Positions 1-64,000 of a stretch of 64,000 bases of DNA are shown here, in pieces. This DNA comes from Planosporangium mesophilum (GTDB lineage Bacteria; Actinomycetota; Actinomycetes; Mycobacteriales; Micromonosporaceae). A program made the translations under genes and the position numbers. Below the pieces are notes generated by a model. It ran no database searches. It saw nothing but the letters and a program-made list of their open reading frames with translations, and was not told where the DNA came from. Positions within the stretch are counted from its first letter, which is position 1; the number at the start of each line of letters is the position of its first letter. The stretch covers positions 1 through 64,000 of the forward strand of contig NZ_BOON01000027.1 in assembly GCF_016863255.1 (NCBI RefSeq), written 5' to 3'.

Positions 1-2
1 CC

Positions 3-1646
3 GGCCGGGGCCGCCCGGGCGGCGGGTACCGCGAGGGCGGGTACCGCGAGCGTGACGACCGACCGCGGCACGGCGATCGGGACCGTGGCTACCGCCCCGG
101 GTCCCAGGAGCGCGGGGAAGACCGAGGCTACCGAGGCGATCGGGACCGGGAGCGCGGCGGTTACCGTGGCGGCCCGGATCGTGATCAGCGTGGGGGCTTC
201 GGGGACCGTGGCCCCCGGGAGGAGCGTGGCTTCCGGGGCGACCGCGACCGCGATCGGGGCGGGTACCGCCGGGAGGGCGGCCCGCGCCAGGAAGGTTACG
301 AGCGCCGCGACCGCGGAGCTGGCCCGGAGGAGAGGCGTCACCGGCCGACCGCCGAGCCGACGCCCCGCCCGGCGACCGAGGACCTGGGTGCCGACGTCGA
401 GGCCACCGGTATCGAGACGACTGGTATCGAGGACACCGCGACGGGCGCAGTCGGTGAGCGTGGCGCGTTCGTCGGCGACGAGAAGCTAGAGACCGGCCCG
501 GCCGCTCCCGCCGAGGAGCGCGGGTTCCGCGACGACCGCGACCGCGGGTTCCGCGACGACCGCGACCGCGGCTTCCGTGACGACCGTGACCGCGGGTTCC
601 GCGAGGAGCGCGGGTTCCGTCGTGAGGACCGCGGATTCCGGGGTGACCGTGACCGCGGACCGGCGCGGGGCTACGGCCGCGACGAAGACAGATCGGCCGG
701 TCCCGGCGTCGGCCTGGCCCCGCCGGAGGACGTCGACCCGCATGACCTGGCGCCGGAGGTACGCGACGAGCTGCGCAGTCTCTCCAAGTCCACTGCCGAC
801 GGCGTCGCCCGTCATCTGGTCGCGACCGGTGAGCTGCTCGACGACGAGCCGGAGGCCGCGCTCGAGCACGCCCGGGCGGCCCGTCACCTGGCCCCTCGCA
901 TCGCGGCGGTACGCGAGGCGCTGGGTCTGGCCGCGTACCGCAACGGGGAGTGGCAGAGTGCGATCGCGGAGCTGCGCACGTACCACCGGCTGACCGGGCG
1001 GCAGACGCACCTCGCGGTCATCGCCGACGCGGAGCGGGCGCTGGGCCGGCCGGAGCGGGCGATCGACATCTACCGCACCGCGGACCGGTCGAAGCTGGCC
1101 GCGGACGAGGCGACCGAGCTGCTCATCGTGGCCGCCGGTGCCCGCGGGGACCTCGGTCAGCGGGACGCGGCCGTGGCGATGCTGCAGGTCCGTGAGCTGA
1201 CCTCGGCGACGCGGGAGCCGTGGGTGGCGCGGCTGCGGTACGCGTACGCGGAGTCGCTGCTGGCGGCCGGGCGTCGCGACGAAGCACGGGAATGGTTCGC
1301 CCGGGCGGCGGACATCGACGACGAGTTGGGTACCGACGCCGCGGAGCGCATGCTGGAGCTCGACGGGGTGGTACTCGAGGACCTGGACACGGACTTCGAA
1401 GACGAAGACGAGGACGAGGAACTCGAGGAGGACCTCGTCGAGGACCGCGAGACGGATCTTCTCGACGTCGACGTCGAGAAGGAAGAAGACGAGGACGAGG
1501 ACCGGGACGAGGACCGGGACGAGGACCGGGACGAGGACGAGGACCGAGAGAGCGGCGAGACGGACCGGGGCGAGACCGTACCCGAGGAGAAGACCGACGA
1601 ACCGGGTGAACGTGGCTCCGAGGGCCGGGAGGACGACAGGCGGTGA
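3..1646 (+). CDS. Tetratricopeptide-repeat protein with RG/DR-rich N-terminal region and acidic tail (5' partial)
   Basis: The reading frame is open from the left edge, so the true start lies upstream of the window. Three parts are visible: an Arg/Gly/Asp/Tyr-rich low-complexity region (to about base 690), including an 8-residue RGFRDDRD-type repeat; a helical core (about 720-1370) with alternating A/L/R helices typical of TPR repeats (AAYRNGEW, ALGRPERAI, AGRRDEAREWF); and a tail from about 1370 that is almost entirely D/E with a DEDR repeat. TPRs normally mediate protein-protein contacts, and RG-rich regions often bind nucleic acid; no enzymatic motif is seen. The stop overlaps the next start (GTGA), so it is coupled to the HAD phosphatase. 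Function unknown. The frame choice is firm because the helical core reads only in this frame. Confidence 0.8.
   Translation, partial: GRGRPGGGYREGGYRERDDRPRHGDRDRGYRPGSQERGEDRGYRGDRDRERGGYRGGPDRDQRGGFGDRGPREERGFRGDRDRDRGGYRREGGPRQEGYERRDRGAGPEERRHRPTAEPTPRPATEDLGADVEATGIETTGIEDTATGAVGERGAFVGDEKLETGPAAPAEERGFRDDRDRGFRDDRDRGFRDDRDRGFREERGFRREDRGFRGDRDRGPARGYGRDEDRSAGPGVGLAPPEDVDPHDLAPEVRDELRSLSKSTADGVARHLVATGELLDDEPEAALEHARAARHLAPRIAAVREALGLAAYRNGEWQSAIAELRTYHRLTGRQTHLAVIADAERALGRPERAIDIYRTADRSKLAADEATELLIVAAGARGDLGQRDAAVAMLQVRELTSATREPWVARLRYAYAESLLAAGRRDEAREWFARAADIDDELGTDAAERMLELDGVVLEDLDTDFEDEDEDEELEEDLVEDRETDLLDVDVEKEEDEDEDRDEDRDEDRDEDEDRESGETDRGETVPEEKTDEPGERGSEGREDDRR
522..593 (+). repeat. 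Three 24-bp tandem repeats (8-residue RGFRDDRD-type unit)
   Basis: Units start at 522, 546 and 570 and encode G-F-R-D-D-R-D-R with only silent changes; a degenerate fourth copy (GFREER) follows. It lies in the disordered part of the TPR protein and is likely to vary in copy number between strains. Confidence 0.85.
1494..1538 (+). repeat. 12-bp tandem repeat (DEDR unit) in the acidic tail
   Basis: The unit GACGAGGACCGG occurs at 1494, 1506 and 1518, with a partial fourth copy from 1530. It encodes Asp-Glu-Asp-Arg within the D/E-rich C-terminal tail of the TPR protein. Confidence 0.85.
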
Positions 1647-2623
1647 GTGACGCGCTCGTCGACGGGTACGACCTTGTCATCTTCGACCTGGACGGGGTCG
1701 TGTACCTGGGCGACCAGCCCGTTCCCGGGGCGCCCGAGGCCCTCGCCCGGCTGCGCGAGCGGGGCACGCCGAGGGCGTACGCGACCAACAACGCCTCCCG
1801 CCGGGCCCCCGACGTGGCAGCGCTGCTGACCACGGTCGGGGTGCCGGCGGAGGCCGGCGAGGTGACGACCTCGGCGCAGGCGTCCGCCGCCGTCCTGTCG
1901 CGGCGGCTGCCGGCCGGTAGCCCGGTCCTGGTGGTGGGCGCGCCCGCGCTGCACGAAGAGATCGCCGACGTGGGGCTGCGCCCGGTACACCGCGCCGCCG
2001 AGGAGCCGGTGGCCGTCGTGCAGGGCTTCGGGCCGAAGGTCGGTTGGGAGCAGCTGGCGGAGGCGTCGGTGGCGATCGCGGCCGGGGCGATCTGGGTCGC
2101 GACGAACGCCGACCGTACGTTGCCGACGCCGCGCGGGCCGGTGCCCGGCAACGGCTCGCTCGTCGCCGCGCTCGCCACAGCGCTCGGCCGCCGGCCGGAC
2201 GTGGTGGTCGGCAAGCCGGAGCCGACGCTGTTCGAGCAGATCGTGAAGGTACGGGGAGCCAAGCGGGCGCTCGTGGTCGGTGACCGCATCGACACCGACA
2301 TCGAGGGGGCGCACCGGGCCGGGATGGACAGCCTGCTCGTCCTCACCGGGGTGAGCAGGGCCGAAGACGTGCTGCACACGCCGCCGCCGCACCGCCCCAC
2401 GTACCTGGCCGCCGACCTCGGCGGTCTTTTCCAGCCCGCGGACGAGGTCCGGGTACCGCCGAAGGAGAGCACCTGGCGGTTCAGCGACGGCCGGCTCTCC
2501 GGCAGCGGTGACCCGGTCGCGGCTCTGCGGGTACTCGCGGGGGCGTCGACCCTCGACGGCCCGCCGGCCGCCGACGGACCGGATGCCGAACGCGCGCTCC
2601 GCGCCCTGGGCCTCACATCGTGA
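1643..2623 (+). CDS. HAD-IIA family sugar-phosphate phosphatase (NagD/phosphoglycolate phosphatase-like)
   Basis: Encodes 326 aa. HAD motif I is [10 protein letters not shown] with nucleophile Asp15 and general acid Asp17; motif II is ATNNASR near residue 48; the motif III lysine is in GKPEP near residue 191; motif IV is [12 protein letters not shown] near 213-221, followed by [12 protein letters not shown], typical of subfamily IIA. It should be a Mg2+-dependent cytosolic phosphatase acting on a small phosphorylated metabolite; the substrate (phosphoglycolate, nucleotide or sugar phosphate) cannot be told from sequence. The GTG start overlaps the TPR gene stop (GTGA). Residues after about 270 are a family-typical variable C-terminus. 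The 3' end overlaps the convergent dehydrogenase gene by 11 bases. Confidence 0.85.
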
Positions 2624-3611
2624 GCACGGCGGCGCCGTTGACCCGGTCGGCGGCGAGGTCCGCCAGAGCCCGGTCGGCTGCGTCCAGCGGGTAGGCGGTT
2701 GTGCGGACCCGCAGCGGGTGCGTCTGCGCGAAGGCGAGGAACTCCCGGCCGTCGTCGCGGGTGTTCGCCGTGACGCTGCGCAGGTTGCGCTCGTAGAACA
2801 GGTGCCGCTCGTAGTGCAGCGGCGGTACGTCGGTCAGGTGGATGCCGGCGATCGCGAGGGTCCCGCCGCGGTCGAGGGCGGCCAGCGCCACCGGTACCAG
2901 GGTGCCGACCGGCGCGAACAGGATCGCGGAGTCCAGGCGCTCGGGCGGCTCGTCGGTGGCGCCGCCGACCGACGTGGCGCCCAGTTCCAGGGCGAGCTCC
3001 TGGGCGCCCGCCGAGCGGGTCAGCACGTGCACGGTCGCGCCCTGCGCGAGCGCGACCTGCGTGGCCAGGTGCGCCGACGCGCCGAAGCCGTAGACGCCCA
3101 GCCGGCCGCCGGACGGCAGGTTGGCGCGGCGCAGCGCCCGGTACCCGATGATCCCGGCGCACAGCATCGGGGCGACCTCGGCGTCGTCGTACCCGTCGGG
3201 AAGCCGGTACGCGAAGTCGGCCGGGACCGTGGCGTACTCGGCGTACCCGCCATCGGCGTCCCAGCCGGTGTAGCGGGACTGCGGGCAGAGATTCTCCAGG
3301 CCGCGCCGGCAGTACACGCACACCCCGTCGGTGTGGCGCAGCCAGGCGATGCCGACCCGTTCACCGATGAGGAAGCCGTCGACGTCGTTGCCGATGGCGG
3401 CGACGCTGCCGACCGCCTCGTGCCCCGGCACCACGTCGGGCTTGTGCACGGGGAGGTCGCCCTCGGCGACGTGTAGGTCGGTACGGCAGACGCCGCAGGC
3501 GCTCAGCCGTACCAGCAGTTCGTCAGGGGCGGGTGACGGTACCGGTACGTCGACCATCCGAAGCGGGCCGGTCCCGATCGGACCGGGGCGGTGTACCTGC
3601 CAGGCACGCAT
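2613..3611 (-). CDS. Zinc-dependent alcohol dehydrogenase family protein (MDR superfamily)
   Basis: Encodes 332 aa, a normal length for a medium-chain dehydrogenase. Catalytic zinc ligands are Cys39 or Cys42 in [10 protein letters not shown] and His64-Glu65 in PGHEAVG. A structural zinc loop is seen as Cys98, Cys101 and Cys109 ([12 protein letters not shown]); the usual first ligand at residue 95 is Asp, so one of the four cysteines is replaced. The Rossmann nucleotide-binding stretch is YGFGASAH near residue 175. It probably oxidises or reduces an alcohol/aldehyde with NAD(P)H; the substrate is unknown. It lies alone on the minus strand, tail to tail with the HAD phosphatase, so it is transcribed independently of its neighbours. 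Confidence 0.85.
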
Positions 3612-3719
3612 GAATCAAGTCTGCGTCCCCGCTCGAAGATCGGCTATTGGATCGAGGCGCTCACGGAGAACCGGCCGATTACCGTGCTTCGCGCCTGGCC
3701 CTGAGTCGCCGCGACATGA

Positions 3720-4058
3720 CTACAGCAGCTTGCGCAGCTTCATCAGGTCCATCAGGCTGGCGTCGATCTTGATGCGGCCGCTGGCCCAGGCCGACGCCAC
3801 GTTGAGCTTGCCCTGTACCAGCGCCACGAGGTCGTCGCTGGCGGCAGTCAGCTTCAGCTTGGCCTTCGGGTCGTCACCGTCGGTGACGTCGAGAATCTGG
3901 CCACCGGAGAGTCTGGCATGGAAGGCGACGCCGAGATCGGAGATCCGGCAGCTCAACGAACGGTCGAAGTCCAGCTTCTCCCTGGTCCGATCGGCGTGGG
4001 TCGCCATGCGGTCGGTCAGATGCCCCAGTGCCGCACGGCACTCTTCGACGCTCGCCAT
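3720..4058 (-). CDS. SCP2 sterol-binding domain protein
   Basis: Encodes 112 aa, essentially a single SCP2-like fold. The C-terminal half reads as SCP2: strands ending in KAKLKLTAASDDLVALVQGKL, then a helix-rich end with GRIKIDASLMDLMKL, typical of bacterial SCP2 proteins that bind lipids in a hydrophobic tunnel. The ATG at 4058 was chosen because GGGAG lies about 8 bases upstream; a longer frame to 4145 has no such signal and starts with a non-conserved Arg-rich stretch. Divergent from the phasin-like gene, with 143 bases between starts. A lipid-carrier or accessory role is inferred from the fold. Confidence 0.75.
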   Translation of the reverse strand: MASVEECRAALGHLTDRMATHADRTREKLDFDRSLSCRISDLGVAFHARLSGGQILDVTDGDDPKAKLKLTAASDDLVALVQGKLNVASAWASGRIKIDASLMDLMKLRKLL

Positions 4059-4201
4059 TTCCAAATCTCCCGCAGGTCTGTACGCGTTCCGTGGGCACGC
4101 TACCGCACGCTGTGCGTACCTCGCCCGGTAGCGCTCCGGCGGCACCGGTAGCGTTGCAGCAGCATTGTTGCCTGGACGGTGGTGGAGGAGGGAAGCACAC
4201 T

Positions 4202-5167
4202 ATGCGGCAGGAAGCATGGCGGGCCTACCTGGAGTTGGCGCTCGGCCTGACCGACGCGTCACGGAAGAAGGCCACCAAGGCCGTCAAGCGGGCGTTGGGC
4301 AAGGGTGGTGCGACCGCGGAGCAGTTGCAGGAACTCGCTGAGGACCTGCTCAAGACGAGTGCGGCCAACCGCGAGGCCATCACGAAGCTCGTACGCGCCG
4401 AGCTGGACCGCGCGCTCAGCCGGGTGGGGCTGGCGACCAGCGACGACGTGGCCGAGCTGACCGCCCGGGTGCGCCAGCTGGAGGCCGAGCTGGCGGCCGC
4501 CCAGGCCGAGGCCGCGGAGCTGCTGGCCACCGCGCCGCCGATGGCCGTCGCGGTCCCGGTCGCGGAGCCGTTCGGCGGCGACGTGGAGACGAGCATCACA
4601 GAACCGGTAGCGGTACCGGTCCCCGCCGACGAACTCGAGGCCGCCGAACTGGCGGCGGTGATCCCCACCGAGGAGGGGATCGCCGTTATCGAGGAGCCGG
4701 TCGCCATCATCGTCGAACCGGTGGCCGAGCCGGTCGTACCGCGCGTCGCTGGGCCGGCGGCCCGCGAGCCCGGTGCCGCCGAGCCGGCCGCCCCGCGTAA
4801 GAGGGCTGAGGCGGCGAAGAGGGCTGAGGCTGCCAAGAGGGCTGAGGCGGCGAAGAAGGCCGAGCCCGCGAAGAGGGCGGCGGCGAAGAAGGCCGAGCCC
4901 GCCAAGAGGGCGGCGGCGAAGAAGGCTGAGCCTACGAAGAGGGCGGCGGCGAAGAAGGCCGAGCCCGCAACGAAGGCCGAGCCGGCCAAGAGGGCTGAGC
5001 CCGCGAAGAGGGCAGCGGCGAAGAGGGCAGCGGCGAAGAAGGCAGCTGGCGCTGCCGAGGCGCCGGTGAAGAAGGCGCCCGGCCGGCGGGCGGCCACGAA
5101 CCGTGGCCCGGGCAAGAAGGCGCCGGCCCGTAAGGCCGCCGGTGGCGGTACCGGAGCGGCCACATGA
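4202..5167 (+). CDS. Phasin-like (PhaF-type) coiled-coil protein with histone-H1-like Lys/Ala/Pro-rich tail
   Basis: Encodes 321 aa. Residues 1-100 are helical: AYLELALGLTDASRKK, then VRAELDRALSRVGLATSDDVAEL and a coiled coil RVRQLEAELAAAQAEA, a layout shared with actinobacterial phasin/PhaF-like proteins. Residues 105-195 are acidic and Pro/Val-rich. From about residue 199 the protein is AKKAEPAKRAA repeats, like histone-H1-type DNA-binding tails. In PhaF proteins such a fusion links storage granules to the nucleoid; whether this strain makes polyhydroxyalkanoate is not shown here. GGAGGAGGG precedes the ATG. The stop overlaps the next start (ATGA). The repeats make the 3' third prone to length change. 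Confidence 0.7.
   Translation: MRQEAWRAYLELALGLTDASRKKATKAVKRALGKGGATAEQLQELAEDLLKTSAANREAITKLVRAELDRALSRVGLATSDDVAELTARVRQLEAELAAAQAEAAELLATAPPMAVAVPVAEPFGGDVETSITEPVAVPVPADELEAAELAAVIPTEEGIAVIEEPVAIIVEPVAEPVVPRVAGPAAREPGAAEPAAPRKRAEAAKRAEAAKRAEAAKKAEPAKRAAAKKAEPAKRAAAKKAEPTKRAAAKKAEPATKAEPAKRAEPAKRAAAKRAAAKKAAGAAEAPVKKAPGRRAATNRGPGKKAPARKAAGGGTGAAT
4799..5047 (+). repeat. Imperfect Lys-Ala-Glu/Pro coding repeats
   Basis: Tandem imperfect 15- and 27-bp units encode KRAEAA and KRAAAKKAEP within the tail of the phasin-like protein. Codons alternate only among AAG/AGG, GCG/GCC/GCT and GAG/GCC, giving long purine-rich runs on the + strand. Confidence 0.85.
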
Positions 5168-5457
5168 CCGGACCGTTCGACCCCCGCAGGCTGGCGGACC
5201 TGGCGGCCCGGCCGATGGCCGCACCGGCGTCCGCCGTGCCGGTACCCGCCGCGCCCGGGCCGGCGGCACCGGCACTGCCCGGCGCGATCGCCGACGTGCC
5301 GATGGACGGCGCCGGACCCACCGGGCACCGGCACGTTGACGCGGTCCTGGCAGAGCTGGAGCGCGCCGAGCAGCTGCCGCCGGATCAGCAGATCCCCGCG
5401 TACGAGGCGGTCCACCGCACGCTGCAGGAGACCCTGCGCTCGATCGAGCAGAACTAG
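5164..5457 (+). CDS. Small conserved hypothetical protein upstream of tlyA
   Basis: Encodes 97 aa. The N-terminal half is Ala/Pro-rich and probably disordered; the C-terminal half is a helical motif, HVDAVLAELERAEQLPPDQQIPAYEAVHRTLQ. The C-terminal motif resembles the small protein encoded just before tlyA in mycobacteria (Rv1693-like); this is recalled similarity, not a search result. The ATG overlaps the preceding stop (ATGA), and tlyA starts 17 bases downstream, so it sits within one transcription unit. No catalytic motif is seen; function unknown. Confidence 0.7.
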   Translation: MTGPFDPRRLADLAARPMAAPASAVPVPAAPGPAAPALPGAIADVPMDGAGPTGHRHVDAVLAELERAEQLPPDQQIPAYEAVHRTLQETLRSIEQN

Positions 5458-5474
5458 GGAGCTTGCGCAGCATC

Positions 5475-6290
5475 ATGGCGCGTCGTATCCGGCTCGACGC
5501 CGAGCTCGTCCGTCGGGGTCTGGCCCGGTCGCGGGAACAGGCGGCCGCCCTCATCGAGGCCGGCCGGGTGGAGGTGCGCGGCGCACCGGCCCGCAAGGCC
5601 GCCGCGCAGGTCGACCCGGCCGACCCGGTACGGGTCCTCGGCGGGGACGCGGCCCAGGAGTACGTCTCCCGGGGCGGCCACAAGCTCGTGGGCGCGCTGG
5701 AGGCGTTCACCCCGGCCGGCCTGACCGTGGCCGGCCGGCGCTGTCTCGACGCCGGCGCGTCCACCGGCGGCTTCACCGACGTGCTGCTGCGCGCCGGCGC
5801 CGCCGAGGTCGTCGCCGTCGACGTCGGGTACGGGCAGCTGGCCTGGCCGCTGCGCACCGACGAGCGGGTACACGTCCTGGAGCGCACCAACGTGCGTGGG
5901 CTGACCCCGGAGGCGATCGACGGGACCGTCGACCTGACCGTGGCCGACCTGTCGTTCATCTCGCTGCGGCTGGTGCTGCCCGCGCTCGCCGCCTGCACCG
6001 CACCCGACGGCGACCTCGTACCGATGGTGAAGCCGCAGTTCGAGGTCGGTCGCGAGCGGGTCGGGGCCGGCGGCGTGGTACGTGACCCGCAGGTGCGCGC
6101 CGACGCGGTGCTGGACGTGGCCAACGCCGCCGCCGGGCTGGGCCTCGGCGTGGCCGGTGTCGTGCCCAGCCCGCTGCCCGGGCCGTCGGGCAACGTCGAG
6201 TTCTTCCTCTGGCTCCGCCGCGACGCTCCGCCGGTGAACCAGGAGACGGTGCGTCGCGTAGTGGAGTGGGAGGTGCCGAATGAGTCGTGA
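5475..6290 (+). CDS. tlyA: TlyA family rRNA (cytidine-2'-O)-methyltransferase
   Basis: Encodes 271 aa. An N-terminal S4 RNA-binding domain (residues 1-60: RLDAELVRRGLARSREQAAAL) is followed by an FtsJ-type methyltransferase fold with the SAM loop LDAGASTGGFTDVLL, DVGYGQLAWPL, and VKPQFEVGRE. Lysines in SRGGHKL and VKPQFE fit the K-D-K-E tetrad of this family. TlyA 2'-O-methylates cytidines in 16S and 23S rRNA and is needed for capreomycin sensitivity in mycobacteria. The ATG at 5475 is preceded by AGGGAG and by a short in-frame upstream extension without homology. It overlaps nadK by 11 bases. Confidence 0.92.
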   Translation: MARRIRLDAELVRRGLARSREQAAALIEAGRVEVRGAPARKAAAQVDPADPVRVLGGDAAQEYVSRGGHKLVGALEAFTPAGLTVAGRRCLDAGASTGGFTDVLLRAGAAEVVAVDVGYGQLAWPLRTDERVHVLERTNVRGLTPEAIDGTVDLTVADLSFISLRLVLPALAACTAPDGDLVPMVKPQFEVGRERVGAGGVVRDPQVRADAVLDVANAAAGLGLGVAGVVPSPLPGPSGNVEFFLWLRRDAPPVNQETVRRVVEWEVPNES

Positions 6291-7191
6291 AGCTCTACTG
6301 ATCACGCACACCGGACGGAAGTCGAACTTCGAGCCGGCCCGTACGGTCACCCGTGACCTGCTGGAGGCCGGATTCAACGTACGGGTGCCGGCCGAGGAGG
6401 CCGCCGAGCTCGACCTGCCGGGCATCGAGGCGGTGATCGGGCCGTACGCCGCCGACGGCGTCGAGATCGTGTTCGCGCTCGGCGGTGACGGCACCGTCCT
6501 GCGCGCGGCGGAGCTGGCCCGCCCGTTCGGCGCCCCGCTGCTCGGGATCAACCTGGGTCATGTGGGCTTCCTGGCCGAGGCCGAGATCAGCGACCTCGAC
6601 CAGGCCGTGCGGGACGTGGTGAAGCGCGAGTACAGGGTCGATGAACGGCTCACCCTCGAGGTCGTCGCCGAGTGCGACGGCGAGGTGGTGGCCCGGTCGT
6701 GGGCGCTCAACGAGGTCAGCATCGAAAAGGGCGCGCGCGAGAAGATGCTCGAGGTGCGCGTGGACGTCGACGGCCGGCCGCTGTCGCGGTACGGCTGCGA
6801 CGGGGTGGTGGTGGCCACCCCGACCGGCTCGACCGCGTACGCGATGTCGGCCGGCGGGCCGGTGGTCTGGCCCGAGCTGGAGGCGCTGCTGCTGGTCCCG
6901 GTCAGCGCCCACGCGCTGTTCAGCCGGCCGCTGGTGACCGCGCCCACGTCGACGATCCAGATCGCGGTCGACCCGTACACGACCTTCGCCTTCCTGTCGT
7001 GTGACGGGCGTCGCTCGTTCGATCTCGCGCCGGGTTCCCGCATCACGGTCAACCGCGGCCAGCTCCCGGTACGCGTGGTGCAGCTGCGCCCCAAGCCGTT
7101 CACCGACCGGCTGGTGGCGAAGTTCGGGCTGCCCGTCGAGGGCTGGCGGGGCAACGGCGCCGAGCGCTGGCCGGACCAGCCGGCGCGGTGA
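6280..7191 (+). CDS. nadK: NAD kinase
   Basis: Encodes 303 aa, cytosolic; it phosphorylates NAD to NADP with ATP or polyphosphate. Key motifs are FALGGDGTVLRAA (about residues 66-78) and GINLGHVGFLAE, then the NE motif in ALNEVSIEKG and the substrate/quaternary motif GCDGVVVATPTGSTAYAMSAGG. Length and motif order match actinobacterial NadK. The ATG lies inside the 3' end of tlyA (11-base overlap), indicating translational coupling, the usual arrangement in actinobacteria where tlyA, nadK and recN are adjacent. Confidence 0.95.
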   Translation: MSREALLITHTGRKSNFEPARTVTRDLLEAGFNVRVPAEEAAELDLPGIEAVIGPYAADGVEIVFALGGDGTVLRAAELARPFGAPLLGINLGHVGFLAEAEISDLDQAVRDVVKREYRVDERLTLEVVAECDGEVVARSWALNEVSIEKGAREKMLEVRVDVDGRPLSRYGCDGVVVATPTGSTAYAMSAGGPVVWPELEALLLVPVSAHALFSRPLVTAPTSTIQIAVDPYTTFAFLSCDGRRSFDLAPGSRITVNRGQLPVRVVQLRPKPFTDRLVAKFGLPVEGWRGNGAERWPDQPAR

Positions 7192-7206
7192 GATCGGCGC
7201 GGGGCG

Positions 7207-7236
7207 TTGGAGACTGTCACCCGGCACCGCTACTGT
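7207..7236 (+). promoter_or_regulatory. Probable recN promoter (leaderless transcript)
   Basis: TTGGAG (7207-7212) and TACTGT (7231-7236) are separated by 18 bases, a good fit to a housekeeping sigma-factor promoter. A start site about 7-9 bases after the -10 box would fall on or just before the recN GTG at 7245, and no Shine-Dalgarno sequence is present, so a leaderless recN mRNA is likely. No LexA-type box was recognised. Confidence 0.5.
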
Positions 7237-7244
7237 CTTGTGCT

Positions 7245-9005
7245 GTGCTGGAGGAGCTCCGCATCACCGGACTCGGCGTCATCGAAGATGCCACCCTTCC
7301 CCTCGGTCGTGGCCTGACGGTCATCACCGGGGAGACGGGCGCGGGCAAGACGATGGTCGTCACGAGCCTCGGCCTGCTCTTCGGCGGCCGAGCCGACGCC
7401 GGCCGGGTCCGCGCCGACCTCGGCCGTGCCGTCGTCGAGGGGCGGCTACGGCTGAACGGCGCCTCGGGTAGGGCGGTGCAGGCGCGGGTCTCCGACGCCG
7501 GCGCGGAGCCCGACGAGGACGGCAGCCTGCTGATGAGCCGCACCGTGACCAGCGAGGGGCGGTCGCGGGCCTACATCGGCGGCCGGTCCGTACCGGTGGC
7601 GGTGCTCGGCGACGTCGGTGAGCACGTCGTCGCGGTCCATGGGCAGTCCGACCAGCTGCGGCTGCTGCGCCCGGCCGAGCAGCGCGCGGCGCTCGACCGC
7701 TTCGCCGGGCCGGAGCACGAGAAGCTGCTGGAGAGCTTCCAGCAGCTGTACGCGCGGTGGCGGCACGTCGAGGACGACCTGGCCGACCGGCGGCGCAACG
7801 CCCGGGAGCGCAACCAGGAGGCCGACCTGCTCCGGCTGGGCCTGGACGAGATCACCAGGGTCGACCCGCAGCCGGGCGAGGACGAGGCGCTGCGCGAGGA
7901 GGCGCAGCGGCTCGAGCACGTCGAGGGGCTGCGGGCCGCGGCGCAGCTGGCCCACCAGGTCCTCGCCGGCGGGCCGGACGCCGCCACCGACGACGTCCCG
8001 GACGCGGTGAGCATGCTGGGGATGGCCCGCAACACCCTGGAAGGGCAGGCAGGCGTCGACCGGTCGCTGGGCGACCTCGCCGGCCGGCTGGCCGAGGCCG
8101 CCGCGCTGGTGGGCGACGCGGCGGTCGAGCTGTCGAGCTACCTCGACTCGCTGGACGCAGACCCGGCCCGGCTGCAGGCGGTGTACGAGCGGCGGGCCAT
8201 GCTCAAGAGCCTGACCCGCAAGTACGCCGAAGACGTCGACGGCGTGATCGCCTGGGCCGACCGGGCCCGTGCCCGCCTGGCCGAGCTGGACACCTCCGAC
8301 GAGCTGCTCGAGGAGCTCGACCGGGAGCGCCAGCGGCTGGCCGGTGAGGTGGCGGAGCTGGCCGGGGCGCTGTCGGCGGCCCGGCGGGCGGCCGCGACCC
8401 GGTTCTCCGACGAGGTGACGACCGAGCTGGCCGGCCTTGCGATGCCGCACGCCCGGGTCGAGGTCGTCGTCGCGCCGAAGTCGGCCGGCCGGTCGGAGCC
8501 GACGCTGACGGTGGCGGGCGCGGAGACCGGGGTCGGCCCGGACGGCGCCGACGAGGTCGAGCTGCGCCTGCACGCGCACCCCGGCGCGCCGGCGCTGCCG
8601 CTGCAGCGCGGCGCTTCCGGCGGTGAGCTGTCGCGGGTGATGCTCGCCATCGAGGTGGTCTTCGCCGGCGTCGGCGGGCCGCCGACGCTGGTCTTCGACG
8701 AGGTCGACGCCGGGGTCGGCGGGCGGGCCGCGGTCGAGATCGGCCGCCGGCTGGCCCGGCTGGCCCGCGAGCACCAGGTGCTCGTCGTCACGCACCTGCC
8801 GCAGGTCGCCGCGTTCGCCGACCGCCACCTCGTGGTGGCGAAGGACACCGGGGGTGCGGTGACCACGAGCGGGGTCCGGCAGGTGGAAGACACCGAGCGC
8901 GCCCGCGAGCTGGCGCGGATGCTCGCCGGCCTGCCCGACTCCGACCTGGGTATCGCGCACGCGGAGGAGCTGCTCGCGGTCGCGGCCCGCGAGAAGCGCG
9001 GCTGA
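7245..9005 (+). CDS. recN: DNA repair ATPase RecN
   Basis: Encodes 586 aa, SMC-like. Walker A is GETGAGKT at residues 29-36, a long coiled-coil middle follows, then the ABC signature ASGGELSRVMLAIEVVF, Walker B LVFDEVDAGVGG and a His switch VVTHLPQVAAF. RecN acts at DNA double-strand breaks, tethering ends for RecA-dependent repair. The GTG at 7245 is chosen because the RecN family begins M-L-E-E-L-R-I; the upstream frame is unrelated. It lies 53 bases after nadK with its own probable promoter. Confidence 0.95.
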   Translation: MLEELRITGLGVIEDATLPLGRGLTVITGETGAGKTMVVTSLGLLFGGRADAGRVRADLGRAVVEGRLRLNGASGRAVQARVSDAGAEPDEDGSLLMSRTVTSEGRSRAYIGGRSVPVAVLGDVGEHVVAVHGQSDQLRLLRPAEQRAALDRFAGPEHEKLLESFQQLYARWRHVEDDLADRRRNARERNQEADLLRLGLDEITRVDPQPGEDEALREEAQRLEHVEGLRAAAQLAHQVLAGGPDAATDDVPDAVSMLGMARNTLEGQAGVDRSLGDLAGRLAEAAALVGDAAVELSSYLDSLDADPARLQAVYERRAMLKSLTRKYAEDVDGVIAWADRARARLAELDTSDELLEELDRERQRLAGEVAELAGALSAARRAAATRFSDEVTTELAGLAMPHARVEVVVAPKSAGRSEPTLTVAGAETGVGPDGADEVELRLHAHPGAPALPLQRGASGGELSRVMLAIEVVFAGVGGPPTLVFDEVDAGVGGRAAVEIGRRLARLAREHQVLVVTHLPQVAAFADRHLVVAKDTGGAVTTSGVRQVEDTERARELARMLAGLPDSDLGIAHAEELLAVAAREKRG

Positions 9006-9118
9006 GCCGGGATGGACAGCCCAAACGGTGCACGACGGGTGATCTGTGCACCTTTACCGTGTGTGCTCGCGCATGTCGCGACCGCGTTGGGGGTATCGGC
9101 ATGCCAGGATGGGTGACG

Positions 9119-10291
9119 ATGCGACTGCCAACGTTGCGTCGGACCCGGCCGGCCGAGCCGGGTGTTGTCTCCGGCGCGGTGCGACTCGATCGGCGTACCA
9201 AGCGACTCGTGGGCCGGCTACGGCCGGGCGAGATCGCGGTCATCGACCATGTCGACCTCGACCGGGTGGCGGCCGACTCGCTGGTCGCCGCCGGCGTGGC
9301 CGCGGTACTCAACGCCAAGCCCTCGGTGTCCGGCCGTTATCCGAACCTCGGCCCCGAGGTTCTGGTCAAGGCCGGTATCCCCCTGGTGGACGACCTCGGC
9401 GAGGAGCTGTTCGACCGGCTGCGCGAGGGCGACGTGGTCCGGGTGGAGGGCGACGCGGTCTTCTGTGACGGCAAGCCGGTGGCGCAGGGCCGCCGCCAGG
9501 ACGGCCAGACCGTCGCGGCGGCCATGTCCGACGCCCGGGAGGGGCTGTCGGTACAGCTCGAGGCGTTCGCCGCGAACACCATGGAGTACCTCAAGCAGGA
9601 GCGAGACCTGCTGCTCGACGGTGTCGGCGTGCCCGACGTGCAGACGAGCATCGCCGGCCGGCACTGCCTGATCGTGGTGCGCGGCTACGACTACAAGGCC
9701 GACCTGGAAGTGCTGCGCCCCTACATCCGGGAGTTCAAGCCGGTCCTCATCGGCGTCGACGGTGGTGCCGACGCGCTGGTCGAGGCGGGCTACACCCCGG
9801 ACATGATCGTCGGGGACATGGACTCCGTCTCCGACGACGTGCTGCGCTGCGGCGCCGAGATCGTGGTGCACGCGTACCCGGACGGCCGGGCGCCCGGCCT
9901 GTCCCGGGTGCACCAGCTAGGCCTGCCGGCCACCCCGTTCCCCGCCGCGGCGACCAGCGAGGACATCGCGATGCTGCTCGCCGACGAGAAGGGCGCGTCG
10001 CTGATCGTGGCCGTCGGTACCCACGCCACGCTGGTCGAGTTCCTCGACAAGGGGCGCGGCGGCATGGCGTCGACGTTCCTGACCCGGCTCAAGGTCGGTG
10101 GCAAGCTGGTCGACGCCAAGGGCGTCAGCCGGCTGTACCGGCAGAGCATGTCCGGCTCGTCGCTGCTGCTGCTCGTGCTGTCCGCGATCGCGGCGATGGC
10201 GTCCGCCGTGGCGGTCTCGACCGTCGGCAAGGCCTACCTCGGGGTGGTCGCCGAGTGGTGGGACAATCTGTTGTTCTCGATTTTCTCCTGA
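9119..10291 (+). CDS. steA: Cytokinetic ring protein SteA
   Basis: Encodes 390 aa. The N-terminal half (LDRRTKRLVGRLRPGEIAVIDH ... LNAKPSVSGRYPN) and a thiamin-pyrophosphokinase-like middle (GVDGGADALVEAGYTPDMIVGDMDS) match SteA of actinobacteria. A single membrane segment lies near the C-terminus (SSLLLLVLSAIAAMASAVAV, about residues 345-365), so the bulk is cytoplasmic and anchored at the division site. SteA and SteB act together in septal peptidoglycan remodelling in Corynebacterium. The start at 9119 (MRLPTLRR) has AGGATGGG upstream and matches the family N-terminus; an alternative ATG lies at 9101. steB follows 18 bases downstream. Confidence 0.88.
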   Translation: MRLPTLRRTRPAEPGVVSGAVRLDRRTKRLVGRLRPGEIAVIDHVDLDRVAADSLVAAGVAAVLNAKPSVSGRYPNLGPEVLVKAGIPLVDDLGEELFDRLREGDVVRVEGDAVFCDGKPVAQGRRQDGQTVAAAMSDAREGLSVQLEAFAANTMEYLKQERDLLLDGVGVPDVQTSIAGRHCLIVVRGYDYKADLEVLRPYIREFKPVLIGVDGGADALVEAGYTPDMIVGDMDSVSDDVLRCGAEIVVHAYPDGRAPGLSRVHQLGLPATPFPAAATSEDIAMLLADEKGASLIVAVGTHATLVEFLDKGRGGMASTFLTRLKVGGKLVDAKGVSRLYRQSMSGSSLLLLVLSAIAAMASAVAVSTVGKAYLGVVAEWWDNLLFSIFS

Positions 10292-10309
10292 CCGAAGGTT
10301 TGCGACCCT

Positions 10310-11263
10310 GTGATCAATTTCCGGTACCACGTGGTTTCGCTGACCGCCGTCTTCCTCGCGTTGGCGATCGGTCTCGTGGTCGGCACGGCGGCGCTCAACG
10401 GCCCTGCCGCGGATGCCCTCCAGGAGCAGGTCACCGGGATCGGCAAGCAGAATCAGCAGCTGCGTGACCAGGTCAACCACCTCAAGGACGAGGCGAACAC
10501 GCAGGAGCAGTTCGCCACCCAGGCCGCGCCGGTCATCCTGGCCGAGAAGCTGCGCAACCGTCGGGTCCTCGTGGTCGCGCTGCCGGCCGCGGGCCGGTAC
10601 GTCAAGGACGTGGTCGACACGCTCCAGCTCGGCGGCGCGAAGATCACCGGCCAGGTCGAGGTGCAGGACAAGTTCACCGCCTCGGACAACAACTCGCAGT
10701 TGCTGGACCTGGCCACGATCACCCGGCCGGTCGGCGTGAGCGGGCCGGCGTCGCCCAACACCGACGGCGTGCAGACCTCGACGGGGCTGCTCGCGGCGGT
10801 GCTGCTGGACCGGCCCGCCGGCCAGCCGGCCATCCCGGAAGACCAGCGCCGCACCGTGCTCAGCGCGTACGTGTCGGGCGGCTGGATCATCAGCACCGGT
10901 GCCGTGACCGGACCCGCCGAGGCGGTGGTCCTGCTCACCGGCGCGCCGTACGTCGACCACGACGCCACCAAGCGCAACGCGGCCGTGGTGAACATGGTCG
11001 ACCAGTTCGCCCACGCCGGCCGGCTCGTCGTCGGCAGTGACGGGGTGGGCACCGACGGCAACGCGGTGACGGCCGTGCGCCGCGATCCGGTGCTGACCAA
11101 GACGATCTCGACCGTGGACAACATCGCCACCCCGCAGGGGCGGGTCATCGCGGCGCTGGCCATGGCAGAGCAGTTGGCCGGGGGAGCCGGGCACTACGGC
11201 ATCGGTGACGGCGCGGTGTCGCTGGTACCCAAGCCGGCCGCGAGCAAGACCAGTGGCTCGTAG
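10310..11263 (+). CDS. steB: SteB / MctB-like membrane-anchored coiled-coil protein (copper transporter family, DUF3186)
   Basis: Encodes 317 aa with a GTG start. An N-terminal MINFRYHVVSLTAVFLALAIG sequence provides an uncleaved membrane segment, followed by a short coiled coil (EQVTGIGKQNQQLRDQVNHL) and an extracytoplasmic domain rich in V/A with ILAEKLRNRRVLVVALPAAG. This is the DUF3186 family, called MctB in mycobacteria (copper resistance) and SteB in corynebacteria (partner of SteA). The location directly behind steA favours the cell-division role. The last 11 bases overlap the next gene. Confidence 0.85.
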   Translation: MINFRYHVVSLTAVFLALAIGLVVGTAALNGPAADALQEQVTGIGKQNQQLRDQVNHLKDEANTQEQFATQAAPVILAEKLRNRRVLVVALPAAGRYVKDVVDTLQLGGAKITGQVEVQDKFTASDNNSQLLDLATITRPVGVSGPASPNTDGVQTSTGLLAAVLLDRPAGQPAIPEDQRRTVLSAYVSGGWIISTGAVTGPAEAVVLLTGAPYVDHDATKRNAAVVNMVDQFAHAGRLVVGSDGVGTDGNAVTAVRRDPVLTKTISTVDNIATPQGRVIAALAMAEQLAGGAGHYGIGDGAVSLVPKPAASKTSGS

Positions 11264-12170
11264 CCTCGGCGTGGGTGCTGGCCCCGGCCGGCGACTGCTC
11301 GTCGCGGGGCTCGGCGCGCTCGCGGCCCGCCAGGCGCTGACCCTGGTGGCCACCAGCGTGCACCCCGACCACCTGGCCCGTACCAACTTCCGGGGCCGCC
11401 GGGTCACTCTCGCCGGCGGCCCGGCCCTGGTGCTCGGCGCCACCGCCGCCGCGGCGCTGGGCGCGGACAGCGCGCCGCTGCGGGCGGCGACGGTCGTGGC
11501 CGGTCTCGGCGCCGGCGCCGTCGGCGCGTACGACGACCTGGTCGGCGGCCGGCCCGAGCAGCAGGCCAAGGGCTTCCGTGGGCATCTGCGGGCACTCGCC
11601 GAGGGGCGGGTGACCAGCGGACTGGTCAAGATCGTCGGGGTGGGTGCGAGTGCGCTCGCCGCCGCGGCCCTGCTGGAGGCCGGCAAGGCCGGCACGACGT
11701 CGGGGAAGTCGTGGTCTCGGAGGGCCCCGGAGGCCACGACGTCGGGGACGTTGCGCAGATCGTTCGACACGCTGCTGGCGGCCGGTGTGATCGCCGGCAG
11801 CGCCAACCTGGTCAACCTGCTCGACCTGCGCCCCGGCCGGGCGATCAAGGCCGGCCTGCTGGTCGGCGCGCCGCTCGCCGCCGGTACCGGCCCGGGCGGA
11901 GGGGTCGCGGCGGGCGCCGTGGGCGCCGCGGGCGGCCTGCTGCCGGCCGACCTCGACGAGCAGATCATGCTCGGCGACGCCGGAGCCAACGCGCTCGGTG
12001 CGCTGCTGGGCACCGCCCTCGCCGCCCGTAGCGGTACCGTCGGCCGGGCCGCGGCGCTGGCCGGGATCGCAGCAGCCACCGCGGCCAGCGAGAAGGTCAG
12101 CTTCACCCAGGTCATCGGCCGGACCCCGGTACTACGCGACCTGGACGCCCTGGGCCGGCGCGCGGACTGA
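11253..12170 (+). CDS. Polyprenyl-phosphate glycosyl-1-phosphate transferase-like membrane protein (MraY/WecA superfamily)
   Basis: Encodes 305 aa from a GTG inside the 3' end of steB. It is very hydrophobic with several Ala/Gly/Leu membrane helices. Family motifs remain: a loop with GAYDDLVGG (about residue 90), NLVNLLDLRPGRAIK (about residue 187), and LGDAGANALGALLG (about residue 240), matching the N-x-x-N-x-x-D and G-D-x-G-A-N patterns of enzymes that attach sugar-1-phosphate to undecaprenyl phosphate. Between residues 140 and 165 there is a Ser/Thr/Lys-rich insertion. It precedes a MurJ-like flippase and a glycosyltransferase, so it may start a lipid-linked envelope glycan. The donor sugar is unknown. 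Confidence 0.7.
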   Translation: MARSLGVGAGPGRRLLVAGLGALAARQALTLVATSVHPDHLARTNFRGRRVTLAGGPALVLGATAAAALGADSAPLRAATVVAGLGAGAVGAYDDLVGGRPEQQAKGFRGHLRALAEGRVTSGLVKIVGVGASALAAAALLEAGKAGTTSGKSWSRRAPEATTSGTLRRSFDTLLAAGVIAGSANLVNLLDLRPGRAIKAGLLVGAPLAAGTGPGGGVAAGAVGAAGGLLPADLDEQIMLGDAGANALGALLGTALAARSGTVGRAAALAGIAAATAASEKVSFTQVIGRTPVLRDLDALGRRAD

Positions 12171-12198
12171 CGGCGGGCGTATCCTCGCCGCGATCGAC

Positions 12199-13872
12199 AT
12201 GACCGAAACGACCGACGTAGCCGCGGCGGGCGGCACCGCGCCCGGGCGCCGCGCCGCCAAACTGGCCGGCGCGGCCCTGCTCATCGCGGTGCTCACGGTG
12301 GCGGCCCGGCTGGCCGGCTTCGCCCGTACCCTCGTCTTCGTCCACCTCGTCGGTGACCGTGACCTGGGTGCGATCTACCAGAGCGCCAACACCGTCCCCA
12401 ACATCATCTTCGAGATCGTGGCGGGCGGGGCCCTCGCCAGCCTGGTCGTGCCGATGCTCGCCGGCGCGATCGCGCGCGGCGACCGGCCGGCGGTCGCCGC
12501 CACCACGTCCGCGCTGCTGACCTGGGTGTTGACGCTGCTCGCCCCGGTCGCCGTGGTGGTCGCCGTCGCCGCCGAGCCGGTCGTACGGCTGCTCGACCCG
12601 GGCGCTGACGCGCGGACGGTCGCCGTCGGCGCCGACATGCTGCGGGTGTTCGCGCCGCAGCTACCGCTGTACGGGGTCGGCATCGTGCTCACCGGCGTGC
12701 TCCAGGCCCACCGGCGCTTCGCCTGGCCGGTGCTCGCCCCGCTGCTGTCGAGCGTCACGGTGATGACGGCGTACGCCGGGTTTGCCGTCGTCGCAGGCCG
12801 CCGGCCGGACATCGCCCACGTCGGCGGCGTCGGCATAGCGGTGCTGTCGGTGGGCACCACCCTCGGCGTGGTCGTGCTGTCGCTGTGCCTGCTGGTCCCG
12901 CTGCGGCGGCTGCGGCTGCGACTGCGCCCCACGTACGCGTTCAGCGCGCAGGCGGCCGGTACGGTGCGCCGCCTCGCCGCCGCCGGCGCGGTCACCGTCG
13001 CCGCCCAGCAGCTCACCGCCGGGCTCACGATCGTGCTGGCCAACGCCGGCGACACCGGCACGCTGGTGCAGTTGACCCTGGCCCAGACGGTGTACCTGCT
13101 GCCGTGGTCGGTACTGGCGGTACCGATCGCCACCTCGGCGTACCCGGCCCTGGCGGAGGCCGCGGCCCGCGACGACCCGGACACGTACGCGGCCACCCTG
13201 GCCGGCGCCACCCGCGGCCTGGTCCTGCTGGGCTGCCTCGGCGCCGCCGCGCTGGCCGCCCTCGCGCCGCCGCTGGCCTGGACCCTGGCCAGCACCACCT
13301 CCAGCCCCGCCCGGGTCGCCGCCGGCATCGCCGCGCTGGCGCCCGGCCTGCTCGGGTACGCCCTGTTCGCGCTGCTGTCCCGGGCGCTGTACGCGCGGGG
13401 AGACACCCGGCACGCCGCCGCCGCGACGGTCGTGGGCTGGGCCGCCGTCGCGCTCGTGTCGGTCGGGCTGGCCGTCGCGCTGCCCGGCGGGCAGCGGCTG
13501 ACCGCCCTGGCGCTGGCCAACTCAGCGGGCATGCTGCTGCTCGGCGCGCTGCTGATCATCCTGGTGGCGCGGAGGGCCGGCCGGGCCGCGTTCGACGGGC
13601 TGACCCGTACCCTGGTCGCCGCGGTGATCGCCGCGGTGATCGCCTGCGCGGCGGGTGTCGGGGTTCGCCGGCTGCTCTGGGGGGATGCCACCCCCGGTGT
13701 CGCCGGGGCGCTCGGACAGGGCATGCTGTCCGGTGCCGTGGTGGCCGCGGCGTTTCTCGGTGTGGCGTACGTGCTGGACCCCCGCGACGTGCGGCCGCTG
13801 CTCGCGCGGTTGGTGCGCACGGCGGCCCGGATGGTCGGCCGCGGCCGAGCAACACGGGAGGTGCGGGAGTGA
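12199..13872 (+). CDS. MurJ/MviN-type lipid flippase (MOP superfamily)
   Basis: Encodes 557 aa with about 14 predicted membrane helices. The N-terminal TVAARLAGFARTLVFVHLVG and the NTVPNIIFEIVAGGALASLVVP stretch are hallmarks of the MurJ/MviN family; VLQAHRRFAWPVLAPLLSS and YLLPWSVLAVPIATSAYPAL follow. MurJ flips lipid II for peptidoglycan synthesis. This copy lies with a MraY/WecA-like gene and a GT4 gene, so it could be a paralogue moving another lipid-linked sugar. A second, larger MurJ with a kinase-like tail is usual elsewhere in actinobacterial genomes. The end overlaps the next gene (GTGA). Confidence 0.82.
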   Translation: MTETTDVAAAGGTAPGRRAAKLAGAALLIAVLTVAARLAGFARTLVFVHLVGDRDLGAIYQSANTVPNIIFEIVAGGALASLVVPMLAGAIARGDRPAVAATTSALLTWVLTLLAPVAVVVAVAAEPVVRLLDPGADARTVAVGADMLRVFAPQLPLYGVGIVLTGVLQAHRRFAWPVLAPLLSSVTVMTAYAGFAVVAGRRPDIAHVGGVGIAVLSVGTTLGVVVLSLCLLVPLRRLRLRLRPTYAFSAQAAGTVRRLAAAGAVTVAAQQLTAGLTIVLANAGDTGTLVQLTLAQTVYLLPWSVLAVPIATSAYPALAEAAARDDPDTYAATLAGATRGLVLLGCLGAAALAALAPPLAWTLASTTSSPARVAAGIAALAPGLLGYALFALLSRALYARGDTRHAAAATVVGWAAVALVSVGLAVALPGGQRLTALALANSAGMLLLGALLIILVARRAGRAAFDGLTRTLVAAVIAAVIACAAGVGVRRLLWGDATPGVAGALGQGMLSGAVVAAAFLGVAYVLDPRDVRPLLARLVRTAARMVGRGRATREVRE

Positions 13873-14999
13873 GTGAGGAGTCGCAGCGGCGCGTCGCGCT
13901 CGTACTCGCGTCCAGTACCGGCGGCGTCGGTCGGCACGTCGCGTCGCTGGCCGCCGGGCTGGTCGGGCAGGGCGCGGAGGTCACCGTGTGTGGCCCTACG
14001 GACACTGATCGCCGGTTCGCCTTCGCCCTCGCCGGCGCGCGGTTCGCCCCCGTCGAGATCCCGGCGAGCCCGCAGCCGCGCGACGCGGCCGCCGTACACG
14101 CGCTGCGCCGGGCCCTGCGGGCCGCCGCGCCGGACGTGGTGCACGCGCACGGCCTGCGGGCCGGCCTGGTCGCCGCGCTCGCCCGGCCCACCGGCTGCCC
14201 GCTCGTGGTGACCTGGCACAACCAGGTCATGGCCCAGGGCATGCGCGGCCGGGTGTACCGGCAGCTGGAGGGGTACGTGGCCCGGGCCGCCGACGTCACG
14301 CTCGGGGCCTCCGCCGACCTGGTCGGCCGGGCCGCGGCGCTCGGCGCCCGGGACGCCCGCCTGGGCGCCGTGGCCGCCCCGGAGCTCGCCCCGGCCACCC
14401 GCTCCGCCGCCGAGGTACGTGAGGATCTGGGCGTCCCCGCCGACCGGCCGCTGGTGTTGTCGGTGGGCCGGCTGCATCCGCAGAAGGGGTACGACGTGCT
14501 GGTCGCCGCCGCCTCGCGGTGGCGCGCCCGGCAGCCCGTCCCCGCCGTGGTGATCGCCGGCAGCGGACCGGCGTACATGCGGCTGGCCGGCCAGATCTCC
14601 CTCCAGCGGGCGCCGGTCATCCTCGCCGGGCACCGTACCGACGTGCCCGACCTGCTCGCCGCCGCCGACCTCGCCGTGGTCACCAGCGTCTGGGAGGCGC
14701 GCCAACTGTTCGCCCAGGAGGCCATGCGGGCGGGTACCCCGCTGGTCGCCACCTCCGTCGGCGGCCTGCCGGAGCTGGTCGGTGACGCCGCGCTGCTGGT
14801 GCCGCCGGGGGACGTGGACGCGCTCGACGAGGCGGTACGGTTGCTGCTGGACGACCCGTCCCGGCGGGCCGAGTACGGCCGCCGGGGCAGTGAGCGCGCG
14901 ACCGCCTGGCCCACCGAGGCCGACATGCTGGCGCAGATCGGCGCGGTGTACGACGAGGTCGTCGACGGGGTACGTGGAGCCAGCCAGGAGGCGCGTTGA
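13869..14999 (+). CDS. Glycosyltransferase family 4 protein
   Basis: Encodes 376 aa. A GT-B fold is seen: N-terminal VALVLASSTGGVGRHVASLAAGL, then DVVHAHGLRAGLVAAL, and a C-terminal nucleotide-sugar half with SVGRLHPQKGYDVLVAAASR, VIAGSGP, and SVWEARQLFAQEAMRAGTPLVAT followed by GGLPELV. The usual second Glu of the E-x7-E motif is present (E in SVWEARQLFAQEA). It should transfer a sugar from a nucleotide donor to a lipid-linked or protein acceptor at the membrane face. GTG start overlapping the flippase stop; the next gene begins with TTGA overlap, so four envelope genes are translationally coupled. Confidence 0.82.
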   Translation: MSEESQRRVALVLASSTGGVGRHVASLAAGLVGQGAEVTVCGPTDTDRRFAFALAGARFAPVEIPASPQPRDAAAVHALRRALRAAAPDVVHAHGLRAGLVAALARPTGCPLVVTWHNQVMAQGMRGRVYRQLEGYVARAADVTLGASADLVGRAAALGARDARLGAVAAPELAPATRSAAEVREDLGVPADRPLVLSVGRLHPQKGYDVLVAAASRWRARQPVPAVVIAGSGPAYMRLAGQISLQRAPVILAGHRTDVPDLLAAADLAVVTSVWEARQLFAQEAMRAGTPLVATSVGGLPELVGDAALLVPPGDVDALDEAVRLLLDDPSRRAEYGRRGSERATAWPTEADMLAQIGAVYDEVVDGVRGASQEAR

Positions 15000-17266
15000 G
15001 CGGTTTCGGTCGGCTCTCGTCGCTGACCCCGGCGCGCCGGGGTCCCCGTGCAGCCTCCAGGTCGGTGCGCCGGGCGCCCTACCTGATCGTGGTGCTCGCC
15101 GCGATCGCGACCGTGGTCGGTCTGGTGCCCGGGCCGGCCAGCGGCGCGCCGTCCGACACCGTCGACTACGTGGTCCTCGCCGGCGCGGCCGGCCTGCGCT
15201 GGGACGACGTCAACGCCACCGACACGCCGACGATGTGGCGGCTGGCCGGCAGCGGTTCGATCGGCGCGCTGGCGGTCCGGTCGGGGCACCGTCCGACCTG
15301 CCCCGGTGACGGCTGGCTGACGCTCGGCGCGGGTAACCTCACAGCCCGTTCCGACCGGCGTACCGAACCCGCCTGCCCGCCGCTGCCGGTCGGCATCGAC
15401 CACCAGGGCCAGGACGGTGCGTTCCTGTCCGGTGCGGAGAAGGACCGGATCCTCAGCGCCAACAAGGACCTGCCGTGGGGCGCCCAGCCCGGCGCGCTCC
15501 CCGAGTCGATGCGCTGCACCACCACGATCGGACCCGGCGCCGCACTGGCGGGCGCCCGACCCTTCGGCCGCATCGACCGGTACCGCGCGGAGCTTCCGGA
15601 CGACCCGAAGGAGCTGCTGGCCGGCTGCGTGCTGGCGGTGGTGGACCTCGGCACGGTCGACGGTTCCGGGGCCGCCCGCCGGACCGCGGCGAAGGTGGCC
15701 GACGAGCGGCTGGCGCGGTTGGTGGCGGCCCGGCCGCCGCGGTCGCTGCTGATGCTCGCCGGGGTGTCCGACACCGACGCCGACGCGCGACTGCACGTCG
15801 CCGTCGCAGACGGCCCCGGGTACGCGGGCGGGCTGCTCACCTCGGCCAGTACCGGGCGGCCCGGGTACGTGCAGCTCATCGACCTCGCGCCGACCGCGCT
15901 GTCCGCGCTGGGCCGGTCGGTGCCCAGCAAGCTGTTCCCCGGCACCCCGGCGATCACCGCCGGCCGCCGCGTGTCGCTGGACGACGAGGTGCGACGGCTG
16001 GTCGACGCGGACCGGGAGGTACGCGCGCAGGGGTCGGTCTCGTCCGGGTTCTTCACCATCCTCACGATCTGCGAGCTGCTGCTGTTCCTCGCCGCGATAC
16101 CGCTGCTGCGCCGGGCCCGCCGGCCGGCCGGTCCGGTCACACCGGCGCCCAACCCGCCGTGGTTCGAGCGCGGCGTCGAGGTGCTGCTGGTCGCCGCCTC
16201 GCTGGTGGTACCCGCGGCGCTGCTGGCCGGGGCCGTACCGTGGTGGCGGACGTCGGCGCCCGGTCTGGTCTTCGCCGCCGCCACCCTCGCGGTCGTGGCC
16301 GTCTTCACCGCCGTGATCGTCTGGACCCGGGGTGCGCGGTGGGTACTCGGGCCGCTCGGCGGGGTGGCCGCGCTGGGCGCCGTGGTCGTCGCCGTGGACG
16401 TGCTCGCCGGCTCCCGCTTGCAGCTCAACAGCGTCGTCGGGTACTCGGCCGTGGCCGGCGGGCAGTACGCCGGGCTGGCGGCGGTCGGGCTCGGCGTGTT
16501 CGCCGCCGGGGTACTCGTGGCCGCCGGGTGCCTGGCCCAGCACGTACACCGGCAGTGGCGCCCGGTCGTGGTCGCGGTGCTCGGCGGGATCGCGGTCGTC
16601 CTGACCGGCAGCCCGTACCTGGGGGCGGACGCGGCGGGGGCGGTGGCCCTGACCGCCGGGGTCTGCGTCGCGGCGGCGATGTCCACCGGCGGCTGGTTGT
16701 CGTTCCCGCGGGTCGCCTGGGCGCTGATGGCCGGCCTCGCCGTCACCACCGCGTTCGCGCTGCTCGACATGCATCGGCCGGCCGGCCAGCGGGGCACCGT
16801 CGGTCGGTTCCTCGGCCACCTCGGCGACGGTACCGGCCGCCTGGTCATCCATCCGATCGAGGCGGACAACGCGGTGGTGATGGCGACCAGCCCGCTCACG
16901 CTGCTGGTCATCGGTGTCGGCGCGCTGCTGTTCTTCGCGCTGCTACGCCCCTGGGGCGGACTGAAGCGGCTGTTCGGGCTGTACCCGGCGGTACGGGCCG
17001 GGCTGGCCGGCACGGCGGTCGCCACCCTGGTCGCGGGGCCGATGCGGGGCGTGGGGTTCAACATCGCGGGCGTCGCGGCGGCGACCGTGGTACCGCTGGC
17101 CGTTCTCGCGGCGCTGCGGGTGCTGCGCCACGCCGACGTGCGTACGCCCGCCGTGAGCGTGGACCCGACGGGCGCCGCCGTCATGACCGAGCAGGCGGCT
17201 GGACCCGCGACCGTCGCGGAGCTGTCGGCCGAGCAGCCGGCGGAGCGCGCGGCGTCACAGCCGTGA
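14996..17266 (+). CDS. Large membrane protein with extracytoplasmic alkaline-phosphatase-like domain (function unknown)
   Basis: Encodes 756 aa from TTG (TTGA overlap, AGGAG upstream). Residues 25-50 form a signal anchor (APYLIVVLAAIATVVGLVPG). Residues 55-345 lie outside and resemble a phosphatase/sulfatase-like fold: DYVVLAGAAGLRWDDVN, TPTMWRLAGSGSIGALAV, CPGDGWLTLGAGN and LIDLAPTALSALG. Residues 350-710 contain many membrane helices. The metal ligands of true alkaline phosphatases are not all recognisable, so activity is uncertain. It ends the glycan block after the flippase and GT4 genes and may modify or release the exported glycan. Not assigned to a named family. Confidence 0.7.
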   Translation: MSGFGRLSSLTPARRGPRAASRSVRRAPYLIVVLAAIATVVGLVPGPASGAPSDTVDYVVLAGAAGLRWDDVNATDTPTMWRLAGSGSIGALAVRSGHRPTCPGDGWLTLGAGNLTARSDRRTEPACPPLPVGIDHQGQDGAFLSGAEKDRILSANKDLPWGAQPGALPESMRCTTTIGPGAALAGARPFGRIDRYRAELPDDPKELLAGCVLAVVDLGTVDGSGAARRTAAKVADERLARLVAARPPRSLLMLAGVSDTDADARLHVAVADGPGYAGGLLTSASTGRPGYVQLIDLAPTALSALGRSVPSKLFPGTPAITAGRRVSLDDEVRRLVDADREVRAQGSVSSGFFTILTICELLLFLAAIPLLRRARRPAGPVTPAPNPPWFERGVEVLLVAASLVVPAALLAGAVPWWRTSAPGLVFAAATLAVVAVFTAVIVWTRGARWVLGPLGGVAALGAVVVAVDVLAGSRLQLNSVVGYSAVAGGQYAGLAAVGLGVFAAGVLVAAGCLAQHVHRQWRPVVVAVLGGIAVVLTGSPYLGADAAGAVALTAGVCVAAAMSTGGWLSFPRVAWALMAGLAVTTAFALLDMHRPAGQRGTVGRFLGHLGDGTGRLVIHPIEADNAVVMATSPLTLLVIGVGALLFFALLRPWGGLKRLFGLYPAVRAGLAGTAVATLVAGPMRGVGFNIAGVAAATVVPLAVLAALRVLRHADVRTPAVSVDPTGAAVMTEQAAGPATVAELSAEQPAERAASQP

Positions 17267-17286
17267 CGTCGTCCACGCTGTGGTGA

Positions 17287-19871
<2,585 letters not shown>

Positions 19872-19912
19872 CATGCTGTCACCGATGCTGGGAATTACTT
19901 TCCACAATGCTC

Positions 19913-19937
19913 AGGGCCGGCCTGGCGCGCCGGCCCT
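19913..19937 (+). terminator. GC-rich hairpin between the Nudix gene and ald
   Basis: A perfect 9-bp stem AGGGCCGGC / GCCGGCCCT with a 7-base loop, lacking a U-tract, as is usual for actinobacterial terminators. It lies 41 bases after the Nudix stop and 75 bases before ald, so it probably ends the pyrG transcript, or acts in the ald leader if transcription starts upstream. Confidence 0.55.
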
Positions 19938-20012
19938 AGACTCCCTCCGCGAGGCTCCGCGTCCTCGCAGGTGGCAACGGGGCCACCACGAAGCGATTGA
20001 GGGGTCACCACG

Positions 20013-21128
20013 GTGAAGGTCGGAATCCCGCGCGAGATCAAGGTCCACGAGTACCGGGTAGCGATCACGCCAGCCGGCGTGCACGAGTTCGTCCGCCACG
20101 GTCACGAGGTCCTCATCGAGGCCGGCGCCGGGCTGGGGTCGTCCATCACCGACGAGGAGTACCGCGCCGCCGGCGCGACCATCCTCGCGGACGCCGACGA
20201 CGTATGGGGGACCGCCGAGCTGGTCTGCAAGGTCAAGGAGCCGATCGCGGAGGAGTACCACCGGATGCGGTCCGGGCAGGTGCTGTTCACGTACCTGCAC
20301 CTGGCCGCGTCGGCGGACTGCACGCGGGCGCTGCTGGAGCGCGGCGTCACCGGCATCGCGTACGAGACCGTGGAACTGCCGGACCGGTCGCTGCCGCTGC
20401 TCGCCCCGATGTCCGAGGTGGCCGGGCGGCTCGCGCCGCAGGTCGGGGCGTATCACCTGATGCGCTCCGGTGGCGGGCGCGGCGTGCTGATGGGCGGCGT
20501 GCCCGGCGTGCACGGGGCGAAGGTCGTCGTCATCGGCGCCGGCGTGTCCGGCATGAACGCCGCCACGATCGCGCTGGGCATGCAGGCCGAGGTGGTGCTG
20601 CTGGACAAGAACATCGAGAAGCTGCGCCAGGCCGACCGGGTCTACCGCGGACACCTGCAGACGGTCGCCTCCAACCTGTACGAGATCGAGAAGGCGGTGC
20701 TCGAGGCCGACCTGGTCATCGGCGCGGTGCTGGTACCTGGTGCCAAGGCCCCGACGCTGGTCTCCAACGACCTGGTCAAGCGGATGAAGGCCGGCAGCGT
20801 GCTCGTCGACATCGCCATCGACCAGGGCGGCTGCTTCGAGGACTCGCGGCCGACCACGCACGCCGATCCGACGTACCAGGTGCACAACTCGCTGTTCTAC
20901 TGCGTGGCCAACATGCCCGGCGCGGTGCCGCACACCTCCACGTACGCGCTGACCAACGTGACCCTGCCGTACGCGGTGGAGCTGGCCGACCGGGGCTGGC
21001 GCGACGCGCTGCGCGCCGACCCGGCCCTGGCCAAGGGCCTGAACACGCACGCCGGCCAGCTCACGTACGGGCCGGTGGCCGAGGCGCACGGTCTGACGCA
21101 CGTGCCGGTCGCGGAGGTGCTCGGCTGA
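20013..21128 (+). CDS. ald: Alanine dehydrogenase
   Basis: Encodes 371 aa, GTG start with GAGGGG upstream. The N-terminal [20 protein letters not shown] motif, KVKEP, the pyruvate-binding region with FTYLHLAA, and the NAD-binding loop [19 protein letters not shown] are diagnostic; signature [18 protein letters not shown] follows. It interconverts L-alanine and pyruvate with NAD/NADH and ammonia in the cytosol. Ends 4 bases into the xerD frame. Confidence 0.95.
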
Positions 21129-22087
21129 ACGTCCCGGCGGCGAAGCCCGAACCCGGACCGGCTCTACGGCGGGTACTGCGAACCTATCTTGACCACCTGA
21201 CGGTCGAGCGTGGCCTGGCGGCGAACACGCTCAGCTCGTACCGTCGTGATCTTGATCGCTACCTGGCCGTGCTCGCCGCGGCGGGGGTCGCCGACCTCGC
21301 CGCGGTCGGGCCGCGCGAGGTCGCCGCGCACCTGGCCACGCTGCGCGCGGGGGACGACGAGCACCCGCCGCTGTCGGCGGCGTCCGCGGCCCGCGCCGCC
21401 AGCGCGGTGCGCGGACTGCACCGCTTCGCCGTCCGGGAGGGCCTGACCGAGCACGACCCGGCGCGCGAGGTCAAGCCGCCGACGCTGCCCCGCCGGCTGC
21501 CCAAGGCCCTGGACGTCGACCAGGTGGAGCGGCTGCTGGCGGCGGTCGGCGCCGACGATCCGCTCGCGGTCCGCGACCGGGCGCTGCTGGAGTTCCTGTA
21601 CGCGACCGGCGCGCGCATCTCCGAGGCGGTCGGCTGCGACGTCGACGACCTCGACCTGGGCGAGGGCACGGTCCTGCTCCACGGCAAGGGCGGCAAGCAG
21701 CGCCTGGTGCCCGTCGGCGGGTACGCCCGCCAGGCGCTCGACGCCTTCCTGGTACGGGCCCGGCCGGGGCTGCTGGCCGCCGGCCGGGGGAGCTCTGCGG
21801 TGTTCGTCAACGCCAGGGGCGGGCGGCTGTCGCGTCAGAGCGCGTGGGCGATCCTGCGCCGGGCGGCCGGGGCGGCCGGACTGCCGGTCGACGGTGCGCA
21901 CGGCGTCTCGCCGCACACCCTGCGGCACTCGTACGCCACCCACCTGCTCGACGGCGGCGCCGACATCCGGGTGGTGCAGGAACTGCTCGGGCACGCGTCG
22001 GTGACGACGACGCAGGTGTACACGCTGGTCACGGTGGAGCGGCTGCGCGAGGTGTACGCGACCGCCCATCCGCGGGCCCGCGCCTGA
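21125..22087 (+). CDS. xerD: Tyrosine recombinase XerD
   Basis: Encodes about 320 aa. The N-terminal SAM-like domain [23 protein letters not shown] and catalytic domain show Arg in [10 protein letters not shown], Lys in [38 protein letters not shown] and the nucleophile in [10 protein letters not shown]. XerD with XerC resolves chromosome dimers at dif. The start is unusual: there is no ATG, GTG or TTG between the ald stop and the conserved N-terminus, while a CTG at 21125 overlaps the ald stop (CTGA) and has GGAGG exactly 7 bases upstream. I chose that CTG. A start inside ald is the alternative. It is followed by a parA gene, as in many actinobacteria. Confidence 0.88.
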
Positions 22088-22128
22088 AGTTTGTCGCCCA
22101 TTCGTGGTACATCGTCCATTGTGTACGG

Positions 22129-22155
22129 ACCGTCAATAAGATGATCACTGACGGT
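22129..22155. promoter_or_regulatory. Inverted repeat upstream of parA
   Basis: ACCGTCA (22129-22135) and TGACGGT (22149-22155) form a perfect 7-bp inverted repeat separated by 13 bases, in the 230-base xerD-parA interval. This interval is clearly less GC-rich than its flanks and holds a TAAGAT -10-like box (22137-22142) inside the repeat. It could be an operator for the downstream operon; it does not match the parS consensus. Confidence 0.35.
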
Positions 22156-22317
22156 ATTCGGATGACGGCGGTAACGACACGCCGGGCGACTGTCAGGAGA
22201 TTTGGGTAGGCCGTGGCGTACAGTCGGGCGACGGCCATTCTCCGCGTAAGCCCGGTGTCGCGAGCCGGTGCGGACCCGAAGCGGCGGGCTTGTGCCGCCG
22301 GGAGGGGCGGGAACCAA

Positions 22318-23256
22318 ATGGGCATTGGCGAGCAGCAGGCAGAGGCGTGGACCTCCGCCCTTCGTGCGGAGCAGTCCGCAATGGACCTCGGCGCGCAGCT
22401 CGGCCCCGCCGATCCGACGGCGTACACCACGCGCCGGCCGATCCCGGACCCGGTCCCGATCGACCGCCACGGCCCGGCGCGCATCATCGCCCTGGCCAAC
22501 CAGAAGGGCGGCGTCGGAAAGACCACGAGCACCATCAACCTGGGCGCGGCCCTGGCCGAGTACGGCCGACGGGTGCTGCTGGTCGACTTCGACCCGCAGG
22601 GCGCGCTCTCGGTCGGCCTCGGCGTCAACCCGCACGAGCTCGAGATGTCGGTCTACAACCTGCTGATGGACTCCGAGGTCGGCATCGACGACATCAAGAT
22701 CAAGACTAACGTCGCCGGGCTGCACCTGCTGCCGGCCAACATCGACCTGTCCGCCGCCGAGATCCAGCTCGTCAACGAGGTGGCCCGGGAGATGGCCCTC
22801 GCCCGGGTGCTGCGGCCGGTGCTGCGCGACTACGACTTCATCCTGATCGACTGCCAGCCGTCGCTGGGCCTGCTCACGATCAACGCGCTGACCGTCGCCC
22901 ACGGCGTACTGATCCCGCTGGAGTGCGAGTTCTTCAGCCTGCGCGGCGTGGCGCTGCTGCTCGACACCATCGACAAGGTCCGCGAGCGGCTCAACTTCGA
23001 CCTCGATCTCGAAGGCATCCTCGCCACCATGTACGACAGCCGCACCACCCACTGCCGCCAGGTGCTCCAGCGGGTGGTCGAGGCCTTCGGCGACAAGGTG
23101 TACCAGACGGTGGTCACCAAGACCGTGAAGTTCCCCGAGTCCACCGTCGCCGGCGCACCGATCACCACGCTCGACCCGGCCTCCTCGGGGGCGCGCAACT
23201 ACCGGCAGCTCGCCCGCGAGCTCATCGCGGCGCACGCCGAGCGGGACGGCAGGTAG
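22318..23256 (+). CDS. ParA/Soj family ATPase linked to the scpAB operon
   Basis: Encodes 312 aa. The deviant Walker A is ANQKGGVGKTTSTINLGAAL (about residues 59-78); LVDFDPQGALSVGLG, Walker B FILIDCQPSLGLLTINAL and the ParA C-terminus follow. ATG 22318 with GGAGGGGCGGG upstream fits; the longer frame to 22213 has no such signal. Around 60 residues precede the ATPase fold. This is the second ParA of actinobacteria, next to scpAB rather than parB, presumed to act in chromosome organisation with condensin; no ParB or parS is nearby. scpA starts 49 bases downstream. Confidence 0.88.
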   Translation: MGIGEQQAEAWTSALRAEQSAMDLGAQLGPADPTAYTTRRPIPDPVPIDRHGPARIIALANQKGGVGKTTSTINLGAALAEYGRRVLLVDFDPQGALSVGLGVNPHELEMSVYNLLMDSEVGIDDIKIKTNVAGLHLLPANIDLSAAEIQLVNEVAREMALARVLRPVLRDYDFILIDCQPSLGLLTINALTVAHGVLIPLECEFFSLRGVALLLDTIDKVRERLNFDLDLEGILATMYDSRTTHCRQVLQRVVEAFGDKVYQTVVTKTVKFPESTVAGAPITTLDPASSGARNYRQLARELIAAHAERDGR

Positions 23257-23305
23257 CTTTCCCCCTGTGTGAATTCTCCGGTGCTCCGCCGAGCGGGGCA
23301 CCGGC

Positions 23306-24262
23306 GTGAGCTACCGTCTTCGGGTGACCGCGACCGTCGACGAACCAGCTGTACCAGTCGACGATCCCGTCGTCCCCACTGCTGCGTCGTCCGTCGACGA
23401 GTCGACCGCCGGGTTCACCGTACGGCTGGCCAACTTCACCGGCCCGTTCGACCTGCTGCTGCAGCTGATCGGCAAGCACAAGCTGGACGTGACCGAGGTG
23501 GCGCTGCACCAGGTCACCGACGAGTTCATCGCCTACATCCGGGCCCTGGGCGACGAGTGGGATCTCGACGAGGCCAGCGAGTTCCTCCTGATCGCCGCGA
23601 CCCTGCTCGACCTGAAGGCGGCCCGGCTGCTGCCCGCGGCCGCCGTCGAGGACGAGGAGGACCTCGCCCTGCTCGAGGCGCGGGACCTGCTGTTCGCGCG
23701 GCTGCTCCAGTACAAGGCGTTCAAGGAGGCGGCGTCCGCCATCTCCGCGATGGAGGCGGTGGCGGCGCGCCGGTGGCCCCGCTCGGTCCAGCTCGAGCCC
23801 CGGTACGCCGAGGCCCTGCCCGACCTGGTGCTCGGCTTCGGCCCGGAGCGGCTGGCGGAGCTGGCGATGAAGGCGTTCACACCGAAGGCGCCGCCGGTCG
23901 TCTCGATCGACCACATCCACATGGTGCGCGTCAGCGTCCGCGAGCATGCCGAGATACTGCGGGAGCAGCTGATCCGGATCCGGACGGCCTCCTTCCGTAC
24001 CCTGTGCACCGACTGCCAGAGCACCCTCGAGGTGGTGGCCCGGTTCCTGGCCCTGCTGGAGCTGTACCGGGAGGGGCTGGTCGGCTTCGAACAGGTGGAG
24101 GCGCTGGGGGAGTTGACCGTACGCTGGAGCGGCTCCGACGACGCGAGCGCCGACGGTCTCGACATCGACGAGTACGGCGAGGACGACACTGAGGGTGAGC
24201 GTTCCGGTGGTCAGGAACCTGATGATCCGGAGCTCGGCGGTCAGGAAGGTGAGTCGGAGTGA
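23306..24262 (+). CDS. scpA: Segregation and condensation protein A (kleisin)
   Basis: Encodes 318 aa from GTG at 23306 (a GTG at 23324 is also possible). TAGFTVRLANFTGPFDLLLQLI and the following KHKLDVTEVALHQVTDEFI are the conserved ScpA N-terminus; the C-terminal winged helix contains LYREGLVGFEQVEALGELTV. ScpA links Smc heads to ScpB in the condensin complex. The last 35 residues are acidic and low complexity. Its stop overlaps the scpB start (GTGA). Confidence 0.93.
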   Translation: MSYRLRVTATVDEPAVPVDDPVVPTAASSVDESTAGFTVRLANFTGPFDLLLQLIGKHKLDVTEVALHQVTDEFIAYIRALGDEWDLDEASEFLLIAATLLDLKAARLLPAAAVEDEEDLALLEARDLLFARLLQYKAFKEAASAISAMEAVAARRWPRSVQLEPRYAEALPDLVLGFGPERLAELAMKAFTPKAPPVVSIDHIHMVRVSVREHAEILREQLIRIRTASFRTLCTDCQSTLEVVARFLALLELYREGLVGFEQVEALGELTVRWSGSDDASADGLDIDEYGEDDTEGERSGGQEPDDPELGGQEGESE

Positions 24263-25206
24263 GTGGCGAGGACGAGGCCCGGTCGCTTGCGGAGCAGGCG
24301 GCGGCCTGGGTACCGCCGTGGGAGCGCAAGCCCGCTCCCGAGCCGGTCGCCGAGCCGGCTGCTGAGCCTGCTTCCGAGGCGCCCGAGGTCGAGCCGGCCG
24401 AGGCGCCCGAGGTCGTGCTGGCTGAGGAGTCCGAGTCCGAGCCGGTCGTGCTGGCCGAGGCTGCGCCCGAGGTGGCCGCGCCGGCCGAGGCGCCCGTGGC
24501 GGCGCCCGCGCCGAGGCAGCCCGCCGAGCCCATGGAGGCCCCCGAGCCGGAGCCCGAGTCGCTCACGCCGGAACCCGAGCCGGAGCCGGTCGAGGAGTCC
24601 GAGTCGGAGCTGGTCGATGCGCCCGAGCCGCCCCCCGCCCCCGACCCCGCGATCCTCGACGACCCCACCGAACTGCGCGGGGCGGTCGAGTCGATCCTCC
24701 TCGTCATCGACGAGCCGGTCTCCGAGATCACCCTCGCCCAGGTACTCGATCAGCCCACCGACCGCATCCTGGCCGTACTCGTCGACCTGGTCGGCGACTA
24801 CACCGCACAGCGGCGCGGCTTCGAACTGCGGCGCGCGGCCGGGGGCTGGCGGCTGTACACCCGGGCCGACTACGCCGCGTACGTGGAGCGCTTCGTCCTC
24901 GACGGCCAGCAGGTACGCCTGACCCAGGCGGCGCTCGAGACCCTCGCCGTGATCGCGTACAAGCAGCCGGTCACCCGCTCGCGTATCTCGGCCATCCGTG
25001 GCGTCAACTGCGACGGCGTCGTGCGTACCCTGCTGTCCCGCGGCCTGATCGAGGACTGCGGGAGCGAACCCGACAGCGGCGCGTTCCTGTACCGGACGAC
25101 GCCACTGTTCCTCGAGAAGCTGGGTATCAACAGCGTCGAGGACCTGCCCCCGCTGGCCCCGTTCCTGCCCGACGATGTGGATGAGATAGCCAATGCCCAA
25201 GGTTGA
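24259..25206 (+). CDS. scpB: Segregation and condensation protein B
   Basis: Encodes 315 aa. Residues 20-130 are a Glu/Pro/Ala-rich disordered extension (PEPEPV-type repeats). The structured part begins DPTELRGAVESILLVIDEPV and contains paired winged helices: DYTAQRRGFELRRAAGGWRLYTR and LETLAVIAYKQPVTRSRIS with IRGVNCDGVVRTLLSRGLIE. ScpB binds ScpA in Smc condensin. The 3' end overlaps rluB by 14 bases, so parA-scpA-scpB-rluB-cmk-der is a compact run. Confidence 0.92.
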   Translation: MSGEDEARSLAEQAAAWVPPWERKPAPEPVAEPAAEPASEAPEVEPAEAPEVVLAEESESEPVVLAEAAPEVAAPAEAPVAAPAPRQPAEPMEAPEPEPESLTPEPEPEPVEESESELVDAPEPPPAPDPAILDDPTELRGAVESILLVIDEPVSEITLAQVLDQPTDRILAVLVDLVGDYTAQRRGFELRRAAGGWRLYTRADYAAYVERFVLDGQQVRLTQAALETLAVIAYKQPVTRSRISAIRGVNCDGVVRTLLSRGLIEDCGSEPDSGAFLYRTTPLFLEKLGINSVEDLPPLAPFLPDDVDEIANAQG

Positions 25207-25933
25207 GTCCGAGAATGCCGAACGGCTGCAGAAGGTCCTCGCCTCCGCCGGGGTCGGTTCACGCCGCGCCTGCGAGGTGCTGATCGCCGCCGGCCGGGTC
25301 ACCGTCGATGGCCAGAGAGCGAGCCTGGGGGACAAGGTCGACCCCGAGACCGCCGAGATCCACGTCGACGGCCAGCGGGTGGTCACCAACACCAAGCTGG
25401 TGTACATCGCGATGAACAAGCCGCGCGGCGTGGTGTCGACCATGGCCGACGAGCGCGGCCGGGAAGCCCTCGCGGACTACGTGGGCGACGTCAACCAGCG
25501 GGTGTACCACGTCGGGCGGCTCGACGCCGACAGCGAGGGGCTGCTGCTGCTCACCAACGACGGCACCCTCGCGCACCGGCTCATGCACCCCTCGTACGAG
25601 GTGCCCAAGACGTACCGCGCCGAGGTCGCCGGCCCGGTGCCCCGGGCGGTCGGCCGGCAGTTGCTCAAGGGCGTCGAGCTCGAGGACGGGCCGGCCAAGG
25701 CCGACGCGTTCAAGCTGGTGGATGCCTTCGGGCGCACCGCCCTGATCGAGATCGTCCTGCACGAGGGCCGCAAGCACATCGTCCGCCGCATGTTCGACGA
25801 GGTCGGCCACCCGGTGAGCCGGCTGATCCGTACCGCGATCGGGCCGATCCGGCTCGGTGATCTCAAGCCGGGCCGTACCCGCCGGCTCACCAACGCGGAG
25901 GTCGCCGCCCTGTTCAAGTCGGTCGGAGGGTAG
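25193..25933 (+). CDS. rluB: 23S rRNA pseudouridine synthase, RluB/RsuA family
   Basis: Encodes 246 aa. N-terminal S4 domain (AERLQKVLASAGVGSRRACEVLI), then MNKPRGVVSTMAD and the catalytic loop VGRLDADSEGLLLLTNDG with the active Asp near residue 110; GRKHIVRRMFDEVGHPV follows. RluB modifies U2605 (E. coli numbering) of 23S rRNA; the RsuA/RluE/RluF alternatives cannot be excluded by eye, but the scpB-linked copy in Gram-positives is RluB-like. ATG inside the scpB 3' end. Confidence 0.9.
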   Translation: MPKVESENAERLQKVLASAGVGSRRACEVLIAAGRVTVDGQRASLGDKVDPETAEIHVDGQRVVTNTKLVYIAMNKPRGVVSTMADERGREALADYVGDVNQRVYHVGRLDADSEGLLLLTNDGTLAHRLMHPSYEVPKTYRAEVAGPVPRAVGRQLLKGVELEDGPAKADAFKLVDAFGRTALIEIVLHEGRKHIVRRMFDEVGHPVSRLIRTAIGPIRLGDLKPGRTRRLTNAEVAALFKSVGG

Positions 25934-26004
25934 CCGGCCGAAGGCGCTCGGGCGACGACCGGCATTATTGAGGGGGTCGTCGGAGCGTATCGGAGGCGGA
26001 CAAG

Positions 26005-26673
26005 GTGAGCGAACAGCGTTGTGTGGTGGCCGTGGACGGCCCCTCGGGGTCCGGCAAGTCCACCGTCTCGCGCCGTCTCGCCGTCGCGCTCGGCGCCCGG
26101 TACCTGGACACCGGCGCGATGTACCGGGCCGTGACCTGGGCGGTGCTGCGCGACGGGATCGACCCGGCAGACGCCGACGCGGTCACCAAGGTCGCCGACA
26201 GCGTGCTCCTCTCGGTCGGTACCGATCCTGAGGCCCCGCACATCAGCGTGGACGGCACCCCCGTCGACGGGCCGATCCGCGGGTCCGAGGTCACCGCGGC
26301 CGTGTCGCCGGTCGCGGCGGTCCCGGCGGTACGCGCGAAGTTGGTCGCCCAGCAGCGCGAGATCATCGTCGCCGCGGGGCGCATCGTCGTCGAGGGCCGG
26401 GACATCGGCACCGTCGTGGCGCCCGATGCCGACCTGAAGGTCTACCTGACCGCGTCGGAGGCGGAGCGGGGCCGCCGGCGCAGCGCCGAGACCGCCACCG
26501 ACCTGGCGGCGACAGTGGCAGACCTGGCCCGCCGCGACAAGTTCGACTCCAGCCGTAAGGCCGACCCGCTGCGCCAGGCCGACGACGCGGTGGTGCTCGA
26601 CAGCACGGACATGGGTATCGACGAGGTCGTGGCCTACTTGACAACACTGGTGGACGGGGCGACGCGACGGTGA
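26005..26673 (+). CDS. cmk: (d)CMP kinase
   Basis: Encodes 222 aa, GTG start. P-loop [10 protein letters not shown] at residues 11-20, then [15 protein letters not shown] and [20 protein letters not shown], then RRRSAE and [21 protein letters not shown], all diagnostic for cytidylate kinase. It phosphorylates CMP and dCMP with ATP. Overlaps der by four bases (GTGA). Confidence 0.95.
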
Positions 26674-28139
26674 CGAGCAACGAGCCGGGCTGGACGGGAC
26701 TGGACGAGGCCGACGTCGACGTCGAGGTCGACTTCGACGAGGGCGAGTTCGACGAGAGCGACTTCGAGGAAGCCGAGGCCGCCGAGGGTGACATCGAGGA
26801 CGTCGACGAGGGGCCGGTACCCGTCGTCGCGGTCGTCGGGCGGCCGAACGTCGGCAAGTCCACCCTGGTCAACCGGATCATCGGCCGGCGGCAGGCGGTC
26901 GTGGAGGATGTCCCCGGCGTGACCCGCGACCGGGTCGCCTACGACGCGCTGTGGTCCGGGCGCCGCTTCACGATCGTCGACACCGGCGGCTGGGAGCCCG
27001 ACGCCCGCGACCGGGCCAAGGCGATCGCGGCGCAGGCCGAGGCCGCGGTGCAGACCTCGGACGTGGTGCTGTTCGTGGTCGACGCGACGGTCGGCCCGAC
27101 CGACGACGACGAGGCGGCCGTACGCATGCTGCGCCGCGGCGGCAAGCCGGTGGTCCTGGTCGCCAACAAGGTCGACAACGCCCGACTGGAGGCCGAGGCG
27201 ACCCTGCTGTGGTCGCTGGGCCTGGGCGAGCCGCACCCGGTGTCGGCGCTGCACGGTCGAGGCTCGGGCGACCTGCTCGACGCCGTCCTGGACGCGATTC
27301 CCGAGCATCCGACCGGCATGGTCCGCCCGCGCGGTCCCCGCCGGGTGGCGCTCGTGGGCCGCCCCAACGTCGGCAAGTCCAGCCTGCTCAACCGGCTGGC
27401 CAGGGAGGAGCGGGCGGTCGTCGACTCGGTCGCCGGTACGACCGTCGACCCGGTGGACAGCCTGGTCAGCATCGGCGGCGAGATCTGGAACCTCGTCGAC
27501 ACGGCAGGCCTGCGCAAGCGGGTCGGTTTCGCCAGCGGTACCGAGTACTACGCCAGCCTGCGCACGTCCGCCGCGATCGAGGCGGCCGAGGTCGCCGTCG
27601 TCCTGCTCGACGCCCACGAGCCGATCAGCGAGCAGGACCAGCGCATCATCACGATGGTCGCCGAGGCGGGCCGCGCGCTGATCATCGCGTTCAACAAGTG
27701 GGACCTCGTCGACGAGGACCGGCGCTACCAGTTGGGCCGCGAGGTCGAGCGCGAGCTGCGCCGGGTGCCGTGGGCGCTGCGGCTGAACATCTCCGCCAAG
27801 ACCGGCCGCGCCGTCGACAAGCTCGCCCCGGCCCTGCGTACCGCGCTGGACAACTGGTCACGGCGGATCTCCACCGGCCGGCTCAACCAGTTCCTCACCG
27901 CGCTGGTACAGGCCACCCCGCACCCCGTACGCGGTGGGAAGTCGCCCCGCATCCTGTTCGCCACCCAGGCCGGTACGAGCCCGCCGCGGTTCGTGCTGTT
28001 CACCACCGGGGCGCTGGATCCCGGGTACGTCCGGTTCGTGGAGCGCCGACTGCGCGAGGAGTTCGACTTCGCCGGTACGCCGATCCACGTGTCGGTGCGC
28101 CCGCGCAAGAAGCAGAACCACGGGCGCGGACGGGGCTGA
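26670..28139 (+). CDS. der: Ribosome biogenesis GTPase Der (EngA)
   Basis: Encodes 489 aa. An N-terminal acidic extension (about 45 residues, [15 protein letters not shown] type) precedes two tandem GTPase domains: G1 motifs [10 protein letters not shown] (about residue 57) and [10 protein letters not shown] (about 230), with DTGGW and DTAGL switch motifs and NKVD/NKWD base-recognition motifs. The C-terminal KH-like domain has [20 protein letters not shown]. Der acts in 50S subunit assembly. Ends 13 bases before a Trp-codon leader ORF. Confidence 0.95.
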
Positions 28140-28152
28140 TACGCTGTCCGGC

Positions 28153-28188
28153 ATGTCCGCGCGCCTGAACAGTTGGTGGCCCGCCTGA
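28153..28188 (+). CDS. trpL: trp leader peptide MSARLNSWWPA
   Basis: An 11-codon ORF with tandem Trp codons (TGG TGG at 28174-28179) located 140 bases before the fused anthranilate synthase gene. No Shine-Dalgarno sequence is seen; TACGCT at 28140-28145 would be a -10 box giving a start on or just before the ATG, so translation is probably leaderless. Tandem Trp codons in a short ORF ahead of mutually exclusive hairpins are the signature of trp attenuation; fused trpE-trpG genes of Streptomyces are known to be controlled this way. The assignment rests on sequence features visible here. Confidence 0.75.
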   Translation: MSARLNSWWPA

Positions 28189-28252
28189 TCGGCGGCCCAC
28201 CCAGACCCGCGCGCGACACAGTCATCCGCGGCCGCCTTTTCCGAGGCGGCCG
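28178..28252 (+). promoter_or_regulatory. trp attenuator: alternative RNA hairpins
   Basis: Four segments are visible: 1 = GGCCCGCC (28178-28185, right after the Trp codons), 2 = GGCGGCCC (28191-28198), 3 = GGCCGCC (28231-28237), 4 = GGCGGCC (28246-28252). 1 pairs with 2 (one mismatch), 2 pairs perfectly over 7 bp with 3 (antiterminator), and 3 with 4 (8-bp stem 28231-28238/28245-28252, terminator). A ribosome stalled at the Trp codons would cover segment 1, freeing 2 to pair with 3 and allowing read-through. The terminator lacks a U-run, as is usual in high-GC genomes. Confidence 0.7.
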
Positions 28253-28327
28253 TCGGCGTTTCCGCGGTCATTCCGCCCCGGGGCAGGCGGCGTCACCGAG
28301 AGGCTATTAAGCCGAAAGGAACGCCCC

Positions 28328-30154
28328 ATGGAGATCCCCACCGGCCCGTTCGCGCTGCTGCGCCGTGAGGGCCGCGACCACGTCGAGATCCTCACCGGCC
28401 CCGTCGAGACGGCCGAGCGCCTGGCCGACGTACCGCTGCGCGACACCGCTCTCGACGTACTCCTGCTGGTGCCGTATCAACAGGTGCGCGAACGCGGCTT
28501 CGAGGCGGTCGACGACGGCGCGCCGCTTCAGTACCTGCGCATCGCCCAGCACCGTGAACTGCCCGTCGACGAGGTCCTGGCGGCGCTGCCATCCGACCCG
28601 CCGCGCGTGACCGGTGGCCGCTTCGACGTGGACGACGCCACCTACGCGGACATCGTCGGTACCGTGCTCCGCGACGAGATCGGCCGGGGCGAGGGCTCCA
28701 ACTTCGTGATCCACCGGGTGTACCAGGCGAGCGTCGACGGTGATCCGCTGACCGCCGCGCTGGCCGCGTTCGCCCGGCTGCTGCGCGACGAGCGCGGCGC
28801 GTACTGGACGTTCCTGGTCCACACCGGTTCCCTGACATTCGTCGGCGCGAGCCCCGAGCGGCACGTCAGCGTCGACGACGGCCTGGTCATGATGAACCCG
28901 ATCAGCGGCACGTACCGGCACCCGGCCGGTGGCCCCGACCGCGACGGGCTGCTGGCGTTCCTCGCCGACGGCAAGGAGCGCGACGAGCTGTACATGGTGC
29001 TCGACGAGGAGCTCAAGATGATGGCGACCGTCGCGGACCGGGGTGGGCAGGTCGTCGGGCCGTACCTCAAGCAGATGTCCCACCTCACCCACACCGAGTA
29101 CCTGCTCGTCGGGCGCGGCTCGAAGGACGTCCGCGAGGTGCTGCGGGAGACCATGTTCGCGCCGACCGTCGTCGGCAGCCCGATCGAGAACGCCTGCCGG
29201 GTGGTGGCCCGCCACGAGCGGCGCGGACGCGGATACTACGGCGGCGTACTCGCCCTGATCGGCCGGGACGACACCGGCAGGCAGACGCTCGACGCGCCGA
29301 TCCTGATCCGTACCGCCGTCATCTCCGCTGACGGTTCGCTTCGGGTGCCCGTCGGGGCGACCCTGGTACGGCACTCCACCCCCGCGCACGAGGTGGCCGA
29401 GACGTACGCCAAGGCGGCAGGCGTCATGGCAGCCCTGGGCCTGCGGGGGAGCACCGACGGTTCTTCACCGGCCCTGTTCGCCGCCGATGATCTGGTACGG
29501 GCGGAGCTGGCGCGGCGGAACGAGACGCTGGCCCGGTTCTGGCTCCAGGAGCGGGTGATCGCCTCGCCGGTGTTCGCCGGCCGGCGGGTGCTCGTCGTGG
29601 ACGCCGAGGACACGTTCACCGGCATGCTCGCCCACCAGCTGAGGGCCCTGGGCTTCGCGGTGACGCTCCGCTCGTACCGTGAAGACTTTGATCGTGAGGG
29701 TTTCGACCTGGTCGTGGTCGGACCGGGGCCGGGCGATCCGGCCGATCTCAGCGATCCGAAGATGGCCACGCTGCACCGGCTGGTGCGCGACCTGCTGGCG
29801 GAGCGGCAGCCGATGCTGGCGATCTGCCTGGGCCATCAGGTGCTCTCGGCGGTGCTGGGCCTGCCGCTGGATCGGAAGGACGCGCCGTACCAGGGGATGC
29901 AGCGCGAGATCGACTTCTTCGGCCGGCCGGAGCGGGTGGCCTTCTACTCGACGTACACGGCTGTGTGTCGTGGTGCCGCTTCCGGCCTGGACGTCAGTCG
30001 TGACCCGGACTCCGGTGAGGTCCACGCGCTGCGGGGGTCGTCGTTCGCCGGCGTCCAGTTCCACCCTGAGTCGGTACTGACCGAGCACGGGGTCGACCTG
30101 CTGCGGGAACTCGTGACGCCGCTGATGGCGCTCAGCCCGGAAGGTCGCCGCTGA
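28328..30154 (+). CDS. trpEG: Fused anthranilate synthase (TrpE-TrpG, PhzE-type architecture)
   Basis: Encodes 608 aa. The N-terminal chorismate-binding half contains RGEGSNFVIHRVYQA, MMNPISGTYRHPAGG, DEELKMMATVADRGG, VVGSPIENACRV and YYGGVLALIG. The C-terminal half (from about residue 418) is a class I glutamine amidotransferase: VVGPGPGDP, nucleophile Cys in AICLGHQVLSAVLG and His-Glu in VQFHPESVL. It resembles PhzE (aminodeoxyisochorismate synthase) more than classical TrpE, so product identity is not certain, but the upstream Trp attenuator argues for anthranilate made for tryptophan. ATG with GAAAGGAAC upstream. It overlaps the convergent secreted-protein gene by 23 bases. Confidence 0.85.
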   Translation: MEIPTGPFALLRREGRDHVEILTGPVETAERLADVPLRDTALDVLLLVPYQQVRERGFEAVDDGAPLQYLRIAQHRELPVDEVLAALPSDPPRVTGGRFDVDDATYADIVGTVLRDEIGRGEGSNFVIHRVYQASVDGDPLTAALAAFARLLRDERGAYWTFLVHTGSLTFVGASPERHVSVDDGLVMMNPISGTYRHPAGGPDRDGLLAFLADGKERDELYMVLDEELKMMATVADRGGQVVGPYLKQMSHLTHTEYLLVGRGSKDVREVLRETMFAPTVVGSPIENACRVVARHERRGRGYYGGVLALIGRDDTGRQTLDAPILIRTAVISADGSLRVPVGATLVRHSTPAHEVAETYAKAAGVMAALGLRGSTDGSSPALFAADDLVRAELARRNETLARFWLQERVIASPVFAGRRVLVVDAEDTFTGMLAHQLRALGFAVTLRSYREDFDREGFDLVVVGPGPGDPADLSDPKMATLHRLVRDLLAERQPMLAICLGHQVLSAVLGLPLDRKDAPYQGMQREIDFFGRPERVAFYSTYTAVCRGAASGLDVSRDPDSGEVHALRGSSFAGVQFHPESVLTEHGVDLLRELVTPLMALSPEGRR

Positions 30155-31034
30155 GGCTGTAGCCGGCGTGGACCGGCGCCATCATCGTCCGGACCAGGTC
30201 GTTCGTGACCTGGGCGGTGGCGGCGCCGTTGTCCAGGCCACGCCGCGTACAGGAGCTGAAGCGGATCCGTACGGTCGTGGTGGTCACCCGCAGCATGGCG
30301 TCGGGGTCGGGCCGGTCGGTGCGGGCGTCGCAGCTGCGGGCCGGCCGGTCAGGATTGCGGCCGGGCGGGGCCGCGTTGATCATCCCGACCAGCCGGTGGG
30401 CCTCGTCGCCGGTGATCTCGGCCGACGCCTGGAGCCGGTCGGTACCGGCGTAGTAGCAGACGCTGATCCTGGCAGGATCGGCCGGGACGAAGCCGGCCCG
30501 GGGCGGGGGACCGGTCGTGTTCGGGGGCCGGGTGGGGCAGCCCAGATGGTCGACGTCCACGAGCCTGAAGCTGTGCAGAATCCAGTCCGTCGTCTGTGGG
30601 TTGCGAGTCCGTACGTCGAGCGTGACGTGGCGGGAGGGTACCGAGATCCACCCGGCGTACCGGCCGTCCGCCAGGCGCATCTCGTCGCGCTGGGCCGGTA
30701 CGCCGTCGATCGTGGTGGGGGAGCCCTGCTTCGGGGAGCTCTGTTCCGGGGCCTCCCGGATGATCGCCAGCTCCTTGGTGGCGGGCTCGCGGGTGTAACA
30801 CAGCGTCTGCAAGCCCTTGCCGCGTACGACGCTGGGCCTGGCGGTCATCCCGCAGCCGCTGTCGTTGACCTCCCAGTAGGCCGGTACCGCGACCTGGGCG
30901 CCCAGGGAACTCTCGAACCGCCATCCTGTAGGCGGGTTGTCTGCGCTGGGGCGCGTGGCCGTCATGGTGGTGAGCGCGGCCAGCCCGGTCGCCGTCACGG
31001 CGACGGTGGCGAGGACCCGGTTGCGTGCCCGCAT
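30132..31034 (-). CDS. Secreted hypothetical protein
   Basis: Encodes 300 aa. N-terminus MRARNRVLATVAVTATGLAALTT is a signal peptide or signal anchor without a lipobox Cys. The mature part contains two repeated-looking halves with cysteines (NDSGCGM, LQTLCYT, LGCPTRPPN, ISVCYYAG, RSCDART, SSCTRRG) that could form disulfides outside the cell. Start at 31034 is preferred because GGAAGAG lies 5 bases upstream; the ATG at 31046 has no ribosome site. Family not recognised. Alone on the minus strand, ending inside the 3' end of trpEG, with its promoter facing the tRNA. Confidence 0.65.
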   Translation of the reverse strand: MRARNRVLATVAVTATGLAALTTMTATRPSADNPPTGWRFESSLGAQVAVPAYWEVNDSGCGMTARPSVVRGKGLQTLCYTREPATKELAIIREAPEQSSPKQGSPTTIDGVPAQRDEMRLADGRYAGWISVPSRHVTLDVRTRNPQTTDWILHSFRLVDVDHLGCPTRPPNTTGPPPRAGFVPADPARISVCYYAGTDRLQASAEITGDEAHRLVGMINAAPPGRNPDRPARSCDARTDRPDPDAMLRVTTTTVRIRFSSCTRRGLDNGAATAQVTNDLVRTMMAPVHAGYSLSGDLPG

Positions 31035-31166
31035 GGTCTCTTCCATCGTAGGTCGGGTCTTCGTAGGTCTCGTGGGTCTTCGCCGCTCCGGGGGGAATGC
31101 CCCGCGCACATCGGTGTAGCGGTGCGCTACGCTGTACCGGCTGCCAGGGCATGGCTGTGGTGGCAA

Positions 31167-31241
<75 letters not shown>

Positions 31242-31248
31242 ACAGCTC

Positions 31249-31281
31249 AGAGGGCATATTCCATTGATGGATATGCCCTCT
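31249..31281 (+). terminator. Element-supplied hairpin after tRNA-Pro
   Basis: AGAGGGCATAT / ATATGCCCTCT forms an 11-bp perfect stem with an 11-base spacer that can itself pair further (CCAT / ATGG). It starts 8 bases after the tRNA end and lies inside the element, so it replaces the native terminator that was displaced to 45626. It also lies just beyond the int stop and could end the convergent int transcript. Confidence 0.7.
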
Positions 31282-31289
31282 CGTCGTCT

Positions 31290-31312
31290 CTGGGTGACTA
31301 TCTGGGTGACTA
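31290..31312 (+). repeat. Left tandem 11-mers (putative integrase arm sites)
   Basis: CTGGGTGACTA at 31290-31300 and again at 31302-31312 (period 12 bp). Nearly the same pair (CTGAGTGACTA, CTGAGTGACGA, period 12) lies near the right end at 45459-45481 in the same orientation. The second copy overlaps the int stop codon. Confidence 0.6.
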
Positions 31313-32452
31313 ACCCTCACGGTGGTCCACCCCGAAGATCTCATCCATGGCCACGGCGCCCTGAAGCAGCACCGGCCGGAGCTGGTGGCGGTAGACGGTC
31401 TCGGTGACGGTCGTACCCGAGTGCCCGCACAGGTCCGCGATGTCCTCGACGCGCATGCCGCTGTCGGACAGCAGGGACACGAAGCTGTGCCGCAGCTCGC
31501 GAGGAGTCCACTGGTCGGGGTGCAAACCAGCCTGCTTGACGACCGGGCGGAAGGCGCGCAGCACATTGTGGCGGTCCAGCTCGGTGCCGGCGGCGCTGGC
31601 GAACACGAGCCGTCCGTCGAGGCCGGCGCCCTGGCGCTCGCGGTGATGGCGGAGCGCGGCGACGCAGCGCACGGGCAGGGCGAGGGTCCGCCGGGACTTC
31701 CGGGTCTTGGTGTCACCACCGACCCGGACGGAGTGCCAGACCTCGATCGACGGTGGGATCGGCGGCTGGGCGTCGGGCTTGCCGTCGAGGTCGACGCGGT
31801 CCCAGGTGAGCGCGCGAAGCTCCTCGGTGCGGGCGCCGGTGAGCAGGGAGACCACGATGTAGGCGTGCATCGGGCTGTCGGCGGCGGCCGCGAGCAGCGC
31901 CTTGGCCTGGTCGAGGGTGAGTGACTTCGACGGGCGACCCTGCTGACCCTGGGGGACATGGCACAGGGCCACGACGTTACGTTTGACCTTGTCGCGGGCC
32001 ATGGCCCGGATGATCGCGCGGTTGAGGATCGAGTGCAGCAGCCGCAGCGTGCGAGTGCTCAGACTCCTGGCCTTGTCGGCCAGCCACCGGTCGACGTCGG
32101 TGGCGCTCAGGTCGCGCAGCTTGCGGGCGCCGAGGCCGGAAATGATGTGCGTGCGCGCGAGGACGGCGTAGTTGTCGCGGGTGTTGTCGACGGTCCCGGT
32201 CAGGCCGTAGGTCAGCCAGTCGGTGACCGCGTCGGCGACGGTGAGGCTGTTGGTGGCGATGGCGAGGCCGTCTTCGTACTCGCGGATCTTCTCGCGCAGC
32301 TTCGCCCGTGCCTCGGTCTTGGTCTTGCCGCTGCCCTTGCGGACGATGCGTTTGCCGGCGGGGGTGTAGCCGGCGGTGACTGAGGCGATCCACCGCTGGC
32401 GGGCTTCGTCCCAGTGCAGACCACCCTCGCCGCGGCCACGGCGTTTGGTCAT
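31310..32452 (-). CDS. int: Tyrosine-type site-specific integrase
   Basis: Encodes 380 aa. An N-terminal arm-binding domain (KRRGRGEGGLHWDEARQRW), a core-binding SAM-like domain (about residues 68-165), and a catalytic domain with Arg208 (TGARTEELRAL), Lys249 (TKTRKSRR), the R-E-L-R box at 318-321 (PRELRHSF, Arg in place of the usual His), His344 (CGHSG) and nucleophile Tyr354 (ETVYRH). It should recombine the 43-bp att core in tRNA-Pro. It ends 69 bases from attL, the usual position. Starts with a one-base overlap on the excisionase stop (TGATG), so both are co-translated. Confidence 0.93.
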   Translation of the reverse strand: MTKRRGRGEGGLHWDEARQRWIASVTAGYTPAGKRIVRKGSGKTKTEARAKLREKIREYEDGLAIATNSLTVADAVTDWLTYGLTGTVDNTRDNYAVLARTHIISGLGARKLRDLSATDVDRWLADKARSLSTRTLRLLHSILNRAIIRAMARDKVKRNVVALCHVPQGQQGRPSKSLTLDQAKALLAAAADSPMHAYIVVSLLTGARTEELRALTWDRVDLDGKPDAQPPIPPSIEVWHSVRVGGDTKTRKSRRTLALPVRCVAALRHHRERQGAGLDGRLVFASAAGTELDRHNVLRAFRPVVKQAGLHPDQWTPRELRHSFVSLLSDSGMRVEDIADLCGHSGTTVTETVYRHQLRPVLLQGAVAMDEIFGVDHREG

Positions 32453-32667
32453 CAGGCGGCTCCCTTCAGGGTCTCGCGTTCGAGCAGGGCGATGTAGTCG
32501 GCGACGGCGGATGCGGGTACCAGCCGGGTGCGGCCCTGCTTGACGGTGCGCAGCCGGCCGGTGCGGATCTGCTCGTAGATGACGGATCGGCTGAGGCTGA
32601 GCCGTCGCATGGCCTCCGGGATGCGGTAGAGGTCCTTGGTGTCGGGGGTCGTCGGGGCGGGGGTCAT
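32452..32667 (-). CDS. xis: Excisionase / MerR-like HTH DNA-binding protein
   Basis: Encodes 71 aa. KDLYRIPEAMRRLSLSRSVIYEQIRTGRLRTVKQGRTRLVP is a winged-helix excisionase fold (helix_turn_helix_17 type), ending VADYIALLERET. It should bend attL/attR and direct the integrase to excision. The ATG at 32667 follows GAGAGG; a longer frame to 32760 is Arg/Pro-rich and unlikely. Immediately upstream of int on the same strand, the standard AICE order. Confidence 0.85.
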   Translation of the reverse strand: MTPAPTTPDTKDLYRIPEAMRRLSLSRSVIYEQIRTGRLRTVKQGRTRLVPASAVADYIALLERETLKGAA

Positions 32668-32775
32668 CGGTCCTCTCATGCGTGGGTCAGGCCGCGACCG
32701 ATGAGCACGCTGACGACGCCCCGGACGGGGCGACTGGTCGAGCGGTGTGGTGGTGTCCACGGTCGGGCCTTTCGT

Positions 32776-32792
32776 GTCAAGGACGCCTTGAC
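32776..32792. promoter_or_regulatory. Inverted repeat GTCAAGG-ACG-CCTTGAC upstream of xis-int
   Basis: A perfect 7-bp inverted repeat with a 3-base centre, in the 135-base interval between repSA and xis. A very similar site (GTCAAG-N5-CTTGAC) lies at 36533-36549 in the same element. This interval has no gene and is the natural place for control of excision. Confidence 0.45.
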
Positions 32793-32802
32793 GCTGATTC
32801 GG

Positions 32803-34362
32803 TCAGGCGGCGAGCGGTTGGGGTGTCGCGTAGGGCGAGGTGTTGATCTGGTCGGTGAGGGCGTCGCGGGCGGCCTGTTGTCGCTCGCGGGCCAGGGCGG
32901 CGGAGGTGTTTGCCAGGAGGGCGTCGCCGGGGGTGCGCCAGCCGGCGCCGGCGTAGGCGAGTAGGCCGACGATGGCGGTGGTCTGCTGGGTGTGGTGGGC
33001 GGCGAGGTCGCCGGATTCGGTGCGGCGCCAGATGATGCGCCGGTCGCGCAGGAGGCGGAAGGTGACCGAGTAGCGGCGGGATTTGGTGAGGAAGTGGCCG
33101 CCGAAGCCGAGCATGTGTGCCCAGCGGCGCAGGCCCCGCCAGTCGCGCGGTCGGCCGAGTGTCCAGCACGCGTCGACGAGGCGCTCGGTGTGGGAGCCGT
33201 CGGGGTCGGCGTGCAGGTCGATGGTCTCATCGGTCAGCCGCCGGGAGGTGTGGCCGGTGGCTTCGGTGGACTTGGTGGCGTACTTGGCCAGGTAGCCGGC
33301 GACCATGCCGTCGGTGATGGCGCCGTCGCCGTGCACGCGTACGGGCCGGATGTCGACCTGCTCGCCCCAGGCGATGGGCCAGCCGGCCGGGTTGGCCGGG
33401 TGCGGGTCGGTGGTGAAGCCGGTGGTGCGGGCGGCGTGGTCGACGGCGTCGACGAGGTCGTCGACGGTGAGGCCGGGTGGGGGTGGGAGGAGCGCGTCGG
33501 GGTGGTCGGGGTCGGCGCCGTCGAGGCGGACGATGGCGTGGTAGTGCACCACGCCCCGGCGTTGCATCTCGGCCACCTTGCCGAACGACAGCCGCACCCG
33601 CTTGGCCGGGATGCCGAGGGTTTTGGCGCGGCGGCGGATCGCGCGGGTGATGGCGATGGTGGTGCGCCGCCACAGTTCCGGGGCTTCGTAGTTCCAGATG
33701 ACTTCGGCGTCGTGGTCGTAGCACTCCAGACACAGCGGCTGGCCGAGGGCGCGTTCGTCGGCGGCGTGGATACGGTCGCAGCGCAGGTCGACACCGTGCG
33801 GGCACAGGACGGGGTGGCGGCGCGGCCGACAGCGCAACTGGCGGCCGGTCTTGCTGGCCCGGCGGGTGTGGACGTGGCCGAAGCTCGGGGCGGTGAGGGT
33901 GGGGAACACGGCCGGGTGGGCGGCGACGGTGGCGGGGATGCCTTTGCCGCCGACGAGGCCGGCGCGGATGAGCTGGTAGGCGTCGCGGCGGTAGGTGTCG
34001 GCGCAGGAGGGGCAGACGGTGGCGCGGCGGTTACCGCAGGGCTTGTAGATGACGCCGTCGGGCATGTCAGCGGTGTCCACAGCCGACAGCACCTGATCCG
34101 TCGAGGTGTCGACGGTGGCCACGGTGCCGGCGAGGCGGATGGGGTGGGTGCAGCCGGCGGCGGGGCGGATGTGGTCGAGCCAGGCGAATACGTCGGGGTC
34201 GGTGGCGGCGCGTTGGAAGGCGAGTTCGTGGGCCGGGGTGCCGGCCGGTGGCCGGGTGCCGGGGATAGGCAGGCGGTAGATGGTGGCGGTCGGCTCGGCG
34301 CGCGGGGCCGCACCCGGGGCCGCGGGGGTTCCGGGTGCGACGGTCAGCGTCGAGACGCTCAC
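32803..34362 (-). CDS. RepSA-type rolling-circle replication initiator
   Basis: Encodes 519 aa, GTG start overlapping the upstream stop (GTGA). Zinc-type Cys pairs (CPSC at 117-120, CLEC at 211-214) precede the Rep core with an HUH-like motif VVHYHAIVRLDG (His273, His275) and the tyrosine motif GYLAKYATKSTE (Tyr357, Tyr361), as in RepSA of pSAM2 and related AICE initiators. It should nick the element origin and start rolling-circle replication before transfer. The C-terminal 130 residues are Arg/Trp-rich. Length fits the family. Confidence 0.88.
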   Translation of the reverse strand: MSVSTLTVAPGTPAAPGAAPRAEPTATIYRLPIPGTRPPAGTPAHELAFQRAATDPDVFAWLDHIRPAAGCTHPIRLAGTVATVDTSTDQVLSAVDTADMPDGVIYKPCGNRRATVCPSCADTYRRDAYQLIRAGLVGGKGIPATVAAHPAVFPTLTAPSFGHVHTRRASKTGRQLRCRPRRHPVLCPHGVDLRCDRIHAADERALGQPLCLECYDHDAEVIWNYEAPELWRRTTIAITRAIRRRAKTLGIPAKRVRLSFGKVAEMQRRGVVHYHAIVRLDGADPDHPDALLPPPPGLTVDDLVDAVDHAARTTGFTTDPHPANPAGWPIAWGEQVDIRPVRVHGDGAITDGMVAGYLAKYATKSTEATGHTSRRLTDETIDLHADPDGSHTERLVDACWTLGRPRDWRGLRRWAHMLGFGGHFLTKSRRYSVTFRLLRDRRIIWRRTESGDLAAHHTQQTTAIVGLLAYAGAGWRTPGDALLANTSAALARERQQAARDALTDQINTSPYATPQPLAA

Positions 34363-35087
34363 CGGCCAGCTCCGTGCGGGTGGCCGTTGTGGGCGACAGT
34401 CAGGGCCGACCCGCCGGTGTGTTCACCGAGGGCGGTGAGGATGCGGTCGGCGGTGTCGGCCGGCAGGTTCATGCGTTCGGCCAGCAGGAGTGGGGTGATG
34501 GGCTGGCCGGTGGCCTGCCGGTGGGATGCGGCGATGATGCGGGCGCCGGGTAGCAGCGCGGCCGGGACGGTGTCCGGGCGTGGTTCGACGTCGGTGATGG
34601 GTGTGCCGGGGTCGGCGGCTGGCGCGATGCTGGTGGGCGCGGCCGGGGGTTCGGTGCCGATGGTCGGGGTGGTGTGGGCGTCGGCCCGGTCAGTGGCGCG
34701 GATGCGGCCGGCGAGCTCGACGAGGCTGATGGAGGCGACGGCGATGAGGCCGTCGACGGACAACGGCATCAGGTGGGCCGACACGGTGGTTTCGCCGTAG
34801 CGGATGCAGACGCCGACCATGTGCCAGTAGGAGACCCAGGCGGCGATGCCAGCGATGATCGCGGTGGCCGAGATCCGGACCACGGATAGGCCGGCGCGGT
34901 GGACGGGGATGCGGGAGATCAGTTCGACGGTCAGCAGCAGCGCCAGTGGGGGCCAGGCGGCGATGGTCTGGCTGATGGGGTTGTGGTTGGCGTGCAGGAT
35001 GTTGGCGGCCACGGATGCGGCCACGCCGAGGGCGAGGGTGGCGCGTACGGCCCAGCGGATGCGGTGGAGTTGGGTCGCAGTGGTCAT
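34359..35087 (-). CDS. DUF2637 membrane protein (plasmid-transfer/spread type)
   Basis: Encodes 242 aa. Four membrane helices in residues 10-130 (ALGVAASVAANILHA, PPLALLLTVELIS, ISATAIIAGIAAWVSYWHM, LMPLSVDGLIAVASISLVEL), then a Pro/Thr-rich linker and a C-terminal winged-helix-like part (LLLAERMNLPADTADRILTAL). The N-terminal half matches DUF2637, common in AICEs directly before repSA and considered Spd-like. GGAGGTG precedes ATG 35087. Overlaps both neighbours by 4 bases. Confidence 0.8.
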   Translation of the reverse strand: MTTATQLHRIRWAVRATLALGVAASVAANILHANHNPISQTIAAWPPLALLLTVELISRIPVHRAGLSVVRISATAIIAGIAAWVSYWHMVGVCIRYGETTVSAHLMPLSVDGLIAVASISLVELAGRIRATDRADAHTTPTIGTEPPAAPTSIAPAADPGTPITDVEPRPDTVPAALLPGARIIAASHRQATGQPITPLLLAERMNLPADTADRILTALGEHTGGSALTVAHNGHPHGAGR

Positions 35088-35356
35088 CGGGTCACCTCCG
35101 TGGTGGCGGGGTGGATGTCGAGGACGCCGAGGCAGCCCCGGCACAGGTCGATGGCGAAGCCGAGGGCGTAGAGGGCGTCGGTGAGGTATTCGAAGGCGCC
35201 GAGTTGGGCGGGCCAGACGGCGTCGCCGTTGCAGGTGCGGCAGGGCGCGTAGCAGGCCGGGCAGATGCGGTAGACCGGGCCGAGGACGGGGTGGATGCCG
35301 GCCGGGGCCATGACGCCCAGGCAGATTGGGCAGTCACCGAGCGGTTTGGTGGTCAT
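35084..35356 (-). CDS. Small Cys-rich (zinc-ribbon-like) protein
   Basis: Encodes 90 aa. Cysteine pairs CPICLG, CPACYAPCRTCNG and CRGCLG suggest two zinc-binding knuckles. ATG 35356 lies in the ATGA overlap region with the preceding gene. No enzymatic motif; function unknown. Part of the unbroken coupled small-ORF train of the element. Confidence 0.65.
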   Translation of the reverse strand: MTTKPLGDCPICLGVMAPAGIHPVLGPVYRICPACYAPCRTCNGDAVWPAQLGAFEYLTDALYALGFAIDLCRGCLGVLDIHPATTEVTR

Positions 35357-35655
35357 GACCGGCTCCGGGTGACGGTGTAGTGCGCGGCGGTGGCGGTGAC
35401 CGCCAGGGAGATCGCGGCGCAGGTGCCGCAGCCGGGAGTACGGCATTCGGTGGCGTGCACGAGGTGGATGGTGTTGATGGCCGTGGCGGTGGTGTCGACC
35501 ACCAGGGGCCAGTAGCCGGCGGTGGCGGCCCGCTTGGTGAAGGCGTCGATGGCAGCGGCGAGCTTGTCGGGATCGGGGTTCATCCGGGCACACGCCGCTT
35601 CCACGGCGAGCCGGTTGTAGAGGCGTTCGTGACGGGGCGGGGTGCTGGTGGTCAT
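35353..35655 (-). CDS. Hypothetical small AICE protein
   Basis: Encodes 100 aa. Helical N-terminus (RLYNRLAVEAACARMNPDPDKLAAAIDAFTKRAATAGYW cut by several Ala-rich helices) and a C-terminus with CRTPGCGTCAAIS, a possible metal or disulfide site. GGTCCGCG precedes the ATG weakly, but it overlaps both neighbours by 4 bases. Not recognised beyond AICE small-ORF context. Confidence 0.6.
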   Translation of the reverse strand: MTTSTPPRHERLYNRLAVEAACARMNPDPDKLAAAIDAFTKRAATAGYWPLVVDTTATAINTIHLVHATECRTPGCGTCAAISLAVTATAAHYTVTRSRS

Positions 35656-36053
35656 CGCGGACCTCCGGGGTGGCAGTCGAGGCATTCGCCGTAACGGCGG
35701 GGGATGTAGTAGCCCTTGACCTGGCCGCAGGTCGGGCAGGTCCGTCGGGCGCTCAGCGCCTTGGCGACGGCGGCGAGCTGGGCGGCCGTGGCGGTGCGCT
35801 TGGGTTTGGCCCCGGCAAGCGGGTAGAGGTAGGCCACCCGGCATTGCTTCTTGTGCCGCCACAGGATCTGGCCGGCGATCGGTTGGCCGGCGGGGCGTAG
35901 CCCACGGGCGCGTAGTTGGCGGCGGGTGGCGTACCCGTCGGGGGCGTGCCGGTAGGGGAAGGTCGGCAGCCCGAAGCGGGTGCCGTCAGGGTCGTAAAAC
36001 TCGATGTAGCGGCCGAGCGCGACCAGGGTGTCCAGGTAGGCGTTGGGCGGCAT
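35652..36053 (-). CDS. RRQRL-motif zinc-binding protein
   Basis: Encodes 133 aa. An N-terminal loop-helix carrying TRRQLRARGLRPAGQ (the RRQRL-type motif) and a C-terminal zinc ribbon CPTCGQVKGYYIPRRYGECLDC. Proteins of this layout occur in the small-ORF region of Streptomyces and Micromonospora AICEs; the biochemical role is not established. Abuts its upstream neighbour at base 36053 (stop/start overlap). Confidence 0.7.
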   Translation of the reverse strand: MPPNAYLDTLVALGRYIEFYDPDGTRFGLPTFPYRHAPDGYATRRQLRARGLRPAGQPIAGQILWRHKKQCRVAYLYPLAGAKPKRTATAAQLAAVAKALSARRTCPTCGQVKGYYIPRRYGECLDCHPGGPR

Positions 36054-36271
36054 CAGGCACCCCCGCCGGTGGTCTGGCCGGCGCGTTCGGCGCTGTACTC
36101 CGCGAGCAGGCGGCGGATCTGGGCAAGCGCCTGATCGGCGCTGACCGGGGTCGCGTAGTCGGGCGTATCCAGCGGGGCATCAACCCAGAAATCGATGCGG
36201 CCGAGCAGTTCGCCTTTGCGGCAGGCGTCGTTGAACCAGTAGTCGGATTGTTCGCGGTCGAAGCTGGTCAT
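36053..36271 (-). CDS. Hypothetical small protein (72 aa)
   Basis: A short acidic/helical protein: MTSFDREQSDYWFNDACRKG at the start and QALAQIRRLLAEYSAER near the end. It overlaps the next upstream gene by 4 bases (36268-36271, ATGA). No family recognised; coding status is supported by coupling and codon bias. Confidence 0.55.
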   Translation of the reverse strand: MTSFDREQSDYWFNDACRKGELLGRIDFWVDAPLDTPDYATPVSADQALAQIRRLLAEYSAERAGQTTGGGA

Positions 36272-36564
36272 GGCCGGTCGCCGCCCCAGCGTTCGTGGGC
36301 GGCCTGGCGGCTGATGCCGAGGCGGTTGGCGATTTCGGCCCAGGAGTAGCCGAAGGCCCGGAGGCCGACGACGGCAGTCGACATGGCGTGGTCGACCTCC
36401 GTGGACAGGGCGACGAGGTCGCGGAGGGCTTCGACGTCGCCGGTGGCGACGCGGCGGCCGTAGGCGCGCAAGGCCCGGCGGATGAACGCGGCGTAGGCGT
36501 CGTTCTCGACGACGCGCCGGGGGCGGTCGGGTGTCAAGGCTGTCTTGACGGCCGGGGCGCTCAT
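36268..36564 (-). CDS. Small HTH protein (sigma-factor region 4-like)
   Basis: Encodes 98 aa. The C-terminal YSWAEIANRLGISRQAAHERW is a classic helix-turn-helix (W-A/E-I-A-x-x-L-G-I-S-R-Q-A). N-terminal helices (AAFIRRALRAYGRRVATGDVEAL) could dimerise. The first codons contain an inverted repeat resembling the one upstream of xis. Likely an element-encoded DNA-binding regulator; target unknown. Confidence 0.7.
   Translation of the reverse strand: MSAPAVKTALTPDRPRRVVENDAYAAFIRRALRAYGRRVATGDVEALRDLVALSTEVDHAMSTAVVGLRAFGYSWAEIANRLGISRQAAHERWGGDRP
36533..36549. promoter_or_regulatory. Inverted repeat GTCAAG-N5-CTTGAC
   Basis: Lies inside the first codons of the small HTH gene. On the minus strand the 17 bases read GTCAAGACAGCCTTGAC, versus GTCAAGGCGTCCTTGAC at 32792-32776: 13 of 17 positions identical, with the arms conserved and the centre free. 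Candidate shared operator. Confidence 0.4.
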
Positions 36565-36977
36565 TCGGCACCTCGGTGCATGCGGTCCCAGTCGTCGGCG
36601 GCGCCCCGCATGGTGGCGGTGACCTCGTCGGCGGTGCGGCCGGGAACGTCGTTCCAGGTGAAGGGAGATGGATCGCCGTATGTGTCCCACGGCGGCGGGT
36701 CGGTCAGGTCGAGGAAGTCGACCAGGACGTCGATCGCGCGGGCGTGGTCGCGCATCTCGGCGGCGATGCAGTCGTCGTCGGTGATCCGGCTGCCGAAGGC
36801 GGCCATGCGGATCGCGCCCACGGCGCAGGCGGGCGGGAACGGGCCGGTGGCGTCGGGGCGGTAGTAGTCGCCCTGGATCCAGCCATGGCGCTCCAGATAG
36901 AGCGCGGCGCCGCGCAGCGTCTGGGCCGGCGTCTGCTCGACGCCGGTCACGGCGGGCTGATGGTCGGTAGGGTGCAT
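36561..36977 (-). CDS. DUF6197-like protein
   Basis: Encodes 138 aa. TLRGAALYLERHGWIQGDYY, PPACAVGAIRMAAFGS and the C-terminal Asp/Trp-rich stretch resemble DUF6197 proteins, small actinobacterial proteins often found on mobile elements. ATG 36977 is taken as the start; a GTG at 36986 with AGGAAAGG close by is the alternative. Function unknown. Confidence 0.65.
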   Translation of the reverse strand: MHPTDHQPAVTGVEQTPAQTLRGAALYLERHGWIQGDYYRPDATGPFPPACAVGAIRMAAFGSRITDDDCIAAEMRDHARAIDVLVDFLDLTDPPPWDTYGDPSPFTWNDVPGRTADEVTATMRGAADDWDRMHRGAE

Positions 36978-37065
36978 GATGTCCACGTCCTTTCCTGGGT
37001 GGTGGATGGTTCGGGGCCCGCGTCTGCCGGCAAGCTGAGTGCGGGTCCCGAGCGCTTTTCGTAGG

Positions 37066-37938
37066 TCAGGCGGCCGCCACGAGGTGCGAGGTAGGCACGG
37101 TGGCGAGGTGGCCGGGGCGGCGGATCCAGGCGGCGTAGTCGGCCAGGGCGATGATGTCGGCGTCCGACAGGTAGGCGCCTTTGATCAGGTAAGGGATGCC
37201 GCCTTCGGCGATGAGCAGGCCGGCGCCGGGGTTGTCGGTGGCGATGGTGTTGGCGGTGAAGCCGCGGGCGGCCCAGCCGTGGCCGAGGATGATGTCGGAG
37301 GACACGTCGTTGGTGGTGCGGCCGGCAAACCGCCAGGCAAACAGGTCGCGCAGCGACGGGGGGATGATGTCGGCCGAGGGACGTTGGGTGGCGGCGATGA
37401 CGATGATGCCGACGGCGCGGCCCCGGGCGACGATGTCGCGTAGCAGGGCGGAGAACAGTTCCCGGTCGGGTTTGTCGCCGGCGGTGGCGGAGAAGTAGGC
37501 GATCTCGTCGATGGCGCAGACGATGACGTTCATCCCGTCGGCGCGGCTGATCTTGCGTCGTTTGTGGAACAGCAGGTAGGCGTAGCGGTTGTCCATCACG
37601 CGCTGCAGGCGCATCAGAGTGCGGTTGGCGCGGGTCAGGTCAGGGCCGACGAACACGTCGGCGGCCTCACGCCACAGGCCGAGTTCGACCTGCTTGCCGT
37701 CCAGCAGGCACAGCCGGGTGTCGGTGCACAGGGCGACGTGGCCGAGAGCGGTGTTGAGCAGGGAGGATTTCCCGGCGCCGGGTTCGCCGCCCATGAGCAT
37801 GTTGCGGTAGATCAGCGGCACGGACACGGGCGCGCCGAATTCGTCGATGCCCAGGTAAACGGGGTCGAAGGCGGACAGGACGGGGCCGACCGGCACGGTG
37901 TCCGGTCCGGTGGCGGGTGCCGCGCGGGTGGCGGGCAT
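37066..37938 (-). CDS. FtsK/SpoIIIE-domain DNA translocase (TraB/TraSA-like)
   Basis: Encodes 290 aa with AAGGAG before the ATG. Walker A is MGGEPGAGKSSLL (about residues 49-61), Walker B MNVIVCAIDEIAYF (about 136-149), and the FtsK motif IAATQRPSADIIPPSLRDLF follows. It should pump double-stranded element DNA into the recipient. It lacks the N-terminal membrane segments of full-length TraB; those are probably supplied by the separate membrane protein encoded just upstream. An 88-base interval after it (36978-37065) carries no gene. Confidence 0.88.
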   Translation of the reverse strand: MPATRAAPATGPDTVPVGPVLSAFDPVYLGIDEFGAPVSVPLIYRNMLMGGEPGAGKSSLLNTALGHVALCTDTRLCLLDGKQVELGLWREAADVFVGPDLTRANRTLMRLQRVMDNRYAYLLFHKRRKISRADGMNVIVCAIDEIAYFSATAGDKPDRELFSALLRDIVARGRAVGIIVIAATQRPSADIIPPSLRDLFAWRFAGRTTNDVSSDIILGHGWAARGFTANTIATDNPGAGLLIAEGGIPYLIKGAYLSDADIIALADYAAWIRRPGHLATVPTSHLVAAA

Positions 37939-38012
37939 GGCGTTCTCCTTCACAAGGGATTGGGTGGCGCGGGATGCCCCGCAGGGCAGGGCCCGCGCCG
38001 GGTGCGGACAGG

Positions 38013-38999
38013 TCAGATCCAGTCGGAGAGGTCGTCGCCGCTGGACGTGGCGGCGGGGGCCGGCGCGGTGGCCGGCGTGGTGGTGCGCACGGGCTTGAGC
38101 GGTTTGCGCTCGGTGGCCGGAGCGTCGGCCGGGGCACTGAAGTCGTCCTCGGGCACGTCGGTCAGGTCGAGGGCGGTCGGGGCGAGGGCCGGGGAGACCG
38201 GCGCGTCGTCGGATGCGTTGCGGTGCAACGGGATGAGCCGCGTCAGCGGCGAGAGCACCTTGGCCGTGAGCGGGTCGCGGGCAGTGACGTCCACCCGGAT
38301 CAGGGCGGCGTGCCGGTTGGAGGCCGGGGCGATCTTGATCTCTTTGGCCCAGCAGGCGACGGCGAGTTTGTCCAGACGGGCTTCCAGGTCGGCCAGCGAC
38401 AGCCCGGGGCGCAGCCACACCCAGATGCGGCCCCCGGCGGGGGTCGGGCGGGCGGTCAGGATGAACGGCACGGAGCCGTAGCGGTTGGACTTGATGAAGG
38501 CGTCGAACGACAGCCGCAGCCGGTGGCGCCAGACGGCGCACCACACGACCGGCGTGACGGCGTGGCGGGTGAACGGCAGCACCATTGGCGCCACCGTGCA
38601 GGCGGCCAGGATGGCCAGGGCCAGCCAGAACGACACGACCTGGACCAGGGCCAGGTAGCCGGCGAGCAGAACGGCGCCGAGGGTGATCTCGGCGGCCCAG
38701 TGCCACAGCACCCGGACCACAGGCCAGGCCAGCACGACCAGGCTGGCCGTCACGGCGAGGGCGAGCGCGGCAAGGAAGCCGACGGACGCGGCCAGCAGCG
38801 CGTGGGCGATGCCGTGCGGACCGAGCACCCCGTAGGTGATGACGGCGATGGTGGGCCAGCCGACCAGGCCGACGACCCAGAAGGTGAGCTTGGCGATGCG
38901 CACGTTGTGCCGCTGCTCGGCGATTTCGATGATGGGAACGTTTCCCGCCCGGCCGCGGCGGGTGATGCGGTCGGGCAGGTTGGACCTAGACTTGGGCAT
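38013..38999 (-). CDS. Membrane protein paired with the FtsK-like translocase
   Basis: Encodes 328 aa. Four membrane helices between residues 35 and 145 (TFWVVGLVGWPTIAVITYGV, ALLAASVGFLAALALAV, ITLGAVLLAGYLALVQ, FWLALAILAACTVAPMV). A cytosolic part follows with RLRLSFDAFIKSNRYGSVPF and GGRIWVWLRPGLSLADLEARLDKLA, matching the region N-terminal to the ATPase in larger TraB proteins; the last 80 residues are Pro/Ala-rich. GGGAGG lies 7 bases before ATG 38999. Likely membrane anchor of the conjugal pore. Confidence 0.75.
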   Translation of the reverse strand: MPKSRSNLPDRITRRGRAGNVPIIEIAEQRHNVRIAKLTFWVVGLVGWPTIAVITYGVLGPHGIAHALLAASVGFLAALALAVTASLVVLAWPVVRVLWHWAAEITLGAVLLAGYLALVQVVSFWLALAILAACTVAPMVLPFTRHAVTPVVWCAVWRHRLRLSFDAFIKSNRYGSVPFILTARPTPAGGRIWVWLRPGLSLADLEARLDKLAVACWAKEIKIAPASNRHAALIRVDVTARDPLTAKVLSPLTRLIPLHRNASDDAPVSPALAPTALDLTDVPEDDFSAPADAPATERKPLKPVRTTTPATAPAPAATSSGDDLSDWI

Positions 39000-39158
39000 G
39001 ACGAGTCCTCCCTTTTCAGGGCTGGATGAGTTCGGAAAGTGCGGGGCCGGTAGTGATGTAGGAGTCGATGCCGGCCCTGCGCCGTCTTTGGACACGTACG
39101 TGTCAGGCGGCGGTGGTCGGGGACGTTAGGAGTCGAACCGCCCCCGACCGATCTACCG

Positions 39159-39407
39159 TCAGACGACCTGGTCGTAGGTCGCCCAGTAGGCGTCATAGAC
39201 CTCGTTGCGGGTCTGGTTCGCCTTGTCCCAGGCCAGATACGCCTCACCACGCTGGATGGCGGCGGCCTGGTACTCGGTGTACTTGACGTCGGCAGTAGCC
39301 GACGCTTTCTCGTAGGCGTGCCACGCGGCGTCGGTGGCAACCACCAGTTGTTCGTAGTCCACCCACAACTGCGCGGGCGTGCGGCCGTTGGTCTGCTGCT
39401 TGGTCAT
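39159..39407 (-). CDS. Hypothetical small helical protein (82 aa)
   Basis: Rich in Ala/Tyr/Asp with helices PAQLWVDYEQLVVATDAAWH and AYLAWDKANQTRNEVYDAY. ATG 39407 is favoured over the longer frame starting at 39434. Typical of small proteins beside the transfer genes in AICEs; family and role not recognised. Confidence 0.55.
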   Translation of the reverse strand: MTKQQTNGRTPAQLWVDYEQLVVATDAAWHAYEKASATADVKYTEYQAAAIQRGEAYLAWDKANQTRNEVYDAYWATYDQVV

Positions 39408-39458
39408 GACACACCTCGATCCGGGTGCGGTCACCGAATGCGGTACGACCCTTGTCGG

Positions 39459-39773
39459 CTACTTGCCGGCCGTAACGGCAACCGGCTTGAGCTGCTCGGC
39501 GCGGTAGGCCACACCGTGCTTACCGTTGGTGTTCCACGGGATCGCCTCCAGACCGACCGGAGACACGAGCTGCTGAACAGTGACGTTCGGCTTCTCACCA
39601 GCCACGGTCACCATCAGAATCTCGCCTCCGGTCTCGTCGAGGGCCTGGAGCTGGGTCTGCCACATGGGCGCCCCGTCCTTGCTGAACCGCTGCTTGCCGT
39701 TCTGGTCGTTGCGAGCCTCGGGGTTACGGGTCACCGAGAACTGCACCTTGCTCGTGTCGATCAACAGCTTCAC
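39459..39773 (-). CDS. SCO3933-family regulatory protein
   Basis: Encodes 104 aa. GTG 39773 has GGAGG 6 bases upstream. The sequence KLLIDTSKVQFSVTRNPEAR, then DGAPMWQTQLQALDETGGEI, LMVTVAGEKPNVTVQQLVSP and GKHGVAYRAEQLKPV follow the pattern of SCO3933-type proteins (first named from the SLP1 region of Streptomyces coelicolor). These sit at the end of the transfer operon in many AICEs; a regulatory role is annotated but poorly characterised. First gene of the leftward operon, divergent from the HTH/Nudix-like gene. Confidence 0.75.
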   Translation of the reverse strand: MKLLIDTSKVQFSVTRNPEARNDQNGKQRFSKDGAPMWQTQLQALDETGGEILMVTVAGEKPNVTVQQLVSPVGLEAIPWNTNGKHGVAYRAEQLKPVAVTAGK

Positions 39774-39868
39774 GACATACCTCCTGTCACTGAGCGCGTC
39801 CCCTATGGACTGTCGCTCTCGGCGTATGGCCCACTTCGATGGGGCCGCCGATGTGACTTCAATGGAAG

Positions 39869-39916
39869 TCGCACAAGTGCGAAACGGGGATGTACTGGCA
39901 GTGCATCGGCAGTGCA
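39869..39916. promoter_or_regulatory. Operator-like repeats in the divergent control region
   Basis: The 212-base interval 39774-39985 between the SCO3933-type gene and the HTH/Nudix-like gene holds TCGCAC-AA-GTGCGA (39869-39882) and two direct copies of GGCAGTGCA at 39897-39905 and 39908-39916, spaced exactly 11 bp (about one helical turn). The interval is the natural site for the element's main repressor. Confidence 0.5.
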
Positions 39917-39985
39917 CTCCTGTCGCATCCCATTGATACTCTTGAACGAGTTGCTCGGTGTCACTCGAGACGGAGGCCGTTCACG

Positions 39986-41578
39986 GTGGAGGTCGTCGAC
40001 ATTTGGACTGGACGTCACGCGTGCGCGTTGCGGAGTGCTCTCCGTCTTACCAACGAGGGTTTCGCCGAAGCGCTAGGCACCTCCGTGCGGGCGGTCGCAA
40101 AATGGAACGCAGAGCCTGATCTTGTTCCGGTGTCTGAGATGCAACGCGCTTTGGACACTGCGCTGATGCGGGCTTCGCCTGATGAGAAGAAGCGGTTCTC
40201 ACTTTTGTTGGCACCGGATCAGCGGGCGACTCAGGCGTCTGACGCGCTCGACGTCGAAGGCACGCAGGTTTCCCGCAACCCATTTGCGGCCAGCATTGAG
40301 CTACGCCTGGATCACGATCCCGACGTGAACGATGTGCTTGACTGGCTCGACGAGCATGCAGAGTGGTCAAATGGCGAAGCGCGCAAACAAGTGTCGGACC
40401 TGACGAAAAAGATCGACATTCGAGCCGTCAAGGATGCCTCACGTCGACGCAGTCGAGTAAGCCGAAGCGCGATCGCGGAAGCCCTCGCCGGCTTCTACAG
40501 CCTTGATTCGTCTGACTACGAGCTCTATTGGGCGGGAAGTCGAATTGAGACGAGCATCCTCACCCGCCCGGAGTGGCTCGATCTTCGGCTCGTGATGGGG
40601 CAAGGTCGCGATGACCTTTCGCTCCGGTCCAACACAGGCCCAAGCATTGGCTCGCTCGACGCCAAGGCGGCCCAGGCGGCCGCCGTCCGCATCGCAGAGG
40701 TCCTCGCCACGGATACCCGTCTTGTCAATCGACCCCTGTACCAGCTTCTAGAAGTAGAGATCGGTCCTCAGTGCATAAAGGGCAGTCTCGGCCTTACTCA
40801 CTTCAGTAGCTACGCATTGACCATGGACCTGCTTGAACGCGAGCTGCTCGACGCCATCGCCAGTGGCGCACCAATAACATCGGACTCGTTACCGCTGCGT
40901 GAACGGTACCTAGCCTCGATCGACGCTGTAATCGACGTCAGCAATCGACTCTGCGCCGGCGGACCGCTAGCGCTGTTTGCCGCCGCGCGACCCAGGGATA
41001 GACGACGTAGCACCCCAGATTACGTGCTGCTGGTTCAGGAGCGATCAGGCCGAGTCTTGAACGCCACTCGACGCTTAGCAGTAATTCCAAAGTCGTTCCA
41101 CGAGCCGCTGGTGGATTTCAGTGACGATGCCCAGATATCCGCCACGCTCGAACGTGAGCTAGAAGAAGAACTCTTCGGACGAACCGACGTCGACTCCACT
41201 GAGGGCAAACGGCGAAACGCAGACCCCCTTAATCTCAACCGGCTGTCAGGACCGATGCGTTGGCTGATGGACAACGCCAACACGGACCAGTGGCGTATGG
41301 AGTGCACGAGTTTCGGATTCAACCTCGTCAGCGGAAATTTCGAGTTTGCTTCCCTCATCGTCATAGACGACGAGGACTGGTGGGCCAGATTTGGGGGCCG
41401 AGTAGAAGCTAACTGGGAATCCGAAGGTCTAAGACGCTACTCAAGCCTCGACCGGGACGGGCTCGACAGTTTGATCCATGATCCATCTTGGAGTAACGAA
41501 GGTCTGTTCGCCTTCGCCCAGGGTATTCGCCGTCTCTCCGAGATCAACGAAGATCGTGTACGCTCACCGCTGGAGTGA
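39986..41578 (+). CDS. HTH protein with degenerate Nudix-like box (Pif-like element regulator)
   Basis: Encodes 530 aa; GTG with GGAGG 9 bases upstream. Residues 1-70 form an XRE-like HTH (GRHACALRSALRLTNEGFAEALGTSVRAVAKW). The C-terminal half carries LERELEEELFGRTD (about residues 388-401), resembling the Nudix signature R-E-U-x-E-E-x-G-U with the final Gly shifted, in a context of beta strands (RWLMDNANTDQWRMEC, FGFNLVSGNFEFASLIVID). pSAM2 encodes Pif, a Nudix-type transfer-immunity factor; this protein may combine immunity and regulation, but the link is inference. Codon use is less GC-rich than the backbone. Coupled closely to the cupin-like gene. Confidence 0.65.
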   Translation: MEVVDIWTGRHACALRSALRLTNEGFAEALGTSVRAVAKWNAEPDLVPVSEMQRALDTALMRASPDEKKRFSLLLAPDQRATQASDALDVEGTQVSRNPFAASIELRLDHDPDVNDVLDWLDEHAEWSNGEARKQVSDLTKKIDIRAVKDASRRRSRVSRSAIAEALAGFYSLDSSDYELYWAGSRIETSILTRPEWLDLRLVMGQGRDDLSLRSNTGPSIGSLDAKAAQAAAVRIAEVLATDTRLVNRPLYQLLEVEIGPQCIKGSLGLTHFSSYALTMDLLERELLDAIASGAPITSDSLPLRERYLASIDAVIDVSNRLCAGGPLALFAAARPRDRRRSTPDYVLLVQERSGRVLNATRRLAVIPKSFHEPLVDFSDDAQISATLERELEEELFGRTDVDSTEGKRRNADPLNLNRLSGPMRWLMDNANTDQWRMECTSFGFNLVSGNFEFASLIVIDDEDWWARFGGRVEANWESEGLRRYSSLDRDGLDSLIHDPSWSNEGLFAFAQGIRRLSEINEDRVRSPLE

Positions 41579-41590
41579 GACGGAGACACG

Positions 41591-41944
41591 ATGGCCGACA
41601 ACTGGTACACCGGGAACGCCGCCGATGACGGCCAGGCCCATCGGGGCTGGATCCTGGGGCACTTCATTGAGCCGGCCGACGGCGTACGTGCAACGTCTGC
41701 GGTTGAAGTCAAGTGGGGCACCCATCCCGCTGGACAGCAACGCGACGCGTGGTACACCGACGAGCAGAGGACCACGATGCTCCTGCTGATCAGTGGTCGG
41801 TTCCGTCTTGACCTCTCCGTCGGAAGCGTCGTGCTCGAACGCCAGGGCGACTACGTCGTCTGGGGACCGGGCATTGACCACTCATGGCAGGCAGAAGAGG
41901 ACTCAGTGGTCGTGACGGTCCGCTGGCCGTCGATCCTCAGCTAG
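41591..41944 (+). CDS. Small cupin-like protein
   Basis: Encodes 117 aa. AVEVKWGTHPAG, TTMLLLISGRFRLDLSVGSVV, LERQGDYVVWGPGIDHSWQAEEDS and VVVTVRWPS fit a single cupin beta-barrel with the G-D-x6-G-x2-H motif (Gly/His ligands at GPGIDHSW). It starts 12 bases after the HTH/Nudix-like gene, and this pair recurs in AICEs, so it may modulate the regulator through a small ligand. No catalytic function can be assigned. Confidence 0.7.
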   Translation: MADNWYTGNAADDGQAHRGWILGHFIEPADGVRATSAVEVKWGTHPAGQQRDAWYTDEQRTTMLLLISGRFRLDLSVGSVVLERQGDYVVWGPGIDHSWQAEEDSVVVTVRWPSILS

Positions 41945-41968
41945 CTCGGGTCAGAACCCGCCGCCGGG

Positions 41969-42009
41969 GCCACCATCAACATCATGTGATCCGCCAACTG
42001 ATCCGCGAC
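41969..42009. repeat. Left mosaic repeat segment flanking the acetyltransferase gene
   Basis: Contains GCCACCATCAACATCAT (41969-41985), identical to 42858-42874, and TCCGCCAACTGATC-C-GCGAC (41990-42009), which matches the reverse complement of 42808-42827 at 19 of 20 bases. The shared ATGTGCGACAG at 42025-42035 extends the similarity. Probably remnants of a transposon end. Confidence 0.55.
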
Positions 42010-42134
42010 ACATCTCCGCCAGATATGTGCGACAGGTGGCCTAGAACTTGAGGCAGGTCGGCGGAGACTGAACGCACGGATCTGCCGATGACAGGGCGCG
42101 CTGCGGGCGCATTGCGGTGGAGTGGTGTGGCGCG

Positions 42135-42641
42135 TCAGCTCGCGGTGTCGGTCGGATTTTGCAGGTCCAACCACATGATGCGGAGGCCGACGGTCCCCAG
42201 CGTGGGGTGGCGGAATGCTCCAGGGGCTGTGCCGAGGGTGACGAACCCGAGGCTCTCGTAGAGACGGACCGCAGCCGTGTTCGTGTCGACGACGGCGTTG
42301 AACTGGATCGCCGCGAATCCGTTTCGCCGCGCCCACGTGATCATGTCGGTGGTGAGGGCTCGGCCCACGCATTTGCCCCGTGCCTGCCTGGCGACCATCA
42401 GGCTGCCGGAGGCGACGTGGCTTCCTGGCCCGGGCCGGTTGGGATACATGTTCGCGGTACCGAGAACCCGGTCGTCGTCGACAGCGACAACCACTCGGGC
42501 CGGTGCGCCCAACAGCCAGATCCCCTTGGCGTCGTGCTCGCTCATGGCGGGGTCATAGGCAAAGGTCTGCTGTTCTGTGACGACGTCACAGATGATGGGC
42601 CAGATCTGCGGCCAGTCGGCTTCGCGGGCTTCACGGATCAT
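42135..42641 (-). CDS. GNAT family N-acetyltransferase
   Basis: Encodes 168 aa. Acetyl-CoA site VARQARGKCVGRALTTDMI (R/Q-x-x-G-x-G/A type, here RQARGKCVG) and the following IQFNAVVDTNTAAVRLYESLGF are diagnostic of the GNAT fold. ATG 42641 (MIREAREADWPQIW) matches the usual family start; eight upstream in-frame codons are not needed. Substrate unknown; related enzymes modify amines, antibiotics or protein N-termini. Cargo of the element, flanked on both sides by short repeated segments, with clearly mixed codon use. Confidence 0.8.
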   Translation of the reverse strand: MIREAREADWPQIWPIICDVVTEQQTFAYDPAMSEHDAKGIWLLGAPARVVVAVDDDRVLGTANMYPNRPGPGSHVASGSLMVARQARGKCVGRALTTDMITWARRNGFAAIQFNAVVDTNTAAVRLYESLGFVTLGTAPGAFRHPTLGTVGLRIMWLDLQNPTDTAS

Positions 42642-42807
42642 GACGGACGACGCCGCAGGACGCACCGCTGCCAGAAGTCCCGACGGCGACGAGCGCGGTA
42701 TGCGGATGTGGACTGCATCCCCTCATGCTGCCGGTCGCTGTTCCAAAGCGGCCACCTGTTTATGCGAAATACTCCCAACGCACTCTTCTGCCGCCATCCA
42801 CGCGGGC

Positions 42808-42874
42808 GTCGCAGATCAGTTGGCGGAGGACTGTCGCACATCAGCCGACGGAGGACAGCCACCATCAACATCAT
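42808..42874. repeat. Right mosaic repeat segment
   Basis: GTCGCAGATCAGTTGGCGGA (42808-42827) is the inverted copy of 41990-42009, whereas GCCACCATCAACATCAT (42858-42874) is a direct copy of 41969-41985. The mixed orientation indicates rearranged fragments rather than a simple transposon end pair. Confidence 0.55.
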
Positions 42875-42904
42875 CCCCGTGAGAACTTTCTATACGTCTT
42901 CAAG

Positions 42905-42923
42905 GCGGCCCGAAACGGGCCGC
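42905..42923. terminator. GC-rich hairpin
   Basis: GCGGCCC / GGGCCGC with loop GAAAC, a stable 7-bp stem; a second stem follows at 42926-42943. Lies upstream of the GNAT gene (which reads leftwards) and murB (rightwards), so it may insulate one from the other rather than end a known gene. Confidence 0.4.
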
Positions 42924-43450
42924 ACGCGCCCCCGATCGGGCGCCTGGCCGCCCCTGCCGCTGTCGCTCGGCGGCGACCAGGCCCACGCCCATCGGCTGGC
43001 GCGGACAGCGAGAAGCCCTCGGGGCCGCCGAAGCACGGACAGCACCGAGGGAACCTGATCCGGGTGAGGCGGCAGTCGGCCGAAGGTGAGCTGGCGCGCG
43101 GCGTGGCGGCCACGTCGCGCCGTAGCGCGGGCCACGGTCCGCGGACGGCGGTGGTCGGTGTGGGCGTCCCCCGGTGCCTGATTGTCCACGCCGCCCGTCC
43201 GGCGTCCAGGGCGCTGCGCGTCGGCTACGCCGATGGCCTACGGCCACCCTGGACCCCGGCCGGGCGTCGAGGATCGTGGCACCTATCCGGGGGACGGGGG
43301 CGGAGCGGCGAGCCGGGTGGGCGAGGTCCGTACCCGACTCGCGGTGGTCGGTCGATGTGCAGACGATGATCGGGGTGGCGAGGCTCGCGCCGGCCGGCGC
43401 GGCAGCGACCCGTGGCGATGAAATCGGTGTCGGGATGTAGCGTTGCCGGA

Positions 43451-44539
43451 GTGGCCAGTCCTAGATCAACGAAGGTTGAGCAGCCGTCCGAGCGGCCCCC
43501 GCTCATTGAACGGCTTGCGAGCTACACCACGCTACGTCTGGGGGGTCCAGCAGCCGGCTTGATGGTGGCCAGCGATGAGCAGGAGATCATCGCGGCGTTG
43601 CGCACCGACGAACCGGTGCTGCTATTGGCCGGCGGCAGCAATGTGGTGGTCAGTGACGACGGCTTCCCCGGTCGGGTCGTCCTGCTACGTTCCCGGGGCA
43701 TAGCGGTCCGTTGCGACGGCGACCGGGTCCGGTTGCGGGTGGCGGCAGGTGAGCCGTGGGACCAGGTCGTGCAGGCTGCAGTGGAAGCGGGCTGGTCCGG
43801 GGTCGAGAGCCTGTCCGGCATTCCGGGCTCGGCCGGCGCGACGCCCATCCAGAACGTCGACGCCTACGGCCACGGAGTGGCCGAGACGATCGTGGAGGTG
43901 CGAGCGTACGACCGCACAACCGACCGCATCGTGTCACTCACCCCACAGCAGTGCGGCTTCGGCTACCGCACCAGCGTCTTTCGGCAGAACGACCGGTTCG
44001 CGGTGCTCACCGTGGACTTCTCATTGCCGCTCTCCCCGTTGTCGAGTCCGATCCGCTACGCCGAGCTCGCGCGTGCCCTTGGGGTCCAGCTCGGCGCACG
44101 CGCTCCGCTGGAGGCCGTCCGGGCAGCGGTGCTGTCCCTGCGGACGGGCAAGGGAATGGTGCTTGATGCTTCCGATCCGGACACCTATTCGGCGGGTTCG
44201 TTTTTCATCAACCCGGTAATCGACCCGGTCGCATATGCCCGGCTACGCAAAATTGCCATCGGCGCGAACGTGGGCGAGCCGGCCGCCTGGCCGGGCGCCG
44301 ACGGTCGGACCAAAGTCAGCGCGGCCTGGCTGATCGAGCGTGCCGGCTTTCCCAAGGGGTACACCTGCCCCGGCACCGGCGTGGCGATCTCCACCAAGCA
44401 CACGCTGGCCCTGACCAACCGCGGCACTGGCTCTACCAGCGAGCTGCTCGCGCTGGCTCGCAAGATCCGTGACGGCGTCGCGGAGCGGTTCGGAGTTGTG
44501 CTGCATGCCGAGCCAGTGTTGGCGAACTGCGCGATCTGA
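43451..44539 (+). CDS. murB: UDP-N-acetylmuramate dehydrogenase (MurB homologue carried by the element)
   Basis: Encodes about 362 aa (GTG 43451; GTG 43412 would add 13 residues). TTLRLGGPAAGLMVA, VLLLAGGSNVVVSDDGFPG, and SGIPGSAGATPIQNVDAYG form the FAD domain; GYRTSVFR carries the substrate Arg, YSAGSFFINPVI the proton-donor Ser, and EPVLANC the C-terminal Glu. It reduces UDP-GlcNAc-enolpyruvate to UDP-MurNAc with NADPH. All key residues are present, so it should be active. TAGCGT at 43438-43443 suits a -10 box and a leaderless GTG 43451. A second murB is expected elsewhere in the genome. A strong hairpin follows. Confidence 0.88.
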   Translation: MASPRSTKVEQPSERPPLIERLASYTTLRLGGPAAGLMVASDEQEIIAALRTDEPVLLLAGGSNVVVSDDGFPGRVVLLRSRGIAVRCDGDRVRLRVAAGEPWDQVVQAAVEAGWSGVESLSGIPGSAGATPIQNVDAYGHGVAETIVEVRAYDRTTDRIVSLTPQQCGFGYRTSVFRQNDRFAVLTVDFSLPLSPLSSPIRYAELARALGVQLGARAPLEAVRAAVLSLRTGKGMVLDASDPDTYSAGSFFINPVIDPVAYARLRKIAIGANVGEPAAWPGADGRTKVSAAWLIERAGFPKGYTCPGTGVAISTKHTLALTNRGTGSTSELLALARKIRDGVAERFGVVLHAEPVLANCAI

Positions 44540-44544
44540 ACAGC

Positions 44545-44571
44545 GTCTGGGCCAGGGTTTCTGGCCCAGAC
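44545..44571 (+). terminator. murB terminator hairpin
   Basis: GTCTGGGCCAG / CTGGCCCAGAC, a perfect 11-bp stem with a 5-base loop (GGTTT), starting 5 bases after the murB stop. No U-run follows. Confidence 0.75.
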
Positions 44572-44777
44572 CACCCGAGAACGTAGAGATCGCATCGCTG
44601 TCGGAGAAGCGTGCCCGATCCGTGCCCGATGTGGCGGTTAACGGCGGTAAGCAACGGATGCATTGCAACTGAGGGCTCTACGTTTCGTAGAGATACCCGC
44701 CGAGAATCCGTCACACTGCGTGCAGATCAATCTGATTCCCAAGCTGAGGGTGCACGTTCCCTACGGGCACCGCGACG

Positions 44778-44978
44778 CTAGTGACCTTCCCCGGACTCGA
44801 AGTAGCGCTCGTTGATCCGTGCAGCACCTCCCGGCTTACCTGCGATGATCTGGTGGCCCTGCCACTCGACGGTTCGCTCGTCGCTCCACCCCACGCAGAA
44901 GTGCAGGTGGCCACCGGCGTAGAGGTTGCCAGGCCGCCACAGCGTCATAGGTAAGAGATCAACGAGCCATGCAAGCAT
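44778..44978 (-). CDS. Hypothetical small protein (66 aa)
   Basis: MLAWLVDLLPMTLWRPGNLY, AGGHLHFCVGWSDERTVEWQ and GHQIIAGKPGGAARINERYF read like a folded small protein. No Shine-Dalgarno sequence; TAACCT at 44985-44990 (minus strand) would be a -10 box for a leaderless mRNA. Frame 44711-44914 overlaps on the same strand but looks like a shadow. No family recognised. Confidence 0.4.
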   Translation of the reverse strand: MLAWLVDLLPMTLWRPGNLYAGGHLHFCVGWSDERTVEWQGHQIIAGKPGGAARINERYFESGEGH

Positions 44979-45158
44979 GACGTGAGGTTAGGTACGGCAG
45001 CGAAGTACAGCAACCGACCGCACCGAATCGGACCACGCGAGACCACAGCAGCCCGGCTGACCTCCTACAGGACCGTAAGCGACCAGGTTGCCCGTAGTTC
45101 ACACCGAAGCGGTCGGCGTAGACCAGCGACACCAGCGACACCAGCTAGCCTGGCCGGC

Positions 45159-45470
45159 ATGTCGGACGATCAAGTGACGATCACGCTCAGTCGAGACCAG
45201 GCCCTTGTGCTCTCGCACTGGCTTGACACGGTTATGGGCACGAGGTCGTTCGACAGCATCGTCGACGAAGACCCCGCTGTCTGGTCCGCGCTTCACCGCA
45301 TCAGCGGAACCCTCGGCAAAGAGCCGTTCATCTTCGCCCGCGACTACGGCCAGGGGCTTGACGAGGCACGCGGCCGGCTGTGCAGCGAACTGGGAGAAGA
45401 GTTCGTAGCGAGCAGGACCGCCTCCAAGGACAACGACCAGGCGCCGACGAAAATCTGGCTGAGTGACTAA
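45159..45470 (+). CDS. Conserved small actinobacterial protein of unknown function (103 aa)
   Basis: SDDQVTITLSRDQALVLSHW, then DTVMGTRSFDSIVDEDPAVW, SALHRISGTLGKEPFIF. The pattern resembles small conserved hypothetical proteins of Micromonosporaceae. TAGCCT at 45146-45151 places the start of transcription at the ATG (leaderless). The last codons and stop (L-S-D-stop) form the first of the right tandem 11-mers, so the gene end and the recombination arm coincide. Last gene before attR. Confidence 0.6.
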   Translation: MSDDQVTITLSRDQALVLSHWLDTVMGTRSFDSIVDEDPAVWSALHRISGTLGKEPFIFARDYGQGLDEARGRLCSELGEEFVASRTASKDNDQAPTKIWLSD

Positions 45471-45481
45471 CTGAGTGACGA
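45459..45481 (+). repeat. Right tandem 11-mers (putative integrase arm sites)
   Basis: CTGAGTGACTA (45459-45469) and CTGAGTGACGA (45471-45481), period 12 bp, same orientation and spacing as CTGGGTGACTA x2 at the left end. Confidence 0.6.
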
Positions 45482-45577
45482 TCGGAGCGCACGCTGGCGG
45501 ACAAGCACGGACGCCAGGGGACGCTTGCAGCAGCTCACCTGCAACAAAGTGCGAGGTCAGAACCAGATGTAGGTTGC

Positions 45578-45620
45578 CTGGGGGTCAAGGGGTCGTCGGT
45601 TCAAATCCGGCCGTCCCGAC
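45578..45620 (+). repeat. attR: 43-bp core direct repeat (displaced tRNA-Pro 3' half)
   Basis: Exact copy of 31199-31241. It has only the 3' half of the tRNA (from the anticodon loop on) and no 5' half, so it is the original chromosomal 3' end displaced by integration. Confidence 0.95.
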
Positions 45621-45625
45621 GCTGT

Positions 45626-45655
45626 GACCAGCAAAGATAGATATCTTTGCTGGTC
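45626..45655 (+). terminator. Original tRNA-Pro terminator, displaced
   Basis: GACCAGCAAAGATA / TATCTTTGCTGGTC is a perfect 14-bp stem (45626-45639, 45642-45655) followed by TTTT at 45656-45659: a textbook Rho-independent terminator directly behind the attR tRNA fragment. Confidence 0.9.
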
Positions 45656-45659
45656 TTTT

Positions 45660-46053
45660 GTCTGATTCGTGGTCACGGCGTGGTCACAGAGATCCGTTGT
45701 ACGAGTCGAATTCCGCAGATCGCAGGCTGGGTATCGCCAGCTGGCAAGGCTCTGAGCTGCGGCTTTGTTCGGCTGTCCGGACAGACTGACACGAGACGCC
45801 CTTGACTTCGCGTCAAGGACTCGCCATCCGGTGTTGACGATGCCGGGCATGGATGACGTCGCCCGCCCATGGGACACCGGTGTGGCCTTGTTGAAGGACG
45901 CTCTGACCTGCCGGCGAGTGTGGTCGCTGGGTGGGTCGGGTCGTTCCGGTGGGCGGGGCCACCAGGCATTGGGTGCGGGTGCGGGGTAGCGGCCAGTAGA
46001 GCGTCTTCAGGGGGCGGCGCGGGAACGTGTGGGGCTCGCAAAGCCGGTTCGGG
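45660..46053. other. Chromosomal interval without a convincing gene
   Basis: Only Arg/Pro-rich shadow frames are seen. Contains an everted repeat CCTTGAC-TTCGC-GTCAAGG (45800-45818). The interval leads into a transposase fragment and is probably IS debris next to the tRNA hotspot. Confidence 0.5.
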
Positions 46054-46242
46054 CTACGCGGCCTGCGAGTACTCGTTGATCAGCCCCCTCAGGATCGGCC
46101 GCCGTTGAACGCGGGCGGCGTTCAGGCCTACGACTCTCGTTGGTGGGTCCGGTGGCCGTTGTCCCAGTGAGCGATGTGGACGGTGGCCGTTGTAGTGGCG
46201 GGTGTACTCGCTGAGGATGCGCTCATGGCCACGAGCATGACG
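46054..46242 (-). pseudogene. C-terminal fragment of an integrase-core (IS3/IS481-like) transposase
   Basis: About 62 residues: HERILSEYTRHYNGHRPHRS, LGQRPPDPPTRVVGL, RRPILRGLINEYSQAA. This is the typical C-terminus of rve-type transposases (E-Y-x-x-H-Y-N-x-x-R-P-H-R). The upstream catalytic DDE part is missing; the frame continues to 46359 with unrelated sequence. A dead IS remnant beside the AICE. Confidence 0.75.
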
Positions 46243-46441
46243 GCTGCGCAGGGCTCGAGCTCGCACAGAACTGCACTTCAGGACGGCCGAACCGAGTATT
46301 CGAGCCCCACAGGCCAACGGAACGAAGATCATTCTGTCGAGCTGCCACGGCCAGAGCAACCAGCAATGGAGCCTGCGCAGCTGAGTACGAGCGGCGGCCG
46401 GGGGTCACTGCCGACCCCCGGCCGTCTCGCCCGGCGTCGGG

Positions 46442-47722
46442 TCAGGATGACCGACCCACGGCCAGGTGCCGCGCCAGGTGATCGACCACTTCGCGGGCGT
46501 CGTCCTCGATGCCGTGGATGAAGGTCGACTTGCGCCGCCGTAGCAGCGGCAGCCCCAGCGCGTACAGTCCGGGGCTGTCGACGACGCCGCCCTCGTGGCG
46601 CAGGCGGCCTTTCTCGTCGACCACCGGCACGTCGAGCCACCGGTAGTCCGGGCGGAAACCGGTCGCCCACACGATCGTGCGGATCTCGCCGCTTCGCAGG
46701 TCGAGCTGCAGCCGCGTCGAATCGGGCACCCGCGTCGGTGCGAATTGCTCGGCAGGATCGACCTCGGCATCGCGACCGTACGTCCGCGCCCACTCGTCGA
46801 ACGTGGCCAGCAGGCGTTTCATCTTGAGGTCCGCGAGCGAGCAGACGTTGCGCAGCCCGCCGGAGAACAACGCGCAGCCGTCGCGGACAGCCGCAAAACG
46901 GCCCACCAGCTCGACGTCCATCGCGGTGAGCGCGTTGAGATCGAGCGTTGTGCGCTCGGAAGTCCCAACGAGCTGCGGCGACGGTAGCCGCCGGGCCCGC
47001 GTGAGATCGTCGACCTCGTCGTGCCGCTGGTCCCACACGCCTGAGGCGTACATCCACCACAGCACGTCACGCCCGCGGTACCTGCGCGGCAACCGCACGT
47101 GCTCTCCTACCGAGAGGATCACGTGCCGGCCTGACCGCCTCAGCTCGGCCGCCAACTGCACCCCGGTCGCCGACGCGCCGACGACCAGCACCCCACCGGC
47201 GGGAAGCTGGTCGGGCGAGCGGTAGTCGAACGGCGTCAGTTGCTCGACGGACGCCGGCACGGCGTCGGCGAACTGCGGCACCGTCGGCAGGTTGCAGGCT
47301 CCGCTGGCGAGGACGACCGCCCGGCAACGAATGTCGCCCTGGCTGGTCGTCACGTGGTACCCGCCGTCGGTCGGCCGCACCGACGTGACGGCCGTGTCGG
47401 TCCGTACGGGGGCATCCGAGACGGCGGCGAAGCGCTCGATGAACTCGACCACTTCGCCCCTCGTCATGTACCCGTCCGGGTCCGGGCCATCGTAGCGATG
47501 GCCCGGCAGCCGGCTCAGCCAGTTGGGCGTCAGCAGCCGCAGGGAGTCCCAGCGTTCGTGGCGCCAGGAGTTGGCCACCTCGCCGCGCTCGAGCACGATA
47601 TGGTCGATCGACCGGTTGCTGAGGAAATGACTTGCGGCTATGCCCGCGTGCCCCCCACCGACGACAACCGTGGTGGTGTGCTCGATGGCTCGGCCCCCCT
47701 CAGGCGACCTCGACCGTGACAT
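46442..47722 (-). CDS. FAD-dependent monooxygenase/oxidoreductase (CzcO/FMO-like)
   Basis: Encodes 426 aa. FAD dinucleotide motif VVVGGGHAGIAASHFL (Gly22-Gly27), then ERGEVANSWRHERWDSLRLLTPNW, typical of flavin-containing monooxygenases; the NADPH motif VLVVGASATGVQLAAEL is near residue 176, and IVWATGFRPDYRWLDVP near 368. It probably uses NADPH and O2 on a small substrate, perhaps sulfur-containing given the neighbours. The start overlaps the OsmC gene by 23 bases; no clear ribosome site, so translation is likely coupled. Confidence 0.8.
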   Translation of the reverse strand: MSRSRSPEGGRAIEHTTTVVVGGGHAGIAASHFLSNRSIDHIVLERGEVANSWRHERWDSLRLLTPNWLSRLPGHRYDGPDPDGYMTRGEVVEFIERFAAVSDAPVRTDTAVTSVRPTDGGYHVTTSQGDIRCRAVVLASGACNLPTVPQFADAVPASVEQLTPFDYRSPDQLPAGGVLVVGASATGVQLAAELRRSGRHVILSVGEHVRLPRRYRGRDVLWWMYASGVWDQRHDEVDDLTRARRLPSPQLVGTSERTTLDLNALTAMDVELVGRFAAVRDGCALFSGGLRNVCSLADLKMKRLLATFDEWARTYGRDAEVDPAEQFAPTRVPDSTRLQLDLRSGEIRTIVWATGFRPDYRWLDVPVVDEKGRLRHEGGVVDSPGLYALGLPLLRRRKSTFIHGIEDDAREVVDHLARHLAVGRSS

Positions 47723-48248
47723 TCGTGGGATTCGTGAGAGCGTCGTACACGGCGGAACGCTTCTGCGACTGAGCCACCAGCGCTTCGATCTCCTCCTTCG
47801 ACGCGTCCGCGTCGATGTTGAAGGTCACCTTGACGTCGTTGTAGCCGTTACGGACGTCGCTGTCGACGCCGAGGATGCCGCGGATGTCGTGGTTGCCCTC
47901 GACCGTCGACTCGACCGACCGCAACTGGATGCCGCGATTCTGCGCCACCGACGCCACACCTGCCGTGAGGCAGCTGGCCAGACCGACGAGGAGGTACTCG
48001 ATCGGCGTGACGCCGTTGTCCTCTGCCGCGAAGACCTCGGGGTGGTCGGCGGAGAACACGGTCTCGGTCTTGTGGGCCTGCTCCTGGCCGAGGCCGAAGA
48101 ACTTCTGGATGGTGACCGTGCTGTGGACGCCGTTCTGCCACGTGGAGGATGCCCGCCAGGTGAACTGGGCGGCCTCGGGCGCGCCCTTGAGTACCTCGCG
48201 AGCGTCCAGCAGTGCCTGGACGTTGACGCCGTTGTTGATGGTGGACAT
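47700..48248 (-). CDS. OsmC family protein
   Basis: Encodes 182 aa. The OsmC fold is seen in WRASSTWQNGVHSTVTIQKF, then GVTPIEYLLVGLASCLTAGV with Cys93. Only this one cysteine is present, so the peroxidatic/resolving pair of classical Ohr/OsmC hydroperoxide reductases is incomplete. OsmC-like proteins often accompany sulfur-assimilation genes in actinobacteria. GAAGGGA precedes the ATG. Divergent from metX across 57 bases. Confidence 0.85.
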   Translation of the reverse strand: MSTINNGVNVQALLDAREVLKGAPEAAQFTWRASSTWQNGVHSTVTIQKFFGLGQEQAHKTETVFSADHPEVFAAEDNGVTPIEYLLVGLASCLTAGVASVAQNRGIQLRSVESTVEGNHDIRGILGVDSDVRNGYNDVKVTFNIDADASKEEIEALVAQSQKRSAVYDALTNPTNVTVEVA

Positions 48249-48272
48249 GCCACGGTTCCCTTCGTGCGAATT

Positions 48273-48301
48273 TCTGTATATCCTACCGGATAGATCGACA
48301 A
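48273..48301. promoter_or_regulatory. osmC-metX divergent promoter with operator-like inverted repeat
   Basis: On the minus strand TTGTCG (48296-48301) and TACAGA (48273-48278) are 17 bases apart, a good osmC promoter. The 17-base spacer contains TATCC-TACC-GGATA (48279-48292), a perfect 5-bp inverted repeat. The same repeat lies upstream of metX on the + strand, so one regulator could control both. The Rrf2 protein encoded at 52438 is the nearest candidate. Confidence 0.5.
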
Positions 48302-48305
48302 TACC

Positions 48306-49580
48306 GTGACGGGGGATCCAGGACTAGCTATGCTCGCGCCCATACCGCCAACTTCGACACTGCCGGCCGGCTCGGTCGGCAGTGTCGAGACGCAGTACGT
48401 CGACCTGCCGGCGCCGGTGAGGCTCGACTGCGGACGCGAGTTGCCGTCGGTCCGCGTGGCGTACGAGACCTATGGCACTCTCTCGCCCGAGCGCGACAAC
48501 GTCGTCCTGGTCTGCCATGCGCTCAGCGGCGACGCCCACGCGGCGGGCGTGTCGCCGACGTCGCCGGAGGCGAGCACTCGCGACGGGTTCGCGGCCGAGC
48601 GCCGAGACGGCTCGGCCGGCAAGGGGCTCGGCTGGTGGGACGGGATGATCGGGCCCGGCAAGGCCTTCGACACCGACCGCTTCTTCGTCATATCCACGAA
48701 CGTGCTCGGCGGCTGTCGCGGGACGACCGGGCCGTCCTCGATCGACCCGGCCACCGGCAAGCCGTACGGGTCGAACTTTCCCGTCGTCACCGTGGCGGAC
48801 ATGGTGCGCTGCCAGCGGGCGTTCCTGGACGTGCTCGGCATCGAGCGGCTCGCGGCCGTGGCTGGTGGCTCGCTCGGTGGGATGCAGGCGCTGGAGTGGG
48901 CGGTCCTGTTTCCTGACCAGGTTGATGCTGTTGTTGCGATCGCCACCACGCACGCTCTCCATCCGCAGGGCGTCGCCTGGAACGCGATCGCGCGGGAGGC
49001 GATCACCCGCGATCCTGCCTGGCAAGGCGGCCACTACTACGACACGGGCCGGGCGCCGGATGCCGGCGTGGGTGTGGCAAGGATGGTTGGCCACATCACC
49101 TACCTGTCCGCGCCCGCGTTGACGGAGAAGTTCGGCCGGCGGCTGCAGAACGCCCGCGATATCCGGTACACGATCGGCGAACCGGAGTTCGAGGTCGAAA
49201 GTTACCTGCGCCACCAGGCCGGCTCGTTCGTCAGGCGCTTCGACGCCAACACGTACCTGTACCTGTCGCGCGCACTGACGTACTTCGACCTCGCGCGGCA
49301 GCACGGCAGCGGGTCGCTCGTACGGGCGCTGGAAGGCGTTTCAGCGCGGACACTGCTGATCGCGTTCAGTTCTGACTGGCTGTACCCCGCGTCCGCATCG
49401 CAGGAGATCACCGACGCGCTTCGCGCGCTCAGCAAACCGGTCGAGTTCCACCTCATCGATGCGCCGTACGGCCACGACTGCTTCCTGCTGGAGGAAGCGC
49501 AGCAGATCCCCATCGTCCGCCGATTCCTTGCCGACGGTAGTGCGGCGAGCGACCTCGAACAGAGAGGCCTTTGTGACTGA
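48306..49580 (+). CDS. metX: Homoserine O-acetyltransferase (or O-succinyltransferase)
   Basis: Encodes 424 aa, alpha/beta-hydrolase. VLVCHALSGDAHAAG, then GKAFDTDRFFVISTNVLGGC with GTTGPSS, the nucleophile elbow AGGSLGGMQALEW (Ser near 188), Asp in FSSDWLYP and His in APYGHDCFL. It acylates homoserine for methionine synthesis; donor choice cannot be read reliably. GTG 48306 is close to the likely transcription start; ATG 48330 is an alternative. Overlaps metY by 8 bases, forming the classic metX-metY operon. Confidence 0.92.
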   Translation: MTGDPGLAMLAPIPPTSTLPAGSVGSVETQYVDLPAPVRLDCGRELPSVRVAYETYGTLSPERDNVVLVCHALSGDAHAAGVSPTSPEASTRDGFAAERRDGSAGKGLGWWDGMIGPGKAFDTDRFFVISTNVLGGCRGTTGPSSIDPATGKPYGSNFPVVTVADMVRCQRAFLDVLGIERLAAVAGGSLGGMQALEWAVLFPDQVDAVVAIATTHALHPQGVAWNAIAREAITRDPAWQGGHYYDTGRAPDAGVGVARMVGHITYLSAPALTEKFGRRLQNARDIRYTIGEPEFEVESYLRHQAGSFVRRFDANTYLYLSRALTYFDLARQHGSGSLVRALEGVSARTLLIAFSSDWLYPASASQEITDALRALSKPVEFHLIDAPYGHDCFLLEEAQQIPIVRRFLADGSAASDLEQRGLCD

Positions 49581-50898
49581 CAAGCCGCGCGCCGAGGAAC
49601 CCCGCGCGTTCGGGTTCGAGACACGCCAGCTCCACGCCGGGCAACGACCCGATCCGAACACGGGGGCGCGTGCGGTGCCGATCTTCCAGACGACGAGCTA
49701 CGTGTTCGAAGATCCCGAATCGGCCGCGGCGTACTTCAACCTGCAGGAGTACGGCAACACGTACTCGCGCATCATGAACCCGACAGTCGCCGTGTTCGAG
49801 GAGCGCGTGGCCAACCTCGAAGGCGGCTGCGGCGCGGTGGCCTTCGCCAGCGGGATCGCGGCGCAAGCGGCCGCGCTCTTCACCCTGCTGCAGCCGGGTG
49901 ACCACGTCGTCGCGTCCGCGGCGCTCTACGGCGGGACGGTCAACCAGCTCAAGCACCTGCTGCGCAAGCTGAACGTCGAGCTGACCTGGGTCGATCCAGA
50001 TGATCCGGGCGCGTGGCGGAAGGCGGTCCGCGCCGACACGAAGGCGTTCTTCGCCGAGACGATCGGCAACCCTGCCGGCAACGTGCTGGACATCGAGACC
50101 GTGGCGGCCATCGCGCACGAACATGAGCTGCCGCTCATCGTGGACAACACGTTCGCCACGCCGTACCTGTGCCGCCCGATCGAGTGGGGCGCCGACATCG
50201 TGATCCACTCGGCGACCAAGTTCATCGGTGGTCACGGCACCAGCATCGGCGGTGTTGTCGTCGAGGCCGGCACGTTCAACTGGTCCAACGGGCGCTTTCC
50301 CGTGGTCGCCGATCCCTCACCGGCCTACCACGGCCTGCAGTTCCACGAGACGTTCGGGACCTACGGCTACCTGATGAAGCTGCGCGCCGAGACCCTGCGC
50401 GATCTGGGCGGCGCGCTGGCCCCACTCAACGCGTTCCTGTTTCTGCAGGGGCTCGAAACGCTGTCGCTGCGGATGGAACGCCACGTCGCCAATGCGCTTG
50501 CGGTCGCGGCGTTCCTCGAGTCGCACCCGCTGGCATCGAACGTGACCTACGCCAGCCTGCCGAGCAGCAGGTACCGGCCGCTGGTGGACAAGTACCTGCC
50601 CCGTGGGGCAGGGGCGGTGTTCTCGTTCGACTGCGCGGGTGGCCGGGCCGGCGGGCAGGACCTGATCCGTGCCGTGACCCTCTGGTCCCACCTGGCCAAC
50701 GTCGGCGACGCGAAGAGTCTGATCATCCACCCGGCCAGCACGACACACCGCCAGCTCAGCGACGGCGAACTCCGCGCGGCCGGCGTCGCGCCCGGGACCG
50801 TGCGGTTGTCGGTCGGCACCGAGTCGGTCGAGGATCTGATCTGGGATCTGGAGCGGGCTTTCGCAAACGTAGCGTCGACCGCGGGAAAGAGGTCGTGA
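49573..50898 (+). CDS. metY: O-acetylhomoserine aminocarboxypropyltransferase / sulfhydrylase
   Basis: Encodes 441 aa, GTG in the metX 3' end. FETRQLHAGQRPDPNTGARA and VPIFQTTSYVFED start the Cys/Met-metabolism PLP fold; PLP lysine is in HSATKFIGGHGTSIGG (about residue 216). SRIMNPTVAVFEERVANLEGG and GVAPGTVRLSVGTESVEDL are typical of MetY. It incorporates sulfide into O-acetylhomoserine to give homocysteine, thus the entry point for sulfur released by the neighbouring oxygenases. Confidence 0.93.
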   Translation: MTDKPRAEEPRAFGFETRQLHAGQRPDPNTGARAVPIFQTTSYVFEDPESAAAYFNLQEYGNTYSRIMNPTVAVFEERVANLEGGCGAVAFASGIAAQAAALFTLLQPGDHVVASAALYGGTVNQLKHLLRKLNVELTWVDPDDPGAWRKAVRADTKAFFAETIGNPAGNVLDIETVAAIAHEHELPLIVDNTFATPYLCRPIEWGADIVIHSATKFIGGHGTSIGGVVVEAGTFNWSNGRFPVVADPSPAYHGLQFHETFGTYGYLMKLRAETLRDLGGALAPLNAFLFLQGLETLSLRMERHVANALAVAAFLESHPLASNVTYASLPSSRYRPLVDKYLPRGAGAVFSFDCAGGRAGGQDLIRAVTLWSHLANVGDAKSLIIHPASTTHRQLSDGELRAAGVAPGTVRLSVGTESVEDLIWDLERAFANVASTAGKRS

Positions 50899-50902
50899 CC
50901 GC

Positions 50903-51385
50903 ATGACCGATGTCGGGCAGTACCAGGACCCATCGACGATCCAGCGCGTGCTCCACACCGCGAAGACAATCGCGATCGTCGGCCTTTCGAACAACCCGCT
51001 GCGAGCGAGCTACTTCGTCGGGTACTACCTGAAGCGGCACGGCTACCAGGTGATCCCGGTCAATCCACGCGAGACCGACATCCTCGGCGAGAGGTCCTAC
51101 CGGAGCCTTCTGGACGTGCCGGTACCGGTGGACGTTGTGAACGTGTTCCGTGCGCCGGACGCGCTGCCGGGCATCGCGCGGGAAGCGGTGGAGATCCACG
51201 CCGGCACCCTCTGGTGCCAGTTCGGTGTGATCAACGAAGAGGGCGCACGGATCGCTGAGGTCGGCGGCCTGACAGTGGTCATGGACCGGTGCCTCAAGAT
51301 CGAACATGCCCGATACGTGGGCCGAATGCACTGGCTCGGCTTCAACACCCAGCGCATTACGTCGGTCCGTTCCGGGCTCCAGTAG
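50903..51385 (+). CDS. CoA-binding domain protein (YccU-like)
   Basis: Encodes 160 aa, a Rossmann-like CoA_binding_2 fold: AKTIAIVGLSNNPLRASYFV, YQVIPVNPRE, VDVVNVFRAPDALPGIAREA, LWCQFGVINEEGARIAEVGG and VVMDRCLKIEH. Small proteins of this family frequently follow metY in actinobacteria, though the function is not established. Starts 4 bases after metY, so it belongs to the metXY operon. Confidence 0.85.
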   Translation: MTDVGQYQDPSTIQRVLHTAKTIAIVGLSNNPLRASYFVGYYLKRHGYQVIPVNPRETDILGERSYRSLLDVPVPVDVVNVFRAPDALPGIAREAVEIHAGTLWCQFGVINEEGARIAEVGGLTVVMDRCLKIEHARYVGRMHWLGFNTQRITSVRSGLQ

Positions 51386-51413
51386 CTGACCAACGGCGTG
51401 GTGACGCAACCTA

Positions 51414-52433
51414 CTAATTCGCTGGATGCCAGCCGAGGGCCGGCCCGAGCTTCGTCGCGATGTCGGTGAGGATCTGGACGTAGTCCTCGCGCGCGAATGT
51501 GAACGGCAGCGCGAACGCGACCTCGTCGATCTCGCGGAACGCGGCGTGCGCGTGAAGTCGCTCGGCGATCTCCTCGGCGGGGCCGACGAGGTCCGGTGAG
51601 AACATCATCCGGGCGGGTCCCTGCGGCGTGGCGGTCCGCGGTGTGCGCATGCGCGCGTAATCGGCGTACTTCGTGTGCTGCGCGGCGGTGGCGCTGTCGG
51701 TGGGGATCACCACGAGCCCTTGGGAGACCCGGGCGCGGTCGCCGTCCGGGTGGTGCGCGCGGAAAGCCCGGACATGCGACAGCTGGATCTGCTCGAAGTC
51801 TTGCGACTCCTCGGCCTTGACCACGCTGCTGGTCAGGAAGTTCATGCCGTGCGCACCGGCCCAGCGGGCGGAGGCGAGGCTTGCGCCGCCGTACCACATC
51901 CGCTGCGCCAGGCCGGGGGAGTGCGGCTCGACCCGGCGCGAAAACTCCTCGAAGCCTTCCGTGCCCTGGAACTCCGTGGCGGGGATGCCGCGGACGAACT
52001 CGAGCAGCCGCCGTACCCGGTCGTAGCTAAAGTCCTCGCGGTCCGCGGTGTCCGGATACAGAGCCTGTTTGACCTGCTCGTACCGCATCGGCGGCCCGAC
52101 GCTGACCCCGGGATTGAGCCGGCCGCCGGACAGGATGTCCACAGTGGCCAGGTCTTCGGCCAGCCGCAGCGGGTTCTCCCAGCCCAGTGGGATGACCGCG
52201 GTGCCCAGCTCGATGCGGCTGGTGCGCTGCGACGCGGCCGCCAGGACGGCGACCGGTGAGGAGATGCCGTACTGCAGGTGGCGGTGCCGAACCCAGGCGC
52301 TGTCGAAGCCGAGTTGCTCGCCGAATTGGATGATGTCGAGGGTGGACTTGTGCCCCTCGAGCGGCGCGGCCGGGTCGAACAGGCCGATGGTGAGGAAGCC
52401 CAACTTCCGCAGGGGTCGCCCGGGTGACGGCAC
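51414..52433 (-). CDS. LLM class flavin-dependent oxidoreductase (luciferase-like monooxygenase)
   Basis: Encodes 339 aa. TIM-barrel of the bacterial luciferase type: KLGFLTIGLFDP, LGFDSAWVRHRHLQYGISSP, TSRIELGTAVIPLGWENPLRLAEDLATVD, SGGRLNPGVSVGPP. It should use FMNH2 and O2. GTG 52433 lies 4 bases after the Rrf2 stop, so both are on one transcript and the regulator probably controls it. In this setting a role in organosulfur oxidation is plausible but not proven. It ends before metXY in convergent orientation. Confidence 0.82.
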   Translation of the reverse strand: MPSPGRPLRKLGFLTIGLFDPAAPLEGHKSTLDIIQFGEQLGFDSAWVRHRHLQYGISSPVAVLAAASQRTSRIELGTAVIPLGWENPLRLAEDLATVDILSGGRLNPGVSVGPPMRYEQVKQALYPDTADREDFSYDRVRRLLEFVRGIPATEFQGTEGFEEFSRRVEPHSPGLAQRMWYGGASLASARWAGAHGMNFLTSSVVKAEESQDFEQIQLSHVRAFRAHHPDGDRARVSQGLVVIPTDSATAAQHTKYADYARMRTPRTATPQGPARMMFSPDLVGPAEEIAERLHAHAAFREIDEVAFALPFTFAREDYVQILTDIATKLGPALGWHPAN

Positions 52434-52437
52434 GGCG

Positions 52438-52893
52438 TCAGCGGGGTTGCCAGGCGCCGGGGGCGGAGGCCAGATGCCGCACCCGGACGGGGAGTTGGCC
52501 GGTGGCGACCTGGGCGATGGTGACCTCGTCGAGCAGGTCACGCATCGCGGAGCGCACCGCGATCCACAGTTGTTGCAGGTGCGCGGCGTTGCCGCCGTAG
52601 CTGACCTCTTCCGGGCGCTTGCCGCGCACCTCGGCGAGGGGACCGTCCACGGCACGCAGGACCGCGGCGACCGACATCTGCGCCGGGTCACGCGCCAGTC
52701 GGTACCCGCCGTCGCGGCCGCGTACCGCCTGTATCAGGCCGGCCCGGCGCAGTTCGGCCAGGATGGTCTCGAGGAACTTCCGCGGCAGCTCCTGCTGGTC
52801 CGCCAGGGCCTGCGCGGACGTGGTGTTCGGGTAGGTGGCGGTGAGCGCGACGGCGGCGCGTAGCGCGTAGTCGCCCCGTGCTGTTACGTGCAT
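52438..52893 (-). CDS. Rrf2 family transcriptional regulator (cysteine-less)
   Basis: Encodes 151 aa. ARGDYALRAAVALTATYPNT, ALADQQELPRKFLETILAEL, RRAGLIQAVRGRDGGYRLAR form the winged-helix of Rrf2 proteins. The three cysteines that hold an Fe-S cluster in IscR/NsrR are absent: there is no cysteine at all, so it is of the CymR type, where a sulfur-metabolism enzyme or metabolite gives the signal. ATG 52893 has GGAGG 6 bases upstream (52899 is too close). Upstream of the LLM gene in one operon. Confidence 0.88.
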   Translation of the reverse strand: MHVTARGDYALRAAVALTATYPNTTSAQALADQQELPRKFLETILAELRRAGLIQAVRGRDGGYRLARDPAQMSVAAVLRAVDGPLAEVRGKRPEEVSYGGNAAHLQQLWIAVRSAMRDLLDEVTIAQVATGQLPVRVRHLASAPGAWQPR

Positions 52894-52984
52894 CGGCATC
52901 CTCCTGACAGCGTTGTCATGGGAACGGCCTCGGCGAGGCGACCTCAGGAGGATCTACCCATTAAACCTATATGTCAAGCAGGGT

Positions 52985-53160
52985 ATCGTCGATCGGGTCG
53001 CCACGCCCGACCGGGTCATCGCCGGCAAGGCGTACACGTCCAAGGCCAACCAGGCCTACCTGCGTCGCCGCGGGATCAAGGCCACCAGGTACGACAAGCT
53101 CGCCGTCCGATACGAGGCAGCCTCCACATCACCGCTGTCAACGAATGGCTGTAACCGACT
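52985..53160 (+). pseudogene. IS5-family transposase remnant with internal deletion
   Basis: PDRVIAGKAYTSKANQAYLR, RRGIKATRYDKLAVRYEA and, in the next frame, LHITAVNEWL are pieces of an IS5-type DDE transposase: the segment with the catalytic Glu between RRGIKA and TRYDKLA is missing, and the end is frame-shifted. No full gene or clear terminal repeats remain. It fills most of the 280-base gap between the Rrf2 gene and the OYE gene. Confidence 0.75.
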
Positions 53161-53172
53161 TCGAGACAGGCG

Positions 53173-54318
53173 CTAGGTGAGGCGGGTTTCGTCGGCCTTG
53201 TCGTACGGCCGGATCTCGGTCAGCCGTCCGTCGCGCACTTTGGTGGGCCAGGCTGGTTCGGAGAGCAGGGCGCGGCCCAGGCCGACGAGGTCGAACTCGC
53301 CCCGGTCGAACAGTTCCAGCAAGGGCGCGAGGCTGGGCGTCGGCGCCGGTTGCTCACCTTCCCCGCGGAAGGCCTGCGCGACGCCGACGGAGCCGATCGC
53401 GATGACCGGCAGCCCGGTGAGCTTCTTCGTCCAGCCGGCCAGGGTCAGTGGCGAGCCGTCGAAGGCCGGCAGCCAGTACCGGCGGGTCGAGACGTGGACG
53501 ACCGAGACGCCGGCGTCGACCAGCGGGGTGAGTAGTTGCTCCAGTCCGCCGGGCGTGTCCGCGACGCGGGCGTCGAACTGGCCGCCCTTCCACTGTGAGT
53601 ACCGGTAGAGCACGGGGAACTCGGCTCCCACCTCCGCGCGGATCGCGGCCACCACCTCGGCGCCCAGGCGGGCCCGGCTGGCCGGGCTGCCGCCGTAATC
53701 GTCGGTACGGCGGTTCGTGCGCGGCCAGAAGAACTGGTCCAACAGGTACCCATGGGCCCCGTGCAGTTCCACGCCGTCGAAGCCGGCGAGCCGCGCGTCA
53801 CGGGCGGCGCGGACGAACGACGCCACGACCGCGTCGAGGTCGGCTGCCGACGCGGGCTCGCCCACGCTCGTGCCGTCGGCGCGTACTCCCGACGGGCTGA
53901 GCACCGGCGCGTGCGGGTACGGCGGCGTACCGGCGGTACGGGTGGCGCCGAGGTGCCACAACTGCGGCACGATATGTCCGCCCGCGGCGTGTACCGCCCG
54001 AGCGACGGCGCTCCAGCCGGCGAGCGCGTCCGCACCGAAGAAGCGCGGGACCCGGTCGCTGGACCCGGCCGACGGGTGGTCGATGTAGGTCCCCTCGGTA
54101 ATGATGAGCCCGACGTGTGCGGCCCTCCGCGCGTAGTAGGCGGCGACGTCCGCGCTGGGCACCCCGCCGGGCGAGAACTGGCGGGTCATCGGCGCCATCA
54201 CGAAGCGGTTGGACAGCTCGCCGCCACCCAGCGGGTACGGGCTGAACAGTGGTGCCGGATCCGTGTCCGCGCTGAGGCTGGCGCCATCCACGGGGGTGTC
54301 GTTTGTCCTGGTCGGCAT
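53173..54318 (-). CDS. NADH:flavin oxidoreductase, old yellow enzyme family
   Basis: Encodes 381 aa. FMN TIM barrel: LSNRFVMAPMTRQFSPGGVP, VPQLWHLGA, GFDGVELHGAHGYLLDQFFW, PRTNRRTDDYGGS, and C-terminal FDLVGLGRALLSEPAW for phosphate binding. It reduces activated double bonds or related groups with NAD(P)H. AGGACAGGA precedes ATG 54318. Lies 90 bases after the DUF1684 gene on the same strand, likely the distal gene of the transporter operon. Confidence 0.85.
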   Translation of the reverse strand: MPTRTNDTPVDGASLSADTDPAPLFSPYPLGGGELSNRFVMAPMTRQFSPGGVPSADVAAYYARRAAHVGLIITEGTYIDHPSAGSSDRVPRFFGADALAGWSAVARAVHAAGGHIVPQLWHLGATRTAGTPPYPHAPVLSPSGVRADGTSVGEPASAADLDAVVASFVRAARDARLAGFDGVELHGAHGYLLDQFFWPRTNRRTDDYGGSPASRARLGAEVVAAIRAEVGAEFPVLYRYSQWKGGQFDARVADTPGGLEQLLTPLVDAGVSVVHVSTRRYWLPAFDGSPLTLAGWTKKLTGLPVIAIGSVGVAQAFRGEGEQPAPTPSLAPLLELFDRGEFDLVGLGRALLSEPAWPTKVRDGRLTEIRPYDKADETRLT

Positions 54319-54408
54319 TCCTGTCCTATCCGATCTGGGGACGCGCTGTCCGGGTTCGGCGCGTGCGGGGCGGTCGCCGCCCAGCTCGCCCCGCGCGCAT
54401 CGCGTTCG

Positions 54409-55233
54409 TCAGTGCTCAGGGCGCGCGACAGGCGTTTGTTCGCCGGCCTCGATCGCCACGGGCAGCCGGTTCTCGGCCGGCGGGAGCGGGCAGGTGGCGA
54501 ACTCGGTGTACGCGCACGGCAGGTTCACCGCCCGGTTGAAGTCCAGCGTCACGGTACCGTCCGGGGCGGGCGCGGAGACCTGGAGCGACCGGTTGGCCGG
54601 GTAGGTCGTCACGCCCGACGTGGCGTCCGTGAACAGGACGTTCAGGGTGCCCGGCGTGTGCCCGTTGAACGCGGTCAGGCTCAGCGCGGTGCCGTCCACC
54701 TCGAACTCGATCCGGCCGGGTGCGTCGTACACATGCTCAATGCCCTCGGCGACGGCGCCGACGGTGGTGGGTACGGGCTTGTCGAACGGCACGTACCGAC
54801 CCGTGACCGCCCAGTGGGGGTCGGCCGGATACGCGGGGGTGCCCGCGTAGTTGACCCGCACGGGGTGGTCGGGGTGGCGGGGTCGCACGATGTCGAAGCC
54901 GCCGCGCTTGGCGACCTCGATGACCGCGTCGCCCCAGCCCGCCTTCACGTCGGTACGCTCGGCCAGCGGGCCGAACGAGTGCCGGCCACGTACGGTGTGG
55001 CCGTCGATCGTCAGCTCCTCGCCCTCGTCAAGGTCCACGACGACGCCGTCGGGGCCGGTCGACCAGGCGCCGGGGGCGTCGGGGAAGCGCTGCGGCTCCC
55101 CGGTCAGCCAGTGCAGGCCGCTGATCGCGAGGAAGCCGTGCCTGTCGGCGCGGGCCTTCTCGTGTGCCTCGTGCCAGGCGTCCCAGTCGGCCCGGAACGT
55201 GTCCTGGTTAATGGTGGTCTCCTGGATGGTCAT
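54409..55233 (-). CDS. DUF1684 domain protein
   Basis: Encodes 274 aa. WDAWHEAHEKARADRHGFLA and ISGLHWLTGEPQRFPDAPGAW start the domain; the end NRAVNLPCAYTEFATCPLPPAENRLPVAI is the most conserved DUF1684 part (P-C-A-Y-x3-x-x-C-P-L-P-x-x-x-N). No signal peptide. Biochemical function unknown; often found next to LLM monooxygenases and transporters. 19 bases downstream of the ABC ATPase gene. Confidence 0.82.
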   Translation of the reverse strand: MTIQETTINQDTFRADWDAWHEAHEKARADRHGFLAISGLHWLTGEPQRFPDAPGAWSTGPDGVVVDLDEGEELTIDGHTVRGRHSFGPLAERTDVKAGWGDAVIEVAKRGGFDIVRPRHPDHPVRVNYAGTPAYPADPHWAVTGRYVPFDKPVPTTVGAVAEGIEHVYDAPGRIEFEVDGTALSLTAFNGHTPGTLNVLFTDATSGVTTYPANRSLQVSAPAPDGTVTLDFNRAVNLPCAYTEFATCPLPPAENRLPVAIEAGEQTPVARPEH

Positions 55234-55252
55234 GACCGTCTCCTTCGCGACG

Positions 55253-56869
55253 TCACAGCGGTGTGGCCCGACGCCCCGGAATGGCGTCGAGCAGCTCTCG
55301 GGTGTACTCGTGGCGCGGGCTGTCGAACAGCTGTGCGGCGGTGGCGGTCTCGACGATCCGGCCGTCCTTCATGACGGCGACCCGGTCGGCGATCTGGCGC
55401 ACCACGGCGAGGTCGTGAGAGATGAACAGGTACGCCACGCCGGTGTCCGCCTGCAGTTGCGCGAGCAGCCGCAGCACCTGGTCCTGCACCGACACGTCCA
55501 GCGCGGACACCGGCTCGTCGCACACGACGAGGTCGGGGCTCAGCGCCAGGGAACGCGCGATCGCCACCCGTTGGCGCTGCCCGCCCGACAGCTGCGCCGG
55601 GCGCCGGTCGAGCGCCGACGACGGCAGCGCCACCCGGTCGACGAGGTCGCGTGCGCGGGCGAGCCGCGACGCCCGGTCCCCGACGCCGAACGCGCGCAGC
55701 GGCTCGGTGACGATCTTCGCGACGGTGAACCGCGGGTCCAGCGAGGCGTACGGGTTCTGATAGATGAGCTGCGCCCGCCGACGCAGCGCCCGCAGGGCCG
55801 GGCCGCGCGCATGGGTCACGTCCGCGCCGGCGAAGGTGATGCGTCCGGCGGTCGGCTCCGTGAGCCGCAGCACGAGCCTCGCGGTCGTCGACTTGCCGGA
55901 GCCGGACTCGCCGACCAGCGCGAACGTCTCGCCGCGGCGGATGTCGAAGCTCACCTCGTCCACAGCGCGTACGGTGCGGGACCCGCCGTTGACGCGGGGC
56001 AGCGGGAACTCCTTCGACACGCCCTCGACGGTCACCAACGCCGCGCCGTCGGGTAGGTGCTTCGGCGCGACCCGGTCCGTGACGGACAGGCTGGGCGCCG
56101 CCGCGAGCAGCCCGCGCGTGTACGGGTGGCGGGGCACGTCGAGCACCGTGCGGGTCGGTCCGGCCTCGACGGCGCGGCCCTGGGACATGACGACCACCCG
56201 GTGCGCGCGATCGGCGGCGATGCCGAGGTCGTGCGTGATGAGCAGCATGGCGGCGCCGGACTCGCGTACCAGGGCGTCGAGGTGGTCGAGGATGCGCCGC
56301 TGCACGGTCACGTCCAGCGCGCTCGTCGGCTCGTCCGCGATGATCAGCCGGGGCCGCGCGGCGATCGCCACCGCGATGAGCGCCCGCTGGCGCATACCGC
56401 CCGACAGCTCGTACGGGTACTGCCGGGCCCGCACGGCGGGGTCGGGCAGCCCGGCCCGCTCCAGCAACTCCACCGCCTCGACCGTGGCGGAGCGCCGGTC
56501 GGCCAGCCCGTGCACGCGCAGCGCCTCGGCCACCTGGTCGCCGATGCGTGTGACCGGGTTCAGCGACACCGTTGGGTCCTGCGGCACCAATCCGATGCGG
56601 GCGCCGCGTACCGCGCGCAGCTCCCGGTCGGAGGCGCCGGCCAGTTCACGTCCCTCGAACCGGATCGACCCGCCGTCCACTCGGGCGTTGGGCGGCAGCA
56701 GGCCGATGACGGCGTGGGCGGTCGTACTCTTGCCCGACCCCGACTCGCCGACCACGGCGACGACCTCGCCGGGACGTACCGCAAGATCTAGGTTGTCGAC
56801 CGCCGTGATGGCGCCGCCCCGCGTGCCGTAACTGACGCGCAGGCCGCGGATGTCCAGGAGTTCGCTCAC
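55253..56869 (-). CDS. Dipeptide-type ABC transporter, fused double ATP-binding protein (DppD-DppF)
   Basis: Encodes 538 aa with two complete ABC domains: Walker A VVGESGSGKSTTAHAV then signature ELSGGMRQRALIAVA and Walker B LIIADEPTSALDV; second Walker A LVGESGSGKSTTARLV, signature QLSGGQRQRVAIARSLA, Walker B LVVCDEPVSALDV. The oligopeptide C-terminal motif P-H-x-Y-T occurs in HPYTRGLL and HEYTRELL. It energises the two permeases upstream. GTG 56869 overlaps the permease stop (GTGA). Confidence 0.92.
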   Translation of the reverse strand: MSELLDIRGLRVSYGTRGGAITAVDNLDLAVRPGEVVAVVGESGSGKSTTAHAVIGLLPPNARVDGGSIRFEGRELAGASDRELRAVRGARIGLVPQDPTVSLNPVTRIGDQVAEALRVHGLADRRSATVEAVELLERAGLPDPAVRARQYPYELSGGMRQRALIAVAIAARPRLIIADEPTSALDVTVQRRILDHLDALVRESGAAMLLITHDLGIAADRAHRVVVMSQGRAVEAGPTRTVLDVPRHPYTRGLLAAAPSLSVTDRVAPKHLPDGAALVTVEGVSKEFPLPRVNGGSRTVRAVDEVSFDIRRGETFALVGESGSGKSTTARLVLRLTEPTAGRITFAGADVTHARGPALRALRRRAQLIYQNPYASLDPRFTVAKIVTEPLRAFGVGDRASRLARARDLVDRVALPSSALDRRPAQLSGGQRQRVAIARSLALSPDLVVCDEPVSALDVSVQDQVLRLLAQLQADTGVAYLFISHDLAVVRQIADRVAVMKDGRIVETATAAQLFDSPRHEYTRELLDAIPGRRATPL

Positions 56870-57777
56870 CGGTGCCTCGCCCACTCGCCGTCCAGCGCCC
56901 GGGCGATCCGGTTGGTGGCCAGCACCGTGGCGGCCACCGTGAGGCCCGGCAGCGTGGACAGCCACCACGCGTTGGCGAGGTAGTTGCGGCCGCTGGAGAT
57001 CAGTGTCCCCCATTCGGGGGCGGGCGGCGCTGCGCCGTAGCCCAGGAAGCTCAGCGACGACACCGCCAGCACGGCTGTGCCGACGTCCAGCGCGGCGAGC
57101 ACCGCCACCGGGCCGATCGCGTTGGGCAGCACGTGCCGCAGCAGGACCGCGTACCAGCGGGCGCCCGACAAGCGCGCCGCCTCCACGTAGACGGCCTGCC
57201 GTACCCGCAGCACCTCGGCGCGCATGACGCGGGCGAAGCTCGCCACGCTCGCGATGCCGACCGCCACGGCCACCTTCACCGTGCCGTAACCGAGCGCGGT
57301 GACCAGCGCCAACGACAGGAACAGGGCCGGGATCGCCAGCAGCACGTCGACCAGGCGCATGAGTGCGTCCTCGACCCAGCGTCCCACGAAACCGGCGACC
57401 AGGCCGACCGCGCCGCCGACGGCGAACGCCACGGCCACCGCGATCAGCGTCGCCTTCAGCGACAGCGCCGCGCCGTGCACGACGCGGGCGAGCACGTCAC
57501 GACCCAGCTCGTCGGTGCCGAACGGGTGTGCGCCGCCCGGCGCGCGGAAGCGCTCGGCCGGCACCCCGAGCAGCGGGTCGCGCCCCGTGAACAGGTGCGG
57601 CCAGAACGCCGCCAAAAAAACCAGAACCACCACGAGTACGGACAGGACGAGTCCGGGCCGGCGGACCAGGAAGCGGATCAGGCGCGCCCGTGGGGCACGG
57701 TCCGCGTGGCCGTCGGGCCGGGAGAGGTGCTCCGCGGCCGGGTCACGCTCCAGCGGGCCGGCGATCAGCTGCGTCAT
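56866..57777 (-). CDS. ABC transporter permease (DppC-like)
   Basis: Encodes 303 aa. One N-terminal membrane helix (GLVLSVLVVVLVFLAAFWP) then HPFGTDELGRDVLARVVHGA, the DppC signature, and five further helices; EAA loop AARLSGARWYAVLLRHVLPN. Partner of the DppB-like permease. Overlaps both neighbours by 4 bases. Confidence 0.9.
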   Translation of the reverse strand: MTQLIAGPLERDPAAEHLSRPDGHADRAPRARLIRFLVRRPGLVLSVLVVVLVFLAAFWPHLFTGRDPLLGVPAERFRAPGGAHPFGTDELGRDVLARVVHGAALSLKATLIAVAVAFAVGGAVGLVAGFVGRWVEDALMRLVDVLLAIPALFLSLALVTALGYGTVKVAVAVGIASVASFARVMRAEVLRVRQAVYVEAARLSGARWYAVLLRHVLPNAIGPVAVLAALDVGTAVLAVSSLSFLGYGAAPPAPEWGTLISSGRNYLANAWWLSTLPGLTVAATVLATNRIARALDGEWARHR

Positions 57778-58727
57778 GCGGGACTCCTCCGGCCGGCCGC
57801 CACGATCCGTGGGTCCAGCAGCGGATAGATCAGGTCAACGGCCAGGTTCACCAGGACGAACGCGGCGGCGCCGAACACGACGACGCCCTGCACGAGGGGG
57901 ATGTCCTGCACCGTCACCGCGTTCACGGTCGCGCGGCCCAGGCCGTTGCGGGAGAACACCGACTCGACGACCACGGACCCGGCCAGCAGGTTGCCCACGA
58001 CCAGGCCGACGACGGTGAGCGCGGGCAGCGCGGCATTGCGCAACGCGTGACGCAGGTGGATGCGCGCCGGACCGGCGCCCTTGGCCCGCGCCGTCTCGAC
58101 GTACGGCTCGTCCAGGGCGGTGAGCAGGCTCTTCGCCAGCACCTGCGCGATCAGCGCGCTGGTCGGGACGGCGAGGGTCAGCGCGGGCAGGACCAGCCCG
58201 CGAAGCCCGTCGTTGCCGAACGCGGGCAGCAGCCGCAGCCGGAACGACAGCAGCTGCACGAGGATGAGGCCGACCCAGAACGTCGGCAGGGAGACGCCGA
58301 GGCCGGGCAGCGACAGCAGCGCCTGGCGCAGCCACCGCCGCGGCGTGTACGTGGCGTAGCTCGCCAGGCCGGCACCGAACACGACGGCCAGCAGAAGAGC
58401 GGCGGCCGTGAGCGCCAATGTCGGCGGCAGGGCCTCGGCGATCACCGTGGTGACCGGCCGTCCGGTGGCGACCGAGTGGCCGAAGTCCCCGCGCGCGGCC
58501 CGGCCGAGGTACTCCAGGTACTGCAGCCAGACCGGCTGGTCGAACCCGTACTCGTGGCGCATCCGGGCCAGCACGGCCGGGTCGAGCGGTGCCTGGTCCA
58601 GCCCCCCGCCGGCCATGGCGGAGACGGGGTCGCCGGGCAGGAGATCGAGCACCAGGAACGACACGGTGTACGCGGCCCACAGGACCGCCACCGCCTGGGC
58701 GAGTCGCCGGAGGACATAGCGACGCAT
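57774..58727 (-). CDS. ABC transporter permease (DppB-like)
   Basis: Encodes 317 aa, six helices. MRRYVLRRLAQAVAVLWAAY and LDLLPGDPVSAMAGGG are the DppB start; EAA loop ARAKGAGPARIHLRHALRNA; GNLLAGSVVVESVFSRNGLG is typical. GGAGAGCACC precedes the ATG. It lies 28 bases after the binding-protein gene. Confidence 0.9.
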   Translation of the reverse strand: MRRYVLRRLAQAVAVLWAAYTVSFLVLDLLPGDPVSAMAGGGLDQAPLDPAVLARMRHEYGFDQPVWLQYLEYLGRAARGDFGHSVATGRPVTTVIAEALPPTLALTAAALLLAVVFGAGLASYATYTPRRWLRQALLSLPGLGVSLPTFWVGLILVQLLSFRLRLLPAFGNDGLRGLVLPALTLAVPTSALIAQVLAKSLLTALDEPYVETARAKGAGPARIHLRHALRNAALPALTVVGLVVGNLLAGSVVVESVFSRNGLGRATVNAVTVQDIPLVQGVVVFGAAAFVLVNLAVDLIYPLLDPRIVAAGRRSPA

Positions 58728-58755
58728 GGTGCTCTCCTTCCTGCCCGGTACCCGG

Positions 58756-60357
58756 TCAGCTCTTCCAGGTGTCGTGCAGCTGGATGCGGCTCGACGCCTC
58801 GAAGGTGAGGTCGTGCACGTTGCGCCTGACGCCGAGTTCGGTGGTGAGCTCGACGACCGGGACGACGTACGCGTTGCTGACGATGAGGTCCTGCGCCTGC
58901 TTGACCAGCTCCTGGCGCTTGGTGGCGTCGGTCGTGGCCGCCTGGTCGGTGAGCACGCGGTCCAGGTCGCTGGGCGCGAGCCGGTACGGGTTGGCCAGCT
59001 GGGTGGAGTACAGGGTGCGCAGGATGTCCGGATCGGCGCGGGTCAGGTTGCCCCAGAGGGCGTCGAAGTCGCCGGACTGTTGTACCTGGGTGATCTGCGC
59101 GATCTGCAGCTGCTTGAGGGTGACCTCGACACCGACGGCCTTGAGCTGCTGCTGGATGAGTTCCAGCGTGGGTTGGTTGGTGGCGGCGTTGGCGAACCAG
59201 GTGATCGCGAACGACAGCCGCGTACCGCCCTTGGCTCGGATGCCGTCGGCGCCCGGCACCCACCCGGCGGCGTCCAGCAGCGACTTCGCCTTGGCGGCGT
59301 CGAACGCGAGCGTCGCGTACAGGTCGGAGTAGGAGGGCGTGGTGTGCGCGAGCACGCTGGTGGCCGGCTTGCTGCCCGTCGGGAATATGGTCTCCACGAT
59401 CTGCTGGCGGTCGATGGCCACCTGCAGGGCCCGGCGTACCGCGGCGTCCTTGAACAGCGGGCGCGAGTTGTTGAGGCCGAGGTTGAACACCACGCCCGGG
59501 TTCGCGCGCGTCTGCAGGCGCATGCCGCCGGCCTTGAGCGCGCTCTCGTCGGCGAGCCCGACCGCGCCGATCGCGTCGACCTGACCGGACTGCAGGCTGC
59601 CGCTGCGCACGCCGGCCTCGGCGATGACGGTGAAGACCAGCTTGTCCAGGTACGCTTCGCCGCTCTTCTTCCACAACGACGAACCCCAGCGGTACCCCGA
59701 CCGCCGGCTCAGCGTGATCGACTGGTTCGGCACGTACTTGTCGAGCATGAACGGTCCCGAGCCGACGATGCCCTCGGTGCAGCGCTGGTCGGGTGCCTTG
59801 TTAGCGCTCGCGCTGGACACCAGGCCCAGCGAGAACGTGGAGCTGGCCTGCAGGAACTGCGCGTTGGACTGGATGAAGGACACCTCGGCCGTCGAGTCGT
59901 CGACCACCTTCGTGCCGGCGTACCCGCTCAGGTATCCGACGGCGAGGGCGGCCTTCGGGCCGAGCTTCGTCGCGGCGTCGAAGGTGTCCTTGACGGCCTG
60001 TGCGTTGACCGGCGTGCCGTCGGAGAATGTGGCGCCGGAGCGCAGGTGGAACGTGAACGTCCTGGCGTCGGCGCTGATCTCCCATTTCTCCGCGAGCCAG
60101 GGCACGATCGTGCCGGTCGCGGGGTCCTGGTCGGTGAGCGAGTCGACGACCTGGCGTAGCGAGTAGATGGTGTCGTTGCTGCCCACCTGTTGCGGGTCCA
60201 GGCAACCGGCGTCGGAGCCGACCGCGAAGGTGAGTGTGCCGCCCGACCTCGGGCCGCCGGTCGCGCCGGTGTCGCCGCTCGAGCCGCAGGCGGACAGCGC
60301 CAGGGCGGCGGTGGCGAGCGCTGCGGCAGCGGCGCCGGGACTCCATCGTGGACGCAT
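58756..60357 (-). CDS. ABC transporter substrate-binding lipoprotein (family 5)
   Basis: Encodes 533 aa. Lipoprotein signal with lipobox LSAC (Cys24), so attached outside the membrane. SBP_bac_5 features: GGTLTFAVGSDAGCLDPQQV, WLAEKWEISADARTFTFHLR, SGATFSDGTPVNAQAVKDTF. Family 5 proteins bind peptides, nickel or varied small molecules. A cysteine-type leader peptide and a sulfur-gene context suggest an organosulfur ligand. First structural gene of the leftward operon; AGGAGAAG precedes the ATG. Confidence 0.9.
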   Translation of the reverse strand: MRPRWSPGAAAAALATAALALSACGSSGDTGATGGPRSGGTLTFAVGSDAGCLDPQQVGSNDTIYSLRQVVDSLTDQDPATGTIVPWLAEKWEISADARTFTFHLRSGATFSDGTPVNAQAVKDTFDAATKLGPKAALAVGYLSGYAGTKVVDDSTAEVSFIQSNAQFLQASSTFSLGLVSSASANKAPDQRCTEGIVGSGPFMLDKYVPNQSITLSRRSGYRWGSSLWKKSGEAYLDKLVFTVIAEAGVRSGSLQSGQVDAIGAVGLADESALKAGGMRLQTRANPGVVFNLGLNNSRPLFKDAAVRRALQVAIDRQQIVETIFPTGSKPATSVLAHTTPSYSDLYATLAFDAAKAKSLLDAAGWVPGADGIRAKGGTRLSFAITWFANAATNQPTLELIQQQLKAVGVEVTLKQLQIAQITQVQQSGDFDALWGNLTRADPDILRTLYSTQLANPYRLAPSDLDRVLTDQAATTDATKRQELVKQAQDLIVSNAYVVPVVELTTELGVRRNVHDLTFEASSRIQLHDTWKS

Positions 60358-60416
60358 AGAGGGACTTCTCCTGTCGGCAGGGGTATCGCGAGCAAGGCGC
60401 GGCGCAGCGTCGGACC

Positions 60417-60432
60417 GCCCGCCGTGGCGGGC
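60417..60432 (-). terminator. Hairpin between leader peptide and ABC operon (candidate attenuator)
   Basis: GCCCGCC / GGCGGGC, a perfect 7-bp GC-only inverted repeat separated by 2 bases, located 28 bases after the leader-peptide stop and 60 bases before the binding-protein ATG. A position fit for transcription attenuation. Confidence 0.5.
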
Positions 60433-60459
60433 TCCCCGGTGGTATGCGGGAGAAACTGT

Positions 60460-60549
60460 CTACCGAGGACAGACCGCGCTGGTCACGCGCTGCAGATCGA
60501 TGTGGCGCCGGGAGAACAGTGCGGGGTGGCGACGGCGCGTGTGCGACAT
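60460..60549 (-). CDS. RRHIDL-type leader peptide (29 aa), likely cysteine-responsive
   Basis: ATG 60549 with GGAGGGAGG upstream encodes a 29-residue peptide: MSHTRRRHPALFSRRHIDLQ then RVTSAVCPR. The core R-R-H-I-D-L-x-R-x-x-S-A-x-C-P is the pattern of the putative leader peptides found in actinobacteria upstream of sulfur-assimilation and sulfur-carrier genes; polycysteine leaders in mycobacteria have been shown to act as cysteine-responsive attenuators. Here a single Cys codon lies three codons before the stop. It sits in the 270-base 5' leader of the ABC operon, between a strong promoter and a GC-rich hairpin. Usually missed by gene callers because of its size. Confidence 0.85.
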   Translation of the reverse strand: MSHTRRRHPALFSRRHIDLQRVTSAVCPR

Positions 60550-60632
60550 GTCGCCTCCCTCCGACGGGATCGCGGCGTCCCGCGTCGGTAAGGGCCGACC
60601 TGCGGGATCGGTAATAACGATCTCAGGCCCTC

Positions 60633-60661
60633 AGGCTAGCCACGTCAGGCTGATCGGTCAA
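60633..60661 (-). promoter_or_regulatory. Promoter of the leader-peptide/ABC transporter operon
   Basis: On the minus strand TTGACC (60661-60656), 17-base spacer, TAGCCT (60638-60633): near-consensus housekeeping promoter, start site about 60626. The leader peptide begins about 77 bases downstream. Confidence 0.65.
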
Positions 60662-60684
60662 TCCCTATGGTTCAGGTAGGTATT

Positions 60685-60722
60685 TTTCCATCGCCATGGC
60701 ATCCTGCTCATGGCGATGGAAA
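60685..60722. promoter_or_regulatory. Long inverted repeat in the divergent intergenic region
   Basis: TTTCCATCGCCATG (60685-60698) and CATGGCGATGGAAA (60709-60722) are perfect 14-bp arms around a 10-base centre. An outer imperfect pair ATCCCTATGG (60661-60670) / CCATAGAGAT (60734-60743) encloses it. No gene overlaps it, and the T-run precedes rather than follows the stem, so an operator or RNA element is more likely than a terminator. Confidence 0.5.
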
Positions 60723-60815
60723 GTCCACTTTTCCCATAGAGATTAGACAGTTCACGGGGGGCGAGGTACGGTCCCGGTCGGGAGGCACCTCCGCGACACG
60801 AAGGGGAACCCCGTC

Positions 60816-62024
60816 ATGCCCGACCCCTCGTCATCACTGCATCTGGCGGTCGCCCTCGACGGCGCCGGCTGGCACCCGGCGGCCTGGCGCGAGCCGGACG
60901 CCAGGCCCGCCGAACTACTGACCGCCCGCTACTGGCACGATCAGGTCGCCGAGGCCGAGCGCGGCCTGCTGGACTTCGTCACGCTCGAGGACTCCCTGGG
61001 CCCCCAGTCCAGCCTCCCCGGCGGGCCGGACGAACGCACCGACCAGGTGCGCGGCCGGCTCGACGCGGTGCTCACCGCCGCCCGGATCGCGCCCCTCACC
61101 AGGCACATCGGTCTCGTGCCGGTCGTCATCGCCACGCACACCGAGCCGTTCCACATCGCCAAGGCCATCGCCACGCTCGACTACGCGTCGGTCGGCCGGG
61201 CCGGCGTGCAGGTGCGGGTCGCGGCCCGCCCCGATGAGGCGGCCCACTTCGGGCGGCGCAGCTTCCCCCCGCTGCGGATTGAGGATCTCGACGGCCCGCT
61301 GCGCCAGCTCTACGAGGACCTGTTTGACGAGGCCGGCGACTACGTCGAAGTCGTGCGGCGGCTGTGGGACAGCTGGGAGGACGACGCCGAGATCCGCGAC
61401 GCCGCCACCGGTCGTTTCGTCGATCGCGACAAGTTGCACTACATCGATTTCGCCGGCCGCTGGTTCAGCGTCAAGGGTCCGTCGATCACCCCGCGCCCGC
61501 CACAGGGACAGCCCGTCGTCGCCGCGCTGGCCCACGCGCCGATCCCGTTCCGGCTCGTCGGGCGCGCCGCCGACCTCGGCTTCGTAACGCCGTTCGACGA
61601 GCGCGAGGCCGCGGACATCGTCGCGGCGGTCCGCGCGGAGCAGGCGGGCGCCGGTCGCGGCGACGGGTACGTCGGTGTGTTCGCCGACCTCGTGGTGTTC
61701 CTCGACGACACGGCCGCCGCCGCTCAGGCCCGCAAGAACCGCCTCGACGAGAGGGCGGGAGCGGCCTTCACCAGCGACGCCCACGTCTTCGTGGGTACGC
61801 CGACCGAGCTCGCCGATCTGCTGGAATCCTGGCGCGCCGCCGGGTTGGCCGGCTTCCGGCTGCGTCCGGCCGCGCTGCCACACGACCTTCGGCAGATCAC
61901 CCACGGTCTCGTGCCCGAACTGCGCCGCCGCGGGCTGTTTCGCGCCGCCTACGAGTCCAGCACGCTGCGCGGCCTGCTCGGCCTGCCGCGGCCGGCCAAC
62001 CGCTACGCGGAGGTTTCGTCATGA
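60816..62024 (+). CDS. LLM class flavin-dependent oxidoreductase 1
   Basis: Encodes 402 aa. Luciferase-like fold: LHLAVALDGAGWHPAAWREP, YWHDQVAEAERGLLDFVTLE, DAVLTAARIAPLTRHIGLVP and HIAKAIATLDYASVGRAGVQ, as in the SnaA/NtaA/DszA monooxygenase group, which use FMNH2 from a separate reductase. GAAGGGG precedes the ATG. The stop overlaps the second LLM gene (ATGA). Substrate unknown; desulfonation or C-S bond cleavage is inferred from the context. Confidence 0.85.
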   Translation: MPDPSSSLHLAVALDGAGWHPAAWREPDARPAELLTARYWHDQVAEAERGLLDFVTLEDSLGPQSSLPGGPDERTDQVRGRLDAVLTAARIAPLTRHIGLVPVVIATHTEPFHIAKAIATLDYASVGRAGVQVRVAARPDEAAHFGRRSFPPLRIEDLDGPLRQLYEDLFDEAGDYVEVVRRLWDSWEDDAEIRDAATGRFVDRDKLHYIDFAGRWFSVKGPSITPRPPQGQPVVAALAHAPIPFRLVGRAADLGFVTPFDEREAADIVAAVRAEQAGAGRGDGYVGVFADLVVFLDDTAAAAQARKNRLDERAGAAFTSDAHVFVGTPTELADLLESWRAAGLAGFRLRPAALPHDLRQITHGLVPELRRRGLFRAAYESSTLRGLLGLPRPANRYAEVSS

Positions 62025-63370
62025 GCCGCAAGCAGATCCACCTGGCCGCGCACTTCCCGGGCGTGAACAATACGACAGTGTGGAGCGACCCCGCGGCCGG
62101 CAGCCACATCGAGTTCAGCTCGTTCGCGCACTTCGCGCGTACGGCCGAGCGCGGCAAGTTCGACTTCCTCTTCCTGGCCGAGGGCCTGCGGCTACGCGAA
62201 CAGAACGGACTCATCTACGACCTCGACGTCGTGGGTCGGCCGGACACGTTCACGGTGCTCGCCGCCCTCGCGGCGGTCACCGAGCGGCTCGGCCTGACCG
62301 GCACGATCAATTCCACGTTCAACGAGCCGTACGAGGTGGCCCGGCAGTTCGCGAGCCTCGACCACCTCTCCGACGGACGGTCCGCCTGGAACGTGGTGAC
62401 CTCCTGGGACGCGTTCACGGGTGAGAACTTCCGGCGGGGTGGTTACCTGCCGCAGGACGAGCGGTATCTGCGGGCGCGCAACTTCCTCGAGGCGACGTGG
62501 GAGCTGTTCGACTCGTGGCGCGGCGACGAGATCGTGGCGGACAAGGAGACCGGCGTCTTCCTGCGCGACCCGCACGCCGGTACGTTCGCCCGCCAGGACG
62601 AGCACTTCGACATCGCCGGCCGGTTCAACGTGCCGCGTCCGCCGCAGGGGCGACCCGTGATCTTCCAGGCCGGCGACTCGGAGGAGGGACGCGAGTTCGC
62701 GGCCTCGTCGGCCGACGCCATCTTCAGCCGGTACGCCACCCTCGCCGAGGGGCGGGCGTTCTACGCCGACGTGAAGGGGCGGCTGGCCCGTTACGGCCGT
62801 ACGCGCGACGAGCTGCTCATCCTGCCCGCCGCGACGTTCGTCCTCGCCGACACCGACGCCGAGGCCGCCGAGCTGGCGCACCACGTGCGTCGGCAGCAGG
62901 TCAGCGGGCAGACCGCGATCAAGTTCGCCGAGCAGCTGTGGAACCGCGACCTGTCGGGCTATGACCCGGACGGCCCGCTGCCCGAGATCGATCCGCTGGT
63001 CGGCGAGAACACGATAGCCCGGGGGCGGGCCAGCGTCCGCATGTACCGCGACCCGCTCGCGACCGCGCGCGAGTGGCGCGAGCGGGCGGCGCAGAAGAAG
63101 CTCTCACTCCGGGAGCTGATCATCGAGGTGACCGGGCGACAGACGTTCGTCGGCTCCCCGGCCACGGTCGCGGAGTCGATCAACGATCTGGTGCAGGCCG
63201 ACGCGAGCGACGGCTTCATCCTCGTTCCGCACATCACGCCGGGCGGGCTGGATCCCTTCGTGGACCGGGTGGTGCCGCTGCTGCAGGAGCGCGGCGTGTT
63301 CCGCGCCGACTACGCCGGCACGACGCTGCGCGATCATCTCGGCCTCAGCCAGCCCCGGGCCGCGTCATGA
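62021..63370 (+). CDS. LLM class flavin-dependent oxidoreductase 2 (NtaA/DmoA/SnaA-type)
   Basis: Encodes 449 aa, GGAGG 7 bases before the ATG. KQIHLAAHFPGVNNTTVWSD, FAHFARTAERGKFDFLFLAE, FNEPYEVARQFASLDHLSDG, RSAWNVVTSWDAFTGENFRR and GRPVIFQAGDSEEGREFAA are hallmarks of the NtaA/DmoA/SnaA family; members oxidise nitrilotriacetate, dimethyl sulfide or dibenzothiophene sulfone with reduced FMN. Coupled to both neighbours (ATGA overlaps), so three paralogous oxygenases are co-translated. Confidence 0.88.
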   Translation: MSRKQIHLAAHFPGVNNTTVWSDPAAGSHIEFSSFAHFARTAERGKFDFLFLAEGLRLREQNGLIYDLDVVGRPDTFTVLAALAAVTERLGLTGTINSTFNEPYEVARQFASLDHLSDGRSAWNVVTSWDAFTGENFRRGGYLPQDERYLRARNFLEATWELFDSWRGDEIVADKETGVFLRDPHAGTFARQDEHFDIAGRFNVPRPPQGRPVIFQAGDSEEGREFAASSADAIFSRYATLAEGRAFYADVKGRLARYGRTRDELLILPAATFVLADTDAEAAELAHHVRRQQVSGQTAIKFAEQLWNRDLSGYDPDGPLPEIDPLVGENTIARGRASVRMYRDPLATAREWRERAAQKKLSLRELIIEVTGRQTFVGSPATVAESINDLVQADASDGFILVPHITPGGLDPFVDRVVPLLQERGVFRADYAGTTLRDHLGLSQPRAAS

Positions 63371-64000
63371 AGTTCCTGCTCATCACCCTGATCGTGCACG
63401 CGCCGCATCCCGTGACCGGCGTGAAGCCGTCCACCCACGAGCGGTTCCAGGAGGTACTGGGTAACGCGGTGCTCGCCGAGGAGCTGGGCTTCGACGGGTT
63501 CGGCGTGGGGGAGCGGCACGAGCGGCCGTTCATCTCCTCCTCGCCACCCGTGGTGCTCAGCCACGTCGCCGCCCTGACCTCCCGCATCCGGCTCTTCACG
63601 GCCGTGACGACGCTGAGTCTGCTCGACCCGGTCCGGGCGTACGAGGACTATGCGACGCTGGACCACCTGTCCAACGGGCGGCTGGAGCTCATCATCGGCA
63701 AAGGCAACGGGGCCGCCCAGCGCGAACTGTTCCACGTCACCCCCGACGACCAGTGGGACCGCAACGCCGAAAGCTACGAGCTGTTCCGCGAGATCTGGCG
63801 CCACGACAGGGTGAGCGCCCAGCCGCGCTTCCGGCCCGCGCTGAGCGACGCCGAGGTGTGGCCACGCCCGCTGCAGGAGCCGATCCGCGTCTGGCACGGC
63901 AGCGCCACCAGTCAGGCGTCGGTGGACCTCGCCGCCCGCTACGGCGACCCGCTGTTCTCCACCAACGTCACCAACCCCATCGAGCCGTACGCGGAGCTGA
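63367..64000 (+). CDS. LLM class flavin-dependent oxidoreductase 3 (CE1758-like), 3' partial
   Basis: Open to the window end; 211 residues visible. MKFLLITLIVHAPHPVTGVK, EELGFDGFGVGERHERPFIS, SSPPVVLSHVAALTSRIRLF, TAVTTLSLLDPVRAYEDYAT, LDHLSNGRLELIIGKGNGAA and PIRVWHGSATSQASVDLAAR match the CE1758-type luciferase-like monooxygenases. ATG overlaps the previous stop (ATGA). The C-terminus lies outside the window. It is a different LLM subfamily from genes 1 and 2. Confidence 0.88.
   Translation, partial: MKFLLITLIVHAPHPVTGVKPSTHERFQEVLGNAVLAEELGFDGFGVGERHERPFISSSPPVVLSHVAALTSRIRLFTAVTTLSLLDPVRAYEDYATLDHLSNGRLELIIGKGNGAAQRELFHVTPDDQWDRNAESYELFREIWRHDRVSAQPRFRPALSDAEVWPRPLQEPIRVWHGSATSQASVDLAARYGDPLFSTNVTNPIEPYAEL

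Follow-up and report, generated by a model that had tools for sequence, protein, structure and literature searches.

The window analysed here, a 64,000-nucleotide stretch of Planosporangium mesophilum DNA, carries a very short open reading frame (ORF) ahead of an ABC importer operon, and the question is whether the encoded peptide ties an importer of unknown ligand to cysteine supply. The gene nearest to this ORF encodes a substrate-binding lipoprotein (SBP) of the SBP_bac_5 family (58756–60357, minus strand), which is TIGR04028-like at 332.6 bits, below the cut-off of 468.5, and whose Shine–Dalgarno (SD) core AGGAG is read from the sequence at 60368–60372 (minus strand). The SBP gene is the first of an Opp/Gsi-type importer string that continues on the same strand with two permeases of the Opp/Nik B type (57774–58727) and C type (56866–57777), a double ATPase of the Gsi/Opp type (55253–56869, taken to start at the GTG of VSELLDIRG within a listed ORF that runs to 57013), a DUF1684 protein (54409–55233) and a homologue of the Old-yellow-enzyme family of oxidoreductases (53173–54318). 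Divergent from it, on the plus strand, lie two flavin monooxygenase genes: LLM1 (60816–62024), TIGR03860-like below the cut-off, and LLM2 (62021–63370), a member of the NtaA/DmoA family that scores over the TIGR03860 cut-off and finds its best solved-structure matches in YtnJ and MoxC, followed by nitrilotriacetate (NTA) monooxygenase and DszA. A third flavin monooxygenase begins at 63367, and a fourth lies outside the window. We infer that the importer ligand is an organosulfur compound that the adjoining flavin monooxygenases can desulfurise.

The leader ORF occupies 60460–60549 on the minus strand and encodes the 29-codon product MSHTRRRHPALFSRRHIDLQRVTSAVCPR, as the initial annotation proposed; reading of the sequence is borne out by a match to the curated NCBIfam family NF042934 ("putative leader peptide", cis_reg_atten) at 35.2 bits, against a cut-off of 27 (E 6e-9). 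Its sole cysteine codon is codon 27 of 29, an invariant TGT (UGU in the mRNA) at 60469–60471 (minus strand) that is the last codon of the NF042934 match, and two codons remain before the stop. A strong, purine-rich SD sequence, GGAGGGAGG (60554–60562, minus strand), sits 4 nt 5′ of the ATG, and a promoter at 60633–60661 (minus strand) has a −35 element TTGACC (60656–60661), a 17-nt spacer and a −10 element TAGCCT (60633–60638); both are read from the sequence, and their positions predict a 5′ UTR of about 75 nt. This promoter had been described as near-consensus. The two hexamers are present at 60661–60633, but the description holds only by actinomycete standards, because the promoter conforms to the Streptomyces pattern TAnnnT / nTGACn given in PMC8079986 while its −10 shares three of six bases with TATAAT. 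The limited agreement of the −10 also explains why an E. coli-type promoter scan did not report the leader promoter.

The leader ORF ends 102 nt before the start of the SBP gene. Within this spacer there is indeed a GC-rich hairpin, GCCCGCC-AC-GGCGGGC (60417–60432, minus strand), as first noted, but no terminator-like T-run stands behind it and we ruled it out as an intrinsic terminator. No other intrinsic terminator was found after the leader in the window, so that the intrinsic terminator of a classical transcription attenuator is absent 3′ of this leader. The spacer folds no better than shuffled sequences (z +0.82), and significant RNA structure in the leader or spacer of the window was dropped as a candidate, the fold z values being +0.82 and −0.82.

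The match to NF042934 means that the motif was already known, as the initial annotation allowed, and, since the motif is a curated family, that its remark on the ORF escaping gene callers by its size needs some correction. The ORF closes within a few codons of the terminal cysteine, and its place upstream of the same gene is kept in orthologues (56 of 80 loci, described below). Across the whole 6.6 Mb genome two places exceed the NF042934 cut-off, namely the window leader, which scores better, and a leader at C6:225003 that precedes a rhodanese-type sulfurtransferase gene. A further leader at C5:163063, below the cut-off at 20 bits, precedes a sulfite reductase gene. NF042934 matches occur in at least 25 of 396 genomes of a phylum sample at E 1e-4 or better, all from one class, and in at least 135 of 150 genomes of a family sample at E 0.001; both counts are minimum figures, since in each genome the scoring covered a portion of the first-look candidates. 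The residues R, D, L and R ahead of the cysteine are retained in leaders that precede many different genes, a retention that is partly selected for, as the searches used that motif.

Several other leaders came to light in these searches. In a Streptomyces-like group (f4; loci L196–L200, L183–L185 and L195) the leaders are of the type RVHMDL[VL]RYAGCVC, and a cysteine dioxygenase (Pfam CDO_I) is encoded behind the one that was tested, at L199. Leaders of the RGHIDLLRVASAAC type (L079 at 5779, L082 at 10362, L251, L254 and L255) precede the gene of a secreted protein of 828–834 amino acids (L082, L079) that by eye resembles an M14-type carboxypeptidase. A different SBP_bac_5 lipoprotein gene, at L206, also comes with a leader, RRHVDLCRQASAVC, and more than one peptide-type importer may therefore be under such control.

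We compared the leaders upstream of orthologous importers, a check that the initial annotation had proposed, in the best 80 of 91 relatives confirmed by a binding-protein scan of named genomes, a set heavy in Streptomyces. A leader on the same strand and no more than 900 nt upstream of the SBP gene was found at 56 of the 80 loci. A first regular expression gave 50 of them, and a more permissive inspection of 24 of its 30 misses added the other six, which have a variant RR position. A strict form of the motif, run over all 80 loci (1.03 Mb of relatives' DNA), occurs at 79 places. Fifty-five of these fall in the 900-nt zone before the SBP gene, and L165, where the SBP gene match is split, is one further leader locus that brings the total to 56. 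The 23 other places also look leader-like by eye, and 12 of them lie about 100–300 nt before an LLM1 homologue. Leaders precede the SBP gene in nine named genera: Planotetraspora, Rugosimonospora, Frankia, Protofrankia, Streptomyces, Geodermatophilus, Blastococcus, Trujillonella and Pseudonocardia. At the orthologous Rugosimonospora locus the leader motif and the promoter element are nearly the same as in the window.

Within 900 nt before the SBP gene no leader was found at 24 of the 80 loci, and therefore the importer can exist leaderless. These comprise all eight Actinomadura and all three Nocardia loci, Virgisporangium, three Pseudonocardia loci (L150, L155, L156), Nesterenkonia, Ornithinimicrobium, Auritidibacter, two Acrocarpospora loci, Microbacterium, Actinoplanes, and L152 and L153; L137 and L156, both among the 24, have hardly any upstream sequence. 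At L152 and L153 the leader stands further upstream, before a string of LLM1, LLM2 and SBP genes. The arrangement also varies in other ways: Planotetraspora mira has two divergent leaders, one facing each operon; G068 and G048, two genomes of the window's family, have the leader pointing toward the monooxygenase operon and none directly before the SBP gene; and in a genome of the window's genus (G053) a leader precedes a more distant paralogue (38% identity). The strict motif found no leader on the monooxygenase side of the window. In Frankia and Protofrankia (L091 13094–13144, L092 13096–13146) there is a second leader, RRHIDLCRVAGALCPP, downstream of the importer genes and about 280 nt before an LLM2 homologue. 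Together, the relatives suggest from their sequences that the leader may tune sulfur uptake to cysteine supply.

Control of the importer by the leader, which had first been offered as a surmise, gains support from these 56 loci and from what often stands beside their leaders. Most Streptomyces loci have a conserved RNA upstream of the leader. Twenty-two of the 80 loci, selected partly for the absence of an aptamer core, were submitted to Rfam, and at 12 of them a SAM riboswitch lies next to the leader: SAM-IV (RF00634) directly upstream at L094, L097, L103, L108, L114, L127 and L138, and SAM-I (RF00162) directly upstream at L147, L148, L149, L152 and L157. Nine submitted loci with a leader gave no SAM match in Rfam (L087, L088, L090, L091, L095, L142, L144, L145, L151), and L096 gave no Rfam match. 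A loose regular expression for the aptamer core matches 45 of the 56 leader loci, including 36 of 41 in Streptomyces. Additional SAM-IV elements lie within a few kb of the importer, away from its leader, at L114 (534–642, minus strand), L149 (4500–4613, minus strand) and L138 (2053–2165, plus strand). In the window itself a SAM riboswitch was rejected, as Rfam gave no match over 60300–60850 up to E 5. In relatives two sulfur sensors stand before one operon, which argues strongly for a role of the importer in supplying cysteine and methionine.

The terminal cysteine codon follows a near-absolute rule. Among 162 unique leader motifs from all fetched loci, which include the importer leaders and a family codon set, this codon is TGT in 159 and TGC in 3, while cysteine in the importer-cluster coding regions of the 80 loci is encoded by TGC 384 times and by TGT 20 times (20/404); the window's own cluster genes have six TGC and no TGT. 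When the motifs are grouped by sequence, 37 of 40 clusters have TGT only, and p values for this codon bias ignore relatedness. The family codon set comes from a protein-level search, blind to codon choice, and TGT is found in 78 of its 80 unique leaders. It holds 87 entries at 86 places (one doubled), made up of 80 of 93 rows of the phylum search and six rows of the family search; the phylum rows left out are five with a match ending at model position 17 or 18, two of this genome and six unfetched.

At other cysteine positions of the same motifs we counted 94 TGC and 33 TGT. TGT is also enriched two codons before the terminal cysteine (26 of 61), and the preference is therefore strongest at the terminal cysteine and not confined to it. 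Most conserved residues elsewhere in the motif have a codon mix near background, and several wobble bases vary. The exceptions are the serine three codons before the cysteine (AGC 78% versus 26%) and the aspartate (GAT 30% versus 9%), and the codon usage of one arginine and of the valine is shifted too. The base that follows the terminal cysteine codon is C in 135 of 162 motifs. A single tRNA-Cys with anticodon GCA decodes both cysteine codons, and on the simplest reading the wobble decoding of UGU would therefore raise sensitivity to a scarcity of charged tRNA-Cys. UGU is no rule for all cysteine leaders, as UGC dominates in a cysS leader from Rhodobacterales according to PMC8632094.

From these counts we lean, by a little, toward a general reading: across the Actinomycetes sampled, one attenuator family would read cysteine supply through a fixed UGU, a synonym otherwise avoided in these GC-rich genomes, and the synonymous choice would be a sensor setting that eases stalling when charged tRNA-Cys is low. 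At the importer, in relatives, this attenuator would be coupled in tandem to a SAM riboswitch, and a single mRNA leader would thereby read both cysteine and methionine/SAM. The leader itself belongs to a known family; what is new is the operon under its probable control, and the sulfur-regulon membership of the importer and the unexpected UGU rule are what most deserve pursuit. Our search of the open-access literature, a scope that leaves aside most subscription journals, found no description of the UGU rule, of the SAM-plus-leader arrangement or of NF042934 control of this importer class.

For the window, we consider it highly probable that the ORF encodes an NF042934-type leader peptide which senses cysteine and thereby sets the expression of a sulfur-acquisition importer. 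The basis is the ORF, its family, its kept place before the importer, the SAM coupling in relatives and the sulfur genes behind the genome's own leaders. The YtnJ match of LLM2, the UGU bias and the C excess of the spacer speak for it as well. In the working that we propose, a ribosome translates RRHIDLxRVxSAxC and would halt at the single UGU when charged tRNA-Cys is scarce. The halted ribosome would alter access to the mRNA just downstream and the importer operon would be expressed; with ample cysteine the ribosome would finish and leave, and the operon would be turned down. What we infer here is that stalling occurs at UGU, which way the response goes and how the output is produced. Several points speak against this explanation: the 24 loci with no leader in the zone before the SBP gene, the single cysteine codon of the window leader in place of a run, the lack of covarying pairs with the SBP ribosome site, and a C excess at some leaderless loci. 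A same-family leader also precedes cysteine dioxygenase, an enzyme that a cell short of cysteine would hardly be expected to induce. The response may therefore differ in sign between targets, and the cysteine dioxygenase leader may work with the opposite sign.

How the stalled ribosome would act on the importer operon is the next question, and we slightly favour premature (Rho-type) termination over sequestration of the SD. In the Rho version, which follows the example of the tna operon of E. coli, a C-rich entry site would be masked for as long as a ribosome stays stalled close to the leader stop, and once that ribosome leaves Rho would stop transcription; we give this version slightly less than an even chance. 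Between leader and SBP gene, the spacer is richer in C than in G, as expected for Rho entry sites: the skew (C−G)/(C+G) averages +0.22 and is positive at 48 of 48 loci, against −0.02 and 13 of 48 upstream of the leader, and in the window it is +0.17 in the spacer versus −0.04 upstream. The lack of an intrinsic terminator in the window fits this output as well. Seliverstov 2005 (PMC1262725) proposed Rho for mycobacterial cys leaders, calling the prediction weak. However, C-rich stretches also precede the SBP gene at leaderless loci, for example L159 (+0.34) and L161 (+0.22).

Translational attenuation, in which a downstream anti-SD would close off the ribosome site of the SBP gene except when a stalled ribosome covers that anti-SD, is a possible output to which we assign a lower probability. 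In the window, a TTTCTCC shortly past the leader stop and a TTCTCC inside the leader can each pair with GGAGAA of the SBP site, and the post-stop pairing is present in the minimum-energy fold. RNAalifold likewise pairs the leader CUCC with GGAG in 27 Streptomyces-type sequences, but the pairs between leader and SBP ribosome site in this alignment have no covariation. The folds of the window are also unremarkable, with the z values of +0.82 and −0.82 given above, and when 50 leader-to-SBP transcripts were folded singly, no consistent partner for the SD emerged. As a partner the post-stop region is not preferred, with a mean rank of 0.52 over 49 loci and three in the best tenth, and an anti-SD right past the leader stop was rejected as a general feature. 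A 2020 study by Canestrari is said to have found translational attenuation by mycobacterial polycysteine leaders. That work is cited for translation attenuation of cysteine genes in a 2026 paper (PMC13236596).

The conserved peptide could instead be an arrest peptide that acts in the exit tunnel and needs the cysteine chemically, not as a measure of charged tRNA. In its favour, the residues R, D, L and R are kept ahead of the cysteine across leaders of many genes, although the searches select for the motif, and several wobble bases of the motif vary. We find this reading rather doubtful, as it leaves the choice of UGU over UGC unexplained, and that choice is extreme at the terminal cysteine. 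It is also unlikely that base pairing of the RNA, and not decoding, is what preserves UGU. UGUC does lie opposite GACA beside the SBP SD in single loci (for example L090 and L104), the region around the cysteine codon is mildly preferred as a partner of the SD region (mean rank 0.34 within its own transcript, 11 of 49 in the best tenth), and the C that follows the codon in 135 of 162 leaders would suit pairing. Yet outside the Streptomyces group this region pairs no better with its own transcript than across loci (−15.4 versus −15.9 kcal/mol), and replacing UGU by UGC makes the SD pairing stronger in 35 of 48 loci, weaker in 12 and unchanged in one; as a general reason for UGU, we dropped pairing of the cysteine codon with the SBP SD on the comparison across loci. 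That the window leader is a relic without a present role, as its single cysteine and the leaderless monooxygenase side might hint, is very improbable, for the ORF, SD, promoter and UGU are all intact and the orthologous Rugosimonospora locus is nearly the same in motif and promoter element.

The region between the divergent operons holds possible operators in addition to the leader. An element CCATAGGGATTGAC (60657–60670, minus strand), found by sequence comparison, overlaps the −35 of the leader promoter; it is identical at the orthologous Rugosimonospora promoter (L090/L017) and near-identical in Planotetraspora mira (L088). A similar CC-ATAGrGATT element overlaps both −35 regions, at 60657–60670 on the minus strand and at about 60734–60749 on the plus strand. 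Between the two promoters a perfect 14-bp inverted repeat, TTTCCATCGCCATG/CATGGCGATGGAAA (60685–60722), was read from the sequence as another possible operator. The inverted repeat and the paired elements suggest that the importer and monooxygenase operons may share a regulator. A regulon-wide ATAGGGATTGAC operator was dropped: the genome has one exact and five one-mismatch sites, against one for the reversed control, and the element is therefore local at most. A gene that by eye encodes an Rrf2-like regulator lies near the orthologous cluster at L080 (12562–13152, G068) and L083 (12197–12697, G048), and this regulator is a candidate for the operator between the divergent promoters.

The assignment of an importer family of unknown ligand and its adjoining flavin monooxygenases to sulfur acquisition narrows the search for the ligand to organosulfur compounds. 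The results also suggest that actinomycete families beyond the mycobacteria share the mechanism known there, coupled in series to a SAM riboswitch at many Streptomyces loci. How a leader could sense cysteine with only one codon for it is a question on which the near-absolute UGU rule offers a simple and testable lead.

Among known systems the window leader is closest to NF042934 itself, with which it shares a match over the cut-off, the short ORF and, in several tested cases, sulfur genes downstream. The mycobacterial leaders Ms4527A and Ms5788A (NF042936) have in common with it the R-R-x-[IV]-D-L-x-R-V core and terminal cysteine of mycobacterial-type members and a place upstream of sulfur genes. 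They differ in that they carry a run of cysteines, as polycysteine attenuators of the Ms4527A type do, whereas the window leader has one cysteine codon, and apparently also in their leaderless start, as the window leader has its own SD and a putative 5′ UTR; it scores 27.8 bits against the Ms4527A model, below the cut-off of 45. For M. smegmatis, Shell 2015 (PMC4633059) reports ribosomes on a cysteine-rich leader ORF. SAM-IV and SAM-I riboswitches precede the same leader and importer in relatives, while the window has none. The ytmI operon of Bacillus subtilis, which includes YtnJ/CmoJ, likewise sets a sulfur-compound importer beside flavin monooxygenases; its importer belongs to another class than the window importer, and we know of no such leader there. 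YtnJ is the best solved-structure match of LLM2.
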